A DNA stretch of 64,000 nt from Pseudomonadota bacterium. GTDB lineage: Bacteria; Pseudomonadota; Alphaproteobacteria; Acetobacterales; Acetobacteraceae. The notes below the pieces were generated by a model. It was not told where the DNA came from, did not search any database, and saw only the letters and a list, made by a program, of their open reading frames with translations. The stretch lies in NCBI GenBank assembly GCA_021798575.1, contig JAJZGI010000002.1, positions 1-64,000 on the forward strand. Direction: 5' to 3'. Shown piece by piece: positions 1 to 64,000 of this stretch (the first letter of the stretch is position 1; each line of letters opens with the position of its first letter). Both the position numbers and the translations under genes were made by a program.

Positions 1-76
1 TAGGATAATTGCGTCCAAAGCATGGAAAAATAGAAAACTTTGCCAAAAAACTAAGTAAAAACATGAAGAAAAGCCG

Positions 77-906
77 ATGTATCTCAAAATAGGCCTGATC
101 CAATCAGACTACGCAGAGGTTCCTTAGTAACGTCACAAGACGAAGTCTCTAAAAATATCGCGACGCTAAGTGGCTATCGGAGCGGAACGCCTGCCGAAAA
201 AGAATTTCACAACGGCCTCATAAAAAAAGGAAGACTGTTTGTCGTCGGTATATATGAAAATGAATACGCATTCGCTCCAAGTCGCTTTACCGGCTACCGG
301 TCCAATACCCGACTCAAACACGAACGCCAAATAAACATCCGTGATGGCAGGTCGACTAACGTCGCATTAAACAAGTTACTTGAAAAGCCTATTGACGAAA
401 AAAATACTAATTCTGATCTCTATAAAGCGATTGATGAAAAATTTAATAGCTATTGTAAACTCTATAACATTAGACCTGTAAATATTCCGAATCCTCGAAA
501 ATATTGGATTACCGGCGAAGTTTATTCGTCCCGAGAAATTATTAGAAACTATGATAGAAAAAAAACGGAGGATGCTGTTGATGATCTTGGTGCTGATCAC
601 CCGGATAGGCCGACTTTTATTGGCGTGAGATATGCGCGCGATCCAAAGATCAGAGAAGCAGTAAAGAAACGCGCCAACGGGATCTGCGAATATTGTAATA
701 AAGCTGGATTCATAGGCGATAAAGATAAACCCTATCTGGAATGTCATCACATCATTGCATTGGCTAATGATGGCGCAGACCGAATGACAAACGTTATTGC
801 GCTTTGTCCGGACCATCACCGTGAGGCGCATTTTGGTAAGCGAAGATCAGAACTCGAAAAAGAAATGATTGATAAAATTAAAAAATTACAGCGCTGCGTG
901 GCTTGA
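77..906 (+). pseudogene. HNH endonuclease gene, 5' part frame-disrupted
   Basis: The 3' part is a clear HNH nuclease domain: a CEYC zinc knuckle near 685-696, a CHHI stretch near 742-753 and a final LCPDHH motif near 802-819. This HNH frame is open from about 67 to 906 but has no ATG, GTG or TTG start before 625. A plausible N-terminus starts at ATG 77 (MYLKIGLIQSDYAEV) in another frame and hits TAG at 125. Joining the frames near 119-124 gives one protein of about 275 residues, so a single-base indel is the simplest reading. A short product starting at GTG 625 is possible. The region is visibly AT-richer than the rest of the window, which suggests acquisition by transfer. The N-terminal half (about residues 15-180) belongs to no family I recognise. 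Family confidence is high; functional status is doubtful. Confidence 0.65.
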
Positions 907-955
907 CGTTAGCGCACCGATGTCGCTCACTGATACGTGATTTTTCCACGAAGGC

Positions 956-1285
956 TCACTTCCCGAATTTCCCAAAAACCTGTCGGTCTTTATTGTCGCG
1001 CATCAGCATCGAAAAGCTCGGGATTTTCTCGAACCCCAGGCCCAGTGGCCGCTCGTGCTCATCGTCCATGGTGATCTGCGCATAGGCGGTGGCGGCGAAT
1101 TTCTCCCATTTTCCGGCCGGTTTTTTGACTTCGACCGTCGCCACGGTGGCCTTGAAGACCAGCCGGACGATCGCCTCCGCCGGGTTGGAGGGTTTGGTCA
1201 GGCACAGGACGCCCGCCATCTCGCGCCATCCGTTGCCCAGCGCCCAATGTGTCAGCTCCTCGCGTGTCATGTTTTGCCTCTCCAT
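956..1285 (-). CDS. Conserved hypothetical protein, 109 aa
   Basis: This small soluble protein has no signal peptide and no membrane segment. It is rich in charged residues, with a helical start (EELTHWALGNGWREM) followed by strand-like stretches such as AIVRLVFKATVATVEV. I do not recognise a named domain. Its start overlaps the end of the upstream DMT-transporter gene by 19 nt, so it is probably the last gene of the galU-tkt-gap-pgk operon. Codon use resembles its neighbours, which supports it as real. No function can be assigned. Confidence 0.6.
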   Translation of the reverse strand: MERQNMTREELTHWALGNGWREMAGVLCLTKPSNPAEAIVRLVFKATVATVEVKKPAGKWEKFAATAYAQITMDDEHERPLGLGFEKIPSFSMLMRDNKDRQVFGKFGK

Positions 1286-2151
1286 CGCTGGCTGAAAAAA
1301 ACCGAGACCATGATGAACCCGCCGCCGGAAAGCTCAACAAGGGTGAGGGATTCATGCAGGAAGATCGCGCCGCCGGCGACGCTGACGACCGGCAACAGGT
1401 ACAAGAACCAGCCCGCCTGCTCGGCGCCCAGGCCAGCGTTGCCGATGTTCCAGCACAGGATGGCCAGGACCGAGGTGCCCAGCACCATCGCCAGCATGAT
1501 GTCCCATTGCAGCGCGGTCATCTGCGCTGCCAGATGCGGGATGCCGGGCGCGCCTGCGGCCAGCATCGGCAGGCTGCCCAGGGTCATCGTGACGGCGGAG
1601 ACCAGGACGGCACCCCGGCGGTAGAGCAAGGGCGGGACGATGACGCAGTAGAGCGACCAGGAGAAGGCGCCGAATAAGATGAGCGCGATGCCCCGCGCGT
1701 TGCCCATGGCAGGGCCAGCGCCCCGCGCCAGCAGGGCGATGCCAGCCAGCCCCACCAGGCCCGCCAGCCATGTTCCCGCACCGGGGATGCGGCGCTGGCG
1801 CAGCGCCATCATGAGGGCGATGAGCAATGGCTCGACGCCGTTCAACAGCCCGACCATGCCCGCCGAAACGGTGCGGGCACCCATGGCGTTGGGCAGATTA
1901 TAGCCGGTGACGCCGACCAGCGCGCATAATGAAACCAGCGCCAGATCGGCCCGGGGCCAGCGCCACACTTTGCCCCACACCAGCAACGGCGCGAAGCACA
2001 AAGCCGCCAGCCCGTAGCGCAGGCCGATGAACGGCACCGCGGGCAGGCCGACCTGGCTGTCCCCCACCAGATAGCGGGTGCCGACCGGGGCGCACCCCCA
2101 GAGCAGCACCGCCGTGCAGGTGAGTACGGCGGATGTGGCGCGTGTCGTCAC
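1267..2151 (-). CDS. EamA/DMT-family transporter
   Basis: This 294-aa integral membrane protein has about ten hydrophobic segments arranged as two EamA repeats, the layout of drug/metabolite transporters. The second repeat holds the typical end (EQAGWFLYLLPVVSVAGGAIFLHESL), with a Glu in the penultimate helix region. The family exports amino acids, nucleosides or other small metabolites; the substrate cannot be read from sequence. It starts 9 nt after the pgk stop codon, so it is transcribed with the glycolytic genes. Length is normal for the family (about 290-300 aa). Confidence 0.88.
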   Translation of the reverse strand: MTTRATSAVLTCTAVLLWGCAPVGTRYLVGDSQVGLPAVPFIGLRYGLAALCFAPLLVWGKVWRWPRADLALVSLCALVGVTGYNLPNAMGARTVSAGMVGLLNGVEPLLIALMMALRQRRIPGAGTWLAGLVGLAGIALLARGAGPAMGNARGIALILFGAFSWSLYCVIVPPLLYRRGAVLVSAVTMTLGSLPMLAAGAPGIPHLAAQMTALQWDIMLAMVLGTSVLAILCWNIGNAGLGAEQAGWFLYLLPVVSVAGGAIFLHESLTLVELSGGGFIMVSVFFSQRWRGKT

Positions 2152-2160
2152 CAGCGTGGC

Positions 2161-3366
2161 TCAACCGATATTGGAGAGTCCCTCGCTCAGCACCACCACG
2201 CCGGGCAGCAGCTTGCCCTCCATCCATTCCAGGAACGCGCCGCCCGCGCCGGAGAGGTAGCTCATGCGATGATGCACGCCGGCCAGCCGGAGCGCCGAGA
2301 CGGTGTCCCCGCCGCCGCCGACCGAGATGATCTGGCCGGCCTCGGTCGCCTTGGCGATCGCCTCGGCAAGTTCGTTCGTGGAGGCATCGAACGGCTTGGT
2401 CTCGAAGGCGCCGAGCGGGCCGTTCCAGAGGATGGTTTTGATATCGGGCAGGCGGTGGATGAAGGCGGCGACGGTCGCCGGGCCGACATCCAGCGCCATC
2501 ATGTTGGGGGGGATGGCATCAACGCTCACCACCTGGGTGGGACCGTGCGCGGCGAATTTCTCGGCCACGACGACGTCGGTCGGCAGGATGATCTCGCAGC
2601 CCTGTTGGCGGGCGGCCTCCAGGATTTCCAGCGCCGTGGCGTGGAGGTCGGGCTCCTGCAATGATTTGCCAACATGAAAGCCTTGGGCTGCGAGGAACGT
2701 GTTGGCCATCGCCCCGCCGATGACGATTATGTCCACCTTGGCGATGAGATTGGCGAGCAGCTCCAGCTTGCCGGAGACCTTTGAGCCAGCGACGATCGCC
2801 GCGACCGGGCGCTCGGGCGAGCCGAGTGCCCGCTCCAGCGCCGCCAGCTCCTCCTGCATCAGCCGCCCGGCGTAGGCAGGCAGGTGCTTGGCCACGCCTG
2901 CGGTGCTGGCGTGGGCGCGGTGGGCGACGGAGAAGGCGTCGTTCACGTAGATGTCGGCCAGGTTGGCGAGCTGGCGGGAGAATTCGATGTCGTTTGTCTC
3001 CTCGCCGGGGTGGAAGCGGGTGTTCTCCAGCACCAGGACGGAACCGGGGGCCAGCGCCGCGACGGCTTGCTCGGCCAGCGGGCCGATACAATCCTCGCAG
3101 AAGGCGACGTGATGGCCCAGCACCTCGGCCAGGGCGGCGGCGACCGGGCGGAGCGACATCGCCGGGACGATGATGCCTTGCGGACGGTCGAAATGGCTGA
3201 CGATGATGACGCGGGCATTTTTGGAGGAGAGCTCGCGGATGGTGGGGGCCAGGCGTTCCAGCCGCGCCATGTCCGCCACTTTGCCCCCCACCACCGGCAC
3301 GTTGAGATCGGCGCGCACCAGCACCCGCTGGCCCGCGACAGCGACATGGTCCAGATTGCGGCTCAT
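2161..3366 (-). CDS. pgk: Phosphoglycerate kinase
   Basis: Phosphoglycerate kinase (401 aa) moves phosphate between 1,3-bisphosphoglycerate and ADP in glycolysis and the reverse reaction in carbon fixation. Visible family marks are the substrate loop VLVRADLNVPV near residues 14-24, SHFDRP, the hinge region GAMANTFLAAQG, and the C-terminal nucleotide loop ISVGGGGDTVSAL. The start at ATG 3366 is chosen because it overlaps the gap stop codon as ATGA, a translational-coupling joint. The longer open frame to 3417 would run into gap. SHFDRP replaces the more common SHLGRP. Confidence 0.96.
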   Translation of the reverse strand: MSRNLDHVAVAGQRVLVRADLNVPVVGGKVADMARLERLAPTIRELSSKNARVIIVSHFDRPQGIIVPAMSLRPVAAALAEVLGHHVAFCEDCIGPLAEQAVAALAPGSVLVLENTRFHPGEETNDIEFSRQLANLADIYVNDAFSVAHRAHASTAGVAKHLPAYAGRLMQEELAALERALGSPERPVAAIVAGSKVSGKLELLANLIAKVDIIVIGGAMANTFLAAQGFHVGKSLQEPDLHATALEILEAARQQGCEIILPTDVVVAEKFAAHGPTQVVSVDAIPPNMMALDVGPATVAAFIHRLPDIKTILWNGPLGAFETKPFDASTNELAEAIAKATEAGQIISVGGGGDTVSALRLAGVHHRMSYLSGAGGAFLEWMEGKLLPGVVVLSEGLSNIG

Positions 3367-4376
3367 AGCGCGCCGAAATAGGCTGCGGTGTCCGACATGC
3401 GGTTGGAGAAACCCCATTCATTGTCGTACCAGCCCATCACCCGCACCAGGGCTTTGTCCACCACGGCGGTTTGCGGCGCATCGAAGATGCAGGATTGCGC
3501 CTGATGGATGAAATCGGTGCTGACCAGGGCCTCGGTCGAATAGCCGAGGATGCCCTTGAGCTCGCCCTCGCTCGCGGATTTCATCGCGGCGTTCACCTCG
3601 TCCCGGGTTGCGGGGCGCGCCAGCACGACATCGAACGAGACGAGCGAGACATCCGGGGTGGGGACGCGGATCGAGGTGCCGTCCAGCTTGCCCGCCAGCT
3701 CGGGCAGGACCAGGCCGACGGCCTTGGCGGCGCCGGTCGAGGTCGGGATCATCGAGAGTGCGGCGGCGCGGGCGCGGTGGCGGTCCTTGTGGAGGGTGTC
3801 CACGGTTTTCTGGTCCCCGGTGTAGGAATGGATGGTGACCATGTAGCCGCGCTCGATCCCGAATGCGCTGTGCAGCACCTTGGCCATCGGCACCAGGCAG
3901 TTGGTGGTGCAGGAGGCATTCGAGATGACCTGCATGTCCCGATTAAGGGTTTGATGGTTGACGCCGAACACGATGGTGGCGTCCACGCCATCCGCCGGGG
4001 CGGAGACGACGACCTTGCGGGCACCGGCGGTGAGCAGGGCGGCGGCGGTCTCGCGCTTCGTGAACAGGCCGGTGCACTCCATCGCGACATCGACGCCTGA
4101 GAGCGGCACTTTCGCGGGATCGCGCTCGGCGGAGACGCGGATCGGCGCGTAGGCGCGGCCGGCATGGGTGATGACCAGGGAGTCGCCACGCACCTCCACG
4201 GTGCCGGGAAAGCGGCCATGCACGGAGTCGTAACGCAGGAGATGCGCGTTGTCCTCCACGCTGCCGAGGTCGTTGATGAGGACCGGTTCGACATCGGTGC
4301 GCCCGCTCTCGATGAGGGCCCGCAGCACCAGCCGACCGATACGCCCGAACCCATTGATCGCAATTTTAACCGCCAC
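3363..4376 (-). CDS. gap: Glyceraldehyde-3-phosphate dehydrogenase, type I
   Basis: GAPDH (337 aa) converts glyceraldehyde 3-phosphate, NAD(P)+ and phosphate to 1,3-bisphosphoglycerate. The Rossmann start KIAINGFGRIGRL is at residues 4-16, and the catalytic cysteine lies in NASCTTNCL near residue 155. The start is GTG 4376, placed 2 nt after the tkt stop and preceded by a GGAAGG ribosome-binding site that lies within the end of tkt. The open frame runs on upstream to 4862, but that part is only a shadow of tkt. It is coupled to pgk downstream by an ATGA overlap. The order tkt-gap-pgk is common in alphaproteobacteria and serves both the pentose-phosphate and triose branches. Confidence 0.96.
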   Translation of the reverse strand: MAVKIAINGFGRIGRLVLRALIESGRTDVEPVLINDLGSVEDNAHLLRYDSVHGRFPGTVEVRGDSLVITHAGRAYAPIRVSAERDPAKVPLSGVDVAMECTGLFTKRETAAALLTAGARKVVVSAPADGVDATIVFGVNHQTLNRDMQVISNASCTTNCLVPMAKVLHSAFGIERGYMVTIHSYTGDQKTVDTLHKDRHRARAAALSMIPTSTGAAKAVGLVLPELAGKLDGTSIRVPTPDVSLVSFDVVLARPATRDEVNAAMKSASEGELKGILGYSTEALVSTDFIHQAQSCIFDAPQTAVVDKALVRVMGWYDNEWGFSNRMSDTAAYFGAL

Positions 4377-4378
4377 GC

Positions 4379-6415
4379 TTAATTTCCTTCCCGCTTCACC
4401 GCGGCGATGATCGCCGCCTCCGTTATCCCGAAATGCTCGTACAGGGCCTCCGCCGATGCGCTGGCGCCGAACCCGCCCATGCCGATGAAAACGCCGTCTG
4501 GCCCCAGCCAACGCTCCCAGCCGAAGCCCGATGCCGCCTCGACGCCGATGCGCCTGGCCCGGCCCAGCACCTGCGCCTGATAAGCGGCATCCTGCCGGGC
4601 GAATAATTCCAGGCATGGGGCCGAGACCACGGCGACGGAGATTCTCTGCGCCGCCAGCGCCGCCCGCGCCGCCATGGCCAGCGCGACCTCCGTGCCGGTG
4701 GCGATGATGGTCGCCGCATGTGGGCCGTCCGCCTCCGCCAGCACGTAGGCGCCACGCGCGGATTTGCAGCCGTTTGGCTGTTCGCGCAGGGCAGGGACGG
4801 CCTGGCGCGAGAGCACGAGCAGGCTCGGCCCGGCGGTGTTGCGCAGCGCCAGATCCCAGCATTCGGCGGCCTCCACCGCGTCCGCCGGGCGGAGCACCAG
4901 CACATTGGGCATGGCGCGGAAGCTCGCCAGATGCTCCACCGGCTGATGCGTTGGCCCGTCCTCGCCGGTGCCGATGGAATCGTGGGTGAGGACGTGGATG
5001 ACGCGGATTTTCATGAGCGCCGCCAGCCGGATGGCCGGACGCATATAGTCGCTGAAGACGAAGAAGGTGCCGCCGTAGGGGATCAACCCGCCGTGCAAAG
5101 CGATGCCGTTCATCGCCGCCGCCATGCCGAACTCGCGCACCCCGTAATAGATATAGCGCGCCCCGAAATTATCCGCCGTGACGCCCGCCATGCCCTTAAC
5201 AAGTGTGAGGTTGGAGCCGGTGAGGTCCGCCGAGCCGCCGACCAGTTCCGGGATGGCGGGGATGAGCACTTCGAGTGTTTTCTGGCTGCCCTGGCGGGTG
5301 GCGAGCTTGGGCATCTGTGCGGCCAGCTGCGCCTTGAAGGCGGCCATGGTCTCAACCAGCCCCTCGGGCAGTTGGCCCGCCATCACACGCTCGAACTCGG
5401 CGCGCTGCGGGTGCCGGGCGAGGCGCTTGAGCCAGGCGCGGCGGGGCGACATGCCACGCGCACCCGCCGTCCGCCATGGGGCGTAGACGTCATCCGGCAC
5501 ATGGAAGGGCAGATGCGGCCAGCCGAGCGCCTGCTTGGCGCCCTGCGCCTCGGCGCCGCCCAGCGCCGAACCATGCGCCGCAGCGCTGCCCGCCTTGCTG
5601 GGGGCACCCAGGCCGATGATCGTCCGGCAGGCGATCATCACCGGGCGGGTGGATTTTTGCGCCCAATTGAGGGCCGATTGCAGCGCCGCGAAATCATGCC
5701 CGTCGACGCGCTTGGTGGCCCAGCCGTAGCCCGCGAAACGCCGCAGCGGGTCCTCGGAGGTCGAGAGGTGAGTCGCGCCATCGATCGAGATTTCATTGTC
5801 GTCGAATAACACGATGAGTTTGTTGAGTTTGAGGTGCCCGGCGAGCGCGCCCGCCTCGTGGCTGACACCCTCCATCAGGCAGCCATCCCCGGCGATCACC
5901 CAGGTGCGGTGGTCGACGAGGCTTTTGCCAAATTTGGCAGCGAGCAGGCGCTCGGCGAGCGCCATGCCGACCGCCGTGGCGAGCCCCTGGCCGAGCGGGC
6001 CGGTCGTCATCTCGATGGCCGGATGCTCGCGGTATTCCGGGTGCCCCGCGGCGACGGAGTGCAGCTGGCGGAAGGATTTCAGCGCGTCGATCCCCATGCC
6101 ATCGTGCCCGGTGAGGTGGAGCAGCGCGTAGAGCAGCATGGAGCCGTGGCCGGCCGAGAGCACGAAGCGGTCCCGGTCCGGCCAGCTTGGGTCTGCCGCG
6201 TCGAATTTTAAGTGTTTGCGCCAGAGCAGGCTGGCGGCGTCCGCCATGCCCATCGGCATGCCGGGATGGCCGGATTTGGCGGCCTCCACGGCGTCGATCG
6301 CCAGAGCGCGGATGGCGTTGGCCAGCACACGGTCCTGCGTTAAGGGCTGCGCCAGAATTTCCGCCTGGCGCGCCAGCGCCGCCGCATTGCCCGAACTATC
6401 CGCCAAACTCGCCAC
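4379..6415 (-). CDS. tkt: Transketolase
   Basis: This 678-aa thiamine-diphosphate enzyme shuttles two-carbon units between ketoses and aldoses in the non-oxidative pentose phosphate pathway. The N-terminal domain shows SGHPGMPMGMAD, GHGSMLLYALLHL and the cofactor/Mg motif GDGCLMEG. The pyrimidine domain shows EFGMAAAMNGIALHGG and EDGPTHQPVEHLAS. The C-terminal domain contains the Gly-rich GVEAASGFGWERWLG. Length is normal for the family. It starts 3 nt after the stop of the upstream mutase gene, so it is in the same operon. Confidence 0.96.
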   Translation of the reverse strand: MASLADSSGNAAALARQAEILAQPLTQDRVLANAIRALAIDAVEAAKSGHPGMPMGMADAASLLWRKHLKFDAADPSWPDRDRFVLSAGHGSMLLYALLHLTGHDGMGIDALKSFRQLHSVAAGHPEYREHPAIEMTTGPLGQGLATAVGMALAERLLAAKFGKSLVDHRTWVIAGDGCLMEGVSHEAGALAGHLKLNKLIVLFDDNEISIDGATHLSTSEDPLRRFAGYGWATKRVDGHDFAALQSALNWAQKSTRPVMIACRTIIGLGAPSKAGSAAAHGSALGGAEAQGAKQALGWPHLPFHVPDDVYAPWRTAGARGMSPRRAWLKRLARHPQRAEFERVMAGQLPEGLVETMAAFKAQLAAQMPKLATRQGSQKTLEVLIPAIPELVGGSADLTGSNLTLVKGMAGVTADNFGARYIYYGVREFGMAAAMNGIALHGGLIPYGGTFFVFSDYMRPAIRLAALMKIRVIHVLTHDSIGTGEDGPTHQPVEHLASFRAMPNVLVLRPADAVEAAECWDLALRNTAGPSLLVLSRQAVPALREQPNGCKSARGAYVLAEADGPHAATIIATGTEVALAMAARAALAAQRISVAVVSAPCLELFARQDAAYQAQVLGRARRIGVEAASGFGWERWLGPDGVFIGMGGFGASASAEALYEHFGITEAAIIAAVKREGN

Positions 6416-6418
6416 TGC

Positions 6419-7822
6419 CTAATGCCCCGTGTTCGTGCCTGAGAAATCCGGCGCCAGGCCGGAGGCGGCGAGTTGCCCGGCCAGCTCGGATTTCAGCTTC
6501 ACCAACCCGGCGGCAGACGTGCTCTCCGCCCGCGCCACCAGCACGGCCTGGGTGTTGGAGGCGCGCAGCAGCCACCAGCCGTCCTCCGTCATCACGCGCA
6601 CGCCGTCGGTGTCTGATACCGGCTCGCCGCTGGCCTTCAGCCGCGCCGCCACCTCCGCGACCACGGCGAACTTGCGGTCCTCCGCGCAGTCGAACCGCAG
6701 CTCGGGCGTATTGACGACCACGGGCAGGCCGGCGCGGAACTCGGCCAGGCTCTCGTGCATCCGCGCGATGACCCCCAGCACGCGGACGGCGGCGTAGAGC
6801 GCGTCGTCAAAGCCGTACCATTTGTCATTGTAGAAGATATGGCCGGACATCTCGCCCGCCAGCGGCGCGCCCGTCTCCGCCATTTTGGATTTGATGAGGC
6901 TGTGGCCGGTCTTCCACATCAGCGGCTTGCCGCCCGCCTTGGCGATTTCGTCGAACAGCACCTGGCTCGCCTTGACGTCGGCGATGATGGTCGCACCTGG
7001 ATGCTCGCGCAGCACGTCGCGCGCCATGAGCACCAGGAACTGGTCCCCAAACAGGATGTGGCCCTCGTTATCGACCAGCCCGATGCGGTCGGCGTCCCCA
7101 TCGAAGGCGACGCCGACATCGGCACCCGCCTCGCGCACAGCGTGGATGAGCTGCTCCAGATTCTTCGCGACCGTCGGGTCCGGATGGTGCGCCGGGAAGG
7201 TACCGTCGATCTTGCCGTTCAGCACCTTATGTTTGCCGGGGAGTTTTTTCAGCAGTTTGGCCAGCACGTCCCCCGCCGCGCCATTGCCGTTGTCCCATAC
7301 GATGTTGAGTTTTTTATCGCCGTCCCAGTCCTGCATCAGGCGCGAAACATAGGCCTCCGAGACATCGCGATGCTCCAGGCTGCCGGTGGCGGGTGCGACC
7401 ACCTGCCCCGCCGCGGCGCGCGCGCCCAGCCGCAGAATATCCTGACCGAAAAACGGTTTTTTGCCCAGCATCATCTTGAAGCCGTTGTAGTTGGCGGGGT
7501 TGTGGCTGCCGGTTACCATCACCGCGCCATCCGTCGGCAGGGTGAAGGCGGCGTAATAGAGCATCGGCGTTGGCCCCTCGCCCACCGCGATGACGCCAGC
7601 ACCGCTCGCCATCAGGCCACGGATGAGTGCGGCCTCCAGCGCGGGCGAGGACAGACGCCCGTCCCGCCCGACCGCGATGCGCCGGCCACCCGCCTCCACG
7701 ACGATGGAGCCGAACACCCGACCGATAGCGAATGCATCGGCCTCGCCCAGGGTTTCCCCGACGATGCCGCGAATATCGTACTCGCGCAGTGAAGTGGGAT
7801 GGAACTGGTGGGAAAAATTCAT
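6419..7822 (-). CDS. Phosphomannomutase/phosphoglucomutase
   Basis: This 467-aa alpha-D-phosphohexomutase interconverts hexose 1- and 6-phosphates, either glucose or mannose, feeding nucleotide-sugar synthesis. Diagnostic parts are YDIRGIVGETL near residue 15, the phosphoserine loop VTGSHNPANYNGFKMM near residue 103, the Mg-binding loop FDGDADRIGLVD near residue 243, and the sugar loop EMSGHIFYND near residue 325. It lies between galU upstream and tkt downstream. The galU neighbour suggests glucose 1-phosphate for UDP-glucose as one role; a mannose role (ManB/AlgC-like) is equally possible. Confidence 0.93.
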   Translation of the reverse strand: MNFSHQFHPTSLREYDIRGIVGETLGEADAFAIGRVFGSIVVEAGGRRIAVGRDGRLSSPALEAALIRGLMASGAGVIAVGEGPTPMLYYAAFTLPTDGAVMVTGSHNPANYNGFKMMLGKKPFFGQDILRLGARAAAGQVVAPATGSLEHRDVSEAYVSRLMQDWDGDKKLNIVWDNGNGAAGDVLAKLLKKLPGKHKVLNGKIDGTFPAHHPDPTVAKNLEQLIHAVREAGADVGVAFDGDADRIGLVDNEGHILFGDQFLVLMARDVLREHPGATIIADVKASQVLFDEIAKAGGKPLMWKTGHSLIKSKMAETGAPLAGEMSGHIFYNDKWYGFDDALYAAVRVLGVIARMHESLAEFRAGLPVVVNTPELRFDCAEDRKFAVVAEVAARLKASGEPVSDTDGVRVMTEDGWWLLRASNTQAVLVARAESTSAAGLVKLKSELAGQLAASGLAPDFSGTNTGH

Positions 7823-7858
7823 ATTGCTCTCATGTGTGGGCTTGGTTTTGGGGCTGTT

Positions 7859-8734
7859 TCAGGCGTTCACGTAGTTTTTCAGGAATTCGCGCACGGCGGG
7901 GCCGAGATCCGGCCGGGCCAGGGCGAAGGCGATCTGCGCCTCCAGAAAGCCGATTTTATCGCCGCAATCGAAGCGCCTGCCCTCGAACTTCAGCCCATGG
8001 AAGGGCGCGTGGCCGATCATTTTCGCCATCGCGTCCGTTAATTGCACCTCATTGCCCGCGCCGCGCTCCATCATCGAGAGATAGGTCATCACCTCCGGCA
8101 ACAATATATAGCGCCCGATGATCGAAAGATCAGAGGGTGCGTCCTTCGGCGCCGGTTTTTCGACCAGCCCCTCCACCGCGACGCGGTTGCCCTCCGCCGC
8201 GCCGATTTTGAGGATACCGTAGCGGTTGGTGTGCTCGGGCGGCACCTGCGTCACCGCCACCACGTTGCCGCCGGTCTCCTGATAGACGTTGGCCAGCTGC
8301 TCCAGGCAGGGTGTGTCGCTCAGCACCAGGTCATCGGGCAGGAGAATCGCGAACGGATCCTCGCCAATGAAGCTGCGGGCGCACCAGATGGCGTGGCCGA
8401 GCCCGAGCGGGACCTGCTGGCGTACGGTGGAGATGGAGCCGGGCGGCATCGCCTCCGAGCGCAGCAGCGCCAGGGCGTCGCGCTTGGAGCGCTCGGCCAG
8501 CGTGGCCTCCAGCTCGAAGGCGATGTCGAAATGGTCGATGAGCGCGGTCTTGCCCCGCCCGGTGACCATGCAGAACTGCTCGATGCCCGCCGCGCGCGCT
8601 TCATCCACCGCGTATTGGATCAGCGGCTTGTCCACCACGGGCAGCATCTCTTTGGGCATCGCCTTGGTTGCGGGCAGAAAACGGGTCCCGAGCCCGGCCA
8701 CGGGCAACACCGCTTTACGCAAAGGTTTAACCAA
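7859..8734 (-). CDS. galU: UTP-glucose-1-phosphate uridylyltransferase
   Basis: GalU (291 aa) makes UDP-glucose from UTP and glucose 1-phosphate. The nucleotide-binding signature GLGTRFLPATKAMPKEMLP sits near residues 12-30, followed by the conserved QYAVDEA. Other family parts are LPDDLVL near residue 130, VEKP and the C-terminal KIGFLEAQIAFAL. The likely start is TTG 8734, because a GGAGG site lies 6 nt upstream on the minus strand and the length then matches the family (about 290 aa). The longer open frame to 9484 overlaps the divergent WD40 gene and is not coding. It heads the sugar-phosphate operon, with a 36-nt gap to the mutase. Confidence 0.95.
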   Translation of the reverse strand: MVKPLRKAVLPVAGLGTRFLPATKAMPKEMLPVVDKPLIQYAVDEARAAGIEQFCMVTGRGKTALIDHFDIAFELEATLAERSKRDALALLRSEAMPPGSISTVRQQVPLGLGHAIWCARSFIGEDPFAILLPDDLVLSDTPCLEQLANVYQETGGNVVAVTQVPPEHTNRYGILKIGAAEGNRVAVEGLVEKPAPKDAPSDLSIIGRYILLPEVMTYLSMMERGAGNEVQLTDAMAKMIGHAPFHGLKFEGRRFDCGDKIGFLEAQIAFALARPDLGPAVREFLKNYVNA

Positions 8735-8845
8735 GACACTCCTCCGTGTGACAATGCGGGCGATCACTGCCATGCGCGCTGAGGTGCTGCAAGCAGCCCG
8801 GCCCGCGGGCTTGCCCGAGGCGGGCGGGTTCGGCACAAGGTGACC

Positions 8846-9862
8846 ATGCCGGACCTCGACGAGTTGCTCACCACCCGTGGCTTTAGTGCCGAATTCGGCG
8901 CGTATGTTACCGCTGCGTGTTTTTCCGGCAATGGTGGCCACGCCGGTTTTGCGCTGGGGGATGGCAGCCTGCGCCTCAGCGACACCAAGGCCTGGAGCCG
9001 GGTGGACGCCCATGCGGGCGCGGTGCTGAGCCTGGCGACGCACCCGCAAAATGGCGGGTTTTGCTCGGGCGGGGATGATGGAAAGCTGCTTGGCATCCTG
9101 CCCGGGGGCGAGGTGACGCGGATCGCCGAGTTTGGCCGAAAATGGGTGGAGTATCTCGCGGTTTTTGCGGGCAAGACGCCGCTGGTGGCCGCCGCCGTGG
9201 GGAAGAACGTGCATCTGTTCAGCGGCGCTGGCGAGAAGATCCGCGAATTCGCGCATCCGTCCACCGTTACCGGCATTGCCTTTGACGCGCGGGGCAAGCG
9301 GCTCGCCGCGGCGCACTATAATGGGGCGTCGCTCTGGTTTACCGCCAGTAGCGCGCAGGCGCCGCGCCTGCTGGAGTGGAAGGGCAGCCATCTGGGTGTG
9401 GCGATCCACCCCAAGGGCGAGGCGCTGGTGACGGCGATGCAGGAGAATGCGCTGCATGGATGGACCCTGCCGGAGGCCAAGCATATGCGGATGTCCGGTT
9501 ATGCGGCCAAGCCGGAGTCTTTCGGGTTCACGCGCTCTGGCCGCTGGCTGGCCACCGCCGGAGCGGAGGCCGTGGTGCTATGGCCGTTTTTTGGCGGCGG
9601 GCCGATGGGCAAGGCGCCCAGCGAGCTTGGCGCCAGCGACGGCAGCGTGAAGCGTGTTGCGTGTCATCCGGAGCATGAGGTGGTGGCCGCCGGGTTCGAC
9701 ACCGGGCTGGTTGTGGTGATCGACATCGCTGCCGAGCGGATTCTGCCGGTGTGCGGGCCGGGGCGCGGCGGTATCACCGCGCTGGGCTGGAGCGGCTCCG
9801 GCGCGCATCTGGCGCTGGGTACGGAGCATGGTTTTGCGGCGGTGGTGGATTTTTCGGGGTAG
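8846..9862 (+). CDS. WD40-repeat protein
   Basis: This 338-aa soluble protein is built of about seven beta-propeller blades. Repeated units of the form alternating strands plus SLATHPQNGGFCSGGDDGKL, GIAFDARGKRLAAAHYNG, GFTRSGRWLATAGAE and RVACHPEHEVVAAGFD are visible. It has no signal peptide, so it is cytoplasmic. It probably serves as a protein-binding platform; the partner is unknown. The start at ATG 8846 is preferred over GTG 8840 because AAGG lies 5 nt before it. It is divergent from galU with about 110 bp between the starts. Confidence 0.88.
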   Translation: MPDLDELLTTRGFSAEFGAYVTAACFSGNGGHAGFALGDGSLRLSDTKAWSRVDAHAGAVLSLATHPQNGGFCSGGDDGKLLGILPGGEVTRIAEFGRKWVEYLAVFAGKTPLVAAAVGKNVHLFSGAGEKIREFAHPSTVTGIAFDARGKRLAAAHYNGASLWFTASSAQAPRLLEWKGSHLGVAIHPKGEALVTAMQENALHGWTLPEAKHMRMSGYAAKPESFGFTRSGRWLATAGAEAVVLWPFFGGGPMGKAPSELGASDGSVKRVACHPEHEVVAAGFDTGLVVVIDIAAERILPVCGPGRGGITALGWSGSGAHLALGTEHGFAAVVDFSG

Positions 9863-9896
9863 ATTTGATGAAATTATGTGTATTTCAAAAGTCACT

Positions 9897-10088
9897 ATGA
9901 CCGATAATGCGCCGAAGCATGGCAGAGTTTCCAATTTTACTGTTGCAAGTGTTCTTGTTTTGTTCGTATACATTTGTACAAAAATCATGGTGGCCGGTCA
10001 GAGATTGCATCTGGCGGCTCGAGCTGGATACGATATATTAGCTATAAGTCTGCTTGTATCGTTGTCTGAGAGGAGGAAAAGAGCATGA
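9897..10088 (+). CDS. Small ORF coupled to ImmA/IrrE gene, doubtful
   Basis: This 63-codon frame runs from ATG 9897 and ends SERRKRA in an ATGA overlap with the metallopeptidase start at 10085. It has one strongly hydrophobic stretch (ASVLVLFVYI) and a positively charged end, so the product could be a single-span membrane peptide. No good ribosome-binding site precedes ATG 9897. In related loci this place usually holds an XRE regulator, but no helix-turn-helix is visible here. It may be only the leader of the next gene. Confidence 0.25.
   Translation: MTDNAPKHGRVSNFTVASVLVLFVYICTKIMVAGQRLHLAARAGYDILAISLLVSLSERRKRA
9973..9982. promoter_or_regulatory. TTTGTACAAA palindrome, possible operator
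   Basis: A perfect 10-bp palindrome, directly preceded by a second small palindrome GTATAC (9966-9971), lies about 100 bp before the ImmA/IrrE gene at the start of the lower-GC insert. It could be the site of a regulator of the insert. No regulator gene is next to it, so this is tentative. Confidence 0.25.
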
Positions 10089-10588
10089 GCGATGTCTTGT
10101 CTATTATTCCTCAGAGAGCCCGGTGGAGCCAGGTAAAAGAGCGGGCGGAGCTTTTGACGGCGGCCTACAGCACGCCGCCAATTCCCGTTGTGGAAATTGC
10201 AGAGGGCAGCGGCGTGCAGGTTGTCCTTGCCGACTTTGGGAATTATCGGAACAAAGTTGCGGGATTTTGCGATTTTAACGATGCCAAATTATTTGTGAAT
10301 CAAGAAGATATTCGTGTCCGGCAAATGTTCACCATTGCCCATGAACTGGGCCACTGGGTGTTGCATCGCGATATTTTTAAACAGCAGCCAGAAGCCTATC
10401 CTGTTCTACCACGTTTTCAGAACGCTGAGCCTGGTGATGTGCTTGAACAAGAGGCGAACTCGTTCGCGGCCCACCTGCTGGTCCCACGTCGTCTTCTGCA
10501 ACCGATCCTAAATGCTCCCGTTTCTGTCCTGGCGTCGATATTCCAGGTCTCCAAAACGATGATGGAATTCCATCTGAAGAATGTCTAA
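10085..10588 (+). CDS. ImmA/IrrE-family metallo-endopeptidase
   Basis: This 167-aa protein has the zinc-peptidase motif HELGHW near residues 86-91 and the downstream EQEANSFAAHLLVPR near residues 120-134, the hallmark pair of the ImmA/IrrE (COG2856) family. Such proteins cleave or inactivate a partner repressor, as in ICE and prophage derepression, or belong to toxin-antitoxin-like modules. A strong GGAGG site lies 8 nt before ATG 10085. It overlaps the next gene, a small membrane protein, by 8 nt. The usual XRE-repressor partner is absent. Base composition is lower in GC than the flanks, suggesting transfer. Confidence 0.9.
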   Translation: MSDVLSIIPQRARWSQVKERAELLTAAYSTPPIPVVEIAEGSGVQVVLADFGNYRNKVAGFCDFNDAKLFVNQEDIRVRQMFTIAHELGHWVLHRDIFKQQPEAYPVLPRFQNAEPGDVLEQEANSFAAHLLVPRRLLQPILNAPVSVLASIFQVSKTMMEFHLKNV

Positions 10589-11000
10589 CGCACCAGAGCC
10601 ATTATCGGGGACGTCACCGACAGTCGCCGATCTTCTGGGGGCCGTGACGGAAGTTCCTGGATCGGCGGACATTCTACGGGGTGGCGCCACGAGCCAAAGG
10701 GATACTATCGACGCGGAATTTGATTATACTCACCTTATTGGCCTTCAGGATCATTACGGATTAAAAAAGATTTGGGCAATCGCCGTAATGGGTTTTATGC
10801 TCCTCATGATTGGCTTTCAGTGCGTTTTGCTGAGTTTAGTGGGAGCGCATATCTGGAGCTTCACTGATTATAAGTGGCTACTTCCTGCCCTCTTGGTTCA
10901 AAACCTTGCCCAAATAACGGGCCTGGCTTTTATCGTCGTAAAGGCTCTCTTCAATTCCTCGATGCCAATTCCTACGACTATACGACAAAAACGTGGGTAG
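10581..11000 (+). CDS. Small two-span membrane protein paired with ImmA/IrrE
   Basis: This 139-aa protein has a polar N-terminal half (about 60 residues, many Asp/Ser/Thr) and then two membrane helices, IWAIAVMGFMLLMIGFQCVLL near residues 63-83 and LLPALLVQNLAQITGLAFIVV near 98-118. I do not recognise the family. It overlaps the ImmA/IrrE gene by 8 nt, so the two are translated together. The pairing suggests that the membrane protein is the target, sensor or effector of the peptidase; this is inference. Confidence 0.65.
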   Translation: MSNAPEPLSGTSPTVADLLGAVTEVPGSADILRGGATSQRDTIDAEFDYTHLIGLQDHYGLKKIWAIAVMGFMLLMIGFQCVLLSLVGAHIWSFTDYKWLLPALLVQNLAQITGLAFIVVKALFNSSMPIPTTIRQKRG

Positions 11001-11096
11001 ATTTTTGCTTAAGCGTTTTTAGGCTGGCTGCCATGACACCTGGAAGATCAAAATAATTCGGTGTGACGGGTGGGGCGGATGCTGTGCCGGCTAGAT

Positions 11097-11291
11097 TTAT
11101 GACCTACCGGTGAGCATGAGGAGGCCGACGAGGCCGATCGCCACCGCTTGCAGCATCACGCGCCAGCGCATCAGCCGGTTGGAGGTTTTGGGGTCGCGGT
11201 TGATGTTCACGATGCCGATCGCGCCGACCAGCATCACCACGACGACGGCGGCCATGTCCACCAGCAGCAAGACCGTTAAGAAAATACGCAT
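11097..11291 (-). CDS. HIG1-domain membrane protein
   Basis: This 64-aa protein has two transmembrane helices joined by a short loop with SNRLMRWRVMLQAVAIGLV. This is the bacterial form of the HIG1 (hypoxia-induced gene 1) domain, whose loop carries the conserved NxLMRWRVxxQ pattern. Bacterial members are tied loosely to respiratory complexes. It is divergent from the MscS-like gene and stands alone. Confidence 0.75.
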   Translation of the reverse strand: MRIFLTVLLLVDMAAVVVVMLVGAIGIVNINRDPKTSNRLMRWRVMLQAVAIGLVGLLMLTGRS

Positions 11292-11362
11292 GGCGGCATA
11301 TAAGCAGTACGGTGGCCCCGTGCCTACTGCGGCGCGATTGACAGGCGCGCGATAAGGGCTTT

Positions 11363-13630
11363 GTGGCTCATCCCATGCGTGTTGTCCTCCGGCTTGCCCT
11401 GTTTTTTGCCCTCGCCCTAGCCGTGCCCGCCGGCGCGCAGGTATTATCCGTCGCGGCGCTGACCACTACGGCGAAAGCCCCGGCCAAGCCCGCCAGCACC
11501 ATCATCCCGGGCTCGCCGCTGGCAGCGCTCACCGGCGTCGCCAACCCGCCCAGCGCGAAGGCGGATGCCGACGTGCCGGCGCCGTTCGGCACGAACGCCA
11601 TCGGGTTTTCCCTGACCGGCGGGCTTGGCCTGGAGGCGAAGCGCAGTTTCGGTGATTTTGTAGCGGCGATCCAGCAATCCACCCGGCTGGGGCCTGTGCT
11701 GGGCTGGCTACGCGGCTTCCCCGGCGTGCCATTGCGCGTGGCGCATCTGCGGGGCATCGCGATGGCGCTGCTGATCACGCTGCTGCCCGGGCTATTGGTT
11801 GAGCAGCTACTCCGCCTGGGGCTGATAGCACCCCGGCGGATGCTGGCGGGGCGGGCCATGGCGTATCTGCCCGCGCACCAGCTGGCCGATGAGGCCGAAC
11901 AGGGGCTGGCCGATGCCGAGGCGGGTGAGACCGACAGCCCGCCGCACCGCAGGCTCTCCCTGCGGGCATGGGCGCGCCGGGCCGGGCTGGCGGTGCTGCA
12001 TCTGGGCCTGTGCCTGGTGCCGCTGTTGGGCTTTGCCATCATTGTTCAGGGCGTGCTCTCGGCCGGGCTGGTGACGCAGCGCACGGGGCATCTGGCCGTC
12101 GTGGGGATCACCAACGCGTATCTGGTCGGCCGTATCGCGCTGGAGGTGTTGCGGTTTCTGGTGGCGCCGCGCGCGCCCGGGTTGCGGCTGATGCATCTGC
12201 CCGAGGCGCGGGCGCAGCTTGTGATGGCCTGGGGTTGGGCGCTGCTGGCGACCAGTTTTTTCGGCTATGTGCTGGTCTCGGTGGGTGAGGTGCTGGGGCT
12301 GACGCCCATTGAAGCCGCACCGGTCGTCCGGTTGATCGCGCTCGTCGTGCATATCGAGCTGGCCTTCATCATCTGGCAGAGCCGCAGGGTGGTGGGCGGG
12401 TGGATCGGTGGGCGACCAGGCTCGACCAGGAGCCTCAGCGGGTTCCGGCGCAGGCTGGCGCGGATCTGGTATATTCCCGCATTGTTCTACATTCTGGCGC
12501 TGTGGGTGGCGCTCGCCGCCGGTGTGCATAATGCGTTTGTCGTGCTGCTGCGGATCGTGCTGGTGGCGGCGGCGGCCATGCTGGTCGGCCGCCTGGCCTG
12601 GCGCGGCAGTGCGAGCCTGCTGGAGCGCGCCCTGCCCGACCCGGCACGCAATGAGAACCGGCACTCGCCGTTTATCGTCCGGGCGCGGGCGTATCATCCG
12701 CTACTGCGCAGTCTGATCCGGGGATTTATCGCGGTGCTGGTGCTGGTGGTGATTTTGCAGGGCTGGGGGGTGAATGCCTTCGGCTGGCTGCTCACCAACC
12801 CGTTCAGCCGCAGCCTGATCGGCGCCTTCATCGATATTCTCATCACCGTGGCGGTCGCGCTGTTGCTCTGGGAGGTGACGAACGGGCTGATGAACGGGCG
12901 GATCGAGCGGCTGAGCAGTACCGGGCGGGTGCGCCAGGCGGCGCGGCTGCACACGCTGGTGCCGATGCTGAAAGCCAGTATCGGCGTGAGTATTTTTCTG
13001 GTCGCCGGGCTTATCTGCCTCTCCAAGATCGGCGTGAATGCGGCGCCGCTGCTGGCGGGTGCGGGTGTGCTTGGTATCGCCATCGGCTTTGGCAGCCAGA
13101 AGCTGGTGCAGGATATCATCACCGGGCTGTTCCTGCTGCTGGAGGACGCCATGCAGGTGGGGGACAGCGTCTCGCTCGCGGGGATGAGCGGCACGGTGGA
13201 GCGGCTGTCGATCCGCACGATCCGCCTGCGCGGCGGCGATGGCTCGGTGAATATCATCCCGTTCTCGGCGGTGACGACCGTGACCAACATGACGCGCGAT
13301 TTCAGCTATGCGCAGCTCTCGATCCAGGTGGGGTATAAGGAAGATTTAAGCCGGGTGTACGCGGTGCTGACGGATATCGCTTTTGCGATGCGCAAGGAGG
13401 CAAGCTGGGGCGCGATGATCCGCGATGACCTGCAACTGTTCGGGCTCGACCAGTTCGGCCCGTCGTCGCTGGTGATCACCGGGCAGATCCGCACCGGGCC
13501 GGGGCAGCACTGGGGGGTGCGACGGGAGTTCTATGCGCGGGTGAAAAGCCGGTTTGAGGTGGAGAATATCGAAATACCCTACAGCGCGCTGGTGCGGTTT
13601 GCGGCGGAGGAAAAAACCGCCCCGCCGTAG
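11363..13630 (+). CDS. MscS-family mechanosensitive ion channel, large form
   Basis: This 755-aa inner-membrane protein starts with a signal peptide (about residues 1-25, ending AGAQ) and has a periplasmic stretch and about ten membrane helices. The MscS core occupies about residues 560-740. It has a pore helix with small residues (PLLAGAGVLGIAIGFGSQ), the LVQDIITGLFLLLEDAMQVGD segment, and a beta domain with NIIPFSAV. MscS channels open under membrane tension and release solutes during osmotic downshock. The extra N-terminal helices place it with the larger YbiO/MscM-like members. It may start a few codons later; no alternative is clearly better. Confidence 0.92.
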   Translation: MAHPMRVVLRLALFFALALAVPAGAQVLSVAALTTTAKAPAKPASTIIPGSPLAALTGVANPPSAKADADVPAPFGTNAIGFSLTGGLGLEAKRSFGDFVAAIQQSTRLGPVLGWLRGFPGVPLRVAHLRGIAMALLITLLPGLLVEQLLRLGLIAPRRMLAGRAMAYLPAHQLADEAEQGLADAEAGETDSPPHRRLSLRAWARRAGLAVLHLGLCLVPLLGFAIIVQGVLSAGLVTQRTGHLAVVGITNAYLVGRIALEVLRFLVAPRAPGLRLMHLPEARAQLVMAWGWALLATSFFGYVLVSVGEVLGLTPIEAAPVVRLIALVVHIELAFIIWQSRRVVGGWIGGRPGSTRSLSGFRRRLARIWYIPALFYILALWVALAAGVHNAFVVLLRIVLVAAAAMLVGRLAWRGSASLLERALPDPARNENRHSPFIVRARAYHPLLRSLIRGFIAVLVLVVILQGWGVNAFGWLLTNPFSRSLIGAFIDILITVAVALLLWEVTNGLMNGRIERLSSTGRVRQAARLHTLVPMLKASIGVSIFLVAGLICLSKIGVNAAPLLAGAGVLGIAIGFGSQKLVQDIITGLFLLLEDAMQVGDSVSLAGMSGTVERLSIRTIRLRGGDGSVNIIPFSAVTTVTNMTRDFSYAQLSIQVGYKEDLSRVYAVLTDIAFAMRKEASWGAMIRDDLQLFGLDQFGPSSLVITGQIRTGPGQHWGVRREFYARVKSRFEVENIEIPYSALVRFAAEEKTAPP

Positions 13631-13677
13631 ATGTTTGACCCGGACTCCGACGGTTACCTGAAGCCGATCGGGCATAC

Positions 13678-13706
13678 TGGACACTGCCTGCCCTGACCAA
13701 TAGAAT
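13678..13706 (+). promoter_or_regulatory. Possible promoter of the PqqD-like cassette
   Basis: TGGACA (13678-13683) and TAGAAT (13701-13706) are separated by 17 nt, a fair sigma-70 layout. The predicted start of transcription falls on or next to ATG 13713, giving a leaderless mRNA, whereas an AAGGA ribosome-binding site at 13706-13710 argues for transcription from farther upstream. Tentative. Confidence 0.3.
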
Positions 13707-13712
13707 AAGGAA

Positions 13713-14159
13713 ATGTTACAATTATTCCATCCGCGGTCGCCTGCGGTCGTCAGTGAAATAATCGATGGTGAAGCGATTATCCTGGATCTCAGATCCGGCG
13801 TGTATTTCAGCGCCCAGGATGCCGGTGCCGTGATCTGGGATGGTCTCGCGGCGGGGTTTTCCACCGACCTGATCGAGCTTAGGCTTGCGGAATTCTTCAT
13901 TGGTGAACCGACACGGTTGCAAACCGGGATGGCGGCGATGATCGCCGATCTTATCGCCAACGATCTGATCGAGGCCGCAAGCGAGGTGCCCGCCGCGCCG
14001 CAATGGAGCATGACACCGCCGACCGCCAGAACGCCGTTTACCGCGCCGGTTCTGCACCGCTACGGAGACCTGCAGGACCTGGCCAGGCTCGACCCGATCC
14101 ACGACGTGGCGGAGGATGAGGGCTGGCCGAACCGCCGCTCCGCCATGCCCGATGCCTGA
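13713..14159 (+). CDS. PqqD-like (RRE-fold) protein with conserved-looking C-terminal tail
   Basis: Residues 10-90 form a PqqD-like domain: the pattern VVSEIIDGEAIILDLRSGVYF, then DAGAVIWDGL, then a helical end. PqqD folds are the peptide-recognition element (RRE) of many RiPP enzymes. Residues 91-108 are a Pro/Ala/Thr linker, and residues 109-140 are a separate tail with YGDLQDL, LARLDPIHDV and EDEGWP. No PQQ genes are near, so it is not PqqD itself. The following nucleotidyltransferase and HprK-like kinase genes match the PqqD-relative of the HPr-rel-A type cassette described by TIGRFAMs. The tail could be the substrate that the cassette modifies (inference). It overlaps the next gene by 8 nt. 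Confidence 0.8.
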   Translation: MLQLFHPRSPAVVSEIIDGEAIILDLRSGVYFSAQDAGAVIWDGLAAGFSTDLIELRLAEFFIGEPTRLQTGMAAMIADLIANDLIEAASEVPAAPQWSMTPPTARTPFTAPVLHRYGDLQDLARLDPIHDVAEDEGWPNRRSAMPDA

Positions 14160-14844
14160 ACATGTCAGCGTTATTATTCCGTGCCGGAATGGCGCGGCCT
14201 ATCTGGCGCAGGCGATTGCGAGCGCCAGGCTGGAAGGTGCGCATGAGATCATCGTCGTCGATGATGGCTCGGAAGATGCGAGTGCCGACATCGCGGAATC
14301 AGCCGATGCCGTGCTTCTGCATCGCCAGCCGCCAATGGGTGCCGCCGCGGCGCGCAACGCCGGCATCGCCATGGCAACCGGGGGGTATATCGGGTTTCTC
14401 GATGCGGATGATCTGTGGACGCAGGGCAGCCTCGCCTGCCGACTAAGTGCTCTGAAACACGACCCGGGCGCGGCGGCGGCTTATGGCCATGTCAGGCATT
14501 TCTACAGCCCCGAACTAGACGCGGCGAGCCGTGCTGCCATCGTCTGCCCGTCCGGCGCGCAGCCGGTGAGGCTGCCCGGCAGCATATTGTTCCGGCGGGA
14601 GGTTTTTACGCGCATCGGCGGTTTTGATGAAACCCTGAAGATCGGTGAAATGTTCGACTTTATCGCCAAATTCGGCGAAGCCGGTTTTGCCGCCGTGTGT
14701 CTTGCGGATGTCGTGCTGGCCCGGCGGCTGCACGCTCGCAACATGACGCGCGGTGGAAACGCCTCGCGGTCGGGCTATCTGCACAGCCTCAAGGCAGTGC
14801 TCGACCGGCGCAGGATGCTCGTTGCTTCCGGAAAGCCGACGTGA
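14152..14844 (+). CDS. Glycosyltransferase family 2 protein
   Basis: This 230-aa GT-A fold glycosyltransferase starts VSVIIPCRNGAAYL, has the nucleotide-sugar loop IIVVDDGSEDAS near residues 33-44, the acceptor-region GAAAARNAGIA, and the metal site FLDADDLW near residues 82-89. It has no membrane segment. ATG 14152 is chosen because it places the first strand at residue 4; the open frame upstream to 14116 only overlaps the PqqD-like gene. Its C-terminal part (HARNMTRGG then LKAVLDRRR) matches the C-terminal GT domain of the kinase fusion downstream, so the two are paralogues. It overlaps the next gene as GTGA. Confidence 0.88.
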   Translation: MPEHVSVIIPCRNGAAYLAQAIASARLEGAHEIIVVDDGSEDASADIAESADAVLLHRQPPMGAAAARNAGIAMATGGYIGFLDADDLWTQGSLACRLSALKHDPGAAAAYGHVRHFYSPELDAASRAAIVCPSGAQPVRLPGSILFRREVFTRIGGFDETLKIGEMFDFIAKFGEAGFAAVCLADVVLARRLHARNMTRGGNASRSGYLHSLKAVLDRRRMLVASGKPT

Positions 14845-15980
14845 GCGGTTCAACCCTGGCCACACGGCTGGCGCGGCCTGTGGGGGCGGTATGGCCCAAC
14901 GCTGAACAGAACCTGGTTTTGCAGGCGATCTTTGCCGAGGCAGGCCCGGCCCGCGCCGCGTTCCTCACCTGGCGGGAAGGCGTTGATCTGGAAGGGCATT
15001 TCGAGCGCCCCGTGTTTCGGCTATTGCCGCTCCTGTACCTGCGCATACTGGCCATGGGTGTTGACGACCCCATCATGGCGCGGCTGAAAGGTGTATACCG
15101 CAGCGCGTGGTCGGAGACCCATTCATTGCTGTATGCGACAGCCCCCGCAATAGCCGCGCTGGCGGCGGCGGGGATTCCCACCTTGTTGCTGAAGGGCGCG
15201 CCGCTGGTGCTGGTTCATTATCGTAATCATGGCAGCCGTCCGATGGCTGATCTCGACCTCGCCGTACCGGCTGCAACTGTCCAGGCCGCGCTGACATGCC
15301 TGGCGCGTGCCGGCTGGCTGCCGGACGCGCCGATCACGGCGCATGATCTGGCATTCCGCCATGCCGCCACATTGCGCGGCGGCAACAAGCGCGAGATTGA
15401 TCTGCATTGGCATCTGCTTTTCGAGCATTGCGACGCGGCAGCCGATGAAATTTTCTGGAGCCAAGCGGTTCCGCTGACATGCAATGATGTTCCCACCGCC
15501 GCGCTGGGGCCGGAGCTGACCTTGCTGCATGGCGTCATCCATGGGCTGCGCGCCAATACCGAACCGCCGATCCGCTGGATCGCCGATGCCATGACGGTGC
15601 TGAATCAAGCCGGGGAAAATTTTGATTGGACGCTGCTGACGACCAGCGCGTCTCGGCTTGGCATGGCAAGGCGGGTCTGGCTCGGGCTGTGCTACCTGCG
15701 GCAGGCTCACGCCGCCCCGATCCCTCCATCCGTGCTCGATTCACTGCGAGCCGCGCCCTCGCCGCTGCCTGAGCGCCTGGAAATCTCCATGATGCTGCGC
15801 TCAACGCCGCTTGCCCTGCCCCGAATATTGCGGAAATCCGTGCTGCTGATCGCTGAATTTTTACGGGTCACGCGGGGGTGCTCCCGGCTGGCCTCTGCCA
15901 GGCTTCTGCCGGCGTTCCTGCGGTACCGGCTTGGCCTGCCATCCGCGCGCAGGCTCAGTGGCCGTCTGATCAGGTTCTAG
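14841..15980 (+). CDS. NTP_transf_5-type nucleotidyltransferase family protein
   Basis: This 379-aa soluble protein carries the core of the uncharacterised nucleotidyltransferase family (PF14907 type): IPTLLLKGAPLVLVHY then RPMADLDLAVP near residues 112-142, with the paired Asp of a minimal nucleotidyltransferase site, and later EIDLHWHLLF. The family is commonly found with HprK-like kinases and PqqD-like proteins, but the transferred group and acceptor are not established to my knowledge. The start is GTG 14841, overlapping the previous stop as GTGA; the frame open from 14697 upstream is shadow. The C-terminus is Arg-rich. Confidence 0.8.
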   Translation: MSGSTLATRLARPVGAVWPNAEQNLVLQAIFAEAGPARAAFLTWREGVDLEGHFERPVFRLLPLLYLRILAMGVDDPIMARLKGVYRSAWSETHSLLYATAPAIAALAAAGIPTLLLKGAPLVLVHYRNHGSRPMADLDLAVPAATVQAALTCLARAGWLPDAPITAHDLAFRHAATLRGGNKREIDLHWHLLFEHCDAAADEIFWSQAVPLTCNDVPTAALGPELTLLHGVIHGLRANTEPPIRWIADAMTVLNQAGENFDWTLLTTSASRLGMARRVWLGLCYLRQAHAAPIPPSVLDSLRAAPSPLPERLEISMMLRSTPLALPRILRKSVLLIAEFLRVTRGCSRLASARLLPAFLRYRLGLPSARRLSGRLIRF

Positions 15981-15985
15981 GTGTC

Positions 15986-17773
15986 ATGGAAGGGTGCGAC
16001 ATTCCTCCGGCCAGTGAGGCTGAGCAACAGGTGTTTTTTGATGCGATGATGGCGAGTACCCGTCGCGCTCAAGAGATCGGCCTGCCCGTTATTGAGCGCA
16101 TCAACCTCGCCGGTATCAGGATAGACCTGGTCTTCACCGGCGCGGCCCCGCGGGATGCGTTGTTCCCCGCGCTGGCGCATCTGCGCGCCCCTGCTGACAT
16201 GCCGCCAAAGGCCGTGCTGCATATCTGGGACAGCGCCGCCACGGGCATGAATGTTCCACCACCGCCATGCGCGCGAAATTGCTTCACCGATCGCGGGGAT
16301 ATCTGGGGATTTGAGAGCAGGAATATCCTCACCGCCTTCCATTGGATGGAATGCAGCGTCGCGTTGCTGGACACGCGAAGCATGACGGGCATCTACTGGA
16401 TGGACGATGCCGGTGCGCTGCCCTACTGGAGCCGGGCCTCGCCATTGCGGACTCTGCTGCATTGGGTCACCCGGCATTTCGGTTTTCATCTGCTTCATGC
16501 CGCGGTGATCGGGACTGAGGCGGGCGGTGTCATCCTGACCGGCAAGGGTGGTACGGGTAAATCCACGACCGCGTTGCTCTGCCTGGAAGCCGGGATGCAA
16601 TATATTGGCGATGATTATGTCGTTGTCGGGTTTGCCCCCGAGCCCCGTGCCTATCCGCTCTATGGCACCGCCAAGCTGAACCCCGACCAGGCGGCGCATT
16701 TTCTGCGGCTTCGTGAGGCGCAGGTTTTGCTGGGCGAGGCCGACAACCCATCGGGAACCGAGCCTGCCAAGACCGTGTTCCAGCTATATCCAGGCCGGGC
16801 CGCGCAAATGCCGGAATCCCTGCGCGTGATCGCCATTGCGATGCCGCTGATCAGCCCGCGTGACGACACGGATTTCGCGCCTGTTGACAGTTTCACGCTG
16901 CTGCGCTCCGCCTCGTTCACCACCTTGGCGCAACTGCCGCGCGCGGGCAGCTCATCGCACGAGTTCATTGCCACGCTCTGCCGTTCCCTGCCGCGCTTCA
17001 CGCTGCGGCTTGGCCGTGATTTTAAGAAAATTCCAGGCGCTATAAACGAGTTTATCGAGCATCCGCCGGTGCACGTGGCGTTGGAGACGATGCCAGCCAA
17101 CCTGCCCATGATCAGCGTCATCATTCCGGCCTATAACGGTGTGCGGTTTCTCCCGGAGGCAGTGGCCAGCATATTGGCGCAGCAATATCCATCTCTTGAC
17201 CTTATCATCGTCGATGACGGCTCGACGGAGGATATCGCCACTGCGGTGAGGAACCTGCCCTGCGATGTCCGGTTCTTTCGTCAGGAGAATGTCGGCCCCG
17301 CCGCGGCCCGCAACCGCGGCATTCGCGAGGCCAGTGGTGAGTATCTTGCATTTCTGGATATCGACGACCAGTGGCCTGAGGGCAATCTTGTCCGCCTGCT
17401 CAATATTCTCACCCAGGACCCAGGGCTCGATGTCGCGATGGGGCGCGGCCAGTTGATGCGGAAAAGCGGGGCGCAGGATGATATCATGTATATCGGCAAT
17501 GCGGCCGAGAGCTTCCCTTACCTGATAGCCGCCGCGCTGTATCGCCGCCGTTGCTTCGAGCGGGTCGGCCTGTTTGATCCGGAACTGATCTTCGGCGAGG
17601 ATACCGATTGGTTCACGCGGGCAGCAGAGCGGGAGCTGCGCATTGAACGCGTGGCCGAGACAGCGCTGCTGGTCAGACGACACGACACGAACATGACCAA
17701 AGGGAAATCTCTCGTGGAGCTGAATGCCCTGAGAGTATTCAAAAAAACACTGGACCGGCAAAGGCAGACGTGA
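15986..17773 (+). CDS. HprK-like kinase fused to a family 2 glycosyltransferase
   Basis: This 595-aa two-domain protein combines enzymes normally encoded apart. Residues 1-360 are an HprK-related kinase: the P-loop LTGKGGTGKSTTAL at about 184-197 and the metal/catalytic stretch YIGDDYVVV at about 206-214. Residues 374-595 are a GT-A glycosyltransferase: MISVIIPAYNG, LIIVDDGSTED, GPAAARNRGIREA and the metal site FLDIDDQW. Canonical HPr kinase acts on a Ser of HPr in the PTS, but this domain is divergent and no PTS gene is near. ATG 15986 follows the previous stop by 5 nt. Its likely target is a cassette protein such as the PqqD-like tail or a modified peptide (inference). Confidence 0.85.
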   Translation: MEGCDIPPASEAEQQVFFDAMMASTRRAQEIGLPVIERINLAGIRIDLVFTGAAPRDALFPALAHLRAPADMPPKAVLHIWDSAATGMNVPPPPCARNCFTDRGDIWGFESRNILTAFHWMECSVALLDTRSMTGIYWMDDAGALPYWSRASPLRTLLHWVTRHFGFHLLHAAVIGTEAGGVILTGKGGTGKSTTALLCLEAGMQYIGDDYVVVGFAPEPRAYPLYGTAKLNPDQAAHFLRLREAQVLLGEADNPSGTEPAKTVFQLYPGRAAQMPESLRVIAIAMPLISPRDDTDFAPVDSFTLLRSASFTTLAQLPRAGSSSHEFIATLCRSLPRFTLRLGRDFKKIPGAINEFIEHPPVHVALETMPANLPMISVIIPAYNGVRFLPEAVASILAQQYPSLDLIIVDDGSTEDIATAVRNLPCDVRFFRQENVGPAAARNRGIREASGEYLAFLDIDDQWPEGNLVRLLNILTQDPGLDVAMGRGQLMRKSGAQDDIMYIGNAAESFPYLIAAALYRRRCFERVGLFDPELIFGEDTDWFTRAAERELRIERVAETALLVRRHDTNMTKGKSLVELNALRVFKKTLDRQRQT

Positions 17774-17805
17774 TGCTCGGCTTAAGCTGGCGCGAACATG
17801 GAAAA

Positions 17806-18132
17806 TCAGTCGGGAAGGGGAGCGGGCGGTATCCGCAGATATGCCATAGCCACTGCCTCGGCGTCGCCCATGATGGCTCGAATGTACGATTTTGCTGTGG
17901 TGTCAGGCTCTTTGGCCCCTTGCTCCCAATCCCGGAGGGTGCCGAGGGGGATACCGTATCGCTTGGAGAATTCTTCCTGCGTCAGCTTCAACACGCGCCG
18001 GAGCGTTTTTACTCTCGGCACAGCTTTGACCTTGGACAGTTCCTCTTCTGTCATGGGTGGTAGATCGTCATCGTAGTTTCGGATGGCGGGAGCAGCCTGC
18101 TTGCGAGTGAAGGCCACGGTCGCGTTAGACAT
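17806..18132 (-). CDS. XRE-type helix-turn-helix antitoxin of BrnT
   Basis: This 108-aa DNA-binding protein has a clear helix-turn-helix near residues 50-85 (LRRVLKLTQEEFSKRYGIPLGTLRDWEQG). It lies directly downstream of brnT; ATG 18132 overlaps the brnT stop by 8 nt, which is why this start is preferred over 18141 or 18168. It should neutralise BrnT and repress the operon. Classical BrnA is a ribbon-helix-helix protein, so this is a BrnT system with an HTH-type partner. Its 3' end faces the end of the HprK-glycosyltransferase gene. Confidence 0.82.
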   Translation of the reverse strand: MSNATVAFTRKQAAPAIRNYDDDLPPMTEEELSKVKAVPRVKTLRRVLKLTQEEFSKRYGIPLGTLRDWEQGAKEPDTTAKSYIRAIMGDAEAVAMAYLRIPPAPLPD

Positions 18133-18442
18133 CAAATTCATTTTCACGGTTAAAACATCGCCTTTCATTTGCTTCTACCGGCCTGGCCGAGATGATATGG
18201 GTACGGTCGCCACGAATCGAATGGGTGACAAAAAGCATCCTATCACCCGACCGGCCAAGGACATTGAATCGTTGTTCGCCATAATCCGCCCGCCGGTCTT
18301 CGCCTAAATCGACCAAACATAGATCGCTGAAAACCAGTTTTGCTACATCGAAGCTGATACCATCATGTTTAGCGATGTTGCTGGCCTCCTTATGGCGCAA
18401 CCAGCAAAATTCGCCGTCTTCATAGAGATCAGGTTGGGACAT
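18125..18442 (-). CDS. brnT: BrnT-family toxin (RelE-like RNase)
   Basis: This 105-aa protein fits the BrnT family: CWLRHKEASNIAKHDGISFDVAKLVF at the start, then the ED-R-DYGE-R block, VTHSIRG and ISARPVEANERR. BrnT is a ribosome-independent RNase that stops translation and is held in check by its antitoxin. Family Lys/His/Arg/Glu active-site candidates are present. On the coding strand a TTGACA lies about 25 nt before ATG, with a short inverted repeat ACTG-N5-CAGT between it and the start, suitable for autorepression. The surroundings are lower in GC than the flanks. Confidence 0.85.
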   Translation of the reverse strand: MSQPDLYEDGEFCWLRHKEASNIAKHDGISFDVAKLVFSDLCLVDLGEDRRADYGEQRFNVLGRSGDRMLFVTHSIRGDRTHIISARPVEANERRCFNRENEFDV

Positions 18443-18502
18443 AACTACTGCATATCAGTATGACTGTCAATGAACAAACCGGAGGTCCGAATCGTGTCAG
18501 GC

Positions 18503-19216
18503 TCACCGCCCGGCGTCCACGAAGACGCGTCGGCCATGCGCGCGGGCGCCGGTTGGGACGATCCCATGCAGGTCCTTGGTGGCCTCGGCGACGGTGAGGC
18601 CCGCGAACTGCGGCGCCACGGCATGGCCGACCCGCTCACACAGGTTGAAGCCGCGCAGCAGTGCCGGCCAGCCCAGCGGTGGGGCAAACAATGCCGCCTG
18701 CTGGCGCTCCACCCGGAAGAACAGGCCGGTGAGCAGGCGGGCGAGCTGGCCCTCAGAATAGGGTTGGCCGTGGCCGAAGGGCGTTTGCTCCGCATAGGCC
18801 CACATGCCGCGCCGATTGGGCAGCACCAGGATCAGCCTTCCATCGTCTTTGAGGAGTCGCCAGGCCTCCCGCAGGCAGCGCCGCGCGTTATCGGCATGTT
18901 CCAGCCCGTGGATGAGCAGAACACGGTCGAACGCGAGGTCGGGGAAGGGCAATGCATCCTCCTCCACCGCGCAGGCCAGGCTGGCGCGCCCGGGTGGCCA
19001 GGCGGCCTGGCCCATCTGGGCTGGCGAGGCGGCGATGCAGCGCTGCGCCTGCTCGCGCCAGAGCTGGAGGTATGGCCCGGTGTAGCCCAGGCCGAGCAGG
19101 GACATGCCGCTGCAATCCGGCCAGAGCGCCAGCAGGCTGCGGCGTAGCAGGGCCTCTGCCCTCTCGCCCAGCGGCGTGGCATAAAATTCAGCCGCCTCTC
19201 GCGCATCCATCACCAT
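18503..19216 (-). CDS. Class I SAM-dependent methyltransferase
   Basis: This 237-aa protein has a methyltransferase-11 type Rossmann fold: SLLGLGYTGPYL as motif I near residues 39-50, DALPFPDLAFDRVLLIHGLEHADN as motifs II/III, then REAWRLLKDDGRLILVLPNRRG. The Gly-rich loop is slightly degenerate. The substrate is unknown. It is divergent from gloB, with starts about 40 bp apart, an arrangement I associate with Acetobacteraceae. The start is ATG 19216 or 19210; a GGG lies shortly before the first. The open frame to 19804 upstream is a shadow of gloB. Confidence 0.82.
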   Translation of the reverse strand: MVMDAREAAEFYATPLGERAEALLRRSLLALWPDCSGMSLLGLGYTGPYLQLWREQAQRCIAASPAQMGQAAWPPGRASLACAVEEDALPFPDLAFDRVLLIHGLEHADNARRCLREAWRLLKDDGRLILVLPNRRGMWAYAEQTPFGHGQPYSEGQLARLLTGLFFRVERQQAALFAPPLGWPALLRGFNLCERVGHAVAPQFAGLTVAEATKDLHGIVPTGARAHGRRVFVDAGR

Positions 19217-19255
19217 TTGCCCTATATACACGCCAGCAATGCAGGAGCGAGAGAC

Positions 19256-19981
19256 ATGGCCGTGACGGCGCAAGCCATTCCGATGCGCAGCGATAATTAC
19301 GCCTGGCTGCTGACCGAGTCGATTACCGGCAAGGTGGCGATGGTCGACCCCGCCGACGGCCCCGCCGCCATCGCCGCGGTGGAGGCGGCGGGCGGGCGGC
19401 TGGACATGATTCTGCTGACCCACCACCATGACGACCATATCGGCGGCGTGCCCGCGCTGCTCTCGCGCTACCAGCCGGTGGTGGTGGGCAACGGCATGGA
19501 TGCCGAGCGCCTGCCGAAGCTCGATATCGCCACGCATGAGGGCGACCTGGTGGATTTCGGGGCCGCGAAAATCCGCGTGATCGACACGCCCGCGCACACC
19601 AGCGGGCATATCAGCTATTATATCGCCGATGGCGGCATTCTGCTGCCGGGTGACACGATGTTCAGCCTGGGCTGTGGCCGCCTGTTCGAGGGCACCGCCG
19701 AGGATATGTTCCGCGCGCTGCGCAAGTTCGATGATCTGCCCGGTGAGACGCTGATTTGCGCCGGGCATGAATATACGCAGTCCAACGCGCGCTTTGCCTG
19801 CCATGTGGACCCGGGGAACGAGGCGCTGCGCGCCCGCAGCGGGCAGGTGGACGCGCTGCGCGCCGCCGGGCGGCCGACGCTGCCAGTCAGCCTTGCCTCG
19901 GAGCGGGAGTGCAACCCTTTTCTGCGCGCGCCGGACGCCCAGGTGCTGGGCAATCTGCGCGCCGCGAAGGATAATTTTTAG
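19256..19981 (+). CDS. gloB: Hydroxyacylglutathione hydrolase (glyoxalase II)
   Basis: This 241-aa metallo-beta-lactamase-fold enzyme hydrolyses S-lactoylglutathione, the last step of methylglyoxal detoxification. The binuclear metal motif THHHDDHIGG is near residues 56-65, followed by DTPAHTSGHISYY, LLPGDTMFSLGCGRLFEG, and the glutathione-contact region CAGHEYTQSNARFA. Start ATG 19256 has GGAG 8 nt upstream. Its stop overlaps the stop of the convergent ABC permease gene (19978-19981). Confidence 0.95.
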   Translation: MAVTAQAIPMRSDNYAWLLTESITGKVAMVDPADGPAAIAAVEAAGGRLDMILLTHHHDDHIGGVPALLSRYQPVVVGNGMDAERLPKLDIATHEGDLVDFGAAKIRVIDTPAHTSGHISYYIADGGILLPGDTMFSLGCGRLFEGTAEDMFRALRKFDDLPGETLICAGHEYTQSNARFACHVDPGNEALRARSGQVDALRAAGRPTLPVSLASERECNPFLRAPDAQVLGNLRAAKDNF

Positions 19982-20742
19982 GGTGTTTTAGTTTCATCGG
20001 TCAGCGAATCCGGCACCCAGTAGAGCGCCCGGCGCAGCGCCACATCCACGAGCTTATAGAGCCCGACGGCCAGCACCGCGAGGATGACCAGTGCGGCGAA
20101 CATCAGGCTTGTCTGGATGCGGGCGTTGGCATTGATCATGACGAAGCCCAGGCCCGAGGACGCCCCGACCCACTCCCCGATGATCGCGCCGATCGGCGCC
20201 ATCGCCGTGGCCACGCGCAGGCCCGACGCCAAGGCCGGCATGGCGGCGGGCAGGCGCACGTGGCGCATTACCGCGAAGCCGTCGGCGTTCATCGTGCGCG
20301 CGAGGTCCAGCCAGGCAGGGTCTGTCCGGCGCAGCCCGTCCGCGAAATTCGCGGTGACGGGGAAGAAGATCACCAGCACCGCCATCACCACCTTGGAGGC
20401 GATGCCAAAACCCAGCCACAGCACCAGCAGCGGGGCGAGCGCGAACACCGGGATCGCCTGGCTGAGCACCAGGATGGGCATGAGCCAGCGTTGCAGCGCG
20501 GGTGAGGCCACGATAGCCACCGCCGAGACCGCGCCCAGCAGCGTGCCGAACAGCAGCCCGAGCAGGATCTCGGACAATGTGGTGAGGCTGTTGTAGAATA
20601 GGGTTCCGCGCTGCGCCCAGAGGGCGATGGCGACCGATTGGGGCGGCGGCAGCATGAAGCCCGGGATGGCGGTGAAGCGGGTGATGCCCCACCAGGCGGC
20701 GAGAAACACCAAAATGCTCACCAGCGGACGAAAGAACCTCAT
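19978..20742 (-). CDS. thiX: ABC transporter permease, thiamine-precursor type
   Basis: This 254-aa inner-membrane permease has about six helices and the EAA loop LARTMNADGFAVMRHVRLPAAMPALASGLR near residues 150-180. It belongs to the SsuC/TauC/ThiX group. It overlaps the ATPase gene as ATGA (start 20742), and it is the third gene of a TPP-riboswitch operon, so pyrimidine (HMP) or formylaminopyrimidine uptake is the likely role. Confidence 0.88.
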   Translation of the reverse strand: MRFFRPLVSILVFLAAWWGITRFTAIPGFMLPPPQSVAIALWAQRGTLFYNSLTTLSEILLGLLFGTLLGAVSAVAIVASPALQRWLMPILVLSQAIPVFALAPLLVLWLGFGIASKVVMAVLVIFFPVTANFADGLRRTDPAWLDLARTMNADGFAVMRHVRLPAAMPALASGLRVATAMAPIGAIIGEWVGASSGLGFVMINANARIQTSLMFAALVILAVLAVGLYKLVDVALRRALYWVPDSLTDETKTP

Positions 20743-21476
20743 TCCGGCGCCATCGCTTCCAGAGTGTTCAGCAACTTGCCTTGGGTGTGCAGGACCAGCG
20801 GGTCGTCCGCCGCGCGGGGTGGTTGGCCGTGCACCTCGACGGCGTTGCCCAGCCGTGCGGGCTGGCCGGAGAGCACGAGCAGATGGTGGCCCAGGCGACA
20901 CGCTTCCATCGGGTCGTGCGTGATGAGCAGCACCGTGCGCCCGGCCAGCAATTCCGCTGCGAGGTTTTGGATGCGGGCGCGGGTGATGGAATCCAGCGCC
21001 GAAAATGGCTCGTCCATCAGCACGACCGGGCGCTGCTCGTAGAGCGTGCGGGCCAGGGCGGCGCGCTGGCGCATGCCGCCGGAGAGCGCCGCGGGCAAGG
21101 CGCGCTCGCGCCCCGCCAGCCCGACCTGCGAGAGCAGATGCGCCGCGCGGTCAATGTCTTTTTTCTCGTGGCGCAGGGTGGCGCCCAGCATCACGTTGCT
21201 CAGCAAATTCGCCCAGGGCAGCAGCAGGTCCTGCTGCGCCATGTAGGCGACGCGGCCATGCAGCGGCGCGGAGTCACTCGCCATGACCGAGCCCGAGGCC
21301 GCCGTCTCCAGCCCCGCGATGATGCGCAGCAGGCTGGTTTTGCCCACCCCGCTTGGCCCCAGCAGGGCGAGCAGACGCCCGGCTGGTACCTCGAAGTTCA
21401 GATTCTCGAAGACGACATCGCCACCAAAGCGCAAGGCGAGGTTGCGCACCAGAATCCCCGGTGGGGGCGTGTTCAA
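20739..21476 (-). CDS. thiZ: ABC transporter ATP-binding protein, thiamine-precursor type
   Basis: This 245-aa ATPase has Walker A GPSGVGKTS near residues 39-47, the Q-loop MAQQD, the signature LSGGMRQRAALARTL near residues 130-144, and Walker B VVLMDEPFSALD followed by the H-loop THDP. It energises the importer with the flanking binding protein and permease genes, and overlaps both as ATGA. Assignment to ThiZ rests on the binding protein and riboswitch; alone it would be read as nitrate/sulfonate type. Confidence 0.88.
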   Translation of the reverse strand: MNTPPPGILVRNLALRFGGDVVFENLNFEVPAGRLLALLGPSGVGKTSLLRIIAGLETAASGSVMASDSAPLHGRVAYMAQQDLLLPWANLLSNVMLGATLRHEKKDIDRAAHLLSQVGLAGRERALPAALSGGMRQRAALARTLYEQRPVVLMDEPFSALDSITRARIQNLAAELLAGRTVLLITHDPMEACRLGHHLLVLSGQPARLGNAVEVHGQPPRAADDPLVLHTQGKLLNTLEAMAPE

Positions 21477-22432
21477 ATTTTGATCTGGACGGCGTAATCA
21501 GCCAGCGGCAGCGCCTGTTTGATGAGCCCGCTGCGCAGCATGAAGTCCCGGTAGCCCTTGTAGCGCGCGACATTGAGATACGCGGGGTTTTGCGCGAAAT
21601 AGCCCGGCAGCGCGGCCCACGAGGCGCGGTCCAGGCGGTCGTTCAGGCTCGGATGTTGGGCCACAAATTTATCGAGCATCGGCTGCACATGCCCGACCAG
21701 ATAATTCGCACCCTCCTGCACCGCCTTGAGGAATTTCGGCAGAGCCGGGTTGTTGAGGCCAGTTGTGTTGGACAGGATGATCAGCTCATCGGACGGTGGG
21801 ACACCGTAATCCTCGGGCAGAAAGACGACCGGGTGCAGCCCGGCTTGCGCGAGCTGGATATCCTCATAGGTGCGGTAGGTGCCGATCACGGCGTCCACCT
21901 CGTTGCCCATGAGGGAGGTGACGAGATTGAAGTTCACGTTCACCAGCGTGACATCCGCCAGGCTGAGCCCGACCGATTTCAGCATCGTGGCGATCAGCAC
22001 CTCCTCCACCCCGGCCACGGAGTAGCCGATTTTTTTACCGCGCAGCTGCGAGAGTTTTTTGATGCCGCTGCGGCCCAGCGCGGTGAGCGTGCTCAGCGGC
22101 TTGTCGATGAGCGTGCCCGTGCGGCGCACCGGCAGACCCTGGTCCACCAGCAGATAGAGCTGGGTCTGGTAGCTGAGTGCGGCGTCCGCCTTGCCAGCGG
22201 CGAGCAGCCGGGGCGGCAGGTCCGGGTCCGTCGGCGCGATCATCTCCACTTGCAGCCCGGCGCGGGCGAACGCCCCGATATACTGCGCGGTGAATAATGG
22301 CGCGTGGTCCGGGTTGACGAACCAGTCCAGCAGGAGGGTGAATTTTTGTAGTGGCATGGTCTGCGCCAGAGCGGGCGCGCAGAGCGCCGCTCCAGCGGCG
22401 GCGGACAAAAAGCTACGACGATGGATACGCAT
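21473..22432 (-). CDS. thiY: ABC transporter substrate-binding protein, ThiY-like
   Basis: This 319-aa periplasmic binding protein has a Tat-like/Sec signal (RRSFLSAAAGAALCAPALA). The NMT1/THI5-like fold is marked by LLLDWFVNPDHAPLFTAQ and GKADAALSYQTQLY, then LRGKKIGYSVAGVEEVL. The family binds the thiamine pyrimidine HMP or its formyl precursor. It is the first gene after a TPP riboswitch (22436-22513), which fits salvage of a thiamine precursor and repression when TPP is plentiful. Confidence 0.9.
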   Translation of the reverse strand: MRIHRRSFLSAAAGAALCAPALAQTMPLQKFTLLLDWFVNPDHAPLFTAQYIGAFARAGLQVEMIAPTDPDLPPRLLAAGKADAALSYQTQLYLLVDQGLPVRRTGTLIDKPLSTLTALGRSGIKKLSQLRGKKIGYSVAGVEEVLIATMLKSVGLSLADVTLVNVNFNLVTSLMGNEVDAVIGTYRTYEDIQLAQAGLHPVVFLPEDYGVPPSDELIILSNTTGLNNPALPKFLKAVQEGANYLVGHVQPMLDKFVAQHPSLNDRLDRASWAALPGYFAQNPAYLNVARYKGYRDFMLRSGLIKQALPLADYAVQIKI

Positions 22433-22435
22433 GTA

Positions 22436-22513
22436 ACACTCCCTTCGCTGGCATTACCCAGACAGGTTCGGCGGGTGTGATCTCAGCCTGCGGATTGCAG
22501 ACACCCCGGTGGC
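22436..22513 (-). promoter_or_regulatory. TPP (THI-element) riboswitch
   Basis: Read on the minus strand, the leader shows the conserved THI-box parts in order: GGGGTGTC, GCAGGCTGAGA, CACCCG with AACCTG, and CTGGGTAATGCCAGCGAAGG ending a few bases before the thiY start codon. The aptamer lies so close to ATG 22432 that TPP binding probably hides the ribosome-binding site (GGGAG), i.e. translational control. A TTGACG at 22541-22546 is a possible -35 element. Confidence 0.93.
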
Positions 22514-22557
22514 GCGATGTTTTTAGCAATTCTACCCGCGCGTCAAGCGCACGTGTT

Positions 22558-23442
22558 TTAAGGCTCGGCCAGGATTTCGCGCACCACCCCGCCCACGCTG
22601 GCCCGCCAGTCCGGCAGCCGCACGCCGAAGACCTCGGCGAGTTTGCCGTTATCGAGCCGGGAATCCGCCGGACGGCGGGCTGGCGTCGGCCAGTCCGCCG
22701 TGGAGATGGGCTGGAGTTGCGGCGGCGTGCGGCCAAGGGCGGCGGCGTGCTCGAAGATCGCGCCCGCGAAGCCGTGCCACGTGGTCTCTCCCGCGCCAGT
22801 CGCGTGGTAGATACCCCGGTAGTGGTCCGCCCAGCCGGTGGATTGCACATTATACACGATTTGGAGAATCGCGTGCGCCAGATCGTTGGCCGATGTGGGC
22901 GTGCCGCGCTGGTCCGCCACCACCCGCAGAAGCGGCATTTTTTGCCCGGCGCTGAGCATGGTGCGGGCGAAGTTTTTGCCGTGCGCACCATAGACCCAGG
23001 CGGTGCGCAGGATGATCGCCTTCGCGCTGGACGCCAGGACCGCCACCTCGCCATCGCGCTTGGTGGTACCGTACACGCCGGCGGGGTTGGTCGCGTCCTG
23101 CTCCAGATAGGGCGCGCCCTTGGCGCCATCGAACACATAGTCGGTCGAGATATGGAGGAGCGGGATATCCGCCGCCGCGCAGAGCCGCGCCAGAGCCAGC
23201 GGCCCCAGATGGTTGCCCGCTTTTGCGGCATCCGGATTGGTCTCCGCCGCGTCCACCAAAGTGTAGGCCGCGGCGTTGATCACCAGGCTGGGTGCGGTTT
23301 TAGCGAAACATTCTGCGATGGTCTCGGGCTGCTCGAAGTCGAACATCGGGCGGGTGACTTCGGTGCAGGCGAGGCCGCGCCCGCGCGCCTGGACTACGAG
23401 CGCATGGCCAAGCTGGCCGGAGCCGCCGGTGATGAGGATCAT
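22558..23442 (-). CDS. rfbD: dTDP-4-dehydrorhamnose reductase
   Basis: RfbD (294 aa) catalyses the last step of dTDP-L-rhamnose synthesis, NAD(P)H reduction of dTDP-4-keto-L-rhamnose. The extended-SDR fold starts [15 protein letters not shown], followed by INAAAYTLVDAAE, HISTDYVFDG and the YGTTKRDGE active site (Tyr-x3-Lys). Start ATG 23442 overlaps the rfbC stop as ATGA. It is the last gene of rfbBACD. Confidence 0.94.
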   Translation of the reverse strand: MILITGGSGQLGHALVVQARGRGLACTEVTRPMFDFEQPETIAECFAKTAPSLVINAAAYTLVDAAETNPDAAKAGNHLGPLALARLCAAADIPLLHISTDYVFDGAKGAPYLEQDATNPAGVYGTTKRDGEVAVLASSAKAIILRTAWVYGAHGKNFARTMLSAGQKMPLLRVVADQRGTPTSANDLAHAILQIVYNVQSTGWADHYRGIYHATGAGETTWHGFAGAIFEHAAALGRTPPQLQPISTADWPTPARRPADSRLDNGKLAEVFGVRLPDWRASVGGVVREILAEP

Positions 23443-23993
23443 GCGAACCAGGGCTCGCATTCAGCCAGCCGGGGCAGCGTCTGGTCTTTCTCGGAGAGCA
23501 GCGCCCCACCTGGTGCCACCGGCCAGGGCAGCGCCAGCGCCGGGTCGTTCCAGATCACCGCGCGCTCGGCTTGCTTGTCGTACTCGCCGGTGACTTTGTA
23601 GAAGACCTCGGTGTCCGGCACGATCGTGCAGAATCCGTGCAGGAACCCGGGCGGAACCCAGAGCTGCGCCCAGTTCTCGGCGCTGAGCTCGGCCGCCGCG
23701 AATTGCCCGTAGGTGGGTGAGCCGGAACGCACGTCCACCGCCACGTCCCAGATCGCGCCTTTGAGCACCCGAACTAATTTGCCCTGGACGTTTTTGCCGA
23801 TCTGGCAGTGCAGGCCGCGCACCGTGCCGACCTGGGCCGAAAAACTCTGGTTATCCTGCACGAAATTTGCGGTGAAACCCTGCTCGCGCAATTTGCCGGC
23901 GTTCCAGGTCTCGGAGAAAAAGCCTCGGGAGTCGCCGAATTTCGGCGGCGTGATGCGCAGCACCTCGGGGATGTTCAGCGGCTCGATTTTCAT
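23439..23993 (-). CDS. rfbC: dTDP-4-dehydrorhamnose 3,5-epimerase
   Basis: RfbC (184 aa) is a cupin-fold epimerase acting on C3 and C5 of dTDP-4-keto-6-deoxyglucose. The motifs [32 protein letters not shown] (catalytic His) and the later [11 protein letters not shown] and [14 protein letters not shown] are intact. The common GLHYQ is GLHCQ here. It is coupled by ATGA overlaps to rfbA upstream and rfbD downstream. Confidence 0.95.
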
Positions 23994-24874
23994 CCCCCAT
24001 GCCCTCCATCGGCGATCTCGCGCAGTATCTGCCCCAGCTCGGTCTTGCCGATCATCCCGGCGCGCGCGCGCAGCGCCTGCGCATCGATATAGCCCATGCG
24101 GAACGCCACCTCCTCAGGGCTGCCGACGAGGTTGCCTTGCCGGTGCTGGATGGTCTGCACGAAGGTTGCGGCCTGCAGGAGGGAATCCGGCGTGCCGGCA
24201 TCCAGCCAGGCGGTGCCGCGGCCCAGCCGCTCCACATGCAGCGTGCCCTCGCGCAGATACATCTGGTTGAGGTCGGTGATCTCAAGCTCGCCGCGCGCGG
24301 AGGGCCGCACCGCATGGGCAAATTCCGTCACCCGCGCATCATAGAAATACAGCCCCGTTACCGCCCAGGAGGAGTTTGGGTGCACCGGCTTCTCGACAAT
24401 TTCGGTCGCCATGCCCTTGGCGTTAAATGACACGACGCCGTAGCGCTCCGGGTCTCGCACCTGATAGGCGAACACCGTGGCACCCTTGGGGCGCAACGCC
24501 GCGGCGCGCAGCAGCCTGGAGAGATGATCGCCATGGATGAGGTTATCCCCCAGCGCCAGGGCGCAGCCCTCGCCATCGATCCATTCCTCGCCGATCAGGA
24601 AGGCCTGCGCCAGACCGTCCGGGCTCGGCTGCTCGGCATAGCTGATGCGGATGCCAAGATGCGAGCCATCATGGAACAGCCGCTGGAATTGCGGCAGATC
24701 CTCCGGCGTGGAGATGATCAGCACCTCGCGGATGCCCGCCAGCAGCAAAGTGGAGAGCGGGTAATAGACCATGGGTTTGTCGTACACCGGGAGCAACTGT
24801 TTGGAGGTCGCCTGGGTCATCGGGTGCAGCCTGGTGCCGGAGCCGCCGGCCAGCAGAATTCCCTTGCGGATCAT
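23990..24874 (-). CDS. rfbA: Glucose-1-phosphate thymidylyltransferase
   Basis: RfbA (294 aa) forms dTDP-glucose from dTTP and glucose 1-phosphate. The signature [21 protein letters not shown] is at residues 5-25, followed by [27 protein letters not shown], and VEKP with LYFYDARV. Start ATG 24874 overlaps the rfbB stop as ATGA. It uses the same glucose 1-phosphate pool as GalU. Confidence 0.95.
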
Positions 24875-25923
24875 ACGCGCGCGCCCAGACGCTGGCCTGC
24901 ATAGTTTCGGGCGGCGATGGCGCGCCACCATGCCTCGTGGCGCAGATACCAGTCGATCGTGACGGCCAGCCCATGCGTGAAATCATGCTCAGCCGCCCAG
25001 CCCAATGCGCGCTGCGCCGTGGTAGGGTCGATCTCATAGCGGTTGTCATGCCCTGGCCGGTCCCGCACATGGGTGATCAGGCGCTGGCGCGGCCCCCTGG
25101 GGCTTGGCAGTTTTTCATCCAGAATTGTACAGATCTCCCGCACGACATCGATGTTGCGCCGGGGCTGGCGCGCGCCAATGCAATAGGTGGCGCCGGGCAC
25201 GCCCAACTGCAATACTTTCAGCAGCGCTTTGGCGTGGTCTTCCGCGAACAGCCAGTCCCGCGTCTGGCGGCCATCGCCATAGACCGGCAGCGGGTTTTCC
25301 TGAATCCCGTTGATGATCATCAGCGGGATCAGTTTTTCAGGGAACTGCCAGGGGCCATAGTTGTTCGTGGTGTTGGAGACGATGACCGGCAAGCCGTAGG
25401 TGTGCTGCCAGGCGCGGGCCAGATGGTCCGACGCGGCCTTGGTGGCGGAATAGGGGCTCCGCGGGTCGTAGGGCGTGTGCTCATCGAACGGCGGGTCGTC
25501 ATCCGCCAGTGCACCGAAGACCTCGTCGGTCGAGATGTGATGAAAGCGGAAGCTCTCGCGCTGGCTGCCCTGGAGCGTGGCGAAATATGCCCGGGCGGCT
25601 TCCAACATCACGAAAGTGCCGGTCACGTTCGTGGCTACAAAATCTCCCGGCCCGTCGATGGAACGATCCACGTGGCTCTCAGCGGCCAGATGCATCACCG
25701 CATCGGGCCGGTGCTCGGCGAAGGCCGCGCGCATCAAAGGCGCATCGGTGATATCGACGCGGACTAGGCGGTGGTTGGGATGGTGACCCGCCTGCTCCAG
25801 CGCCGCCTCGCTCGCGGCGTAGGTCATCTTGTCGATATTGACGACCTCATGGCCCTGGGCGATGGCGTGGCGGACGACCGAAGAGCCAATGAAGCCACAA
25901 CCGCCGGTGAGAAGAATTTTCAT
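24871..25923 (-). CDS. rfbB: dTDP-glucose 4,6-dehydratase
   Basis: RfbB (350 aa) is an extended SDR that converts dTDP-glucose to dTDP-4-keto-6-deoxyglucose. Visible marks are the start [44 protein letters not shown], the [11 protein letters not shown] active site, and [18 protein letters not shown] precedes ATG 25923. The frame open to 26319 upstream is a shadow. It heads rfbBACD and is 47 nt after a glycosyltransferase gene. Confidence 0.95.
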
Positions 25924-25970
25924 GCGCCGCCTTGGAAAAAAGTAAAACCATTCAAAAACGGCCCGTTCAA

Positions 25971-26825
25971 TCAGACCTTGCGCCGCCTGGCAACCGGGGG
26001 CGGCGGTTCCGCGCCCAACTGGGTGGTAATGGATGCCACATACTCTGCCTGCACCGCACGCACGGTGGGCGGGAGTGCGAACGCCTGGGCGGCGATGGCG
26101 TGCATCCGCGCAATCTCGGCCACGTGCGCCGCCGCATCCAGCCGGGCGGTGACGCCGCCCGCGTGCCTGCGGTGGGTGTTCAGCGGCTCGGCGATATAGG
26201 TGACGGTGCCTGGCTGGCCGCACAGCAGCGCCAGATAGAGGCGCCAGTCGCCCGCCAGCCGCCAGCTCTCCAAATCCGGCACGGACTGGAGTGCCGCCAG
26301 CAGGGCGTCCCGCCGCCACAGCACCGCACTCACATTGGGGATGAGGTTGCGCACGGTAAGGATCTGCCGGGCGAATTCATCCGAAGCCCATGTTTTTGAT
26401 GCAGCCAGCGTTTTTACGCCCGAGGCAAAATAGTAGGATTGATAGCTGGGCATCACCTGCGCGCCGTCGGCATTTACCGCCCGGCTGTCCGTGAAGGCGA
26501 GCAGCGGCTGCTCGGCGCCCATGGAGTCCAGCAGGTGCGAGAGAAACTCAGGTGCGGCGCTGTCGTCCGCCTCGCACAGCCAGATATACTCGCCACGGGC
26601 CGCCATGGCCGCGCGGCGCCACTGCGCGAACACGGAGCCGGAGTTTTTCTCGGATAGGATGTACCGCAGCTCCCGCCCTGCCTGCGCTGCCGCAGCCCGC
26701 GCCACGGCCAGGGAATCATCGGTCGAGGCGTCGTCCAGCAGCAGAATTTCAAGCACCGGGTAGCTCTGGGCAAAGATCGATTCCAGGCGCTCCGGCAGAT
26801 ATCGCGCATAATTATAGTTCAGCAC
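25971..26825 (-). CDS. Glycosyltransferase family 2, apparently lacking its first strand
   Basis: The 284-aa reading starts LNYNYARYLPERLESIFAQ, has the nucleotide-sugar loop LLLDDASTDDS, the ARGEYIWLCEADDSAAPEFL metal site and a C-terminal acceptor part. Good GT2 enzymes begin VSVxVLNYNY; here REVSVAV is encoded just upstream in the same frame, but no start codon serves it except GTG 26825 inside the strand. The start overlaps the stop of the upstream gene (GTGCTGA). With the truncated neighbour this suggests the two were once one large protein joined in frame. Role: surface-polysaccharide glycan transfer. Confidence 0.7.
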   Translation of the reverse strand: MLNYNYARYLPERLESIFAQSYPVLEILLLDDASTDDSLAVARAAAAQAGRELRYILSEKNSGSVFAQWRRAAMAARGEYIWLCEADDSAAPEFLSHLLDSMGAEQPLLAFTDSRAVNADGAQVMPSYQSYYFASGVKTLAASKTWASDEFARQILTVRNLIPNVSAVLWRRDALLAALQSVPDLESWRLAGDWRLYLALLCGQPGTVTYIAEPLNTHRRHAGGVTARLDAAAHVAEIARMHAIAAQAFALPPTVRAVQAEYVASITTQLGAEPPPPVARRRKV

Positions 26826-29422
26826 CGCGACGCTGACCTCCCGCAGGCCGGGCTGGGCGAGGTGAGGGCAAACACATCCGCCGCCGCGAAATATTCCGCC
26901 ACATGATCGGTGAAGGGCACGTGATGAAACCGGCCGGCCATTTTTATCATCTCCGGCGCGAGATAGGTTTTCAGCGTGGGCTGGATATTGCCTGCCCAGA
27001 GAAAATGCACATCCCCGCGCTGGGCGGTGAGCTTGCGCGCGAGCTGGAGGAACAGGTCGAACCCCTTGCGGATATCCGCGAAGCCGGCGCCCAGGACGAG
27101 GAACGCCCCATCATCGATGCCAAGCTCAAAGCGGATGCGCGCGCGCGCGGCGGCGTCAAAACCTATGTTCTGGTAGTTTCCCTGCGGCAGGATATGCGCA
27201 TTTTCGGTTTGGAGATCCACCGCCGCGCAAAAACGCGACCAAAGATAGTTTGAGGAAAACACGATGTTTTTTGCGGCGAACCCACCCAGGCGCGTCTGCA
27301 TCTCGAGGTTATGCTCCTGCAATAGTTGCGGCATCTCGTGCACCAGCAGCGTGCAGCCGATCCCACGCGCCCGCGCCCAGGGGATGACGCGCGCGCTGGC
27401 CGCAGAATTCACGATCGCGCTCGTGATTCCCATCGCGCGGTATTGGTCCAGCAGGTTGCCGATGATGGTTTTATCACTGGCGATAGTCACCTGCGCGGCC
27501 TCGTAATATTTCCCGAGGAGCGGCCCCACGCCCAGCAGCAGCAGATGCACTTTGATGCCCCACTGGCGCTGCAACTGGCGGGCCAGATGCAGCAGCAGCA
27601 GTTGCGCGCCGTGCGGCTGGGCGTCGTGCCCGACCAGCAATATGCCGGCGCGCAGTTGTGCGGTGTCCCGCTCGCACAGGGCGCGCCCGGTCGCGTTCAG
27701 GAATGCAGCGCCGAAATGCACGTCCGGCTCCAGATACGCGCCCTCGGCCCATTCATTCCAGGCGTTCACGCAGATGATCTGCTCGCCGAAGAATGGATTT
27801 TGTACGCTATAGTCGGCGAGTTTTTCCAGCCATGCCTGGTATTTTGCGGGGCTCGTGTCGTGCAGGACGAGGCCCCTGCCCTCGCGCCGCGCGTCGTTGT
27901 CCCAGCCTGGTACGATGGTTTTGATCAACGGATAGTCAGGTGGCGGCAGCGCCAGCGAGGTTTGCGCCAGCGCCTGATAGTCGTGCACCGTCGCGCTGAA
28001 ATCCGGATCCAGCAGGTCGAGCGATTTTTCGATCCGCGCGGTCTCCTGGCTGAGCTTGTGCGGCGGAAATTCCACCGCGCCGTCCAGCCCGTAGGGCTGC
28101 GGGTCGTAGTCCCCCAGGCTCTGCGCCATCACCAGCACCGGGTCCTCCCCGTGCAGCTCGCGGAACATTTCGCGCCATTTTGCGATGCGTGTCTTGGCAT
28201 CCGGAATCAGGGTGACGCGATAGATCATCAGCAGCGGCCGCCCGGCCACGCGGATGTAGCGCGGATCGGCGAACAGGCGCGCGAAACAGGCGACGAAGGC
28301 GGCGTCATCGCGCGGCTGATACTCCTGCTCGATCAGCACCTCGCGCTCCAGCCCGTCCCACCGGCGGGTCCAGTTCTCGTTCGCCCACATGGCGCAGAAG
28401 GGAAAATCCAAGGTGCTGTCGGCCAGCAGTTGCTCCAGCGGCTTTTCCAGCAGCCGCTGGCCGTTGAACCAATAGGTATAGAACACGAAGCCGCTGAGGC
28501 CCGCACCCCGGGCGAACTCGATCTGCCGACGCAGCGTGCTGGGGTCATCCAGCGAATAATGGCCGAGGTCGCGCGGAATGCGTGGTTGCAGATGCCCGAC
28601 GAAGCGCGGCAGTGCCCGGGCGAGGTTCGTCCAGTCGGTGAATCCCTTGCCCCACCAGGCGTCGTTCTCGGGGATGGCGTGGAATTGCGGCAAATAGTAG
28701 GCCAGCAGCCGGGCACGACGGACGGCCTGTGCGGGCACCGGCTGGAATTCCTCAAAATACGCGCCGGGGCGGCTCGCGCGCCGCACCGCCTGGGGTATCA
28801 GCCCCTCATGCTCGGGCCGCCGCGGCGCAAAGTCGCCGCCGCGATGCGCCAAATAGTGCAGCAGCGGATTCTCACCCCCCAACTGCGCGGCGTAGCGGTT
28901 GGTATAGAATTTGATGTCGAAATCGGCCGCCGGGTTGCGCGCCTCGGCCACGCCGAAGATGAGAAAATGCTCGAACGGGTCTGCTCCGCCCGCCGCAACG
29001 TCCGGGTTGGTATCCAGATAATACGCGGCATCGAACACCGGCACCGGGTTCACCTGGCCGGTGAGGCGGCGCGCCATATAATGTTTCAGGCAGGGTTCGC
29101 TGGGGCCCAGGCCGTAGGTCTCGCGGTACCAGGCCACATGAAAATACGGGCTGGGGTCGCGCGCCTCTGCCTCGCCAAAGGCGATATAGTGCAGCAGCGG
29201 GTTAACCTGCGCCTCGGCGATCTCAGGGTTGTGGCTGAGATACCAGCCGGGGTCGAAATAGGGGTTCGGGCGGGCGCCGGCGCGCCAGCCGGTCTCGCAG
29301 AAATGCGCGACGCCGTCCTCGCCGGATGCCGCCGCTTGCGGATGTTCGGAGAGATACCATGCGCTTGAGAACAGCCCGCTGCCACGGATCACGCCGATCT
29401 CAGCCTGCAAATTGCCCGACAA
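26819..29422 (-). CDS. WbsX/GH99-like glycosyltransferase with truncated GT4 domain
   Basis: In this 867-aa protein, residues 1-200 are repeats of a short helical unit (YFDPGWYLSHNPEIAEAQVNPLLHY-like, about four copies). Residues 235-575 are a GH99-like/WbsX domain: LLAYYLPQFHAIPENDAWWG, GFTDWTN and NAWNEWAEGAYLEPD. From about 585 a GT4-type transferase follows (RAGILLVGHDAQPHGAQLLLLHLA and LGAGFADIRKGFDLFL) and ends abruptly after AADVFALTS, where the nucleotide-sugar site with its conserved Glu should come. The start is TTG 29422 with GGAG 8 nt before it. It assembles O-antigen or capsule rhamnose-type glycans with the rfb genes; the C-terminal GT4 is probably inactive. Confidence 0.8.
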   Translation of the reverse strand: MSGNLQAEIGVIRGSGLFSSAWYLSEHPQAAASGEDGVAHFCETGWRAGARPNPYFDPGWYLSHNPEIAEAQVNPLLHYIAFGEAEARDPSPYFHVAWYRETYGLGPSEPCLKHYMARRLTGQVNPVPVFDAAYYLDTNPDVAAGGADPFEHFLIFGVAEARNPAADFDIKFYTNRYAAQLGGENPLLHYLAHRGGDFAPRRPEHEGLIPQAVRRASRPGAYFEEFQPVPAQAVRRARLLAYYLPQFHAIPENDAWWGKGFTDWTNLARALPRFVGHLQPRIPRDLGHYSLDDPSTLRRQIEFARGAGLSGFVFYTYWFNGQRLLEKPLEQLLADSTLDFPFCAMWANENWTRRWDGLEREVLIEQEYQPRDDAAFVACFARLFADPRYIRVAGRPLLMIYRVTLIPDAKTRIAKWREMFRELHGEDPVLVMAQSLGDYDPQPYGLDGAVEFPPHKLSQETARIEKSLDLLDPDFSATVHDYQALAQTSLALPPPDYPLIKTIVPGWDNDARREGRGLVLHDTSPAKYQAWLEKLADYSVQNPFFGEQIICVNAWNEWAEGAYLEPDVHFGAAFLNATGRALCERDTAQLRAGILLVGHDAQPHGAQLLLLHLARQLQRQWGIKVHLLLLGVGPLLGKYYEAAQVTIASDKTIIGNLLDQYRAMGITSAIVNSAASARVIPWARARGIGCTLLVHEMPQLLQEHNLEMQTRLGGFAAKNIVFSSNYLWSRFCAAVDLQTENAHILPQGNYQNIGFDAAARARIRFELGIDDGAFLVLGAGFADIRKGFDLFLQLARKLTAQRGDVHFLWAGNIQPTLKTYLAPEMIKMAGRFHHVPFTDHVAEYFAAADVFALTSPSPACGRSASRC

Positions 29423-29501
29423 TCACCACTCCGCTGGTATGTTGGCATAGCATCGCACCGAATGGAGCGCCGTCAAGCGGGGTCGGCCTTACCCATAAAT
29501 G

Positions 29502-31049
29502 TTAATCGATGACCGCGTGGCCGGTGGCTTGCGGGACTATGTCCGGTTTTTTCATCAGCAGCAGGCAGGCCATCGCCGGAATCGTCGCCAGCAGCATGAA
29601 TTTGTAGTCATCGATATAGCCGATGATCTGCGCCTGGGTGTTGATCATGGTGTTGAGCAGGCTGGCACCCGCAGCCGAGACCGGATTGAGCATCCGGCTC
29701 AGCGCCCCGCCCGACTGCAACGGCCGGGCGAAGGGCGTGATGAACTGCGCCAGGTTGGCGTGCTCATACTGCGCCATATGGCTGAGCAGCGCCGTGGTGA
29801 TCGAGATGCCGATGGCGCTGCCGACGTTGCGCGCCAGGCTGAGCATGGAGGTGCCCTGGGTGCGCAGCTCGGCCGGCATGGTGTAGAACGCGACCACCTG
29901 GAGCGGTACGAAGACCAGCCCCAGCCCGGCACCCTGGAGGGTGATCGTCAGCATCATATCCATCTCGGACTCGGAGGGAGTCCATCCTTCCTGGAGATAG
30001 AGCGAGAAGCCAAGCAGGATATAGCCCACGAACATGAGGTAGCGCGGGTCTATGCGGTTGGTCAGCCTTCCTGCGATCAGCATCGTCATCATCGTGCCGA
30101 TCCCGCGTGGGGCCATGATCAGCCCGGCGCTGTTCACCGGGTAGTTGCCGAGATTCTCCAGGTAGGGCGCCAGCAGCGCCGAGGAGGCCAGCAGCACCAT
30201 GCCAACCGAGAACATGGTGATCAGCCCGGCGACAAAATTCCGATCCCGGAATATCTCGCGCGGGATGAAGGTGTTGCGCGCGGTGAACATATGCACGACG
30301 AACATGTAGAAACCGAGCCCGGCGACGATAAAACAGGCGACGATCGTCCCGTTGCTCAGCCAGTCCAGCTCCTCCCCGCGGTCGAGCGCGATCTGCAACG
30401 CCGCCAGCCCGAGCGAGAGCACCATAAACCCTATCCAGTCGAACCTCGGCGGCTGCCTGCGCTCAACTTTCGGCATGAGGAACCACAGGCCCAGCACGCT
30501 GACGATGCCAAACGGCAGATTGACGAAGAACACATAGCGCCAGGTGAAGTCGTAGGTGAGGTAGCCGCCCAACGTCGGCCCCAGAATCGGCCCGAGCATC
30601 ACCCCCATGCCCCAGAGCGACATCGCCGCACCCCGCTGGCGCGCCGGATAGATATCCAGCAGCGTGGACTGGGAGAGCGGGACCAAGGCGGCGCCGAAGC
30701 CGCCCTGGAGCAGCCGGTCGAGCACGATCTCGGTCAGCGAGGTGGCGACGCCGCACATCATGGAGGTGACCGTGAAGCCGACCAGGCAGACGATGAACAG
30801 GTTCTTGCGGCCAAAGCGGGCCGAGAGCCAGCCTACCGGCGCGGTCATGATGGCCGCCATCACGACATAGGAGGTGAGCACCCAGGTGATCTGGTCGTAG
30901 GACGCCGAGAGCGACCCCTGCATATACGGCAGCGCGACATTGGCGATGGTGGAATCCAGCGCCTGCATCAGCGTGGCGATGATGAGGCAGACCGTGATCA
31001 GGGTTCGGTGGGCGGGGTCCAGCGTTGGCTCGTCCTGGGCGTCTGGCAT
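29502..31049 (-). CDS. emrB: DHA2-family MFS multidrug efflux permease (EmrB-like)
   Basis: This 515-aa permease has 14 predicted membrane helices and the DHA2 signatures ALDSTIANVALPYMQGSL near residue 30, GWLSARFGRKNLF, and the antiporter motif C region GPILGPTLGGYLTYDFTWRYVFFVNLPFG. It pumps hydrophobic drugs or uncouplers across the inner membrane by proton antiport and works with the EmrA-like adaptor. ATG 31049 overlaps the emrA stop by one base; the longer frame is shadow. Confidence 0.93.
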   Translation of the reverse strand: MPDAQDEPTLDPAHRTLITVCLIIATLMQALDSTIANVALPYMQGSLSASYDQITWVLTSYVVMAAIMTAPVGWLSARFGRKNLFIVCLVGFTVTSMMCGVATSLTEIVLDRLLQGGFGAALVPLSQSTLLDIYPARQRGAAMSLWGMGVMLGPILGPTLGGYLTYDFTWRYVFFVNLPFGIVSVLGLWFLMPKVERRQPPRFDWIGFMVLSLGLAALQIALDRGEELDWLSNGTIVACFIVAGLGFYMFVVHMFTARNTFIPREIFRDRNFVAGLITMFSVGMVLLASSALLAPYLENLGNYPVNSAGLIMAPRGIGTMMTMLIAGRLTNRIDPRYLMFVGYILLGFSLYLQEGWTPSESEMDMMLTITLQGAGLGLVFVPLQVVAFYTMPAELRTQGTSMLSLARNVGSAIGISITTALLSHMAQYEHANLAQFITPFARPLQSGGALSRMLNPVSAAGASLLNTMINTQAQIIGYIDDYKFMLLATIPAMACLLLMKKPDIVPQATGHAVID

Positions 31050-32152
31050 CAGAACAGATCCGACATATGCCTGTGGTGATGCGTGTTGATGCTGACCTCC
31101 GCACTCATCCCGTCGCGCAGGAGCAGCCCCTTGGGGCCGGAGAGAATTTTGATCCGCACCGGGATGCGCTGCACCACCTTCACCCAGTTGCCGGACGAGT
31201 TCTGCGCCGGGAGGATCGAGAACTCCGAGCCACTGGCCGGGCTGATGCTCTCGACCTCGCCCTGCCATACCTGACCGGGATAGGTATCCACGTGGATTTT
31301 TACCGGCTGACCGACGCGCACGAAGGTGAGGTCATTCTCCTTGGGCTGGGCGGTGATGAATACATCCGTATCCGAGACGAGGCCGAAGGCGGCGGTGCCC
31401 GCAGGCAGAAACATGCCCGGCTGGAGCTGCGTCACCAGCGTGACGTAGCCCGAAAAAGGCGCGCGAACGACGCTGTGCTGCTGCGCCAGGATGGCGTTGT
31501 TGAGCTGGACCAGCGCGCTGCGGTACGCTGGCGTGGCGCTCGCCTGGATGTTGGCGTTGCCCGCCAGCTTGGCGAGCTGGAGCCCTGCCGCCGCCTTCAG
31601 CTGCACCAGTTTCGCCTGGTCAGCTTGCAGGCCGAAGCGGGCGTTGTCGTAGACCGAGCGCGTGACCCCGCCGTTGCCCACCACGGCGCGGTAGCGGGCG
31701 AGATTTGCCTCATCATCGGCGACCTGCGCCTTTTGCGCATCGATGGCGGCCAGCGCCTGGGCGTAGCCGCGTTTGGCGGCGTTAATATTCAATACCGCCT
31801 GGGCGAGCTGCGCCTTTGCCCCCTGCACGGCGAAGGTGAACGAAGACTGGCCGAGGCTGAACAGGACCTGCCCGGCTCGCACGTGCTGGTTGTCGTGCAC
31901 ATAGACCTGCGCGACGAGACCTGAGACATCGGTGGAGAGCGAGACCTTGGCGGCGTCCACGTAGGTGTCGTCCGAGCTGACATATTGGCCGCCCGAGAGC
32001 CAGAAGATCAATGCCGCAAGGGCAACCACCAGCACGCCGCCGATCATCAGGGCCGGACGCAGGACGCGGCTGCGGTTGGCCCGTTTGATCGCCCCGGCGC
32101 CGCTGGCGGGCTGCGCCTGCTTGTCCCGCGCCACGATATTGGTCTGCGACAT
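31049..32152 (-). CDS. emrA: HlyD-family membrane-fusion adaptor (EmrA-like)
   Basis: This 367-aa periplasmic adaptor has one N-terminal membrane helix (PALMIGGVLVVALAALIFWL, residues 33-52). It also has a lipoyl-type half (GLVAQVYVHDNQHVRAGQVLFSLG), a helical hairpin, and the matching second half VRAPFSGYVTLVTQLQPGMFL. It links EmrB to an outer-membrane channel. It overlaps the marR stop and the emrB start by one base each, so all three genes are one operon. Confidence 0.92.
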   Translation of the reverse strand: MSQTNIVARDKQAQPASGAGAIKRANRSRVLRPALMIGGVLVVALAALIFWLSGGQYVSSDDTYVDAAKVSLSTDVSGLVAQVYVHDNQHVRAGQVLFSLGQSSFTFAVQGAKAQLAQAVLNINAAKRGYAQALAAIDAQKAQVADDEANLARYRAVVGNGGVTRSVYDNARFGLQADQAKLVQLKAAAGLQLAKLAGNANIQASATPAYRSALVQLNNAILAQQHSVVRAPFSGYVTLVTQLQPGMFLPAGTAAFGLVSDTDVFITAQPKENDLTFVRVGQPVKIHVDTYPGQVWQGEVESISPASGSEFSILPAQNSSGNWVKVVQRIPVRIKILSGPKGLLLRDGMSAEVSINTHHHRHMSDLF

Positions 32153-32700
32153 CAGATATTCTCCCCCGAGCGCGACATCGCACGCTCCAACACACGGTCT
32201 GCGGGCGGCGGTGCCACGCCCGCGCCATAGAGCAACGCGGTTTCCAACGAGGCAGATGGCTCCACCGGCGCGGCCTGCAAGAGATTGGCCTTCATGCGCG
32301 TCAGCCCCTGTATCATCGCCGCACGGATCGGCTCCGGCACGCCATCTGCGACGAAATCCGCCAGCGCCTGGCGCTGGAGCATGATGTCGCTCAGCATGGC
32401 GGTGGCGGCGGGGAGCAGATGCAGCCGCCAGATGCGCCGGTCGGTCTCATCGGCCCGGCGCTCCACGAGGCCGCCGGCCTCCAGCCGGTCCACCAGCCGG
32501 GCGACCGAGATGGGCTCGACCTCCAGCAGATTGGCCATCTCCTTCTGGGTGATGCCTGGGAAGCTGGCCAGCCGCAGCAGCAGCGTGCACTGCGCGCGCG
32601 TCATGCCATTCACCCGCGCGCGCTTGTCCGCCTCCACGCGGCTCAGGCGCGCCACGTCGTGCAGCAGAAAGAACAGATCACGGTCGAAGTTCTGGCCCAT
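32152..32700 (-). CDS. MarR-family transcriptional regulator
   Basis: This 182-aa winged-helix protein contains the recognition helix region ITQKEMANLLEVEPISVARLVDRLEAGGLVERRADETDRRIWRLHL near residues 50-95. It heads the efflux operon and, as in other MarR-Emr pairs, probably represses it until a phenolic or drug ligand binds. A TATAAT box and an inverted repeat are found upstream (32711-32727), consistent with autorepression. Confidence 0.92.
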   Translation of the reverse strand: MGQNFDRDLFFLLHDVARLSRVEADKRARVNGMTRAQCTLLLRLASFPGITQKEMANLLEVEPISVARLVDRLEAGGLVERRADETDRRIWRLHLLPAATAMLSDIMLQRQALADFVADGVPEPIRAAMIQGLTRMKANLLQAAPVEPSASLETALLYGAGVAPPPADRVLERAMSRSGENI

Positions 32701-32710
32701 CGTGATTTAT

Positions 32711-32727
32711 ATTATAAGCACGCTTAT
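32711..32727 (-). promoter_or_regulatory. Promoter -10 with MarR-type operator
   Basis: On the minus strand TATAAT (32716-32711) lies just before the marR start, and the inverted repeat ATAAGC-N2-GCTTAT (32714-32727) overlaps it. A repressor bound here would block polymerase, which suits control of marR-emrA-emrB by the MarR protein. The site is read from symmetry and position only. Confidence 0.5.
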
Positions 32728-32751
32728 GAATTGCAATCCGGCGTATAACGC

Positions 32752-33429
32752 TTACCTGCCGAGCGCGCCGTGCAACACGGGAATCACGCCGGAGAGCGCG
32801 ATCTGCACTCCGATACCCAGCAACAGAAACGCCGCGATACGCGCCACCACCTGACGGCCCGATGCGCCCAGCACCGCGCCCAGCCGGTCCGCCGTGGTGT
32901 AGGTCACCCATACCAGCAGCGCCATGGCCAGCACCGCCAGGCTGGTTCCGGCGTAGAACATCGCCATCGGCGCCAGGCCCAGCGGGCGCTCCGTCCCGAG
33001 CGAGACCGCCACCGCGATGGTGCCGGGCCCGGTGGTGAAGGGCAGCGTGAGCGGGAAAAACGCATAGCCCGCGAGATTTTCATCCTCCGCCTCGCCCACC
33101 GGCCTTGCCTCCTGCTCCTTGCGTTGGGACTGGCCCTCGGGTGCGGAGAGCATCTCATAGGCGCGCATGGAGACCACGATGCCGCCCGCGATCCGCAGGG
33201 CATTGAGGGAAATACCAAAAAAACTGAGGATATAGCTGCCTGCCCAGAGTGCCACGAGCATAACGACCGTGGAGTACAGCGCCACGCGCCGGGCCAACGC
33301 CACCCTTTGCACATGCGTCTGCGCGGCGGTGACCTCATTGAAGATGATCGCGCCGCTGAATGGATTCACGATCGAGAACAACGCCGGAAAGGCCAGCAGA
33401 AAAGCCGCGATGGCAGCGCCTGGCATCAT
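32752..33429 (-). CDS. MarC-family integral membrane protein
   Basis: This 225-aa protein has six membrane helices and the family marks FLLAFPALFSIVNPFSGAIIFNEVT at the start and PLTLPFTTGPGTIAVAVSLG near residue 130. MarC proteins are widespread, but their transport role is unproven. Its start overlaps the ftsY stop as ATGATG. A loop rich in Glu/Gln (about residues 97-115) separates the two halves. Confidence 0.88.
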   Translation of the reverse strand: MMPGAAIAAFLLAFPALFSIVNPFSGAIIFNEVTAAQTHVQRVALARRVALYSTVVMLVALWAGSYILSFFGISLNALRIAGGIVVSMRAYEMLSAPEGQSQRKEQEARPVGEAEDENLAGYAFFPLTLPFTTGPGTIAVAVSLGTERPLGLAPMAMFYAGTSLAVLAMALLVWVTYTTADRLGAVLGASGRQVVARIAAFLLLGIGVQIALSGVIPVLHGALGR

Positions 33430-34349
33430 GCCTGCCCAACCAGCGCCTGCGCGAATTCCACCGCGTCGAACTCGCGCAGATCCTCCATCTGCTCGCCGGT
33501 GCCGACAGCGTGGATCGGCAGTGCGAATTTTTCGGCCAGCGCCACGACGATGCCACCGCGCGCCGAGCCATCCAGCTTGGTGACGATCAGTCCGGTCAGC
33601 TCTACCATCTCCTTGAAGATGCCGACCTGGGCGATGGCGTTCTGCCCCGTCGTGGCATCCAGCGTGAGCAGCACGGCGTGCGGCGCGGTGGCATCCTGCT
33701 TGCGGATGACGCGGATGATCTTGCGCAACTCTTCCATCAGCGCGGTTTTATTGTGCAGCCGCCCGGCGGTGTCGATCAGCAGCACGTCCGCGCCGGTTTT
33801 CTGGGCCCGGGCCAGCGCGTCATGCGCGAGGGATGCGGCGTCGCTGTTGGCGGGCGCGCTCACCACCTCGGCCCCGGCGCGCTGGCCCCAGACCTGCAAC
33901 TGCTCGACCGCCGCGGCGCGGAACGTGTCGCCTGCCGCCAGGATCACGGCCAGGCCCGCCTCGCGGTAGCGGGCGGCGAGCTTGCCGATGGTGGTCGTTT
34001 TGCCAGCGCCGTTCACCCCGGTCATGAGGATCACGAAGGGTTTTTTCTGCGCATCCGGCGTCAGCGCCATGGCTACTGGCCGCAGAATATCGGCGATCTC
34101 GCCGCTCAGGGTTTCCCGCACCTCTTGCTCGCTCACCTCCTTGCCGAAGCGCGTGCTGCGGAAGTTGCGGATGATCCGGGCCGCCACCTCGGCGCCCAGG
34201 TCGGCGGCGATGAGTTGCTCCTCCAGCTCCTCCAGCGCCGCGTCGTCCAGCCGACGATGCGTGAAGCCCGCCGTGATGTTGCCCGCGAGCTTGCCTGCGC
34301 TGCGCGCCAGGCCGGTCTTTAGCCTGCTGAAAAATGCCGAAACCGCCAT
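33426..34349 (-). CDS. ftsY: Signal recognition particle receptor FtsY
   Basis: FtsY (307 aa) is the SRP-receptor GTPase that docks ribosome-SRP complexes at the membrane. The NG domain is complete: P-loop GVNGAGKTTTIGKLA near residue 114, DTFRAAAVEQL, DTAGRLHNKTALMEEL, and TKLDGSARGG, with GTGEQMEDL near the end. The acidic N-terminal A domain of E. coli FtsY is missing, as is common in alphaproteobacteria. The start follows the dapF stop with a one-base overlap. Confidence 0.95.
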   Translation of the reverse strand: MAVSAFFSRLKTGLARSAGKLAGNITAGFTHRRLDDAALEELEEQLIAADLGAEVAARIIRNFRSTRFGKEVSEQEVRETLSGEIADILRPVAMALTPDAQKKPFVILMTGVNGAGKTTTIGKLAARYREAGLAVILAAGDTFRAAAVEQLQVWGQRAGAEVVSAPANSDAASLAHDALARAQKTGADVLLIDTAGRLHNKTALMEELRKIIRVIRKQDATAPHAVLLTLDATTGQNAIAQVGIFKEMVELTGLIVTKLDGSARGGIVVALAEKFALPIHAVGTGEQMEDLREFDAVEFAQALVGQA

Positions 34350-35170
34350 TATATCGCCTCCGGTATCTGCCCCGCGAAGGAAGTGACCGCGGGGCCGCGC
34401 ATCATCACATGGTCGTCTGCGGCCCAGGTGACCAGCAATTCCCCGCCATCCATTACCACGGTAGCGCTGCGGCCGCTCAAGCCCCGGCGGTGGGCGTTCA
34501 CCAGTGCGGCGCAGGCGCCCGAGCCGCAGGCGAGCGTCAGCCCGGCTCCCCGCTCCCAGACGCGCAGGCGGATGCGCTGCGGGTTTTCCACATGTGCAAA
34601 GCCGATATTGGCGCGCTCCGGAAATATGCGGTTTTTCTCCAGGATCGGCCCGATGCTCTCGAGCGGCAGAGACTGGAGATTATCCACAAAAAATGTCGCG
34701 TGCGGATTGCCCATGGAGCAGGCCGCCGGGTCTGTCACCGGGCCCATGGAGAGGTTGAGATGCAGCGTGTCAGCCGGGGCGTTGAGCGGGATATCGCCCC
34801 ATTCCAGGCGCGGGACGCCCATATCCACCTCCACCAGCCCGGGGCCGAGGATTTCTGCGCTGAGCAGACCGGAGACGGTGCGAATGCGCAAGCGCCGCGA
34901 CCCGGTCTCCTCCGCCAGGAGGGCGGCGACGCAGCGGGTCGCGTTGCCGCAGGCACCCGCCTCGCTGCCATCGGCATTGAGGATGCGCATGAAGCCGTCC
35001 GCGCCGCCGCCGTCCGGCTCGATGATGATGAGCTGGTCGCAGCCCACGCCCAGCCTGCGGTTGGCCACCCATTGCACCCAGGCGCTGCTCAGGTTCAGCG
35101 GCCCTGGGCGGGCATCGAGCACCACGAAGTCGTTGCCGACGCCATGCATTTTTATAAACGGGATGGGCAT
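34349..35170 (-). CDS. dapF: Diaminopimelate epimerase
   Basis: DapF (273 aa) interconverts LL- and meso-diaminopimelate for lysine and peptidoglycan. Both catalytic cysteines are visible: [13 protein letters not shown] near residue 74 and [16 protein letters not shown] near residue 218. The start has the family opening [15 protein letters not shown]. It is the first gene of dapF-ftsY-marC; the usual alphaproteobacterial neighbour mtaB is absent. Confidence 0.95.
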
Positions 35171-35180
35171 ATTGCTGCCT

Positions 35181-35285
35181 AGATCAATATTGGTTTGGGT
35201 TGAATCGACAGATTCGACCTAAACCAATGAAATTGATCGAAAAACGAAGGTTAGAGCATGATTGATGCACAGCAATCATGCTCTA
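35181..35285. repeat. Composite palindromic repeat (two hairpins), interspersed-repeat type
   Basis: Two inverted repeats stand side by side between the XRE-kinase gene and dapF. The first pairs ATTGGTTTGGGTTGAATC (around 35190-35207) with the segment ending at 35226 across a GACA loop, with two G-U-type mismatches, and extends outward through GATCAAT/ATTGATC. The second pairs TAGAGCATGATTG (35252-35264) with CAATCATGCTCTA (35273-35285) across 8 nt. The TAGAGCATGATT...AATCATGCTCTA core resembles repeats scattered through many Rhizobiales-type alphaproteobacterial genomes. There is no T-run, so a simple terminator is less likely. Confidence 0.7.
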
Positions 35286-35319
35286 GCGCGGGCGAGGGTT
35301 GCAAGACAAGGCGAGGGCC

Positions 35320-36249
35320 TCAGAGCCCATCCAGCCGATGCTCGCGCAGCGCCGCCAGCACGCCCGCGAAGGATTCCTCCAGCGTTTTTCCGCTCGTGCT
35401 GAAGGTGAGGTCCGCTTTGGCGTAGAATCCGGCGCGGCTACCCAGCACCTGGCGGAGATCCTCGATCGCCGCGCGGTTGTCCGCGCCGGGGCTCTCGGCG
35501 TGGCCGATCACCCGGCTGAAATGCTCCTCCGGCGTCGCCTGTAGCCAGATGGTGAAGCAGTTGCCCAGCAGGAGCTGCATCGAGCCCTGGTCCGACACCA
35601 GCCCGCCCGCGGTGGCGATGACGCAGCTTTTATGGTTGCGCAGTGTTTCCTCCAGCGCCTGGCGCTCATACCGGCGGAAAGTCGTGGAGCCGTAGAGCGC
35701 CTGGATTTCCGCCGGGGGGCCGCCCGCCAGGCGCGTGACCTCCATCCGCAGCTCGATGAACGGGCGGGACAGGCGGGTGGCGAGCATCCGCCCGAGCGTG
35801 GATTTTCCGGCGCCGCGCAGGCCGATGAAGGCGATGCGGTCTGGCCGCTGGCCGCCTGGCCGGACCATGAAGAGGTCCGCCAGCACGCGGTGCGCCTGAC
35901 GAAGCGCATCCGGGCCTCGGCCTTCGAGCAGCCTGTGGATCATCGCCCACTCCGGCGTGCTGGCGGCGGCATCGCCCAGCAGGTCGGCCAACTGGCAGTC
36001 CAGCGCCTCGGAGATCTGCTGCAATACGCGCAGCGAGACATTGCCCGAGCCCGATTCGAGGTTCGCCAGATGCCGCTCGGACACCTGGGCGGCCTGCGCC
36101 AGCCTGCGCCGCGGCATCCCCCGGCGGGCGCGCAGCGCTTTTACCCGCTGGCCAAGGGCGGCGAGCATCGGGGCTCTTTCTCCAGCCGGTGTGTTCGCGG
36201 AGGTCATGCGTAATTCTAGCATTTTTTGCACTGCAAAAAAGGGGTTCAT
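35320..36249 (-). CDS. XRE regulator fused to shikimate-kinase-like domain (BzdR/BoxR type)
   Basis: The N-terminal helix-turn-helix ([20 protein letters not shown] then [17 protein letters not shown]) is followed by a shikimate-kinase-like domain: P-loop [28 protein letters not shown] and IATAGGLV. BzdR/BoxR regulators have this layout and sense a CoA-thioester-type ligand in place of shikimate; here no benzoate genes are adjacent, so the signal is open. Start ATG 36249 has GGGAGG 4 nt upstream; ATG 36207 would leave the palindrome at 36222-36240 outside the gene. It is divergent from hslV. Confidence 0.8.
36222..36240. promoter_or_regulatory. 19-bp perfect palindrome with paired TGCA, likely operator
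   Basis: TTTTTTGCACTGCAAAAAA is fully symmetric about base 36231. BzdR-type regulators bind TGCA-containing palindromes, and the gene next to it encodes such a regulator, so autoregulation is likely. It also lies about 60 bp before hslV. The A/T arms and short GC core make a terminator role unlikely. Confidence 0.55.
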
Positions 36250-36294
36250 CGTGCCTCCCTTGTCTGCGGCGCGGGGCGGTGCCATTTCTGCCAC

Positions 36295-36846
36295 ATGACA
36301 ACTGCGAATGACCCGGTCGGCTGGCACGGCACGACCATTCTATGCGTGCGGCGGGATGGCAGAGTGGCGATGGCCGGGGATGGCCAGGTGAGCCTGGGCA
36401 ATACGGTGGTGAAGGGCAATGCGCGCAAGGTCCGACGCATCGGCAATGGCGCCGTGATCTGTGGTTTCGCCGGTGCGACCGCCGATGCCTTCACGCTGCT
36501 GGAGCGCCTTGAAGCCAAGCTCGAGCGCTTCCCCAACCAGCTCGAGCGCGCGTGTGTGGAGCTCGCCAAGGACTGGCGGATGGACCGGTATCTGCGCCGC
36601 CTGGAGGCGATGCTGATCGTCGCGGATGCCGAGCGCAGCTTCACCCTGACCGGCAATGGCGACGTGCTGGAGCCATCGGATGGCGTTGTCGCCATCGGCT
36701 CGGGCGGGAACTTCGCGCTCTCGGCGGCGCGCGCGCTGATGAGCGTGCCGGGCCTGGAGGCCGAGGAGATCGCGCGGCGGGCGATGAAGATCGCCGCCGA
36801 TATCTGCATCTACACCAACGAAAACCTGATTGTTGAAACCATATAA
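36295..36846 (+). CDS. hslV: ATP-dependent protease peptidase subunit HslV
   Basis: HslV (183 aa) forms the proteolytic double ring of the HslUV protease. The segment [13 protein letters not shown] shows the catalytic Thr that becomes the N-terminus after removal of the first residues. [22 protein letters not shown] and [17 protein letters not shown] follow. The start is ATG 36295; the frame open to 36226 is not needed. The TAATG overlap with hslU shows translational coupling. Confidence 0.96.
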
Positions 36847-38153
36847 TGGAAATTCCCGTCTATTCCCCGCGCGAGATCGTGAGCGAGCTCGACCGCTTCA
36901 TCATCGGCCAGAACGATGCCAAGCGCGCTGTCGCCATCGCGCTGCGCAACCGCTGGCGGCGGCTGCAACTGCCTGAGGATATGCGCGCCGAGGTGGTGCC
37001 AAAGAATATTCTGATGATCGGCCCGACCGGCTGCGGCAAGACCGAGATCGCCCGGCGTTTGGCCCGGCTGGCGCAGGCGCCGTTCATCAAGGTGGAGGCG
37101 ACGAAGTTCACCGAGGTCGGCTATGTCGGCCGGGATGTGGAGAGCATCGTGCGCGACCTGGTGGAGGCCTCCATCACCATGCTACGCGAGCAGAACCGCA
37201 AGGGCGTGGAGGCCAAAGCCGAGCTCGCCGCCGAAGACCGGCTGATATCGGCGCTGGTGGGCGACAACGCCACCGCCGACACGCGGGTGAAATTCCGCCG
37301 GATGCTGCGCGCCGGTGAGCTGGAGGACAAGGAGATCGAGGTCGCGGTGGGTGAGACGCCAGGCCAGATGATCGGCATGATGGACATGCCGCAGAATGGC
37401 GCGATGAACCTCGGCGACATGATGAAGGGCATGTTTGGCCGCCCGGCGCAGAAGCGCAAGATGCAGGTGCCAGACGCCAGGCGCGCGCTGGAGCGCGAAG
37501 AGGCCGACCGGCTGCTCGACACCGAGGCGCTGACCAAGGACGCGCTGACCCATGCCGAGAATAACGGGATCGTGTTTTTAGACGAGATCGATAAGATATG
37601 CGCCAAGACCGAGGGCGGGTTCCGTGGCGGGGATGTCTCGCGCGAGGGCGTGCAGCGCGATTTGCTGCCGCTGATCGAGGGCACCACGGTCTCCACCAAA
37701 TACGGGCCGATCAAGACGGATTATATCCTGTTCATCGCCTCGGGCGCGTTCCATGTCGCCAAGCCAGCCGACCTGCTACCCGAATTGCAGGGCCGCCTGC
37801 CTATCCGCGTGGAACTGGCGCCGCTCTCGCGCGAGGATTTCAAGCGCATCCTCACCGAGCCCGAGCATTCGCTGCTCAAGCAATATACCGCGCTGCTGGA
37901 CACCGAGGGCGTGAACCTCACCTTTGCCGAAGACGCGGTGGATGCGCTGGCCTCGCTCGCCTATGATATCAATGACCGTATCGAGAATATCGGCGCGCGG
38001 CGGCTGGCCACGGTGATCGAAAAACTGCTGGAAGAGATCAGCTTCACCGCGACCGACCGGGCGGGGGATGTGGTGGTGGTGAATGCCGCCTATGTGAACG
38101 AAAAAGTGGCACCGCTGGCCGCCAAAGGGGATTTGAGCCGGTTTATTCTGTAA
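36846..38153 (+). CDS. hslU: ATP-dependent protease ATPase subunit HslU
   Basis: HslU (435 aa) is the AAA+ unfoldase of HslUV. The P-loop IGPTGCGKT is at residues 59-67, Walker B is [10 protein letters not shown] near residue 240, and sensor-2 is [16 protein letters not shown] near 381. The I-domain (about residues 110-220) contains a Met-rich stretch, [19 protein letters not shown], and the C-terminal FIL fits HslV pockets. Length is normal. Confidence 0.96.
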
Positions 38154-38172
38154 TGTTTCATCTGACGATAGA

Positions 38173-38203
38173 TTGACGCCCTGCGCAAAGGCGCGGCAAT
38201 AAT
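38173..38203 (+). promoter_or_regulatory. Possible promoter of dsbB-like/coq7
   Basis: TTGACG (38173-38178) and CAATAAT (38197-38203) are spaced 18-19 nt, just before ATG 38212. The -10 element is weak. It would give a short leader for the dsbB-coq7 pair. Confidence 0.3.
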
Positions 38204-38211
38204 CATGGTTC

Positions 38212-38682
38212 ATGAAGCATCGCCGCGTCGCAACGCTCACCCTGCTGGCCGCACTCACCGCACTCGCCGTCGCCTATTTCGCGCAGGACGTGATGCAACT
38301 GGCCCCCTGCCCGCTATGCCTGCTGGAGCGCTGGCCGTATCGGATCGCCGCCGTTCTGGCGGTGTTGGCGCTCATGGCGCGGCCGGCCGGCGCGCGGGTG
38401 CTGCTCGCCATGGCGGCGATCGTGATGTTCGGCGATATCCTCATCGCCGGGGTGCATGTGGGGGTGGAATCCGGCTGGTGGCCCTCCCCTCTGCCCGAGT
38501 GCAACGCCATGCTGGTACCAGGCGCGCCGCTGCCCATGGTCCCCGCCATTCCGTGCGACCGGCCCGTGATGCTGATCCCGCACGTGCCGATCTCGATGGC
38601 GCTGATGGATTTTTGCTACGCGCTGGTTTTCACGCTGTTGCTGCTCTCCCATGTGATGCGTAAACCAAGGCGGTTCAAATGA
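38212..38682 (+). CDS. dsbB: DsbB-family disulfide bond formation protein
   Basis: This 156-aa inner-membrane protein has four helices. The first periplasmic loop holds the redox motif CPLCLLERWPYR near residues 33-44. The second loop holds a more distant Cys pair, PECNAM and IPCDRP near residues 97 and 114. DsbB passes electrons from DsbA to quinone. It overlaps coq7 as ATGA; the pairing with a ubiquinone-synthesis gene fits a quinone-linked function. Confidence 0.9.
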   Translation: MKHRRVATLTLLAALTALAVAYFAQDVMQLAPCPLCLLERWPYRIAAVLAVLALMARPAGARVLLAMAAIVMFGDILIAGVHVGVESGWWPSPLPECNAMLVPGAPLPMVPAIPCDRPVMLIPHVPISMALMDFCYALVFTLLLLSHVMRKPRRFK

Positions 38683-39188
38683 GCGATCAGGTAAAGAGAT
38701 TCATCCGGGTGGACCATGCGGGGGAGTATGGGGCGGCCCGGATCTATGCCGGGCAGCTGGCGGTGCTGGGGCGTGGCCCGCAGGGGGCGACGCTGGAGCA
38801 TATGCGGGCGCAGGAGCAGCGGCACCTCGAGAGTTTTTCGGCCATGATCAGCGCGCGCCGGGTGCGGCCCACCGCACTGCTGCCGTTCTGGCATATCGCC
38901 GGGTTTGTGCTGGGAGCGGCCACCGCCGCGCTGGGGCCACGCGCCGCCATGGCCTGCACGGTGGCGGTGGAGGAGACGATCGATGCGCACTACGCCGCGC
39001 AGGAGGCGGCGCTTGGCGATGACGAGGCCCCGCTGCGCGCGACCATCGCCGAGTTCCGCCAGGAGGAGCTGGAGCACCGGGACACGGCGCTGGCGCAGGG
39101 TGCCGAGCAGGCCCCGGGCTACCTTCTGCTCACCGGGGTGATCAAGGCCGGATGCCGGATGGCGATTCGGCTGAGTGAGCAGATATGA
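38679..39188 (+). CDS. coq7: 5-demethoxyubiquinol hydroxylase Coq7
   Basis: Coq7 (169 aa) is a di-iron carboxylate monooxygenase that hydroxylates demethoxyubiquinol in aerobic ubiquinone synthesis. The iron ligands are in the family patterns VDHAGEYGA near residue 12, EQRHLE near residue 47, VEETIDAHY near residue 97 and EELEHRD near residue 129. Membrane binding is by the hydrophobic helix FWHIAGFVLGAATAALG. A shorter form such as this is normal for alphaproteobacteria. Confidence 0.95.
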   Translation: MSDQVKRFIRVDHAGEYGAARIYAGQLAVLGRGPQGATLEHMRAQEQRHLESFSAMISARRVRPTALLPFWHIAGFVLGAATAALGPRAAMACTVAVEETIDAHYAAQEAALGDDEAPLRATIAEFRQEELEHRDTALAQGAEQAPGYLLLTGVIKAGCRMAIRLSEQI

Positions 39189-39203
39189 CCTGAGCAGCTC
39201 CGG

Positions 39204-39240
39204 TTGATTTAGGTCATATTTCTGTTATTGTCGAAATATG
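39204..39240 (+). promoter_or_regulatory. arsR promoter and operator over the start codon
   Basis: TTGATT (39204-39209) and TATTGT (39226-39231), 16 nt apart, give a transcription start about at ATG 39238, i.e. a leaderless arsR mRNA. The inverted repeat CATATTTC-N10-GAAATATG (39215-39222 and 39233-39240) covers the -10 box and the start codon, a natural place for ArsR autorepression relieved by As(III). Confidence 0.5.
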
Positions 39241-39594
39241 GATAGTAATGAGGTCATTCTGGCGCTTGGCGCGTTGGGCCAGGCCACGCGGCTCGATGTA
39301 TTCAAGCTCCTGGTTCGACATGAGCCAGAGGGAGTGGCCGCCGGCGAGGTCGCGCGGATTCTCGGTGTTCCCGCCAACACGCTCTCCACCCATCTGGCCA
39401 TTTTAGCCCGCTCCGGGCTGGTGCGAAGCACGCGCCACAGCCGCATCATCCTCTACCGCGCAGAAATGGCACGCCTGCGGGAGATGGTGCTGTTCCTGGT
39501 CGCGGATTGCTGTGGCACCAGACCCGAATTTTGCGCGCCGCTGGTCGCCGAGCTTATTCCCTGCTGCGCCGAGAAAGAGGTTTCCCATGTCTGA
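39238..39594 (+). CDS. arsR: ArsR-family arsenic-responsive repressor
   Basis: This 118-aa winged-helix protein has the recognition part VARILGVPANTLSTHLAILARSGLVRSTRHSRIILY near residues 39-75. Cysteines near the C-terminus (VADCCGTRPEFC, and later IPCCAEK) can bind trivalent arsenic; the position differs from the helix-3 cysteines of E. coli ArsR. It overlaps arsC by 8 nt and heads arsR-arsC-arsB. No Shine-Dalgarno site precedes ATG 39238. Confidence 0.92.
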   Translation: MDSNEVILALGALGQATRLDVFKLLVRHEPEGVAAGEVARILGVPANTLSTHLAILARSGLVRSTRHSRIILYRAEMARLREMVLFLVADCCGTRPEFCAPLVAELIPCCAEKEVSHV

Positions 39595-39979
39595 GCCGAA
39601 TCGAGCGACGCCGCGCGACGTCATCATCTACCACAACCCGGCCTGCGGCACCTCGCGCAACACGCTCGCCGCCATCCGCGAGGCCGGCATCGAACCGCAT
39701 GTGATCGAATATCTGAAAACCCCGCCCGCACGGGCCTTGCTGGCGGAACTGATATCCCGCGCCGGGATGAGCGCGCGTGAACTGTTGCGCGAAAAAGGCA
39801 CACCCTTTGCCGAGCTTGGGCTGGACCGGGCGGATTTGAGCGAGGATGCGCTGCTGGACGCCATGATGGCGCATCCCATTCTCATCAACAGGCCATTGGT
39901 GATCACCCCGCTTGGCGTGAGGCTGTGCCGCCCGCCTGAGCGGGTGCTGGAGATTCTGCCCGCACCGCGCCACGCCTGA
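39587..39979 (+). CDS. arsC: Arsenate reductase, glutaredoxin-dependent
   Basis: This 130-aa thioredoxin-fold enzyme reduces As(V) to As(III) with glutathione and glutaredoxin. The catalytic Cys is in IYHNPACGTSRNTL near residues 12-25, and the conserved Arg stretch NRPLVITPLGVRLCRPPERV follows. Start ATG 39587 overlaps the arsR stop; the longer frame from 39512 lies within arsR. The As(III) made here is exported by ArsB. Confidence 0.95.
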   Translation: MSEPNRATPRDVIIYHNPACGTSRNTLAAIREAGIEPHVIEYLKTPPARALLAELISRAGMSARELLREKGTPFAELGLDRADLSEDALLDAMMAHPILINRPLVITPLGVRLCRPPERVLEILPAPRHA

Positions 39980-39988
39980 GGATTGCCG

Positions 39989-41311
39989 ATGCTGGCGTTC
40001 GCGATTTTTCTGGTCACCCTCATTTTTGTTATCTGGCAGCCGCGCGGCCTTGGCATCGGCTGGAGCGCCATGGGCGGTGCGGCGCTGGCGCTGCTGACCG
40101 GCGTGATCACTCGGGCGGACGTGCCGGTGGTCTGGCATATCGTGTGGGACGCGACCTTCACGTTTCTCGGGCTGATCATCATCTCCCTGCTGCTGGACGA
40201 GGCCGGGTTTTTCCAATGGGCGGCGCTGCATATCGCGCGTTGGGGTGGTGGGCGCGGGCGGCGGTTGTTCCCATTGGTGGTCGTGCTGGGTGGCGCGATC
40301 TCGGCGTTCTTCGCCAATGACGGCGCAGCGCTGCTGCTCACCCCCATCGTCGTAGCGATTCTGCTGCGGCTCGAATTCTCCCCCGCGCAGACCCTGGCCT
40401 TCGTGTTCGCCACCGGCTTTGTGGCCGACACCACGAGCCTGCCCTTCATCATCTCCAACCTCGTGAATATTCTGAGCGCGAATTATTTCGCCATCACGTT
40501 CGACCGCTACGCGCTGGTGATGGTGCCGGTGGATATACTCTCGCTGCTCGCCACGCTGGCGGTGGTATGGGTTTATTTCATCCACGCGGTGCCAAACGAG
40601 TATGACCTCGGCAAATTGGAGCAACCGGCACACGCCATCCGCGACCCGCTGATCTTCCGCGCCGCATTCCCGCTGCTGGCGGCACTACTGCTGGCCTATT
40701 TCATCCTGGCGCCGATGGGGATGCCGGTCTCCATCGTCACCGGGGCGGGCGCGCTGGTGCTCCTGGCGCTGGCCGGGCGCTGGTTCAGCGGCGGACGCGG
40801 CGCGGTGGTGCCGGTGTTGCGGGTACTGCGCGACGCGCCATGGCAGATCGTCATTTTTTCGCTCGGCATGTATCTGGTGGTGTATGGGCTCAGCAACGCC
40901 GGGCTGACCCATGCGCTGGCGGTCGGGCTGCTCTGGCTCTCCAGCCATGGGGTGTGGGCGGCGACCCTCGGCACCGGCTTTGGCGCGGCGGCGCTCTCCT
41001 CCGTGATGAACAATATGCCGGGCGTGCTGATCGGCACGCTCGCCATCGCCCAGGCGCACGGAATGCCCGCCGCCACGCGCGAGTTGATGATCTATGCCAA
41101 TATCATCGGCTGCGACCTGGGGCCGAAATTCACGCCCATCGGCAGCCTCGCCACGCTCATCTGGCTGAATATTCTCTCCCGCAAGGGGATCAACATCGGT
41201 TGGGGACAGTATATGCGCGTCGGCCTCATCATCACGCCGCCGGTGCTGCTGGTGGTGCTGGCGGCGCTGGTGCTGTGGCTGCCCTTTGTGGGGGCAGCCA
41301 CGGTACCATAG
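39989..41311 (+). CDS. arsB: Arsenite efflux permease ArsB
   Basis: This 440-aa ion-transporter superfamily protein has about 12 membrane helices. Typical parts are FFANDGAALLLTPIVVAIL near residue 107, ATGFVADTTSLPFIISNLVNI, SSVMNNMPGVLIGTLA near residue 333 and IGCDLGPKFTPIGSLATLIW. It extrudes As(OH)3 or Sb(III) by proton antiport. ATG 39989 has GAGG 8 nt upstream; TTG 39983 is a less likely start. Its TAG stop abuts the stop of the convergent permease gene with no spacer. Confidence 0.95.
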   Translation: MLAFAIFLVTLIFVIWQPRGLGIGWSAMGGAALALLTGVITRADVPVVWHIVWDATFTFLGLIIISLLLDEAGFFQWAALHIARWGGGRGRRLFPLVVVLGGAISAFFANDGAALLLTPIVVAILLRLEFSPAQTLAFVFATGFVADTTSLPFIISNLVNILSANYFAITFDRYALVMVPVDILSLLATLAVVWVYFIHAVPNEYDLGKLEQPAHAIRDPLIFRAAFPLLAALLLAYFILAPMGMPVSIVTGAGALVLLALAGRWFSGGRGAVVPVLRVLRDAPWQIVIFSLGMYLVVYGLSNAGLTHALAVGLLWLSSHGVWAATLGTGFGAAALSSVMNNMPGVLIGTLAIAQAHGMPAATRELMIYANIIGCDLGPKFTPIGSLATLIWLNILSRKGINIGWGQYMRVGLIITPPVLLVVLAALVLWLPFVGAATVP

Positions 41312-42685
41312 CTACTCCGCCGGTGCGAGGGACGCGCTGCCATAACCCTTCGGCCGGAAGAACACGATACCGATGAGCAGCCCGCCGATACCGACGATCT
41401 TGGTCGTCTCGTTGAAGGTCGTGATGGCATATAGCCCGAGCCCGATCAGCGCGATCGCGCTCAACGCCGGGAACACCACATAACCGATGAAGGTGCCAAG
41501 CGACTCCCGCAGGCTGTCGCGGTAGGACCAGGCGCAGACCAGCCCGGCCAGGCCGTAATAGTAGCACACCTGCACGGCGATCGCGCTCACCGAATCCCCC
41601 AGGATCGTCGCGATGGAGGGCAGGAAGCTGGAGATGAAGATCATCACCAGCCCGACGGCCAGCAGCAGATACATGGTGCGCACCGGCGTCTGGGTTTTCT
41701 CGCCCACCTTGCCGAAGGCGACCGGCAGCGCGCGGTCCCGCCCCATGGCGAACAGGGTGCGGGAGAATTGCAGCATTGTGGTCTCCAGTGTCGCGACGCT
41801 GGAGAGGATCAGCGCCAGTGAGGCCGCATAGCCGCCGGTTTTGCCCAGCCCGGCCGCCAGGGCCACATGGTAGATGAGATTATCAGAGAAGCCCGATGAG
41901 GTCGCGAGCGTGAACATCATGAGGGCCGCGACGGTGAAGGCGACAAACGAGGCGATGGTGATGAAGATGCTGGCAAAGCCGCCATTGCCCGCGGCATTTG
42001 GCGGCATACCCTTGGTCTCCTCGGCCAGGTTGCAGGTGACATCCCAGCCCCAGTAGAGAAACACCACGATCAGCGCCGAGGCGGCGAACGTGCTGGGCGG
42101 ATAATTAAAGCCAAACCAGGACCAGGAGAAATGCGTGACGGCGCCGGCGGTGCCGGTGTGGAAAAATGCCGCGACCGAGACCACCAGCAGGATCAGCAGC
42201 TCGATGGAGCTCATCACCACCTGGATCTTGCTGGTGAGTTCGATACCGGTGATGAGCACCGCGCCGATGGCCAGAAACCACACCGCGCCGATGCCTGTCG
42301 TGAGCCAGATGTTGCTGGCCATCGCAGGGTCGAACAGGTCGATCGTCGCGGTGCCGAGCGGCACGCTGCCGGTGACCATGAACACCATGGAGGCGATCAA
42401 CAGTGCCCAGCCCGAGAAGAAGCCGAAAAACTTGCCGAAGCCGACCTTGGTCCACTCATAGGCAGCCCCAGCGTGCGGCATTTTTTTGTTCAGCCCTTTA
42501 TAGGCGACGGAGATGCCCAGCATGGGCACGGCGAAGATGAGGATGGCGTTGGGCGAAACCGCGCCGGCGGCAGCGAGCAGACCGGAGATGGCCACCGCGA
42601 TGGAGAATGCCGGGGCGCTGCCCGCGACCCCCATGATCACCGATTCAAAAAACGATAGCGAGTCAGCCTTTAATTGGGTACTCAT
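41312..42685 (-). CDS. APC-family amino acid/polyamine permease
   Basis: This 457-aa permease has about 12 helices. The APC start SVIMGVAGSAPAFSIAVAISGLL near residue 15 and the GWDVTCNLAEETKG stretch near residue 210 (family WxG/E region) are visible. As the last gene of an agmatine/putrescine catabolic operon it probably imports agmatine, putrescine or a related amine; the substrate is inferred from context. A gap of about 20 nt separates it from aguA. Confidence 0.9.
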   Translation of the reverse strand: MSTQLKADSLSFFESVIMGVAGSAPAFSIAVAISGLLAAAGAVSPNAILIFAVPMLGISVAYKGLNKKMPHAGAAYEWTKVGFGKFFGFFSGWALLIASMVFMVTGSVPLGTATIDLFDPAMASNIWLTTGIGAVWFLAIGAVLITGIELTSKIQVVMSSIELLILLVVSVAAFFHTGTAGAVTHFSWSWFGFNYPPSTFAASALIVVFLYWGWDVTCNLAEETKGMPPNAAGNGGFASIFITIASFVAFTVAALMMFTLATSSGFSDNLIYHVALAAGLGKTGGYAASLALILSSVATLETTMLQFSRTLFAMGRDRALPVAFGKVGEKTQTPVRTMYLLLAVGLVMIFISSFLPSIATILGDSVSAIAVQVCYYYGLAGLVCAWSYRDSLRESLGTFIGYVVFPALSAIALIGLGLYAITTFNETTKIVGIGGLLIGIVFFRPKGYGSASLAPAE

Positions 42686-42706
42686 TATTTCTAGCCTCCG
42701 TTGTTG

Positions 42707-43786
42707 TTACGCCTTTGGCTGCTGTTGGGTGATGCAATGGATATTGCCGCCCCCCAGCAGAATCTCGCGCGCCGGGAGCATCACTACCTCGCGTTGTGGA
42801 AAGAGTTTTTCCAGCACGGCGCGGGCCGGGGCGTCGGTCGGCACGCCGAAGCATGGCGCAATTATTGCGCCATTGGCAATGTAAAAATTAACGTAGGATG
42901 CCGCCAGGCGCTCGCCCGCGACGCGGTTCATGCCGTTCTCGACCTGGTCGATCCCCGCTGCTTCCTCCGCCGTGATGAACATCGGGGTCGGCATCGGGAT
43001 ATGCTCGATTGTCAGGGAGCGTCCGCGAGCATCCATGGCACCGAGCAGCCGCGCCTGCGCATCCCGCGAGACGGCATAGTGCGGATCAGCAGGGTCGTCG
43101 CACCAGCTCAGCAGCACCACGCCGGGACGCGCGAAGCAGGCGAGGTTATCGATATGCCCGCCGGTTTCATCAAACGGCACGCCGGAACCCAGCCAGACCA
43201 CGTGGCTGGCGCCCAGATGATCCTTCAATACCCGCTCCATCTCCTGGCGGGTGGCATCCATGTTGCGGTCCGGTGCCAGCAGGCAGGCCTCGGTGACCAG
43301 CACGGTGCCCTCGCCATCGACATGGATCGCCCCGCCCTCGATGATTCTGGGCGCGCGGAAGCGCCGGGCGCGCTCCATCTCCAGCATTTTCGCCGCGACC
43401 TGGTCGTCCTTGTCCCATGGGAAATAGAGGCCGTTGGACAGACCGCCCCAGGCGTTGAACGGCCAGTCCACGCCGCCCAGCGCGCCGGAGGCATCCAGCA
43501 GGAACGACGCGCCGACATCGCGCGCCCAGGCGTCGTTCGTGCTCATCTCCACCACGCGCACCGCCCCCGGCAGCATGGCGCGCGCCTGGGCGTATTGCGC
43601 GGCGCTGACCAGCATCGTCACCGGCTCGAACCGCGCGATCGCCGTGGCGACCGCGCTGAACGCCGCCTGCGCCGGTTTGGCACCGAGGCGCCAGTTATCC
43701 GCACGCTCGGGCCAGATCATCCAGCAACCCGCGTGCGGGGCCCATTCCGCGGGCATGGCAAAGCCCTGCTCGCGCGGCGTGCTCAT
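42707..43786 (-). CDS. aguA: Agmatine deiminase
   Basis: AguA (359 aa) hydrolyses agmatine to N-carbamoylputrescine and ammonia. The family blocks are WAPHAGCWMIWPERADNW near residue 15, NDAWARDVGASFL near residue 84, IIEGGAIHVDGEGT near residue 148, GGHIDNLACFA near residue 210, and the catalytic Cys in LGGGNIHCITQQQP at the C-terminus. Its start overlaps the aguB stop as ATGA. Confidence 0.96.
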   Translation of the reverse strand: MSTPREQGFAMPAEWAPHAGCWMIWPERADNWRLGAKPAQAAFSAVATAIARFEPVTMLVSAAQYAQARAMLPGAVRVVEMSTNDAWARDVGASFLLDASGALGGVDWPFNAWGGLSNGLYFPWDKDDQVAAKMLEMERARRFRAPRIIEGGAIHVDGEGTVLVTEACLLAPDRNMDATRQEMERVLKDHLGASHVVWLGSGVPFDETGGHIDNLACFARPGVVLLSWCDDPADPHYAVSRDAQARLLGAMDARGRSLTIEHIPMPTPMFITAEEAAGIDQVENGMNRVAGERLAASYVNFYIANGAIIAPCFGVPTDAPARAVLEKLFPQREVVMLPAREILLGGGNIHCITQQQPKA

Positions 43787-44670
43787 CGCGCCTGATGCCG
43801 CTGCTGGCCATCCAGCGTGAGCAGTGGCGCGTACAGCTCCGGCCGACGGTCCCGGAAGACGCCCCAGGCGGCACGGGCATCCGCCAGCGCATCGAGATCG
43901 AAAGACGCGGTGAGGACCGCCTCATCCGACCGGTTGGCTTCGGCGATTTTGGCCCCGGTTCCGTCCGCGATGAAGGACGAGCCGTAGAAAGTGATATGCG
44001 TGCCGTTGATGCCCGCCTCGGTGCCGATGCGGTTGGCGGCGACCAGCGGCGTGAGATTGGCGGCGGCGTGGCCCTGCATGGTGCGCTGCCAATGGTCGCG
44101 CGAATCCAGCGATGGGTCCTGCGGCTCGGAGCCGATGGCGGTGGGGTAGAACAGCAGCTCCGCGCCCATCAGCGCCATGGCGCGTGCGGACTCGGGGAAC
44201 CACTGGTCCCAGCAGATGCCGACGCCGATGCGCGCGAACCTCGTATCCCACACCTTGAAGCCGGTATCGCCCGGCGAGAAGTAGAATTTCTCGGAATAGC
44301 CCGGACCATCTGGAATATGCGACTTGCGGTAATAGCCGAGGTTGGTGCCATCGGCATCGAGAATCACGATGGTGTTGAAAAAACCCTGCCCGGCGCGCTC
44401 GAACACCGAGATGGGGAGCACCACGCCGAGCTCCCGCGCCAGGGCGCTGAAATGCGCGATGGCGGGATTTTCCGCCAGCGGTGTTGCGAGGGCGAAATGC
44501 GCGTGGAGCATGTCCTGACAGAAATAGGGTGTCTCGAATAGTTCCTGGATCAGGATGATGTTCGCCCCCATTGCCGCGGCTTTACGCACCAGCCGCTCGG
44601 CGCGCGCGATGTTCTGCGGCGCGGCGGCGGCGCATTGCATTTGGGTGGCGGCGACCGTGACGTTTCTCAT
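43783..44670 (-). CDS. aguB: N-carbamoylputrescine amidase
   Basis: AguB (295 aa) is a nitrilase-family hydrolase that converts N-carbamoylputrescine to putrescine. The Glu-Lys-Cys triad is seen in IQELFETPYF near residue 43, YRKSHIPDGPGY near residue 118 and GVGICWDQWFPE near residue 153. It works directly after AguA; the product enters the transaminase or glutamylation route encoded upstream. Confidence 0.96.
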   Translation of the reverse strand: MRNVTVAATQMQCAAAAPQNIARAERLVRKAAAMGANIILIQELFETPYFCQDMLHAHFALATPLAENPAIAHFSALARELGVVLPISVFERAGQGFFNTIVILDADGTNLGYYRKSHIPDGPGYSEKFYFSPGDTGFKVWDTRFARIGVGICWDQWFPESARAMALMGAELLFYPTAIGSEPQDPSLDSRDHWQRTMQGHAAANLTPLVAANRIGTEAGINGTHITFYGSSFIADGTGAKIAEANRSDEAVLTASFDLDALADARAAWGVFRDRRPELYAPLLTLDGQQRHQAR

Positions 44671-44677
44671 GCGTTTC

Positions 44678-46045
44678 TCATGCGTTTTTCAAATAGGCGT
44701 CATATTCCACATCCGATATCCGGCGGCGGAACTCGTTGACCTCCTGGCGCTTGCAGGCGGTGAAGACACGCTGGAAATCCGCGCCGAAAATATCCGCGAT
44801 ATAGGCGGAGTCGGCGAATTTATCGACCGCGGCGGACCAGGCGATGGGCAGTGGCGGGGCTTGCGGGCTGCGCTGGTCACCGAAGGTCTCGGGACCGGGG
44901 TCCGCCATCGTTTCGATGCCATGCAGCGCCGAGCCGAGCAGGGCGGCGAACGCGAAATACGGGTTGCAATCCGCCCCGGCCACGCGATGCTCGATCCGCG
45001 AGGCGGATGGGTCCGAGGTGATGACGCGCATCGCGGCCAGGCGATTGTCGTGCCCCCAGTCCCCGAAAGTCGGCGCGTGGACCCCTGGGGCAAACCGGCG
45101 ATAGGAGTTGGCGTGCGGCGCCAGCGTGAGCATGGTATCGGGCATCGCCTGGATGATGCCGCCTAGCGCGTGATAGAGCACCGGGGCGGCGCGTGATTCC
45201 GTGCCGATGAAAATATTCTCGCCCCGGGAATCCAGTACCGACATATGCACATGCATGCCCGAGCCCGCCCACTGGCCATAGGGCTTGGCCATGAAGGTGG
45301 CGGTGAGCCCGTGCTTGCGCGCCACCTGCTTGATGGTGCGCTTGAACAGAGTGGCGGAGTCCGCGACGCGCAGCGCATCGGTGGCGTATTTCAGCGTGAC
45401 CTCGAACTGGCCCGGCCCGCTCTCACTCACCAATGTTTCCAGCGTGATGCCCTGCGCCTTCGCGGTTGCCATCATCTCGCGCAGGATCGGCTCGTAGTCG
45501 TGGATCTCGCCCAGGCCAACGGCGTCGATCTGCCAGCCGCGCCACCCGGATTCATCGGCGCCGCGCGGGGCGATTTTTAATCCGCCGGTGTGGCCGGAGT
45601 CGACCAGGTAGAACTCCAGCTCCACGCCCAGCGCCGGGGTGAGGCCGGCGGCGGTGAAACGCTCCAGCACTTTTGCCAGCACGCCGCGAGGGTCGAGATA
45701 AAAATAACCGCCGTCGGGCTCGCGCATGGTCAGCATCGCCTGCGCATTGTTGCCCGGCGCCCAGCCCATATTGGTGATGGAGTGCGGCACGGCCACGCAG
45801 AGTCCATCCGGATCCCCCGTGTTGAAGGCGATGCCGCCCTCCATGATGTCGCGGCCCCAGATATCCAGCAGGTAGGCCGAGCGCGGCATCGCGATGCCCG
45901 AGCCGAGCAGCGCGCGGGCTTTATCCGGCTGGAGCCATTTGCCGCGCGGCACGCCGTTCACATCGATGATGAACGCCTCGATCAGGTCGCTCTGCGCCAT
46001 CAATGCCGCGCGGTCCGCGTGTTGCGGCTTTTCAGCGGCGTTCAC
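44678..46045 (-). CDS. puuA: Glutamine-synthetase-family glutamate-amine ligase (PuuA-like)
   Basis: This 455-aa protein has the glutamine-synthetase fold: N-terminal VPRGKWLQPDKA, and the catalytic part GVELEFYLVD near residue 141, ESGPGQFEVTLKY near 208, and GSGMHVHMSVLD near 262. HANSYRRFAPGVHAP and the RIEHRVAGADCNPYFAFAALL region follow. GS-III-like proteins of this size beside putrescine genes are usually gamma-glutamylputrescine synthetase. Its start overlaps the aminotransferase stop as ATGA. Glutamylation of another amine is possible. Confidence 0.85.
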   Translation of the reverse strand: MNAAEKPQHADRAALMAQSDLIEAFIIDVNGVPRGKWLQPDKARALLGSGIAMPRSAYLLDIWGRDIMEGGIAFNTGDPDGLCVAVPHSITNMGWAPGNNAQAMLTMREPDGGYFYLDPRGVLAKVLERFTAAGLTPALGVELEFYLVDSGHTGGLKIAPRGADESGWRGWQIDAVGLGEIHDYEPILREMMATAKAQGITLETLVSESGPGQFEVTLKYATDALRVADSATLFKRTIKQVARKHGLTATFMAKPYGQWAGSGMHVHMSVLDSRGENIFIGTESRAAPVLYHALGGIIQAMPDTMLTLAPHANSYRRFAPGVHAPTFGDWGHDNRLAAMRVITSDPSASRIEHRVAGADCNPYFAFAALLGSALHGIETMADPGPETFGDQRSPQAPPLPIAWSAAVDKFADSAYIADIFGADFQRVFTACKRQEVNEFRRRISDVEYDAYLKNA

Positions 46046-47418
46046 ACCGCCACCTCGGCGCGCACGCGCTCATAGGTCTGGCCGATGGATTTGGTGAAGC
46101 GCTCCACCAGCAGGTCGATCTCCGGCTCGGAGATGATGAGCGGGGGCGCATAGACCATGCCATCCCGCACGGCGCGCATGATCAGCCCGTTCTCGATACA
46201 ATAATCCCGGCAGATGACGCCGACATGCCCGACTTTCTCGAACGGTTTGCGGGTGCGCTTGTCCGCTGTGAGTTCGATGGCGCCGATCAACCCGATGCCG
46301 CGGATCTCGCCCACCATCGGGTGACCGGCCAGTGCGTCCCGCAGTTTTGCGCGCAAGGTTTCGCCCATTACTTCAGCGCGGGCGACCAGGCCTTCACTTG
46401 TGATGATATCCAGATTGGCCAGCGCCACCGCGCAGGAGACCGGATGGCCCGAATAGGTAAAGCCATGATAGAACTCGCCGGTGCCATTGATGAGCACCTC
46501 GGCGACCCGGCCACCGACCATGACCGCGGAGAGCGGCACGTAGCCGGAGGTGATGCCCTTGGCCATCGTCATCATATCCGGCTTGATGCCGAAATAGTCC
46601 GACCCGAACATTTTGCCCGTACGGCCGAAGCCGCAGATGACTTCATCGGCGATGAGCAGGATATCGTGCTCGCGGCAGATGCGGTTGACCTCCGGCCAGT
46701 AGGTATCCGGCGGGATGATGACGCCGCCGGCACCTTGCAGGGGCTCACCGATGAAGGCCGCGACGTTGTCCGCCCCGACCGATTTGATTTTGTCCTCCAG
46801 TTGGCGGGCGGCGTACAGGCCGAACTCCGCCTGGGACATCTGACCGCCGTAGGCGTACCAGTAGGGTGGGGTGACGTGGGCAAAATTCGGCATGTCCCCC
46901 GCCTGGCGGTGCATGTCCACCATGCCGCCGGCGCTGGCGCCCAGCGTGGTGGAGCCGTGGTAGCCGTACTCCCGCCCGATGATGATTTTTTTATCGGGCT
47001 TGCCGACCGTCTGCCAGTATACCCGCGCCATGCGCAAGGCGGTGTCCACCGCCTCCGACCCCGAGCAGGCGAAAAACGCGTGATCCAGACCGGCCGGGGT
47101 GAGCTCCGCCAGGCGGGCGGCCAGCGCCACGGCGGGCTGGTTCGTGGTTTTGAAGAAGGTGTTGTAGTAAGGCAGCTTCGTCATCTGATCAGCCGCGGCC
47201 CTGACCAGATCGGCCCGACCGTAGCCCGCATTGACGCACCAGAGGCCGGCCATGCCGTCCAGAATTTTATGCCCTTGGGAGTCTTGCAGAAAAACCCCCT
47301 GGGCTGAGGTGACGACGCGCACGCCGCCCGAATGGAGCGATTTATGGTCGGTAAACGGATGCAGATGATGCGCGGAATCCAGCGCCTGCCAGTCCATCGA
47401 ATCGTTGATGTTCAACAT
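46042..47418 (-). CDS. spuC: Putrescine-pyruvate type class III aminotransferase (SpuC-like)
   Basis: This 458-aa PLP enzyme has GMAGLWCVNAGYGR near residue 56, FFACSGSEAVDTALRMARVYW near residue 115, LLIADEVICGFGRTGKMFG near residue 240, and the PLP lysine in TMAKGITSGYVPLSAVMVG near residue 284. Its close match in layout to SpuC points to conversion of putrescine to 4-aminobutanal. It heads the five-gene amine operon. ATG 47418 is preceded by AGGGATAATAAC. Confidence 0.9.
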   Translation of the reverse strand: MLNINDSMDWQALDSAHHLHPFTDHKSLHSGGVRVVTSAQGVFLQDSQGHKILDGMAGLWCVNAGYGRADLVRAAADQMTKLPYYNTFFKTTNQPAVALAARLAELTPAGLDHAFFACSGSEAVDTALRMARVYWQTVGKPDKKIIIGREYGYHGSTTLGASAGGMVDMHRQAGDMPNFAHVTPPYWYAYGGQMSQAEFGLYAARQLEDKIKSVGADNVAAFIGEPLQGAGGVIIPPDTYWPEVNRICREHDILLIADEVICGFGRTGKMFGSDYFGIKPDMMTMAKGITSGYVPLSAVMVGGRVAEVLINGTGEFYHGFTYSGHPVSCAVALANLDIITSEGLVARAEVMGETLRAKLRDALAGHPMVGEIRGIGLIGAIELTADKRTRKPFEKVGHVGVICRDYCIENGLIMRAVRDGMVYAPPLIISEPEIDLLVERFTKSIGQTYERVRAEVAV

Positions 47419-47654
47419 GTTATTATCCCTATCTGAATTGCGTGACCCGCACGGCGGATGCCATGCGGAAACCGGAATTTCAGACGGGCTGGGGGCTGAA
47501 TCCGATACGCGCGCAGAGCACGAGCAGCTCCGCCTTAAAGCTCAGCACAAAAGGGTCTGTGGTGAGGACCATGCGCAATTCTGCCATGCGGCAGGCGGGA
47601 GTTCAAGGAAATTATTGAGGGGGGTGGAAATTGTGGGGGCGGGTTGTTCACCCA

Positions 47655-48413
47655 TCACCACGGGATTGTTATGTTCTCCCAGCGTGTGAAGGTGCCGCTT
47701 GGACCGTCCGGGCCGAGCAGTGCGACGCGCACCACCTCCCGGGAGCCGTCCTCGACGGACTCGGTCCCCGCAAATCCATTCAGGTTCGTGCTGGTGAACC
47801 CGGGAGAGACGAGGTTGACCTTGATGCCGGTGGATTCCAGCTCGATCATCATGGCGAGCGTTATCGCGTTCAGCGCCGCTTTGGAGGCAGGATAGACCGG
47901 GCCGAACATCGCGTGGTACGGGTATGTTGGGTCCGCGTTCGTGGTGAGGGAGCCAACGCCACTCGATACGTTGACGATACGGGCGTGGGGTGAGGCGCGC
48001 AACAGCGGCAACATCGCCTGATAGACAGACAGGACACCGAATACGTTGGTGTCCCACACCGCGCGCATCTCATCCATCGAAACGTTGCTGGGGCGGGTCG
48101 TCTTCGCGTGCTCCGCGATGGGCTGGCCGGGTTTTCTGCTCGTGTTCGAGATGCCGGCGTTTTGCACCAGCAGATCGAGGCGGCCATGCTCATTACGAAT
48201 ATTTTCTGCCGCCTGGGCGATGGAGGACTGGTCCGTCACGTCGAGCTGGAGTGCGATGGCCCCTGCCCCGATCTGGCTCGCCGCGGCCTCACCGCGGGCG
48301 AGATCGCGCGAGCCGACGAACACCAGCAGGCCGTGCGCCACCAGCTCCTTTGCGACCTGAAGACCGACGCCCTGGTTTGCCCCGGTGACCAGGGCGATGC
48401 GCTTATTCTGCAT
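47655..48413 (-). CDS. Short-chain dehydrogenase/reductase
   Basis: This 252-aa classical SDR has the NAD(P) motif LVTGANQGVGLQVAKEL near residues 8-24, NAGIS near 87, and the catalytic Ser/Tyr/Lys set (VNVSSGVG, then YPASKAAL near residue 161). Residues 92-110 form an insertion rich in Arg/Lys. The substrate is not known. Start ATG 48413 is preferred to 48485 because it puts the motif at the usual place. It has its own upstream inverted repeat (48472-48503). The 236 bp between it and spuC hold nothing recognisable. Confidence 0.85.
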   Translation of the reverse strand: MQNKRIALVTGANQGVGLQVAKELVAHGLLVFVGSRDLARGEAAASQIGAGAIALQLDVTDQSSIAQAAENIRNEHGRLDLLVQNAGISNTSRKPGQPIAEHAKTTRPSNVSMDEMRAVWDTNVFGVLSVYQAMLPLLRASPHARIVNVSSGVGSLTTNADPTYPYHAMFGPVYPASKAALNAITLAMMIELESTGIKVNLVSPGFTSTNLNGFAGTESVEDGSREVVRVALLGPDGPSGTFTRWENITIPW

Positions 48414-48471
48414 GATGAACTCGATTCTGATGGATTGAAAATTCCCCGCCTTCTGGTTAGCAGAAACAGCA

Positions 48472-48503
48472 CACTTGTGGAACATTAATCCGTTTTACAA
48501 GTG
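48472..48503. promoter_or_regulatory. Inverted repeat upstream of the SDR gene
   Basis: CACTTGT (48472-48478) and ACAAGTG (48497-48503) are perfect 7-bp arms with an 18-nt AT-rich centre, about 60 bp before ATG 48413. A second palindrome, ATTACGTAAT, is at 48548-48557. Regulators of the HxlR or TetR sort use such sites, but none is encoded nearby. Confidence 0.35.
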
Positions 48504-48593
48504 AGGATTTGGCGAAAGCCAGCAGGGCGACGGGACTTTGGATTTTTATTACGTAATCGTAACAATTTAAGCGTCGATAGGCCTGGGTTGGAA

Positions 48594-49175
48594 TCAGAGA
48601 TAAAATTCGCGGGGGTTGAAGAATTGGCGGGCGGCGAGTTGCGCCTCGGCGGGGGTCATCGGCCTGGGCGGTGGGGCCGGGTGCCAGATTTTTCGGGCGG
48701 GTTTTGGTGGTTGTGGCGTGGGGGGTGGCGCGCGTTTGGTGCGGGGTTTTCTGGGGAGTTTGAGGCAGGTGGGGGTTTTGAGCCCGACCATGCGACAGAG
48801 CGGGCGAATGCTGCGGGCAAGAGTCGGGTGGGTGGCGATGAGGGATTGGGCCTCGGGCTCGTCCAGCAATGTTTTGAGCTGGAAGTGGGCGACGGCGACC
48901 CCGGAGTTGGGGAACAGGCGCAGCAGCCACGCGAAGTTCGTGGGTGGGTAGTATTCGTGGGTTGGAGCGGTGTTTTTTGGCGGGTTGCGGGGTGTGGTGC
49001 GTGGAGGGCGCGGTGGGAGTGGCCCGCGCTCGATGAGGGTTCGCAAACGGTGGGTCAGCCGGATCAGGCGGTTTGTGAGGAGTTGGCAGAGCGAGTGCGG
49101 CATGTTGACGCGACGCGCATGGTCGCCCAGCGACTGCACGAGGTACATGACGATATGGTTGAGGCGCGTACTCAT
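48594..49175 (-). CDS. Hypothetical protein with Pro/Arg-rich segments, 193 aa
   Basis: The N-terminal part (about residues 1-45) is helical with many Arg/Leu (HIVMYLVQSLGDHARRV, LTNRLIRLTHRLRTLIERG). A Pro-rich stretch (about 46-70) comes next, then a helical unit around FAWLLRLFPNSGVAVAHFQL and LARSIRPLCRMVGL. A long Pro/Lys/Arg tail with PPPTPQPPKPARK follows, ending PAEAQLAARQFFNPREF. There is no signal peptide. I do not recognise the family. Start ATG 49175 has GGTGAG before it; ATG 49190 is the alternative and would be leaderless from the promoter at 49198-49226. Confidence 0.6.
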   Translation of the reverse strand: MSTRLNHIVMYLVQSLGDHARRVNMPHSLCQLLTNRLIRLTHRLRTLIERGPLPPRPPRTTPRNPPKNTAPTHEYYPPTNFAWLLRLFPNSGVAVAHFQLKTLLDEPEAQSLIATHPTLARSIRPLCRMVGLKTPTCLKLPRKPRTKRAPPPTPQPPKPARKIWHPAPPPRPMTPAEAQLAARQFFNPREFYL

Positions 49176-49197
49176 GGGCTCACCGGACATGGCGTTA

Positions 49198-49226
49198 GTT
49201 ATAGTGACATTTTGGTCGGGAGTCAA
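49198..49226 (-). promoter_or_regulatory. Sigma-70-like promoter
   Basis: On the minus strand TTGACT (49226-49221), a 17-nt spacer and TATAAC (49203-49198) make a near-consensus promoter. Transcription would start near 49191, just before the hypothetical gene, and almost exactly at its in-frame ATG 49190. Confidence 0.6.
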
Positions 49227-49436
49227 GGAGAAATTTGGGCGCGTTTTGGGTGGTTTTGACGGATGGATCGCTTCGTCATGCTGCGCATGACTCGCGATTG
49301 ACGGATGGTAAGGCAGGCTGCGCATGATTCTCGCAATTGTGACGACGTTTACTTTGACAACGTAGTGTTATTATAAATAGTGGAAGGTGGGATGGTGAAT
49401 CTCACCCGCATAGGACGAGGTTGCCTCCCGGTTCGT

Positions 49437-49760
49437 TCAGGCCAGGACGTCGAGCCCGTGCTTCTGGACGATATCCAGCAATTTGAGCGCCATGTTGCTT
49501 GGCCGTTTGGCGCCGCGCTCCCATTTTTCCACGGTGCTCTCGCTGGTGTTGAGATAGCGCGCAAAGACCGGCTGGCTGACGTGGTTGGCCTCACGGATCT
49601 GCTTGATCTGCAGCGGCCCGATTTTAACCGGCGCGGTGAGGCAGGAGGTATCAAAATCCCGCATCGTTGCCTTGTCGATCGCCCCTACCTTCAACAAGGA
49701 AGCCGCCGACGTATGGATCGCCTCAAAGGCGTCAGTTTTGAACTTGCTCGTTTTCGCCAT
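49437..49760 (-). CDS. HigA-like XRE antitoxin
   Basis: This 107-aa protein has a helix-turn-helix (KIGPLQIKQIREANHVSQPVFARYLNTSESTVEKWERGAKRPS, about residues 46-88) and a short N-terminal part for toxin binding. It overlaps the toxin gene by 29 nt on the same strand. The order toxin-antitoxin is that of HigBA and related systems. It probably represses its own operon at the palindrome 50137-50151. Confidence 0.85.
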   Translation of the reverse strand: MAKTSKFKTDAFEAIHTSAASLLKVGAIDKATMRDFDTSCLTAPVKIGPLQIKQIREANHVSQPVFARYLNTSESTVEKWERGAKRPSNMALKLLDIVQKHGLDVLA

Positions 49761-50127
49761 GACAAATCTCCAAAAAATCTCCGTCTTCTACCAACCGTTC
49801 GATCTGCCGATGGGTCAGCGCCTCGTAGGCTTTTGCCAGTTTTCTGAATCCTACGAGCTCATCGTTGCCGATGTTATCGCGGTCCTTTTTTGCAAACAGA
49901 TACTCGTAGACCCAGACCTTGCCGCCTCTGGCCAGAATAATGCTCCGGTGCATATTCTCATTCAACCGCTTCTTAAAAACGCCTCCGCCGAGGTCTACAG
50001 CTTGCCCGAGCAGTACCTCCTTGATGGCAATGCATAGTTCATCGTCTTTGATGCGCGCCTTCCTGGCCCATTTGGAAAACAGGGAAGTCTTGAGGACCCG
50101 CGCTGTTTTCTTCTCTGAAGAAGGCAT
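49732..50127 (-). CDS. RelE/HigB-like toxin
   Basis: This 131-aa basic protein fits the RelE-like toxin family of PF06296 type: FSKWARKARIKDDELCIAIKEVLLGQAVDLGGGVFKKRL, then GKVWVYEYLFAKKDRDNI and LVGFRKLAKAYEALTHRQIERLV. These proteins cleave mRNA, usually at the ribosome. The gene is first in the pair and is preceded by a promoter with a palindrome in its spacer. The region has lower GC than the flanks. Confidence 0.82.
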   Translation of the reverse strand: MPSSEKKTARVLKTSLFSKWARKARIKDDELCIAIKEVLLGQAVDLGGGVFKKRLNENMHRSIILARGGKVWVYEYLFAKKDRDNIGNDELVGFRKLAKAYEALTHRQIERLVEDGDFLEICHGENEQVQN

Positions 50128-50132
50128 TTAGT

Positions 50133-50161
50133 TAAGTAGCACTGAGTGCTATCGAAGTCAA
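50133..50161 (-). promoter_or_regulatory. Toxin-antitoxin promoter with palindromic operator
   Basis: TTGACT (50161-50156), a 17-nt spacer and TACTTA (50138-50133) lie just upstream of the toxin gene on the minus strand. The spacer contains a perfect 15-bp palindrome TAGCACT-G-AGTGCTA (50137-50151), so an antitoxin or toxin-antitoxin complex bound there would block RNA polymerase. Confidence 0.6.
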
Positions 50162-50205
50162 GATTCCTCGCAAAGTTTCACCGGCAGGTGGGCAACAGCG
50201 TTACC

Positions 50206-52827
50206 CTACCCCCCGGCGAGCAGCCGGCTGATTCGGCTGCCCAGCGCCTCCATGGTGAACGGCTTGGTGAGTACATGCATCCAGGGTTCGAGATGGCCGT
50301 GGCTGATCGCGGCGTTCTCGGCGTAGCCTGTGATGAACAGCACCCTGAGCCCGGGGCGGGCGATGCGCGCGGCATCGGCCAACTGCCGGCCGTTCATACC
50401 GCCGGGCAGGCCGATATCCGTGACGAGCAGATCCACCCGCGCGCCGGAATGCAGAATGCCCAGGCCCGTAGCGCCGTCGGCTGCCTCGAAGGCGATGTAG
50501 CCGAGGTCGGCCAGCACTTCGCGCACCAGCATCCGCACCAGTGAATCATCATCCACCAGCAGCACGGCCTCACCCCGCTCGGCGCGCGGCGCAGCGGAGA
50601 CCCCGGGCATTGCATCAGCCGCGACGGCCTCCCCGGCATGGCGGGGCAGGTAGATGCAGACCTTTGTGCCCTGGCCCAGCTCCGAATAGATACGAACCTG
50701 GCCGCCGGACTGCCTGGCGAAGCCATAGACCATGGACAGGCCAAGGCCGGTGCCAACGCCTGCGGGCTTGGTGGTGAAGAAGGGATCGAACGCCTGGGCG
50801 ATGACTTCGGGCGTCATGCCGGTGCCGTTATCCGACACGCAGAGCGAGACATACTGACCGGGTGGCATGTCCCGATCCGAGGCCGCGCGCTCGTCCAGCC
50901 AGCGGTTGGCGGTCTCGATGATGATGCTCCCGCCGTCTGGCATCGCATCACGCGCGTTGATGCACAGGTTCAGCAGCGCGCTCTCAAGCTGGCCCTGGTC
51001 CACCAATGTGGGCCACAGCCCCACACCCGCGACCGGCTCCACGGCAACCTGCGGCCCTGCCGTGCGATCCAGCAGCTCCTGCATCCCCGCCACCAGCACG
51101 TTCAGATCCGTTGGTCTGGGGTCCAGCGTTTGCCGACGCGAGAAGGCGAGCAGCCGGTGCGTGAGCGACGCCGCCCGCCTGGCCGCACCCTGCGCCGCGA
51201 CGAGATAGCGCTCCAGATCGACGATGCGCCCCTGCGCCAGGCGAAGGTGCGACAGCTCCAGGCTGCCGCCGATGCCGGTGAGCAGGTTGTTGAAATCATG
51301 CGCCAGCCCGCCGGTGAGCTGGCCCACCGCCTCCATCTTCTGCGATTGCCGCAACTGCGCCTCGGTTCGGGCCAGGGCCGCGCGCTGCTCGTGCTCCGCC
51401 GTGATGTCGCGCCCGTTGGCGTAGATGCTGCCGTCCTCGAACGCGCCGGTCCAGGCGAGGCGGCGATAGGTGTCATCCTGGTGGCGCAGGCGGAACTCGA
51501 AGGCGCGGGTGAGCGGCGCGCCGAGAATCCCGGCGAAGATGGCCACGGTGGCGGCCAGGTCCTCGGGATGGATGAAGCCGGCGAGGCGGCGGTTGATGAG
51601 GTCGCGCCGCCGCCAACCCAGCAATGTGGTCCAGGCGGTGTTGACGGCGGTGATGTTGCCGTCCGCGTCCGCGACCAGCAGGAGATCCTGTGAGAGCCGC
51701 CAGGCGCGGTCCAGCTCCCGGGTGCGGCGCTTGACCTGCGCCTGGAGGGAGGCGTTGAGGGCGCGGAGTTCGGCCTCGGCCAGGCGGCGCGCCACCGCCG
51801 CCAAAGTGCGGTCCGCCACGCTGCGGGCGAAGGACAGCTCGGCCTCGGACCATACATGCGGGTGGGACTGGTGCAGGAAAAAGACGGCAATAACGCTGCC
51901 ATGCTCCACCAGGGTGAGGTTGGCCAGGGAGCGAATGCCGAGCGCGTGGAAGGCTTCAGCCCGCGCCGCCGTGCGGGGGTCTGTTTCAACATCAGCCACG
52001 ATGACGCTCTCGCCCCGGCGCATCGCATCGCCGAAGCTGCCGTAATCCTGGAGCTGGTGCGGGCCGATGACGCTGGGCAGGCCATCAGCCGCCCAGTCGT
52101 GCTCGATGGTGACGAGCAGCCGGGCGGGGTCGATCCGCCCGTAGCCCACGCGGGCCAGCCCCAGCGTGCGCCCGGCGACCTGCGCCGCGGCGGCGATCAT
52201 GGCGGCGGGATCGTCCAGCGCGCGCAGGTGGTCCCCCAGCTCCAGCAGGGCCGTCTGCCGTGCCTCGGTCACGCGCCGCTCCGCCAGGGCGTGGTCCCGC
52301 TGGGTGATGACGCGGCGCAGTTCAAGCTGGCGCATGACCTGGTTGGCGAGCGCGCGGAGCACGAAGCTTTGCTGCCCGGTGAGGCCTTTTGGGCGCGCCC
52401 TGGTGTCCAGCGCACACAATGTGCCAAGCGGCAGGCCCTCGGGGGTTTTCAGCAGTTCGCCCGCGTAGAAGCGGAGCCCGGGTTCACCCGTTACCAGCGG
52501 ATTGCAGTCGAACCGCGTATCCTGCCTGGTGTCTGGGATGATCATGCGGTCCTGCTCGAAGATCGCGACGGCGCAGATGGAGTTGTCGAGCGGCATCTCG
52601 CGGACGCGGAGGCCGATCTCGGATTTGAACCATTGGCGACCGGTGGCGATGAGGTTGATGGCGGCGATGGGGACGTCCAGCAGATCGGCGACCATGCGCA
52701 CGATATCGTCGAACTCGGCCTCGGGCGGAGTGTCCAGAATGCCGTAGCTCTCCAGCGCGGCCAGGCGCTCGGCCTCGGTCCATGGCGGGGAGATGGGGTG
52801 GGCGTTATCGGGCATGCTGCTGGTCAT
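50206..52827 (-). CDS. Hybrid histidine kinase, GAF-GAF-PAS-HisKA-HATPase-REC
   Basis: This 873-aa soluble kinase has no membrane helix. About residues 25-165 are a GAF domain (PEAEFDDIVRMVADLLDVP and MPLDNSICAVAIF), 200-345 a second GAF, and 370-480 a PAS domain. The H-box LTGGLAHDFNNLLTGIGG is near residue 505, ATPase N/G boxes (NARDAM, DNGTGM, GTGLGLSMVYGF) lie at about 630-705, and the C-terminal receiver domain has LLVDDDSLV and phospho-Asp in LLVTDIGLPGGMNG. Such HWE/HisKA hybrids sense cytoplasmic or light/redox signals. The linked regulator is unknown; no response regulator gene is adjacent. Confidence 0.92.
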   Translation of the reverse strand: MTSSMPDNAHPISPPWTEAERLAALESYGILDTPPEAEFDDIVRMVADLLDVPIAAINLIATGRQWFKSEIGLRVREMPLDNSICAVAIFEQDRMIIPDTRQDTRFDCNPLVTGEPGLRFYAGELLKTPEGLPLGTLCALDTRARPKGLTGQQSFVLRALANQVMRQLELRRVITQRDHALAERRVTEARQTALLELGDHLRALDDPAAMIAAAAQVAGRTLGLARVGYGRIDPARLLVTIEHDWAADGLPSVIGPHQLQDYGSFGDAMRRGESVIVADVETDPRTAARAEAFHALGIRSLANLTLVEHGSVIAVFFLHQSHPHVWSEAELSFARSVADRTLAAVARRLAEAELRALNASLQAQVKRRTRELDRAWRLSQDLLLVADADGNITAVNTAWTTLLGWRRRDLINRRLAGFIHPEDLAATVAIFAGILGAPLTRAFEFRLRHQDDTYRRLAWTGAFEDGSIYANGRDITAEHEQRAALARTEAQLRQSQKMEAVGQLTGGLAHDFNNLLTGIGGSLELSHLRLAQGRIVDLERYLVAAQGAARRAASLTHRLLAFSRRQTLDPRPTDLNVLVAGMQELLDRTAGPQVAVEPVAGVGLWPTLVDQGQLESALLNLCINARDAMPDGGSIIIETANRWLDERAASDRDMPPGQYVSLCVSDNGTGMTPEVIAQAFDPFFTTKPAGVGTGLGLSMVYGFARQSGGQVRIYSELGQGTKVCIYLPRHAGEAVAADAMPGVSAAPRAERGEAVLLVDDDSLVRMLVREVLADLGYIAFEAADGATGLGILHSGARVDLLVTDIGLPGGMNGRQLADAARIARPGLRVLFITGYAENAAISHGHLEPWMHVLTKPFTMEALGSRISRLLAGG

Positions 52828-52863
52828 AGCGGAAGCCGGGGGTGGATGAAATGGTGGTACGTC

Positions 52864-52884
52864 AAGTGAAATAGTATCACTTGC
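52864..52884. promoter_or_regulatory. Inverted repeat before the hybrid kinase
   Basis: CAAGTGA and TCACTTG form perfect 7-bp arms around a 7-nt centre, about 40 bp before the kinase start. It could be an operator, or the remains of a control site of the decayed higA next to it. No T-run follows. Confidence 0.35.
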
Positions 52885-52922
52885 GCGAATGAAAGCCCGG
52901 GGGTTTGGGATATGTACGCTTT

Positions 52923-53165
52923 TATGCAGGGATTTTTGACGGCTTGATCAGAACCTCGGCCGGAATATGCAGCTTGTCATGCAGCGCCCGGATTGGGCAG
53001 GTCCATCGGGAAATGCTGCTCCTCATATTTTTCAATGAGGGTCGCCAGAATATCCAGCCTGTCACTCTCAGGGCTGCCCTCGGGCGCGCCCCAGAGCGCG
53101 GCCAGCATTTTCATGGCCGCTTTGTGGTCGTCCTCCGTGTGGGTCGGTTTGATATTATGCATCAT
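52923..53165 (-). pseudogene. higA remnant with internal deletion
   Basis: The first 60 residues read as the N-terminus of HigA-family antitoxins (MHNIKPTHTEDDHKAAM, PEGSPESDRLDILATLIEKYEEQHFPMD), then stop early after NPGAA at 52977. In another frame the DNA continues with ALHDKLHIPAEVLIKPS, the usual C-terminus of HigA, ending at TAA 52923. The helix-turn-helix that should lie between is missing. This is a gene broken by an out-of-frame internal deletion. No HigB toxin gene is left beside it. The 396-bp stretch 52828-53223 holds only this remnant and the inverted repeat at 52864-52884. Confidence 0.7.
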
Positions 53166-53223
53166 ATTTATCATCCCGCACTGGAAAGTTCGGGCACAGC
53201 GTCTGTTACCGCCGTAACCGAAT

Positions 53224-54309
<1,086 letters not shown>

Positions 54310-54396
54310 TTACCGCGCGGGTTGCGAGGCGGCAAGGGCTGGAAACGCGACAAGGCTACGCCATATCTGATCTGATCACCTGTGGAGGTCTCGTAA

Positions 54397-54636
54397 ATGC
54401 TGAAGACGAAGGTCCGATCGACATTTGTGCTCTTGCTGGCGGCACTCAGCCTGGCGGGCTGCGGCTACTCGCAGGGGCACCGCGCGCTCACGGGCGGGGC
54501 CATCGGCGCGGGTGGCGGTGCGATCATCGGCGCGGTGACGGGCATCGGCGCGGGCACCGGCGCGCTGATCGGCGGCGGGGCCGGAGCGGTCACCGGTGCG
54601 GCCACCACGCATAACCAGGTGAATTTGGGGAATTAA
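54397..54636 (+). CDS. Glycine-zipper lipoprotein, OsmB-like
   Basis: This 79-aa protein has a lipoprotein signal ending LSLAGCGYS (lipobox LAGC near residue 22) and a Gly/Ala-rich region with repeated GxxxG units (residues 32-68) that can span a membrane. GGAGG lies 10 nt before ATG 54397. Such proteins, like OsmB, sit in the outer membrane under stress. Its TAA is one base from the htpG stop on the other strand. Confidence 0.85.
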   Translation: MLKTKVRSTFVLLLAALSLAGCGYSQGHRALTGGAIGAGGGAIIGAVTGIGAGTGALIGGGAGAVTGAATTHNQVNLGN

Positions 54637-54637
54637 C

Positions 54638-56440
<1,803 letters not shown>

Positions 56441-56461
56441 CGAGTCCTCATTTCGTATGGG

Positions 56462-57229
56462 TTAGTTCAAGGCGCGCAGGGCGGCGGCGTGCAGCACCGG
56501 GTTCGCCGCCGCCAGCACCGAGCCATCGGCGCCGAGGCGCAGCGCGTTGCCGGACCAATCCGTCACCACGCCGCCCGCAGCTCGCACGACCGGGGCCAGC
56601 GCCGCCCAGTCCCATGGCTTCAGATTACATTCCGCGACGATATCCACCTGGCCCAGGGCGAGCAGCCCGTAGGCGTAGGCATCGCCGCCCCAGTACACGC
56701 GCCGACACTGCGATTTCAGCCGGGCGAAGCGCGCCGCCTGCGTTGCGTCGAACATCTCAGGCGCGGTGGAGGAGAGTTCGGCCTCGGCCAGTTGCACGCC
56801 GAGCCGCGTGCCGATGCGCCCGCCAAAAGGCCCGGTGAAACGCGCCGGGAAATCCCGCCCGCCGACCCAGCGCTCGCCCGTGACCGGCTGGTCGATGAAA
56901 CCCAGCACCGGCACGCCATCCTCCAGCAGGCCCAGCAGGGTGCAGAAGCTCGGCCGCCCGGTGATGAAGGCGCGCGTGCCGTCGATCGGGTCGACCACCC
57001 AGACATGCCGGGCGGAGGCCTGGTGGGAGGGGGATTCCTCGCCGATGAAGCCGAACTGCGGGAATGCCTGTGCGAGCATCTGGCGGATCACCGCCTCCGC
57101 GCCCTTGTCCGCCACGGTGACCGGGCTGGCATCGGGCTTTTGCTCGGCCAGGACGCCTGCGCGGAAATAGGGGCGGATGAGCGCGCCGCTGGCGTTAAGC
57201 GCCGCCTGTGCCGCCGCGATCAATTCCAT
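56462..57229 (-). CDS. hisN: Histidinol-phosphate phosphatase, IMPase family (HisN)
   Basis: This 255-aa inositol-monophosphatase-fold enzyme has SPVTVADKGAE near residue 35, GEESPSH near residue 62 and the metal site WVVDPIDGTRAFITGRPSF near residues 76-94. It also has QPVTGERWVGG and a C-terminal ECNLKPWDWAALAPVVRAAGG. The ITGRPSF and ERWVGG stretches are those of the HisN group, which removes phosphate from histidinol phosphate. A plain inositol-phosphatase role remains possible. Start ATG 57229 lies 2 nt after the cytochrome stop; the longer frame is shadow. Confidence 0.88.
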   Translation of the reverse strand: MELIAAAQAALNASGALIRPYFRAGVLAEQKPDASPVTVADKGAEAVIRQMLAQAFPQFGFIGEESPSHQASARHVWVVDPIDGTRAFITGRPSFCTLLGLLEDGVPVLGFIDQPVTGERWVGGRDFPARFTGPFGGRIGTRLGVQLAEAELSSTAPEMFDATQAARFARLKSQCRRVYWGGDAYAYGLLALGQVDIVAECNLKPWDWAALAPVVRAAGGVVTDWSGNALRLGADGSVLAAANPVLHAAALRALN

Positions 57230-57231
57230 CG

Positions 57232-58224
57232 TCAGGGGAGCTTCACCGGCGCGCCCGAATTCTGGTTCAGATAGGCGATCACGTCCGCCCGCGTCTGGGC
57301 GTCCTTGATGCCGGGATAGGACATTGCGGTGCCCGGCGCGTAGGCCTGCGGGTCGGTCAGCCATTGGCTCAAAAGGTCCGGTGTCCAGACTTTGCCCGCC
57401 TTGGCCTGCACCGCCGAGGAATAGGTGAAGCCCGGCTGGGAGAATGATTTGGCGCCGACGATGCCGTAGAGATCGGGCCCGACCTGCGCGCCCGCACCCT
57501 TGGCCAGCGTGTGGCAGGCCGCGCATTGCTGCTGCACGAAGGCGTCACCGTTGCTGACATTGGCGCTGGCGAACATCGCCTTCATGCCCGGCGCGGGTGG
57601 CGGGGCGGCGGGTGTGGCGCTGGCGACCGCCGGGGCGGCGGATGGCGCGCTCGCCGCCTTGACCTGCGCGGCGGTGGGCAGCGGCAGCGGCTTGGCCGAG
57701 AGCGTGCGCAGATAGGCCACCACATCGGCGCGGGCCTGGGTGTTCTTAATGCCAGGATAGGACATCGCCGTGCCGGGGGCGAATTTCTGCGGGTCCGCCA
57801 GCCAGGCGTTGATATTATCGTAATTCCAGTCGCCCTTGGCCTTGGCCGTGACCGCGCTGCTGTAGGTGAAGCCGGGGGTGCCGAACATCGGGCCGCCCAG
57901 CACCCCGTAGAGGTTGGGGCCGACACCCGCCCCGCCGCCCGCGACGTAGGTGTGGCAGGCGGCGCATTGCTGAGCCATGAAGGCGCTGCCCTTGGATATA
58001 TCGGCGCTGGCCAGCAACGGGATGATGGAGGGCAGGCCGATGCTGGCCACTTTGGGCACGGTGGCTACGGCGAGGCCGATGAGCTTGATGGCGGGGCTGG
58101 ACGGCGCAGAATCCGGCACGATGCTGTTGGCGATGCGGTTGGCACCCCAGAAGACCAGCCCGGCGGCCAGCAGCCCGGCGGCGATCTTGTTGCCCAGCAG
58201 ACTGTCCTTGCCCGTTTTACTCAT
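57232..58224 (-). CDS. Membrane-anchored tandem (diheme) cytochrome c
   Basis: In this 330-aa protein, residues 14-33 are a membrane anchor (IAAGLLAAGLVFWGANRIAN). Two class I cytochrome c domains follow, about residues 70-175 and 210-325. Each has QQCAACH heme attachment, GPNLYG or GPDLYG, and an axial Met in TAMSYPGI. The two share most of these motifs (FTYSSAV, TAMSYPGIK), so they arose by tandem duplication. It probably moves electrons between the bc1 complex and oxidase. CycM-like proteins of related bacteria have one domain only. It is co-directional with hisN and htpG. Confidence 0.92.
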   Translation of the reverse strand: MSKTGKDSLLGNKIAAGLLAAGLVFWGANRIANSIVPDSAPSSPAIKLIGLAVATVPKVASIGLPSIIPLLASADISKGSAFMAQQCAACHTYVAGGGAGVGPNLYGVLGGPMFGTPGFTYSSAVTAKAKGDWNYDNINAWLADPQKFAPGTAMSYPGIKNTQARADVVAYLRTLSAKPLPLPTAAQVKAASAPSAAPAVASATPAAPPPAPGMKAMFASANVSNGDAFVQQQCAACHTLAKGAGAQVGPDLYGIVGAKSFSQPGFTYSSAVQAKAGKVWTPDLLSQWLTDPQAYAPGTAMSYPGIKDAQTRADVIAYLNQNSGAPVKLP

Positions 58225-58304
58225 GCTTTCCTCATCCGCCTGATTGCGCTTCTCCCTATAGCGATTTAGGCCTGTGCGACAAGCAGCAGAGAGCGCCCCG
58301 TGAC

Positions 58305-59042
58305 GTGAACCCGATCATCCTCATTCCCGCCCGCCTGGGCTCCACGCGCCTGCCGGGCAAGGTGCTGGCGGACATCGCCGGGCTGCCGATGATCGTGCGC
58401 GTGCTGCACCGCGCGCGCGAATCAGCGCTTGGCCCGGTGGCCGTGGCCTGCGGCGAACCCGAAATCGCCCGCGCGGTGCAGGCCGCCGGTGGCCGGGCGA
58501 TCCTCACCGACCCGGACCTGCCCTCGGGTTCGGACCGGATTTTCGCGGCGCTGAACGAGATCGACCCGGACCAGGCGCATGATGTGATCATCAATTTGCA
58601 GGGCGACCTGCCCGGCATCGACCCGGGTGACCTGAAATGCGTGCTGCGGCCGTTGCACGACCCGCGCCATGATATCGCCACACTGGTAGCGCCCATCACC
58701 CACGCGGAGGAGGCCGTTGCCGCCTCGGTTGTCAAATGCGTGTGCGCCTTCGCGCCGGGGGAGGATGTTGCGCCCGCGCTGTATTTCTCACGCAATGCCG
58801 TGCCCTCAGGCGAGGGTCCGCTCTGGCACCATATCGGCATCTATGCCTACCGCCGCGCGGCGTTGGCGCGCTTTGTCGCAGCACCGCCATCATTGCTGGA
58901 GCAGCGCGAGAGACTCGAACAGCTGCGGGCGCTGGAAATGGGGCTTGGCATCGGCGTGACGCGCATCGCGAAGGCGCCCTTTGGTGTGGACACGCCGGCG
59001 GATCTGGCGCAGGCCCGCATTGATCTGGGAGCAAAACCATGA
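58305..59042 (+). CDS. kdsB: 3-deoxy-manno-octulosonate cytidylyltransferase
   Basis: KdsB (245 aa) makes CMP-KDO for lipid A-core assembly. The signature PARLGSTRLPGKVLADIAGLPMI is at residues 8-30, then SGSDRI near residue 73, INLQGDLPGI near residue 95, and GIYAYRRAALARFVAAPPSLLEQRERLEQLRALE near 180. The start is GTG 58305. It overlaps pheA as ATGA, an order I know from Acetobacteraceae. Confidence 0.95.
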   Translation: MNPIILIPARLGSTRLPGKVLADIAGLPMIVRVLHRARESALGPVAVACGEPEIARAVQAAGGRAILTDPDLPSGSDRIFAALNEIDPDQAHDVIINLQGDLPGIDPGDLKCVLRPLHDPRHDIATLVAPITHAEEAVAASVVKCVCAFAPGEDVAPALYFSRNAVPSGEGPLWHHIGIYAYRRAALARFVAAPPSLLEQRERLEQLRALEMGLGIGVTRIAKAPFGVDTPADLAQARIDLGAKP

Positions 59043-59893
59043 CCCGCATCGCCTTCCAGGGCCAGCCCGGCGCGTACTCGGACCTCGCCTGCCGGATTGC
59101 CTATCCGGAGATGACCACCCTGCCCTGCGAGAGTTTCGAGGCGGCGATCGCCGCGGTGCGCGAAGGTGAGGCGGCGCTTGCGATGCTGCCGCCCGAGAAT
59201 TCCATCGCCGGGCGGGTGGCGGACATGCACGCGCTGCTGCCCGGCAGCGGGTTGTTCATCATCGCCGAGAAGTTTCTGCGCGTGGAGCACTGCCTGCTCG
59301 CACCGATGGGCGCCACTTTGGGGGGTATCCGGCGCGTCCATTCGCACCCGGTGGCGCTGGGCCAGGTGCGCGGGCTGATCCGCGAGCTGGGTGCTCGCGC
59401 CGTTGCGGAATATGACACCGCCGGGGCGGCTGAAATTGTGGCGCGGCTGGCAAACCCCGAGGATGCCGCCATCGCCTCGTCGCTGGCCGCGGAATTGCAC
59501 GGGCTGAGCATCCTGCGCCGCAATGTGGAGGATGCCGCGCACAACACCACGCGCTTCTATGTGATGGCCGCGGCACCGCAGGCACCACCGCCTGGCACGC
59601 CGGATGTGATGACCAGTTTCATATTCCGGGTACGTAACGTGCCAGCCGCGCTGTTCAAGGCGCTCGGCGGCTTTGCCACCAATGGCGTGAACATGACCAA
59701 GCTCGAGAGCTATATGGTGGGTGGCACCTTCACCGCCACGCAGTTTCTGGCGGAGGTGGATGGCCACCCGGATGAGCCTGCGCTGCGCCTGGCGCTCGAG
59801 GAGCTGGCGTTCTTCTCGACCGAAATCAAGATCCTCGGCACGTACAGGGCCGACCCGTTCCGCGTGGCGCAGCGCTTGCCGGGGCACCTGTGA
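59039..59893 (+). CDS. pheA: Prephenate dehydratase
   Basis: PheA (284 aa) converts prephenate to phenylpyruvate in phenylalanine synthesis. The catalytic domain (residues 1-180) has AFQGQPGAYSDLA, LPPENSIAGRV and NTTRFYVM. The C-terminal ACT domain (about 190-280) has GGFATNGVNMTKLESYMV, which gives feedback control by phenylalanine. It lacks chorismate mutase. It overlaps kdsB (ATGA) and the dioxygenase (GTGA). Confidence 0.95.
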   Translation: MTRIAFQGQPGAYSDLACRIAYPEMTTLPCESFEAAIAAVREGEAALAMLPPENSIAGRVADMHALLPGSGLFIIAEKFLRVEHCLLAPMGATLGGIRRVHSHPVALGQVRGLIRELGARAVAEYDTAGAAEIVARLANPEDAAIASSLAAELHGLSILRRNVEDAAHNTTRFYVMAAAPQAPPPGTPDVMTSFIFRVRNVPAALFKALGGFATNGVNMTKLESYMVGGTFTATQFLAEVDGHPDEPALRLALEELAFFSTEIKILGTYRADPFRVAQRLPGHL

Positions 59894-60693
59894 TGCGGCA
59901 AGCTCAGCCCATGCTGCCGACATTTTTTATCAGCCATGGCTCGCCGATGATGGCGCTGATGGACACGCAGGCGCGGCGGTTCCTGGAATCGCTCGCCACA
60001 CACACACCTCGGCCAAGGGCGATTGTGATCGCCTCCGCGCATTGGGAGACACCGGGCCCGATGGTGAGCGCGCCGGCGCGCAACGATACGATCCATGATT
60101 TCTACGGCTTTCCGCCGGCTTTATACGCGCTGCGCTACCCGGCGCCCGGCGATGCCGCGCTGGCGGGCGAGATCGCGAGGATGCTGGCGGATGCTGGCCT
60201 GGCCTGCGGGATAGACCAGACCCGGGGGCTGGACCACGGCGCCTGGGTGCCGCTGCTGCTGGCCTACCCGAAGGCGGATATTCCGGTGCTGCAACTCTCC
60301 CTGCAACGGCGTGGCGGGCCCGCGCATCATCTGGCGCTGGGTGCGGCGCTGCGGGGCCTGCGGGACTCCGGCGTGCTGGTGATCGGCAGCGGCAGCTTCA
60401 CGCATGATATCGCCCGCGCCAAAAGCGGCATGGCGGCTGTCGATGCGCCCGAGCCCGCGGATATCACCGAATTTTCCGACTGGATGGACCATGCCATCCG
60501 CACCGCTGATGTAACCGCGTTGCTGGAGTACCGCAGGCTGGCGCCCTATGCCGCCACGCACCACCCGACCGAGGAGCATCTGCTGCCCTTGTTTGTCGCC
60601 ATGGGTGCGGCGGCGAAAAAACCCACCGCCGTGCGGCTGCACAGCTCCACCGAGTTCAGCTTCTTCCGCATGGATTGCTATGCTTTTTCATAA
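59890..60693 (+). CDS. DODA-type extradiol ring-cleavage dioxygenase
   Basis: This 267-aa LigB-superfamily protein has the metal-binding His/Glu set in FISHGSPMMALMD near residue 12, IASAHWETPG near residue 47, LDHGAWVPLLLAYP near residue 115 and GSGSFTHDI near residue 172. Relatives open catechol rings such as DOPA or gallate. It is translated with kdsB-pheA (GTGA overlap), so an aromatic-amino-acid link is possible. The start may be the later MLPTFFISHG at 59914. Its stop overlaps the convergent transporter by 6 bases. Confidence 0.85.
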   Translation: MMRQAQPMLPTFFISHGSPMMALMDTQARRFLESLATHTPRPRAIVIASAHWETPGPMVSAPARNDTIHDFYGFPPALYALRYPAPGDAALAGEIARMLADAGLACGIDQTRGLDHGAWVPLLLAYPKADIPVLQLSLQRRGGPAHHLALGAALRGLRDSGVLVIGSGSFTHDIARAKSGMAAVDAPEPADITEFSDWMDHAIRTADVTALLEYRRLAPYAATHHPTEEHLLPLFVAMGAAAKKPTAVRLHSSTEFSFFRMDCYAFS

Positions 60694-61908
60694 AGCTGCC
60701 TCCCCGGCCATGGAGACATCGCGCGCCTCCGGGCCGAAGATCATCAGCGCGATCAGCACCACCGCGACCACGCCCGCGACCAGCATGAGGGCGAAGCCGT
60801 AGTCCCCGCCGTGATGCTGGGCGATGCTGGCCTGGAGCGGCGCGTTGAACGCGGCCAGGAAGTTGCCGAGCTGGTAGACGAAACCGGGGAATGTGCCGCG
60901 GATTTGCGGTGGCGAAAGCTCGTTCAGATGCACCGGCACCACGCCCCACGCGCCCTGCACGGCGAATTGCATGAAGAACGCCGCCAGCGCGATCTCGACC
61001 GGGGTGGTGCCGTGCGACCAGAAATAGAGCACCGCGAGCGAGAGCAGGCAGGCCGCGATGATCGCGGCACGGCGGCCGATTTTCTGGCTGAGCAGGCCAA
61101 AGCCGATGCCGCCCAGCACCGCGCCGACATTGTAGATCAGGCTGATATTGGTGATCTCGGCACCGCTGAAATGCAACTGCCTGCCCAGGAATAATTTTGG
61201 ATAGATATCCTGCGTGCCGTGCGAGAAGAAGTTGAACGCCGCCATCATCAGCACGCCGTAGACCACCAGGCGGATGTTCTGGCGCAGAATTAGCAGCGTG
61301 GAACGCCGGGGTGCGGCTTTGATCTGCCGGAAGACCGGACTCTCCTCGATCTGCGAATTGATGAAGAAGATCAGCAGCGCCGGGGCGGCGCCGATGAAAA
61401 ACATGCCGCGCCAGCCGAGCGCGTGGTAGCCGAAGCCGAATAATAAAGTCGCCAGGAAATAGCCCGAGGGATAGCCCGCCTGCAGCACGCCAGAGACCCA
61501 GCCGCGCCAGTGCGCCGGGATACTCTCCATGGCGAGCGACGTGCCCACACCCCACTCCCCGCCCATCGCCACGCCGAAGGCGGCGCGAATGATGAGGAAC
61601 GAGACGAAGGAGAATGAAAAGCCGCTCGCGGCCTCGAAAAATGCGTACAGGAAGACGACCAGCATGAGCACCGGCTTGCGGCCATATTTATCGGCCAGAC
61701 GCCCGAAGATGAACGCGCCCACGGCGCGCGTGGCCAGCGTGAGGGTGATGGCGAAGGTGATGGCGGTGATGGAGACGCCGAAGGTTTTCGCGACGTCATC
61801 GAACGTGAAGATGAGGATGAAAAAGTCGAAGGAATCCAAAGTCCAGCTCAAATACGCGGCGATGACGGCGTTGCGCGCGCGCTGGTTATTCCCGGTTTTG
61901 CTGCCCAC
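60688..61908 (-). CDS. MFS transporter, sialate/lactate:H+ symporter (SHS) type
   Basis: This 406-aa permease has 12 helices. The SHS-family start TLDSFDFFILIFTFDDVAKTFG near residue 24 and the MFS motif RLADKYGRKPVLM near residue 69 are followed by MGGEWGVGTSLAMESIPAHWRG near residue 115. Family members import lactate, sialic acid or other carboxylates with protons. The natural substrate cannot be told from sequence. It has no operon partner. Confidence 0.88.
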   Translation of the reverse strand: MGSKTGNNQRARNAVIAAYLSWTLDSFDFFILIFTFDDVAKTFGVSITAITFAITLTLATRAVGAFIFGRLADKYGRKPVLMLVVFLYAFFEAASGFSFSFVSFLIIRAAFGVAMGGEWGVGTSLAMESIPAHWRGWVSGVLQAGYPSGYFLATLLFGFGYHALGWRGMFFIGAAPALLIFFINSQIEESPVFRQIKAAPRRSTLLILRQNIRLVVYGVLMMAAFNFFSHGTQDIYPKLFLGRQLHFSGAEITNISLIYNVGAVLGGIGFGLLSQKIGRRAAIIAACLLSLAVLYFWSHGTTPVEIALAAFFMQFAVQGAWGVVPVHLNELSPPQIRGTFPGFVYQLGNFLAAFNAPLQASIAQHHGGDYGFALMLVAGVVAVVLIALMIFGPEARDVSMAGEAAL

Positions 61909-61970
61909 CAGACCCGCCCCCCGAATGCTGCGCGGCAGTCTGCCAGGAGAGATCTACCGGCACAACCGGA

Positions 61971-62048
61971 TGGTCGGAGTGAGAGGATTCGAACCTCCGG
62001 CCCCTGCGTTCCGAACACAGTACTCTAACCAGGCTGAGCTACACTCCG
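61971..62048 (-). tRNA. tRNA-Pro (anticodon CGG)
   Basis: The minus strand folds as a standard tRNA: acceptor CGGAGTG/CACTCCG, D stem GCTC/GAGT, anticodon stem CTGTG/CGCAG with loop TTCGGAA (anticodon CGG, reads CCG), and T arm GGAGG-TTCGAAT-CCTCT. A CCA end is encoded (61971-61973) after the discriminator A. CCG is a common codon in this GC-rich genome. No integrase or repeated tRNA end was seen next to it. Confidence 0.95.
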
Positions 62049-62058
62049 TGGGGCCACC

Positions 62059-62087
62059 CTATAGCGGAAGCCGCGCCCGGGCCGCAA
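62059..62087 (-). promoter_or_regulatory. Likely promoter of the tRNA-Pro gene
   Basis: On the minus strand TTGCGG (62087-62082), 17 nt, and CTATAG (62064-62059) precede the tRNA by a few bases, so transcription would start about 5 nt before the mature 5' end. Confidence 0.5.
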
Positions 62088-62161
62088 GATGCCAGACCTA
62101 GGCGCGGTGCAACCGGCGGAACTATTCGCCAAAGCGGCAATTTATATGTTACACGCAGGAA

Positions 62162-62959
62162 ATGTGTGTGAAATGTGACTTCAACCGCCGGGGTTTTGGC
62201 CGGCTTGGGCTCGGGCTGGCGGCGGCGTCCCTGCTGCGGGCGCGGGCGCGGGCGGATACAAGCCTGCCGCTGGTGATGATCGACCCTGGCCATGGCGGGG
62301 AAGACCCGGGCGCTATCGCGCCGGATGGGCTGTTCGAGAAGCATATCACCCTAGCCACCGGCCTCACGCTGCGCGAGACGCTGCTGGCGACGGGGCGCTA
62401 CCGCGTCGGCATGACGCGCTCCACCGATATCTATGTTACGTTGCAGGGCCGCGTGGCGGATGCCGTCGCCACCGGGGCCAACCTGTACCTCGCGCTGCAT
62501 TGCGACCATCTGCCGTTTGCCGGCCTGCGCGGCGCCTCGGTGTTCACTTTGTCCAACACCGCGTCTGACGCGCTGGCCGCCGGGATCGCGACCGACGAGA
62601 ACGGCGTGGATAACGGCCCGGCGCAGGATTTCAACGGCGTGTCCCCGCAGGTTGCAGGCATTCTGGCGAGCCTGGAGACCAGGGCGACCCGGCTTGGCTC
62701 CAACACGCTGGCGCAGGATATCCAGTCCTCCTTCACCGGAATTGTTCCGCTGCTGCCGGACCCGCACCGCAGCGCCAATTTCGCGGTGCTGCGCGACCCC
62801 TCGACCCCCAGCGCGCTGCTCGAGATGGGGTGCCTGAGCAACCCGCTGGATGAGGCGCTGCTGAAGAACCCGGCGCACCGGGAGATGATCGCGCAGCGGC
62901 TCACCGACGCGATCGACCTGTATTTCGCGAACCACACGGATTACCGGCTGGCGGGCTGA
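62162..62959 (+). CDS. N-acetylmuramoyl-L-alanine amidase (Amidase_3), Tat-exported
   Basis: This 265-aa cell-wall hydrolase has a twin-arginine signal at residues 9-32 (NRRGFGRLGLGLAAASLL, then ARA-type end), so it is exported folded, as AmiA and AmiC are. The amidase-3 domain shows IDPGHGGEDPG near residue 40, the Zn-binding Glu in LFEKHI near 58, the second His region YLALHCDHLPF near 109, and the catalytic Glu in LLEMGCLSNP near 219. It splits the bond between MurNAc and L-Ala. Its 3' end faces the sensor kinase with 7 nt between. Confidence 0.92.
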   Translation: MCVKCDFNRRGFGRLGLGLAAASLLRARARADTSLPLVMIDPGHGGEDPGAIAPDGLFEKHITLATGLTLRETLLATGRYRVGMTRSTDIYVTLQGRVADAVATGANLYLALHCDHLPFAGLRGASVFTLSNTASDALAAGIATDENGVDNGPAQDFNGVSPQVAGILASLETRATRLGSNTLAQDIQSSFTGIVPLLPDPHRSANFAVLRDPSTPSALLEMGCLSNPLDEALLKNPAHREMIAQRLTDAIDLYFANHTDYRLAG

Positions 62960-62966
62960 GCGGGTT

Positions 62967-64000
62967 TCATCCGGCTTTGGGCAGGCGGATGACAAACCGC
63001 GCGCCGATGATGGCGCCTGTCTCGTCGCGCCGGTTCTCCGCCGAGATGCGCCCCTGATGGGCCTCGATGATCTGCCGCGAGATCGAGAGGCCGAGGCCGG
63101 AATGGCTGCCGAACTGCTCGCTCTGTGGACGCTCGGAGTAGAACCGGCCGAAAATATCGTCGAGCTTGCCGTCGGGGATGCCGGGGCCCTCATCCTCCAC
63201 CGCCAGTTCCACCAGGCCGCCTGTCTCGCGGCCACGAAGATGGATATTCGCACCCGGCGGGCTGAAGGAGACGGCGTTGCCGATGAGATTGCGCAGCACC
63301 TGCACCAGCCGGTGCTCTGAACCACGCACGAACAGGCCGCCGGCCGGTGCGTCCAGCAGCATCAGCGGGCCGCCGTCGCGGCGTGTGGTCTCGTGGATTT
63401 CCACCAGCGTCGCCAGGATCCGCGCCAGATCCACCACCTCCGGCGCTGACCGCGAGAGCTCTGAATCCAGCCGGGAGCTGTCCGAGATATCGGTGATCAG
63501 CCGGTCGAGCCGCGCGACATCCTGGGTGATGATGGCGAGCAGCCGGGTGGCCCGCGTTGGGTCCTCCACGCGCGCCAGGGTTTCGATCGCCGAGCGGATG
63601 GAAGACAATGGGTTTTTGATCTCATGGGAGACATCGGCGGCAAACTGCTCGATCGCGTCCATCCGCGCCCATAGAGCTTTCGTGGAATCATCGAGGGCGC
63701 GCGCCAGCGTGCCGATCTCGTCGTTGCGACCGCTAATCGAATCGGGGATCGCCTGGCTGCGCGCCCTGCCCTCGCGCATCAGGGCCGCGGCATTGGCGAG
63801 GCGCTGGATCGGCCGGGCGAGCGTGCGCGCGAGATAGAGCGAGACGATCACCGTGAGCGCTAGCGCCAGCGCGAACAGCCCGAGAATGGAGATCCGCACC
63901 GCGAACACCGCCGCGTCCACCTCGCTCGCCTCGCGCGTCAGCAGCACGGTGCCGACATTCTGCTGCGCATCCAGGATCGGCTCGGCCACCGTGATCAGCA
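62967..64000 (-). CDS. chvG: ChvG/ExoS-like sensor histidine kinase (5' part beyond window)
   Basis: The visible C-terminal part includes a membrane helix (ISILGLFALALALTVIVSLYLA), a HAMP domain (LARTLARPIQRLANAAALMREGR), the H-box FAADVSHEIKNPLSSIRSAIE, and the ATPase boxes NLIGNAVSFS, EDEGPGIPDGKL and GLGLSISRQIIE. The periplasmic sensor part is incomplete because the frame stays open past base 64000. This is the ChvG/ExoS type that senses acid and envelope state in alphaproteobacteria. The hprK and PTS genes that often follow chvG are not here; an amidase lies in their place. Confidence 0.85.
   Translation of the reverse strand, partial: LITVAEPILDAQQNVGTVLLTREASEVDAAVFAVRISILGLFALALALTVIVSLYLARTLARPIQRLANAAALMREGRARSQAIPDSISGRNDEIGTLARALDDSTKALWARMDAIEQFAADVSHEIKNPLSSIRSAIETLARVEDPTRATRLLAIITQDVARLDRLITDISDSSRLDSELSRSAPEVVDLARILATLVEIHETTRRDGGPLMLLDAPAGGLFVRGSEHRLVQVLRNLIGNAVSFSPPGANIHLRGRETGGLVELAVEDEGPGIPDGKLDDIFGRFYSERPQSEQFGSHSGLGLSISRQIIEAHQGRISAENRRDETGAIIGARFVIRLPKAG

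Follow-up and report, generated by a model that had tools for sequence, protein, structure and literature searches.

A gene cassette uniting an RRE-like protein that bears a near-invariant C-terminal tail with kinase, nucleotidyltransferase-fold and glycosyltransferase genes

The window analysed here, a 64,000-nucleotide stretch of Pseudomonadota DNA, contains four intact, abutting open reading frames on the forward strand that together span positions 13,713–17,773. The first (13,713–14,159), delimited by the ORF call and Pfam, encodes a PqqD/RRE-like protein of 148 residues with a C-terminal peptide tail. It overlaps by 8 nt a gene (14,152–14,844) for a 230-residue family 2 glycosyltransferase (GT2), which matches PF00535 (E = 1.3e-25) and retains the DDGS and DADD motifs. 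A GTGA overlap leads into the gene (14,841–15,980) for a 379-residue NTP_transf_5 protein, assigned a nucleotidyltransferase fold by PF14907 (E = 1.6e-37), conserved motifs and an AlphaFold model. After a gap of 5 nt follows the gene (15,986–17,773) for a 595-residue HprK-like kinase fused to a second GT2 (PF07475 and PF00535). The initial annotation had described these overlapping or abutting genes and named the same four products, and the reading frames, junctions and PF05402, PF00535, PF14907 and PF07475 matches agree with it. It set the start of the region at 13,678, whereas the first start codon of the frame lies 35 nt later; its end at 17,773 holds. The cassette in the window contains no radical SAM gene, and no ORF between 8 and 24 kb joined an ABC exporter family. 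A radical SAM gene does adjoin the cassette of one related locus (L007). A reading as a defence system was rejected, as none of the four proteins had a PADLOC match at E ≤ 0.01.

The N-terminal part of the first protein (about residues 10–90; 13,740–13,982) is predicted by AlphaFold, with pLDDT values of 96–98, to form a winged-helix RRE domain resembling lasso B1 proteins. Residues 3–90 of the model align with lasso B1 RREs in Foldseek and VIA-align, TbiB1 being the best match, and comparison with 5v1v_A gives a Foldseek E of 3.1e-5, a Z-score of 12.7 and an rmsd of 1.9 over 87 residues. The closest folds are lasso B1 proteins that were solved together with leader peptides. PF05402 (PqqD) matches the protein at E = 1e-4 with 23.0 bits, just below the cut-off of 23.4, and reaches 24.5 bits, above the cut-off, in a six-frame search. 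Lasso PqqD models recognise 71 of the 73 RREs examined (E ≤ 0.001), the score of the window being far under their cut-offs, and TIGR03859 (PqqD) matches just 8 of the 73. Judged from the predicted structure, the first protein has an RRE fold that is lasso-B1-like and related to PqqD.

The most informative part of the system is the tail, which was absent from the initial annotation. Relatives were gathered with a bait consisting of a tail pattern and an RRE pattern; the scan found 115, of which 80 were kept (62 matching the tail pattern only, 9 both and 9, including L012, the RRE pattern only). Because the set was collected mostly through the tail, tail-less relatives are under-sampled. Alignment counts refer to 82 proteins, namely these 80 genome loci, one from a Crinalium plasmid and the window; L007 and L009 are duplicate DNA, as are L008 and L037. 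Beyond the RRE lies a lasso-leader-like stretch (FxxPxL..Y; residues 109–118, FTAPVLHRYG; 14,037–14,066), in which P112 is present in 81/82 sequences, followed by DMQDLLLLDPIHEVxxxGWP. This near-invariant motif occupies residues 119–139 (14,067–14,129) and reads DLQDLARLDPIHDVAEDEGWP in the window, with the consensus DMQDLLLLDPIHEVDExGWP.

Seven tail positions are invariant in all 82 sequences. P128, G137, W138 and P139 are invariant and H130 is found in 81, all of them outside the search bait. In 72 thinned sequences the mean column entropy is 0.30 bits for residues 119–127, which lie within the bait and whose conservation is helped by selection because 71 of the 80 loci match it, and 0.81 bits for residues 128–139 outside it, compared with 2.27 bits for the RRE. 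The 15 thinned sequences found through the RRE bait give 0.63 bits for residues 119–139 versus 2.04 bits for that part of the RRE which the bait does not cover. All 18 loci that match this bait carry the tail, and 9 of them have no tail-bait match. No hydroxyl residue of the tail is invariant among the 82 sequences: 14 tails lack Ser and Thr from D119 onward, and L012 and L083 have no Ser, Thr or Tyr from residue 109 on, yet both loci hold the kinase.

In the AlphaFold monomer prediction, which used an alignment of 73 sequences, mean pLDDT is 97 for residues 101–110 and 91 for residues 111–120, with a strand at 115–117, and falls to 57–64 for residues 121–148. The leader-like stretch probably rests on its own RRE in cis, as read from pLDDT and strand assignment rather than from inspected coordinates, and the lower confidence beyond it suggests that the near-invariant motif stays free.

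The enzymes are identified with different degrees of clarity. The first GT2 has MftF as its best NCBIfam match (92.1 bits against a cut-off of 280). The NTP_transf_5 protein scores 129.9 bits with PF14907 against a cut-off of 31.2, conserves the motifs KG..R...DxD...DxH, with D137xD139, and is modelled at a pLDDT of 93.1. Its distant matches among solved folds are 5uvd, MenT1, ANT(2'')-Ia and LnuA, all weak (best Foldseek E of 3.6e-4, TM of 0.36 of the query). The product of the fourth gene matches Hpr_kinase_C (PF07475) at 2.9e-5 with 24.1 bits, under the 33.3 cut-off, and aligns with 1jb1 over residues 25–70 (E = 0.011). Its kinase core (16,496–16,771) comprises H171 (72/72 aligned sequences), a Walker A segment of pattern G.GG.GKS at G186–S193 (G189 in 72/72, K192 in 71/71), D209–D210 (71/72) and K262 (72/72); we take H171, Walker A and D209–D210 to be catalytic. 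The GT2 domain of the fusion (17,114–17,770) matches PF00535 at 1.1e-28 (residues 377–483). As far as alignments can tell, kinase and nucleotidyltransferase retain the conserved motifs of their families. The kinase–GT2 fusion occurs in 19 distinct loci, window included. Five small-genome loci were fetched from the cyanobacterial phylum, and in four of them the HprK protein gives a match to the PqqD profile as well (2e-4 to 6e-8) and adjoins the tailed protein; one such protein scanned gave no Pfam match for this second PqqD-like part.

By record titles, the 80 loci and the plasmid fall under 16 phylum names, with four records unplaced. Most records are metagenome bins and some names are probably wrong: L036 and L037 are near-identical, the one being titled Acidobacteria and the other Alphaproteobacteria. 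The survey of gene neighbourhoods proposed with the initial annotation bears out its idea of a stable gene set, as HprK-like kinase, NTP_transf_5 and GT2 genes occur together in 45 of the 51 loci that have 4 kb or more on each side, while six lack the kinase, the NTP_transf_5 gene or both. The 45 complete loci argue that the association is not due to chance. A tailed relative also lies on a plasmid, Crinalium pCRI9333.04; the plasmid set further held one PqqD/lasso-type match in Priestia, and virus contigs contained no relative of the PqqD protein. Some clusters also hold sulfotransferase, methyltransferase or epimerase genes. Neighbour families were clustered unnamed, so that labels such as GT4, epimerase and sulfotransferase are our interpretation; some families were named from a scan of 87 of 182 unlabelled neighbours, with 25 of 113 families listed. 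These comparisons of sequence support the cassette as a unit that recurs across phyla.

A separate substrate was sought both as a free tail and as a neighbouring gene. The tail matched 51 times in 50 genomes, in open frames of 148–290 residues; there were six good matches in 398 Pseudomonadota genomes (frames of 151–235 residues) and 16 matches in the cyanobacterial phylum, spread over 15 of the 244 genomes searched (152–228 residues). Every good match in the genome sets searched sits on an RRE-sized protein; three weak Pseudomonadota matches (E of 0.004–0.010, frames of 581–1298 residues) were set aside as chance. The 80 loci hold no second copy of the tail motif, and neither they nor the genome sets yielded a stand-alone tail peptide at the thresholds used. 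Small ORFs (22–150 residues) in the 82 neighbourhoods, compared with one duplicate locus left out, formed no credible precursor-like family, and a separate precursor was rejected as a neighbour gene on this ground. The largest cluster (8 members, 7 loci) was discarded, all eight members being antisense to GT2 genes; the other clusters listed came from three Oscillatoria-type (L031, L039, L044) or two Dolichospermum-type records (L015, L017). Fifteen small ORFs fitted a loose leader pattern and formed no family. The literature searched, which included LPP, lasso and RRE papers outside subscription journals and supplements, showed no description of the tail and contained neither LDPIHDV nor LDPIHEV.

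The cassette may be a self-contained RRE-based system for peptide or protein modification, in which the tail carries or primes a phospho-glycan; we give this tentative reading close to an even chance. The RRE (residues 1–90) would use the groove in which lasso B1 proteins bind a separate leader to grip the FxxPxL..Y stretch of the protein's own tail, and would thereby offer the near-invariant LDPIHEVxxxGWP to the co-produced enzymes. By analogy with the enzymes of paeninodin, pseudomycoidin and linear polyphosphorylated peptides (LPPs), the HprK-like kinase would generate a phosphorylated acceptor, the NTP_transf_5 enzyme would move a sugar or sugar-phosphate onto it, and the GT2 enzymes would lengthen the glycan. 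The operon, the RRE fold, the conserved tail, the lack of a free-standing tail or nearby precursor in the DNA searched, the retained catalytic motifs and the gene association across phyla are results of computation; that the tail serves as substrate, in which order the enzymes act, which residue they modify and what they make is inferred only. The initial annotation had likewise proposed a modification cassette, an idea that gains from the recurring unit, the RRE fold and the conserved kinase and nucleotidyltransferase motifs and loses its assignment to HPr-rel-A.

The main difficulty for the tail as substrate is its lack of an invariant hydroxyl; PadeK and LppK both modify Ser. Because it has no conserved Ser or Thr, the tail may instead be a docking peptide. 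RiPP cores usually vary, and the near-invariance of the tail therefore also fits docking. It would then bind the kinase, nucleotidyltransferase or GT2, or block the RRE groove until the true client displaces it, this client being a precursor peptide or protein whose gene lies elsewhere or varies too much to be recognised. We find this doubtful but give it real weight: the tail combines extreme conservation with no conserved modifiable hydroxyl, its good matches always sit on RRE-sized proteins, and the leader-like stretch apparently lies against the RRE, as a cis-inhibitor would. However, RiPP precursors are usually encoded beside their enzymes, and here the four abutting genes leave no space for one within the run and the 82 neighbourhoods share no conserved small ORF.

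A glycan or glycolipid cassette of capsule or exopolysaccharide type strikes us as improbable. The kinase would then phosphorylate a sugar or lipid, the NTP_transf_5 protein would be a sugar-phosphate transferase of the FKRP kind, to which LicD also belongs, and the RRE-tail protein would be a mere scaffold. GT2 genes lie within the fetched DNA of 80/82 loci, 54 of which have two or three, GT4 and sulfotransferase families occur among the neighbours, rmlA, rmlC, rmlD and a galU-like gene share the window, and FKRP is among the weak fold matches (E = 0.05). Yet no polysaccharide polymerase or flippase appears in the 25 of 113 families listed (87 of 182 unlabelled neighbours), and the supposed scaffold has the fold of a lasso-type RRE, which binds peptides. 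Membership of HPr-rel-A, or a remnant of an ordinary lasso or PQQ cluster, is very improbable despite the PqqD–HprK pairing and the lasso PqqD matches, since TIGR04352 (21.5 bits against 200), TIGR04355 (30.3 against 200) and TIGR04353 (no match in the window; 3 of 73 PqqD relatives, best 2.4e-4) all fail, which rejects HPr-rel-A at the curated cut-offs, and the source genome (96% complete) has no PF13471 leader peptidase, no other PqqD match in a six-frame PF05402 search and Asn_synthase matches confined to contigs C33 and C40, the window being on C11.

The profile searches suggested with the initial annotation are clear for PF14907 and GT2, near the cut-off for PF05402, far below it for TIGR04352 and without a match in the window for TIGR04353.

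Returning to the tail as substrate, it is conceivable but rather unlikely that the cassette is a RiPP-like pathway with a single polypeptide as both recognition element and substrate. The RRE would grip the built-in leader and offer a near-invariant LDPIHEVxxxGWP core, found in many phyla, to kinase, nucleotidyltransferase-fold transferase and GT2s, and the product would be either a phospho-glycan tethered to the protein or a modified-peptide factor of universal kind. Because this core has no conserved Ser or Thr, the modification may sit on an unusual residue, for instance the invariant Asp, the near-invariant His (81/82) or the invariant Trp. No peptidase that would release a product was noticed, on inspection rather than by family search, and an ABC exporter was found in just 36/82 loci; both points count against the tail as substrate. 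Should the tail be the substrate, a single protein would unite RRE and precursor, and genome mining that looks for precursors would overlook a pathway present in many phyla. A modified peptide that stays nearly constant in many phyla, as in the case of PQQ, would point to a general role and not to an antibiotic. The constancy of the tail also gives a direct handle, a single motif sufficing to find the system.

Among known systems, HPr-rel-A (TIGR04352/TIGR04353) likewise encodes PqqD-like and HprK-like proteins together, but scores here are far under its curated cut-offs and NTP_transf_5 and GT2 neighbours and a conserved tail are added. PQQ and mycofactocin pathways combine a PqqD-type protein with a peptide of near-constant sequence, as may be the case here, and share the MftF likeness of the first GT2; they differ in their radical SAM gene and in the TIGR03859 profile.

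Published relatives of the kinase and NTP transferase put phosphate and hexose on peptides (PMC9266682, PMC13381572). The paeninodin and pseudomycoidin systems (PadeK; PsmK, PsmN) likewise have an HprK-like kinase, a nucleotidyltransferase-fold enzyme and a B1-type RRE; the addition of hexoses to phosphoserine is attributed to PsmN, which, per the review, is possibly a nucleotidyltransferase aided by a host enzyme (PMC9266682). In contrast, no B2 transglutaminase-like peptidase, lasso cyclase or separate precursor was found for the window cluster, and GT2s are added. The LPPs (Popov et al. 2026) are described as Bacillota-restricted and phosphorylated at Ser3; their RREs are discrete, their precursors are separate and variable, and an SpI-like peptidase is used, while deleting the NTP transferase gene had no visible effect (PMC13381572). 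They share with our loci an RRE, HprK-like kinase and NTP transferase without lasso cyclase, an ABC exporter (in 36/82 loci here), patchy distribution, nearby polysaccharide genes and a [Y/W]xxP-type leader motif (PMC13381572). Here, however, the tail belongs to the RRE protein itself, near-invariant and without conserved Ser, GT2s are near-constant neighbours, 0/80 loci bear a Bacillota name, and the LPP precursor motif YxxPxVLxHQxIxFETxxS (PMC13381572) has only its FxxPxL-like part in common with the tail. Neither a discrete LPP-type precursor near the 82 loci nor an MsbA-like exporter among window ORFs at 8–24 kb was found, and an SpI-like leader peptidase was seen neither in the four-gene run nor among the 25 of 113 neighbour families listed for 87 of 182 unlabelled neighbours. 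The nearest published systems are thus the Bacillota LPPs and the paeninodin-type lasso peptides, both with separate precursors, and the related gene sets in many phyla look like an undescribed relative of these phosphate- and sugar-modified peptide pathways.

The initial annotation described the four genes of the cassette (13713-17773, + strand) as an abutting run, and this arrangement is borne out: all four lie head to tail on the + strand, the first two overlapping by 8 nt, the second and third sharing GTGA, and the fourth starting after a 5-nt gap. In gene order, their products match PqqD (marginally), GT2, NTP_transf_5, and the HprK C-terminal domain (below cut-off) together with GT2. The claimed absence of lasso and PQQ genes agrees with our searches of the 2.37-Mb genome (96% complete), in which the cassette's own PqqD-like protein is the single PqqD match and no PF13471 peptidase was found. 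Asn_synthase is present in the genome, but only on contigs other than that of the window.

What had been overlooked is the tail of the PqqD-like protein. C-terminal to the RRE of this 148-residue protein, residues 109-139 read FTAPVLHRYGDLQDLARLDPIHDVAEDEGWP, combining a lasso-leader-like stretch (109-118) with a near-invariant motif (119-139). The RRE likewise bears this tail in another member of the genus (51% identical), in one genome belonging to the same class, and in the cyanobacterium Crinalium, where it is plasmid-borne. Scanning a species-genome collection yielded 115 relatives, 80 of which were kept, and the tail is present in all 80. Across 82 sequences (the 80 genome loci, the Crinalium plasmid and the window), no substitution occurs at D119, L126, D127, P128, G137, W138 or P139, and 81 retain H130. 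Conservation over residues 119-127 is affected by selection, as these residues form the tail bait of the scan, matched by 71 of the 80 relatives. For residues 128-139, which the bait does not cover, column entropy in 72 thinned sequences averages 0.81 bits, compared with 2.27 bits for the RRE (12-87) and 1.44 bits for the lowest 21-column window within it. Moreover, all 18 loci matching the RRE bait carry the tail, including 9 that lack a tail-bait match.

A tail-only profile gave 51 matches in 50 cassette genomes, one per genome save for one genome with two, 6 good matches in 398 Pseudomonadota genomes, and 16 matches in 15 of 244 cyanobacterial-phylum genomes. In all three sets, the open frames with good matches measure 148-290 aa, the size of the RRE-tail protein. 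Eight of the 15 tail-positive cyanobacterial-phylum genomes are small (1.7-2.1 Mb) and might, from size alone, be gut Melainabacteria-type bacteria; in five small ones the tail ends in ADPIHE[VI]K[ED]ETGW[TS]PEK. The HprK protein of four of these five loci matches our own PqqD profile (2e-4 to 6e-8) in a tail-less part; Pfam reported no PqqD on the HprK protein of the one such locus scanned. In loci L143, L145, L146 and L147, an HprK-like kinase with this second PqqD-like part, recognised by our profile rather than by Pfam, adjoins the tailed RRE, whose tail ends in GWT or GWS in place of GWP.

An AlphaFold model of the RRE-tail protein, built from a 73-sequence alignment, reached a pLDDT of 89.2 overall, with 91-97 for the leader-like part (residues 101-120, with a strand at 115-117) and 57-64 for residues 121-148. 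The best fold match of its RRE is the lasso B1 protein TbiB1, whose structure includes the leader (Z 12.7); another lasso B1 protein follows (Z 10.9), and PqqD scores lower (Z 7.5). Among 73 relatives, 71 gave matches to the lasso PqqD models of NCBIfam. From the model we infer that the leader-like stretch probably rests on its own RRE, leaving the motif exposed. Of the enzymes, the kinase retains H171, Walker A, D209-D210 and K262, and the NTP_transf_5 protein retains KG, R133, DxD and DxH. The latter had no match in the PDB by sequence; its model (pLDDT 93.1) shows a distant likeness to 5uvd (fungal nucleotidyltransferase-like), MenT1, ANT(2'')-Ia and LnuA, and a weaker one (E 0.05) to FKRP, whose structure was determined with CDP-ribitol and a sugar acceptor.

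In 51 loci the flanking DNA extends 4 kb or more in each direction. Kinase, NTP_transf_5 and GT2 genes occur together in 45 of them, and 24 of these 45 additionally encode an exporter; kinase, NTP_transf_5 or both are absent from the other six. Over all 82 loci, many on short contigs, the counts are 71 for the HprK-like kinase, 73 for NTP_transf_5, 80 for GT2 and 36 for an ABC exporter. A family scan of one exporter gave ABC_membrane and ABC_tran domains, and its nearest resemblance is to ABCB-type transporters, followed by Sav1866, BmrA, bacteriocin transporters and MsbA. Like the window, 18 other distinct loci have the HprK-GT2 fusion, and further neighbours encode group 1 glycosyltransferases, sulfotransferases and methyltransferases. 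In another genome of the genus, a radical SAM/SPASM gene (L007:1017-2090, - strand) follows a related cassette; the window cassette has none. Within the window, rmlD, rmlC and rmlA of the dTDP-rhamnose pathway (22558-24931, - strand; above cut-offs) lie 5-7 kb away from the cassette. A galU-like gene is located within 7859-9484 (318.5 bits against a cut-off of 326.8, for the part scanned). Both are possible sugar-donor sources for the cassette. A small M78/IrrE-like metallopeptidase (10085-10588, + strand; PF06114; capP PADLOC match 8e-21) is encoded 3 kb upstream.

PsmK of pseudomycoidin phosphorylates Ser and the NTase-fold PsmN is credited with hexose addition (PMC9266682), and LppK polyphosphorylates Ser3, while deletion of lppN caused no visible change (PMC13381572). 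By analogy with PsmK/PsmN and LppK, the kinase would phosphorylate an RRE-held substrate, an NTase-dependent sugar transfer would follow, and the GT2s would extend the sugar. The simplest substrate would be the tail of the RRE itself. What clearly weakens this proposal is the lack of hydroxyls: Ser and Thr are absent from D119 onward in 14 of 82 tails, and two have no hydroxyl residue from 109 onward. Either another tail residue is modified, with Asp, His and Trp as conserved candidates, or the tail serves for docking and the substrate lies elsewhere.

The segment of the window that holds the cassette, a BrnT-like toxin gene and an HTH gene is flanked on one side by an MscS-type channel gene and on the other by a methyltransferase-like gene, itself followed by a metallo-hydrolase-like gene. 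The latter two names are readings, and a family search with the methyltransferase-like protein gave no family. By distances taken by hand from search output, channel and hydrolase genes lie at most 2.6 kb apart on one contig in 19 of 37 other genus genomes (13 at 0.8-1.0 kb); in 17 they are on separate contigs or one is missing, and in one they are ~66 kb apart. In the window the two genes are 5.6 kb apart, against at most 2.6 kb in those 19 relatives, and in G033, the sole other cassette genome among 36 other genus genomes searched, cassette and channel-hydrolase pair are on different contigs. We therefore regard the cassette as a probable insertion. The BrnT-type toxin gene and its overlapping HTH gene (17806-18442, - strand; PF04365, E 1.3e-18) sit directly downstream of the cassette, within the same probable insertion.

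Phyla are intermingled in the kinase tree, which needs 28 label changes against a minimum of 14 and a shuffle mean of 44.7; its support is weak, its branches are long, and some phylum labels come from probably misassigned bins. Phylum labels are still clustered, and transfer is therefore not proved. L036 and L037, from bins named Acidobacteria and Alphaproteobacteria, encode near-identical RRE-tail proteins; one of the two bins, if not both, is therefore probably misassigned.

The available text of the 2020 and 2025 RRE surveys mentions RRE-glycosyltransferase fusions and describes no case of an RRE that carries its own substrate. The full texts searched contain neither LDPIHDV nor LDPIHEV. 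The linear polyphosphorylated peptides (LPP) of Bacillota share the same enzyme set, but their RREs are discrete, and they have separate precursors and an SpI peptidase; the report on them confines both LPP and paeninodins to Bacillota (PMC13381572). There is a real chance that the cassette stands further from known systems than a mere variant would.
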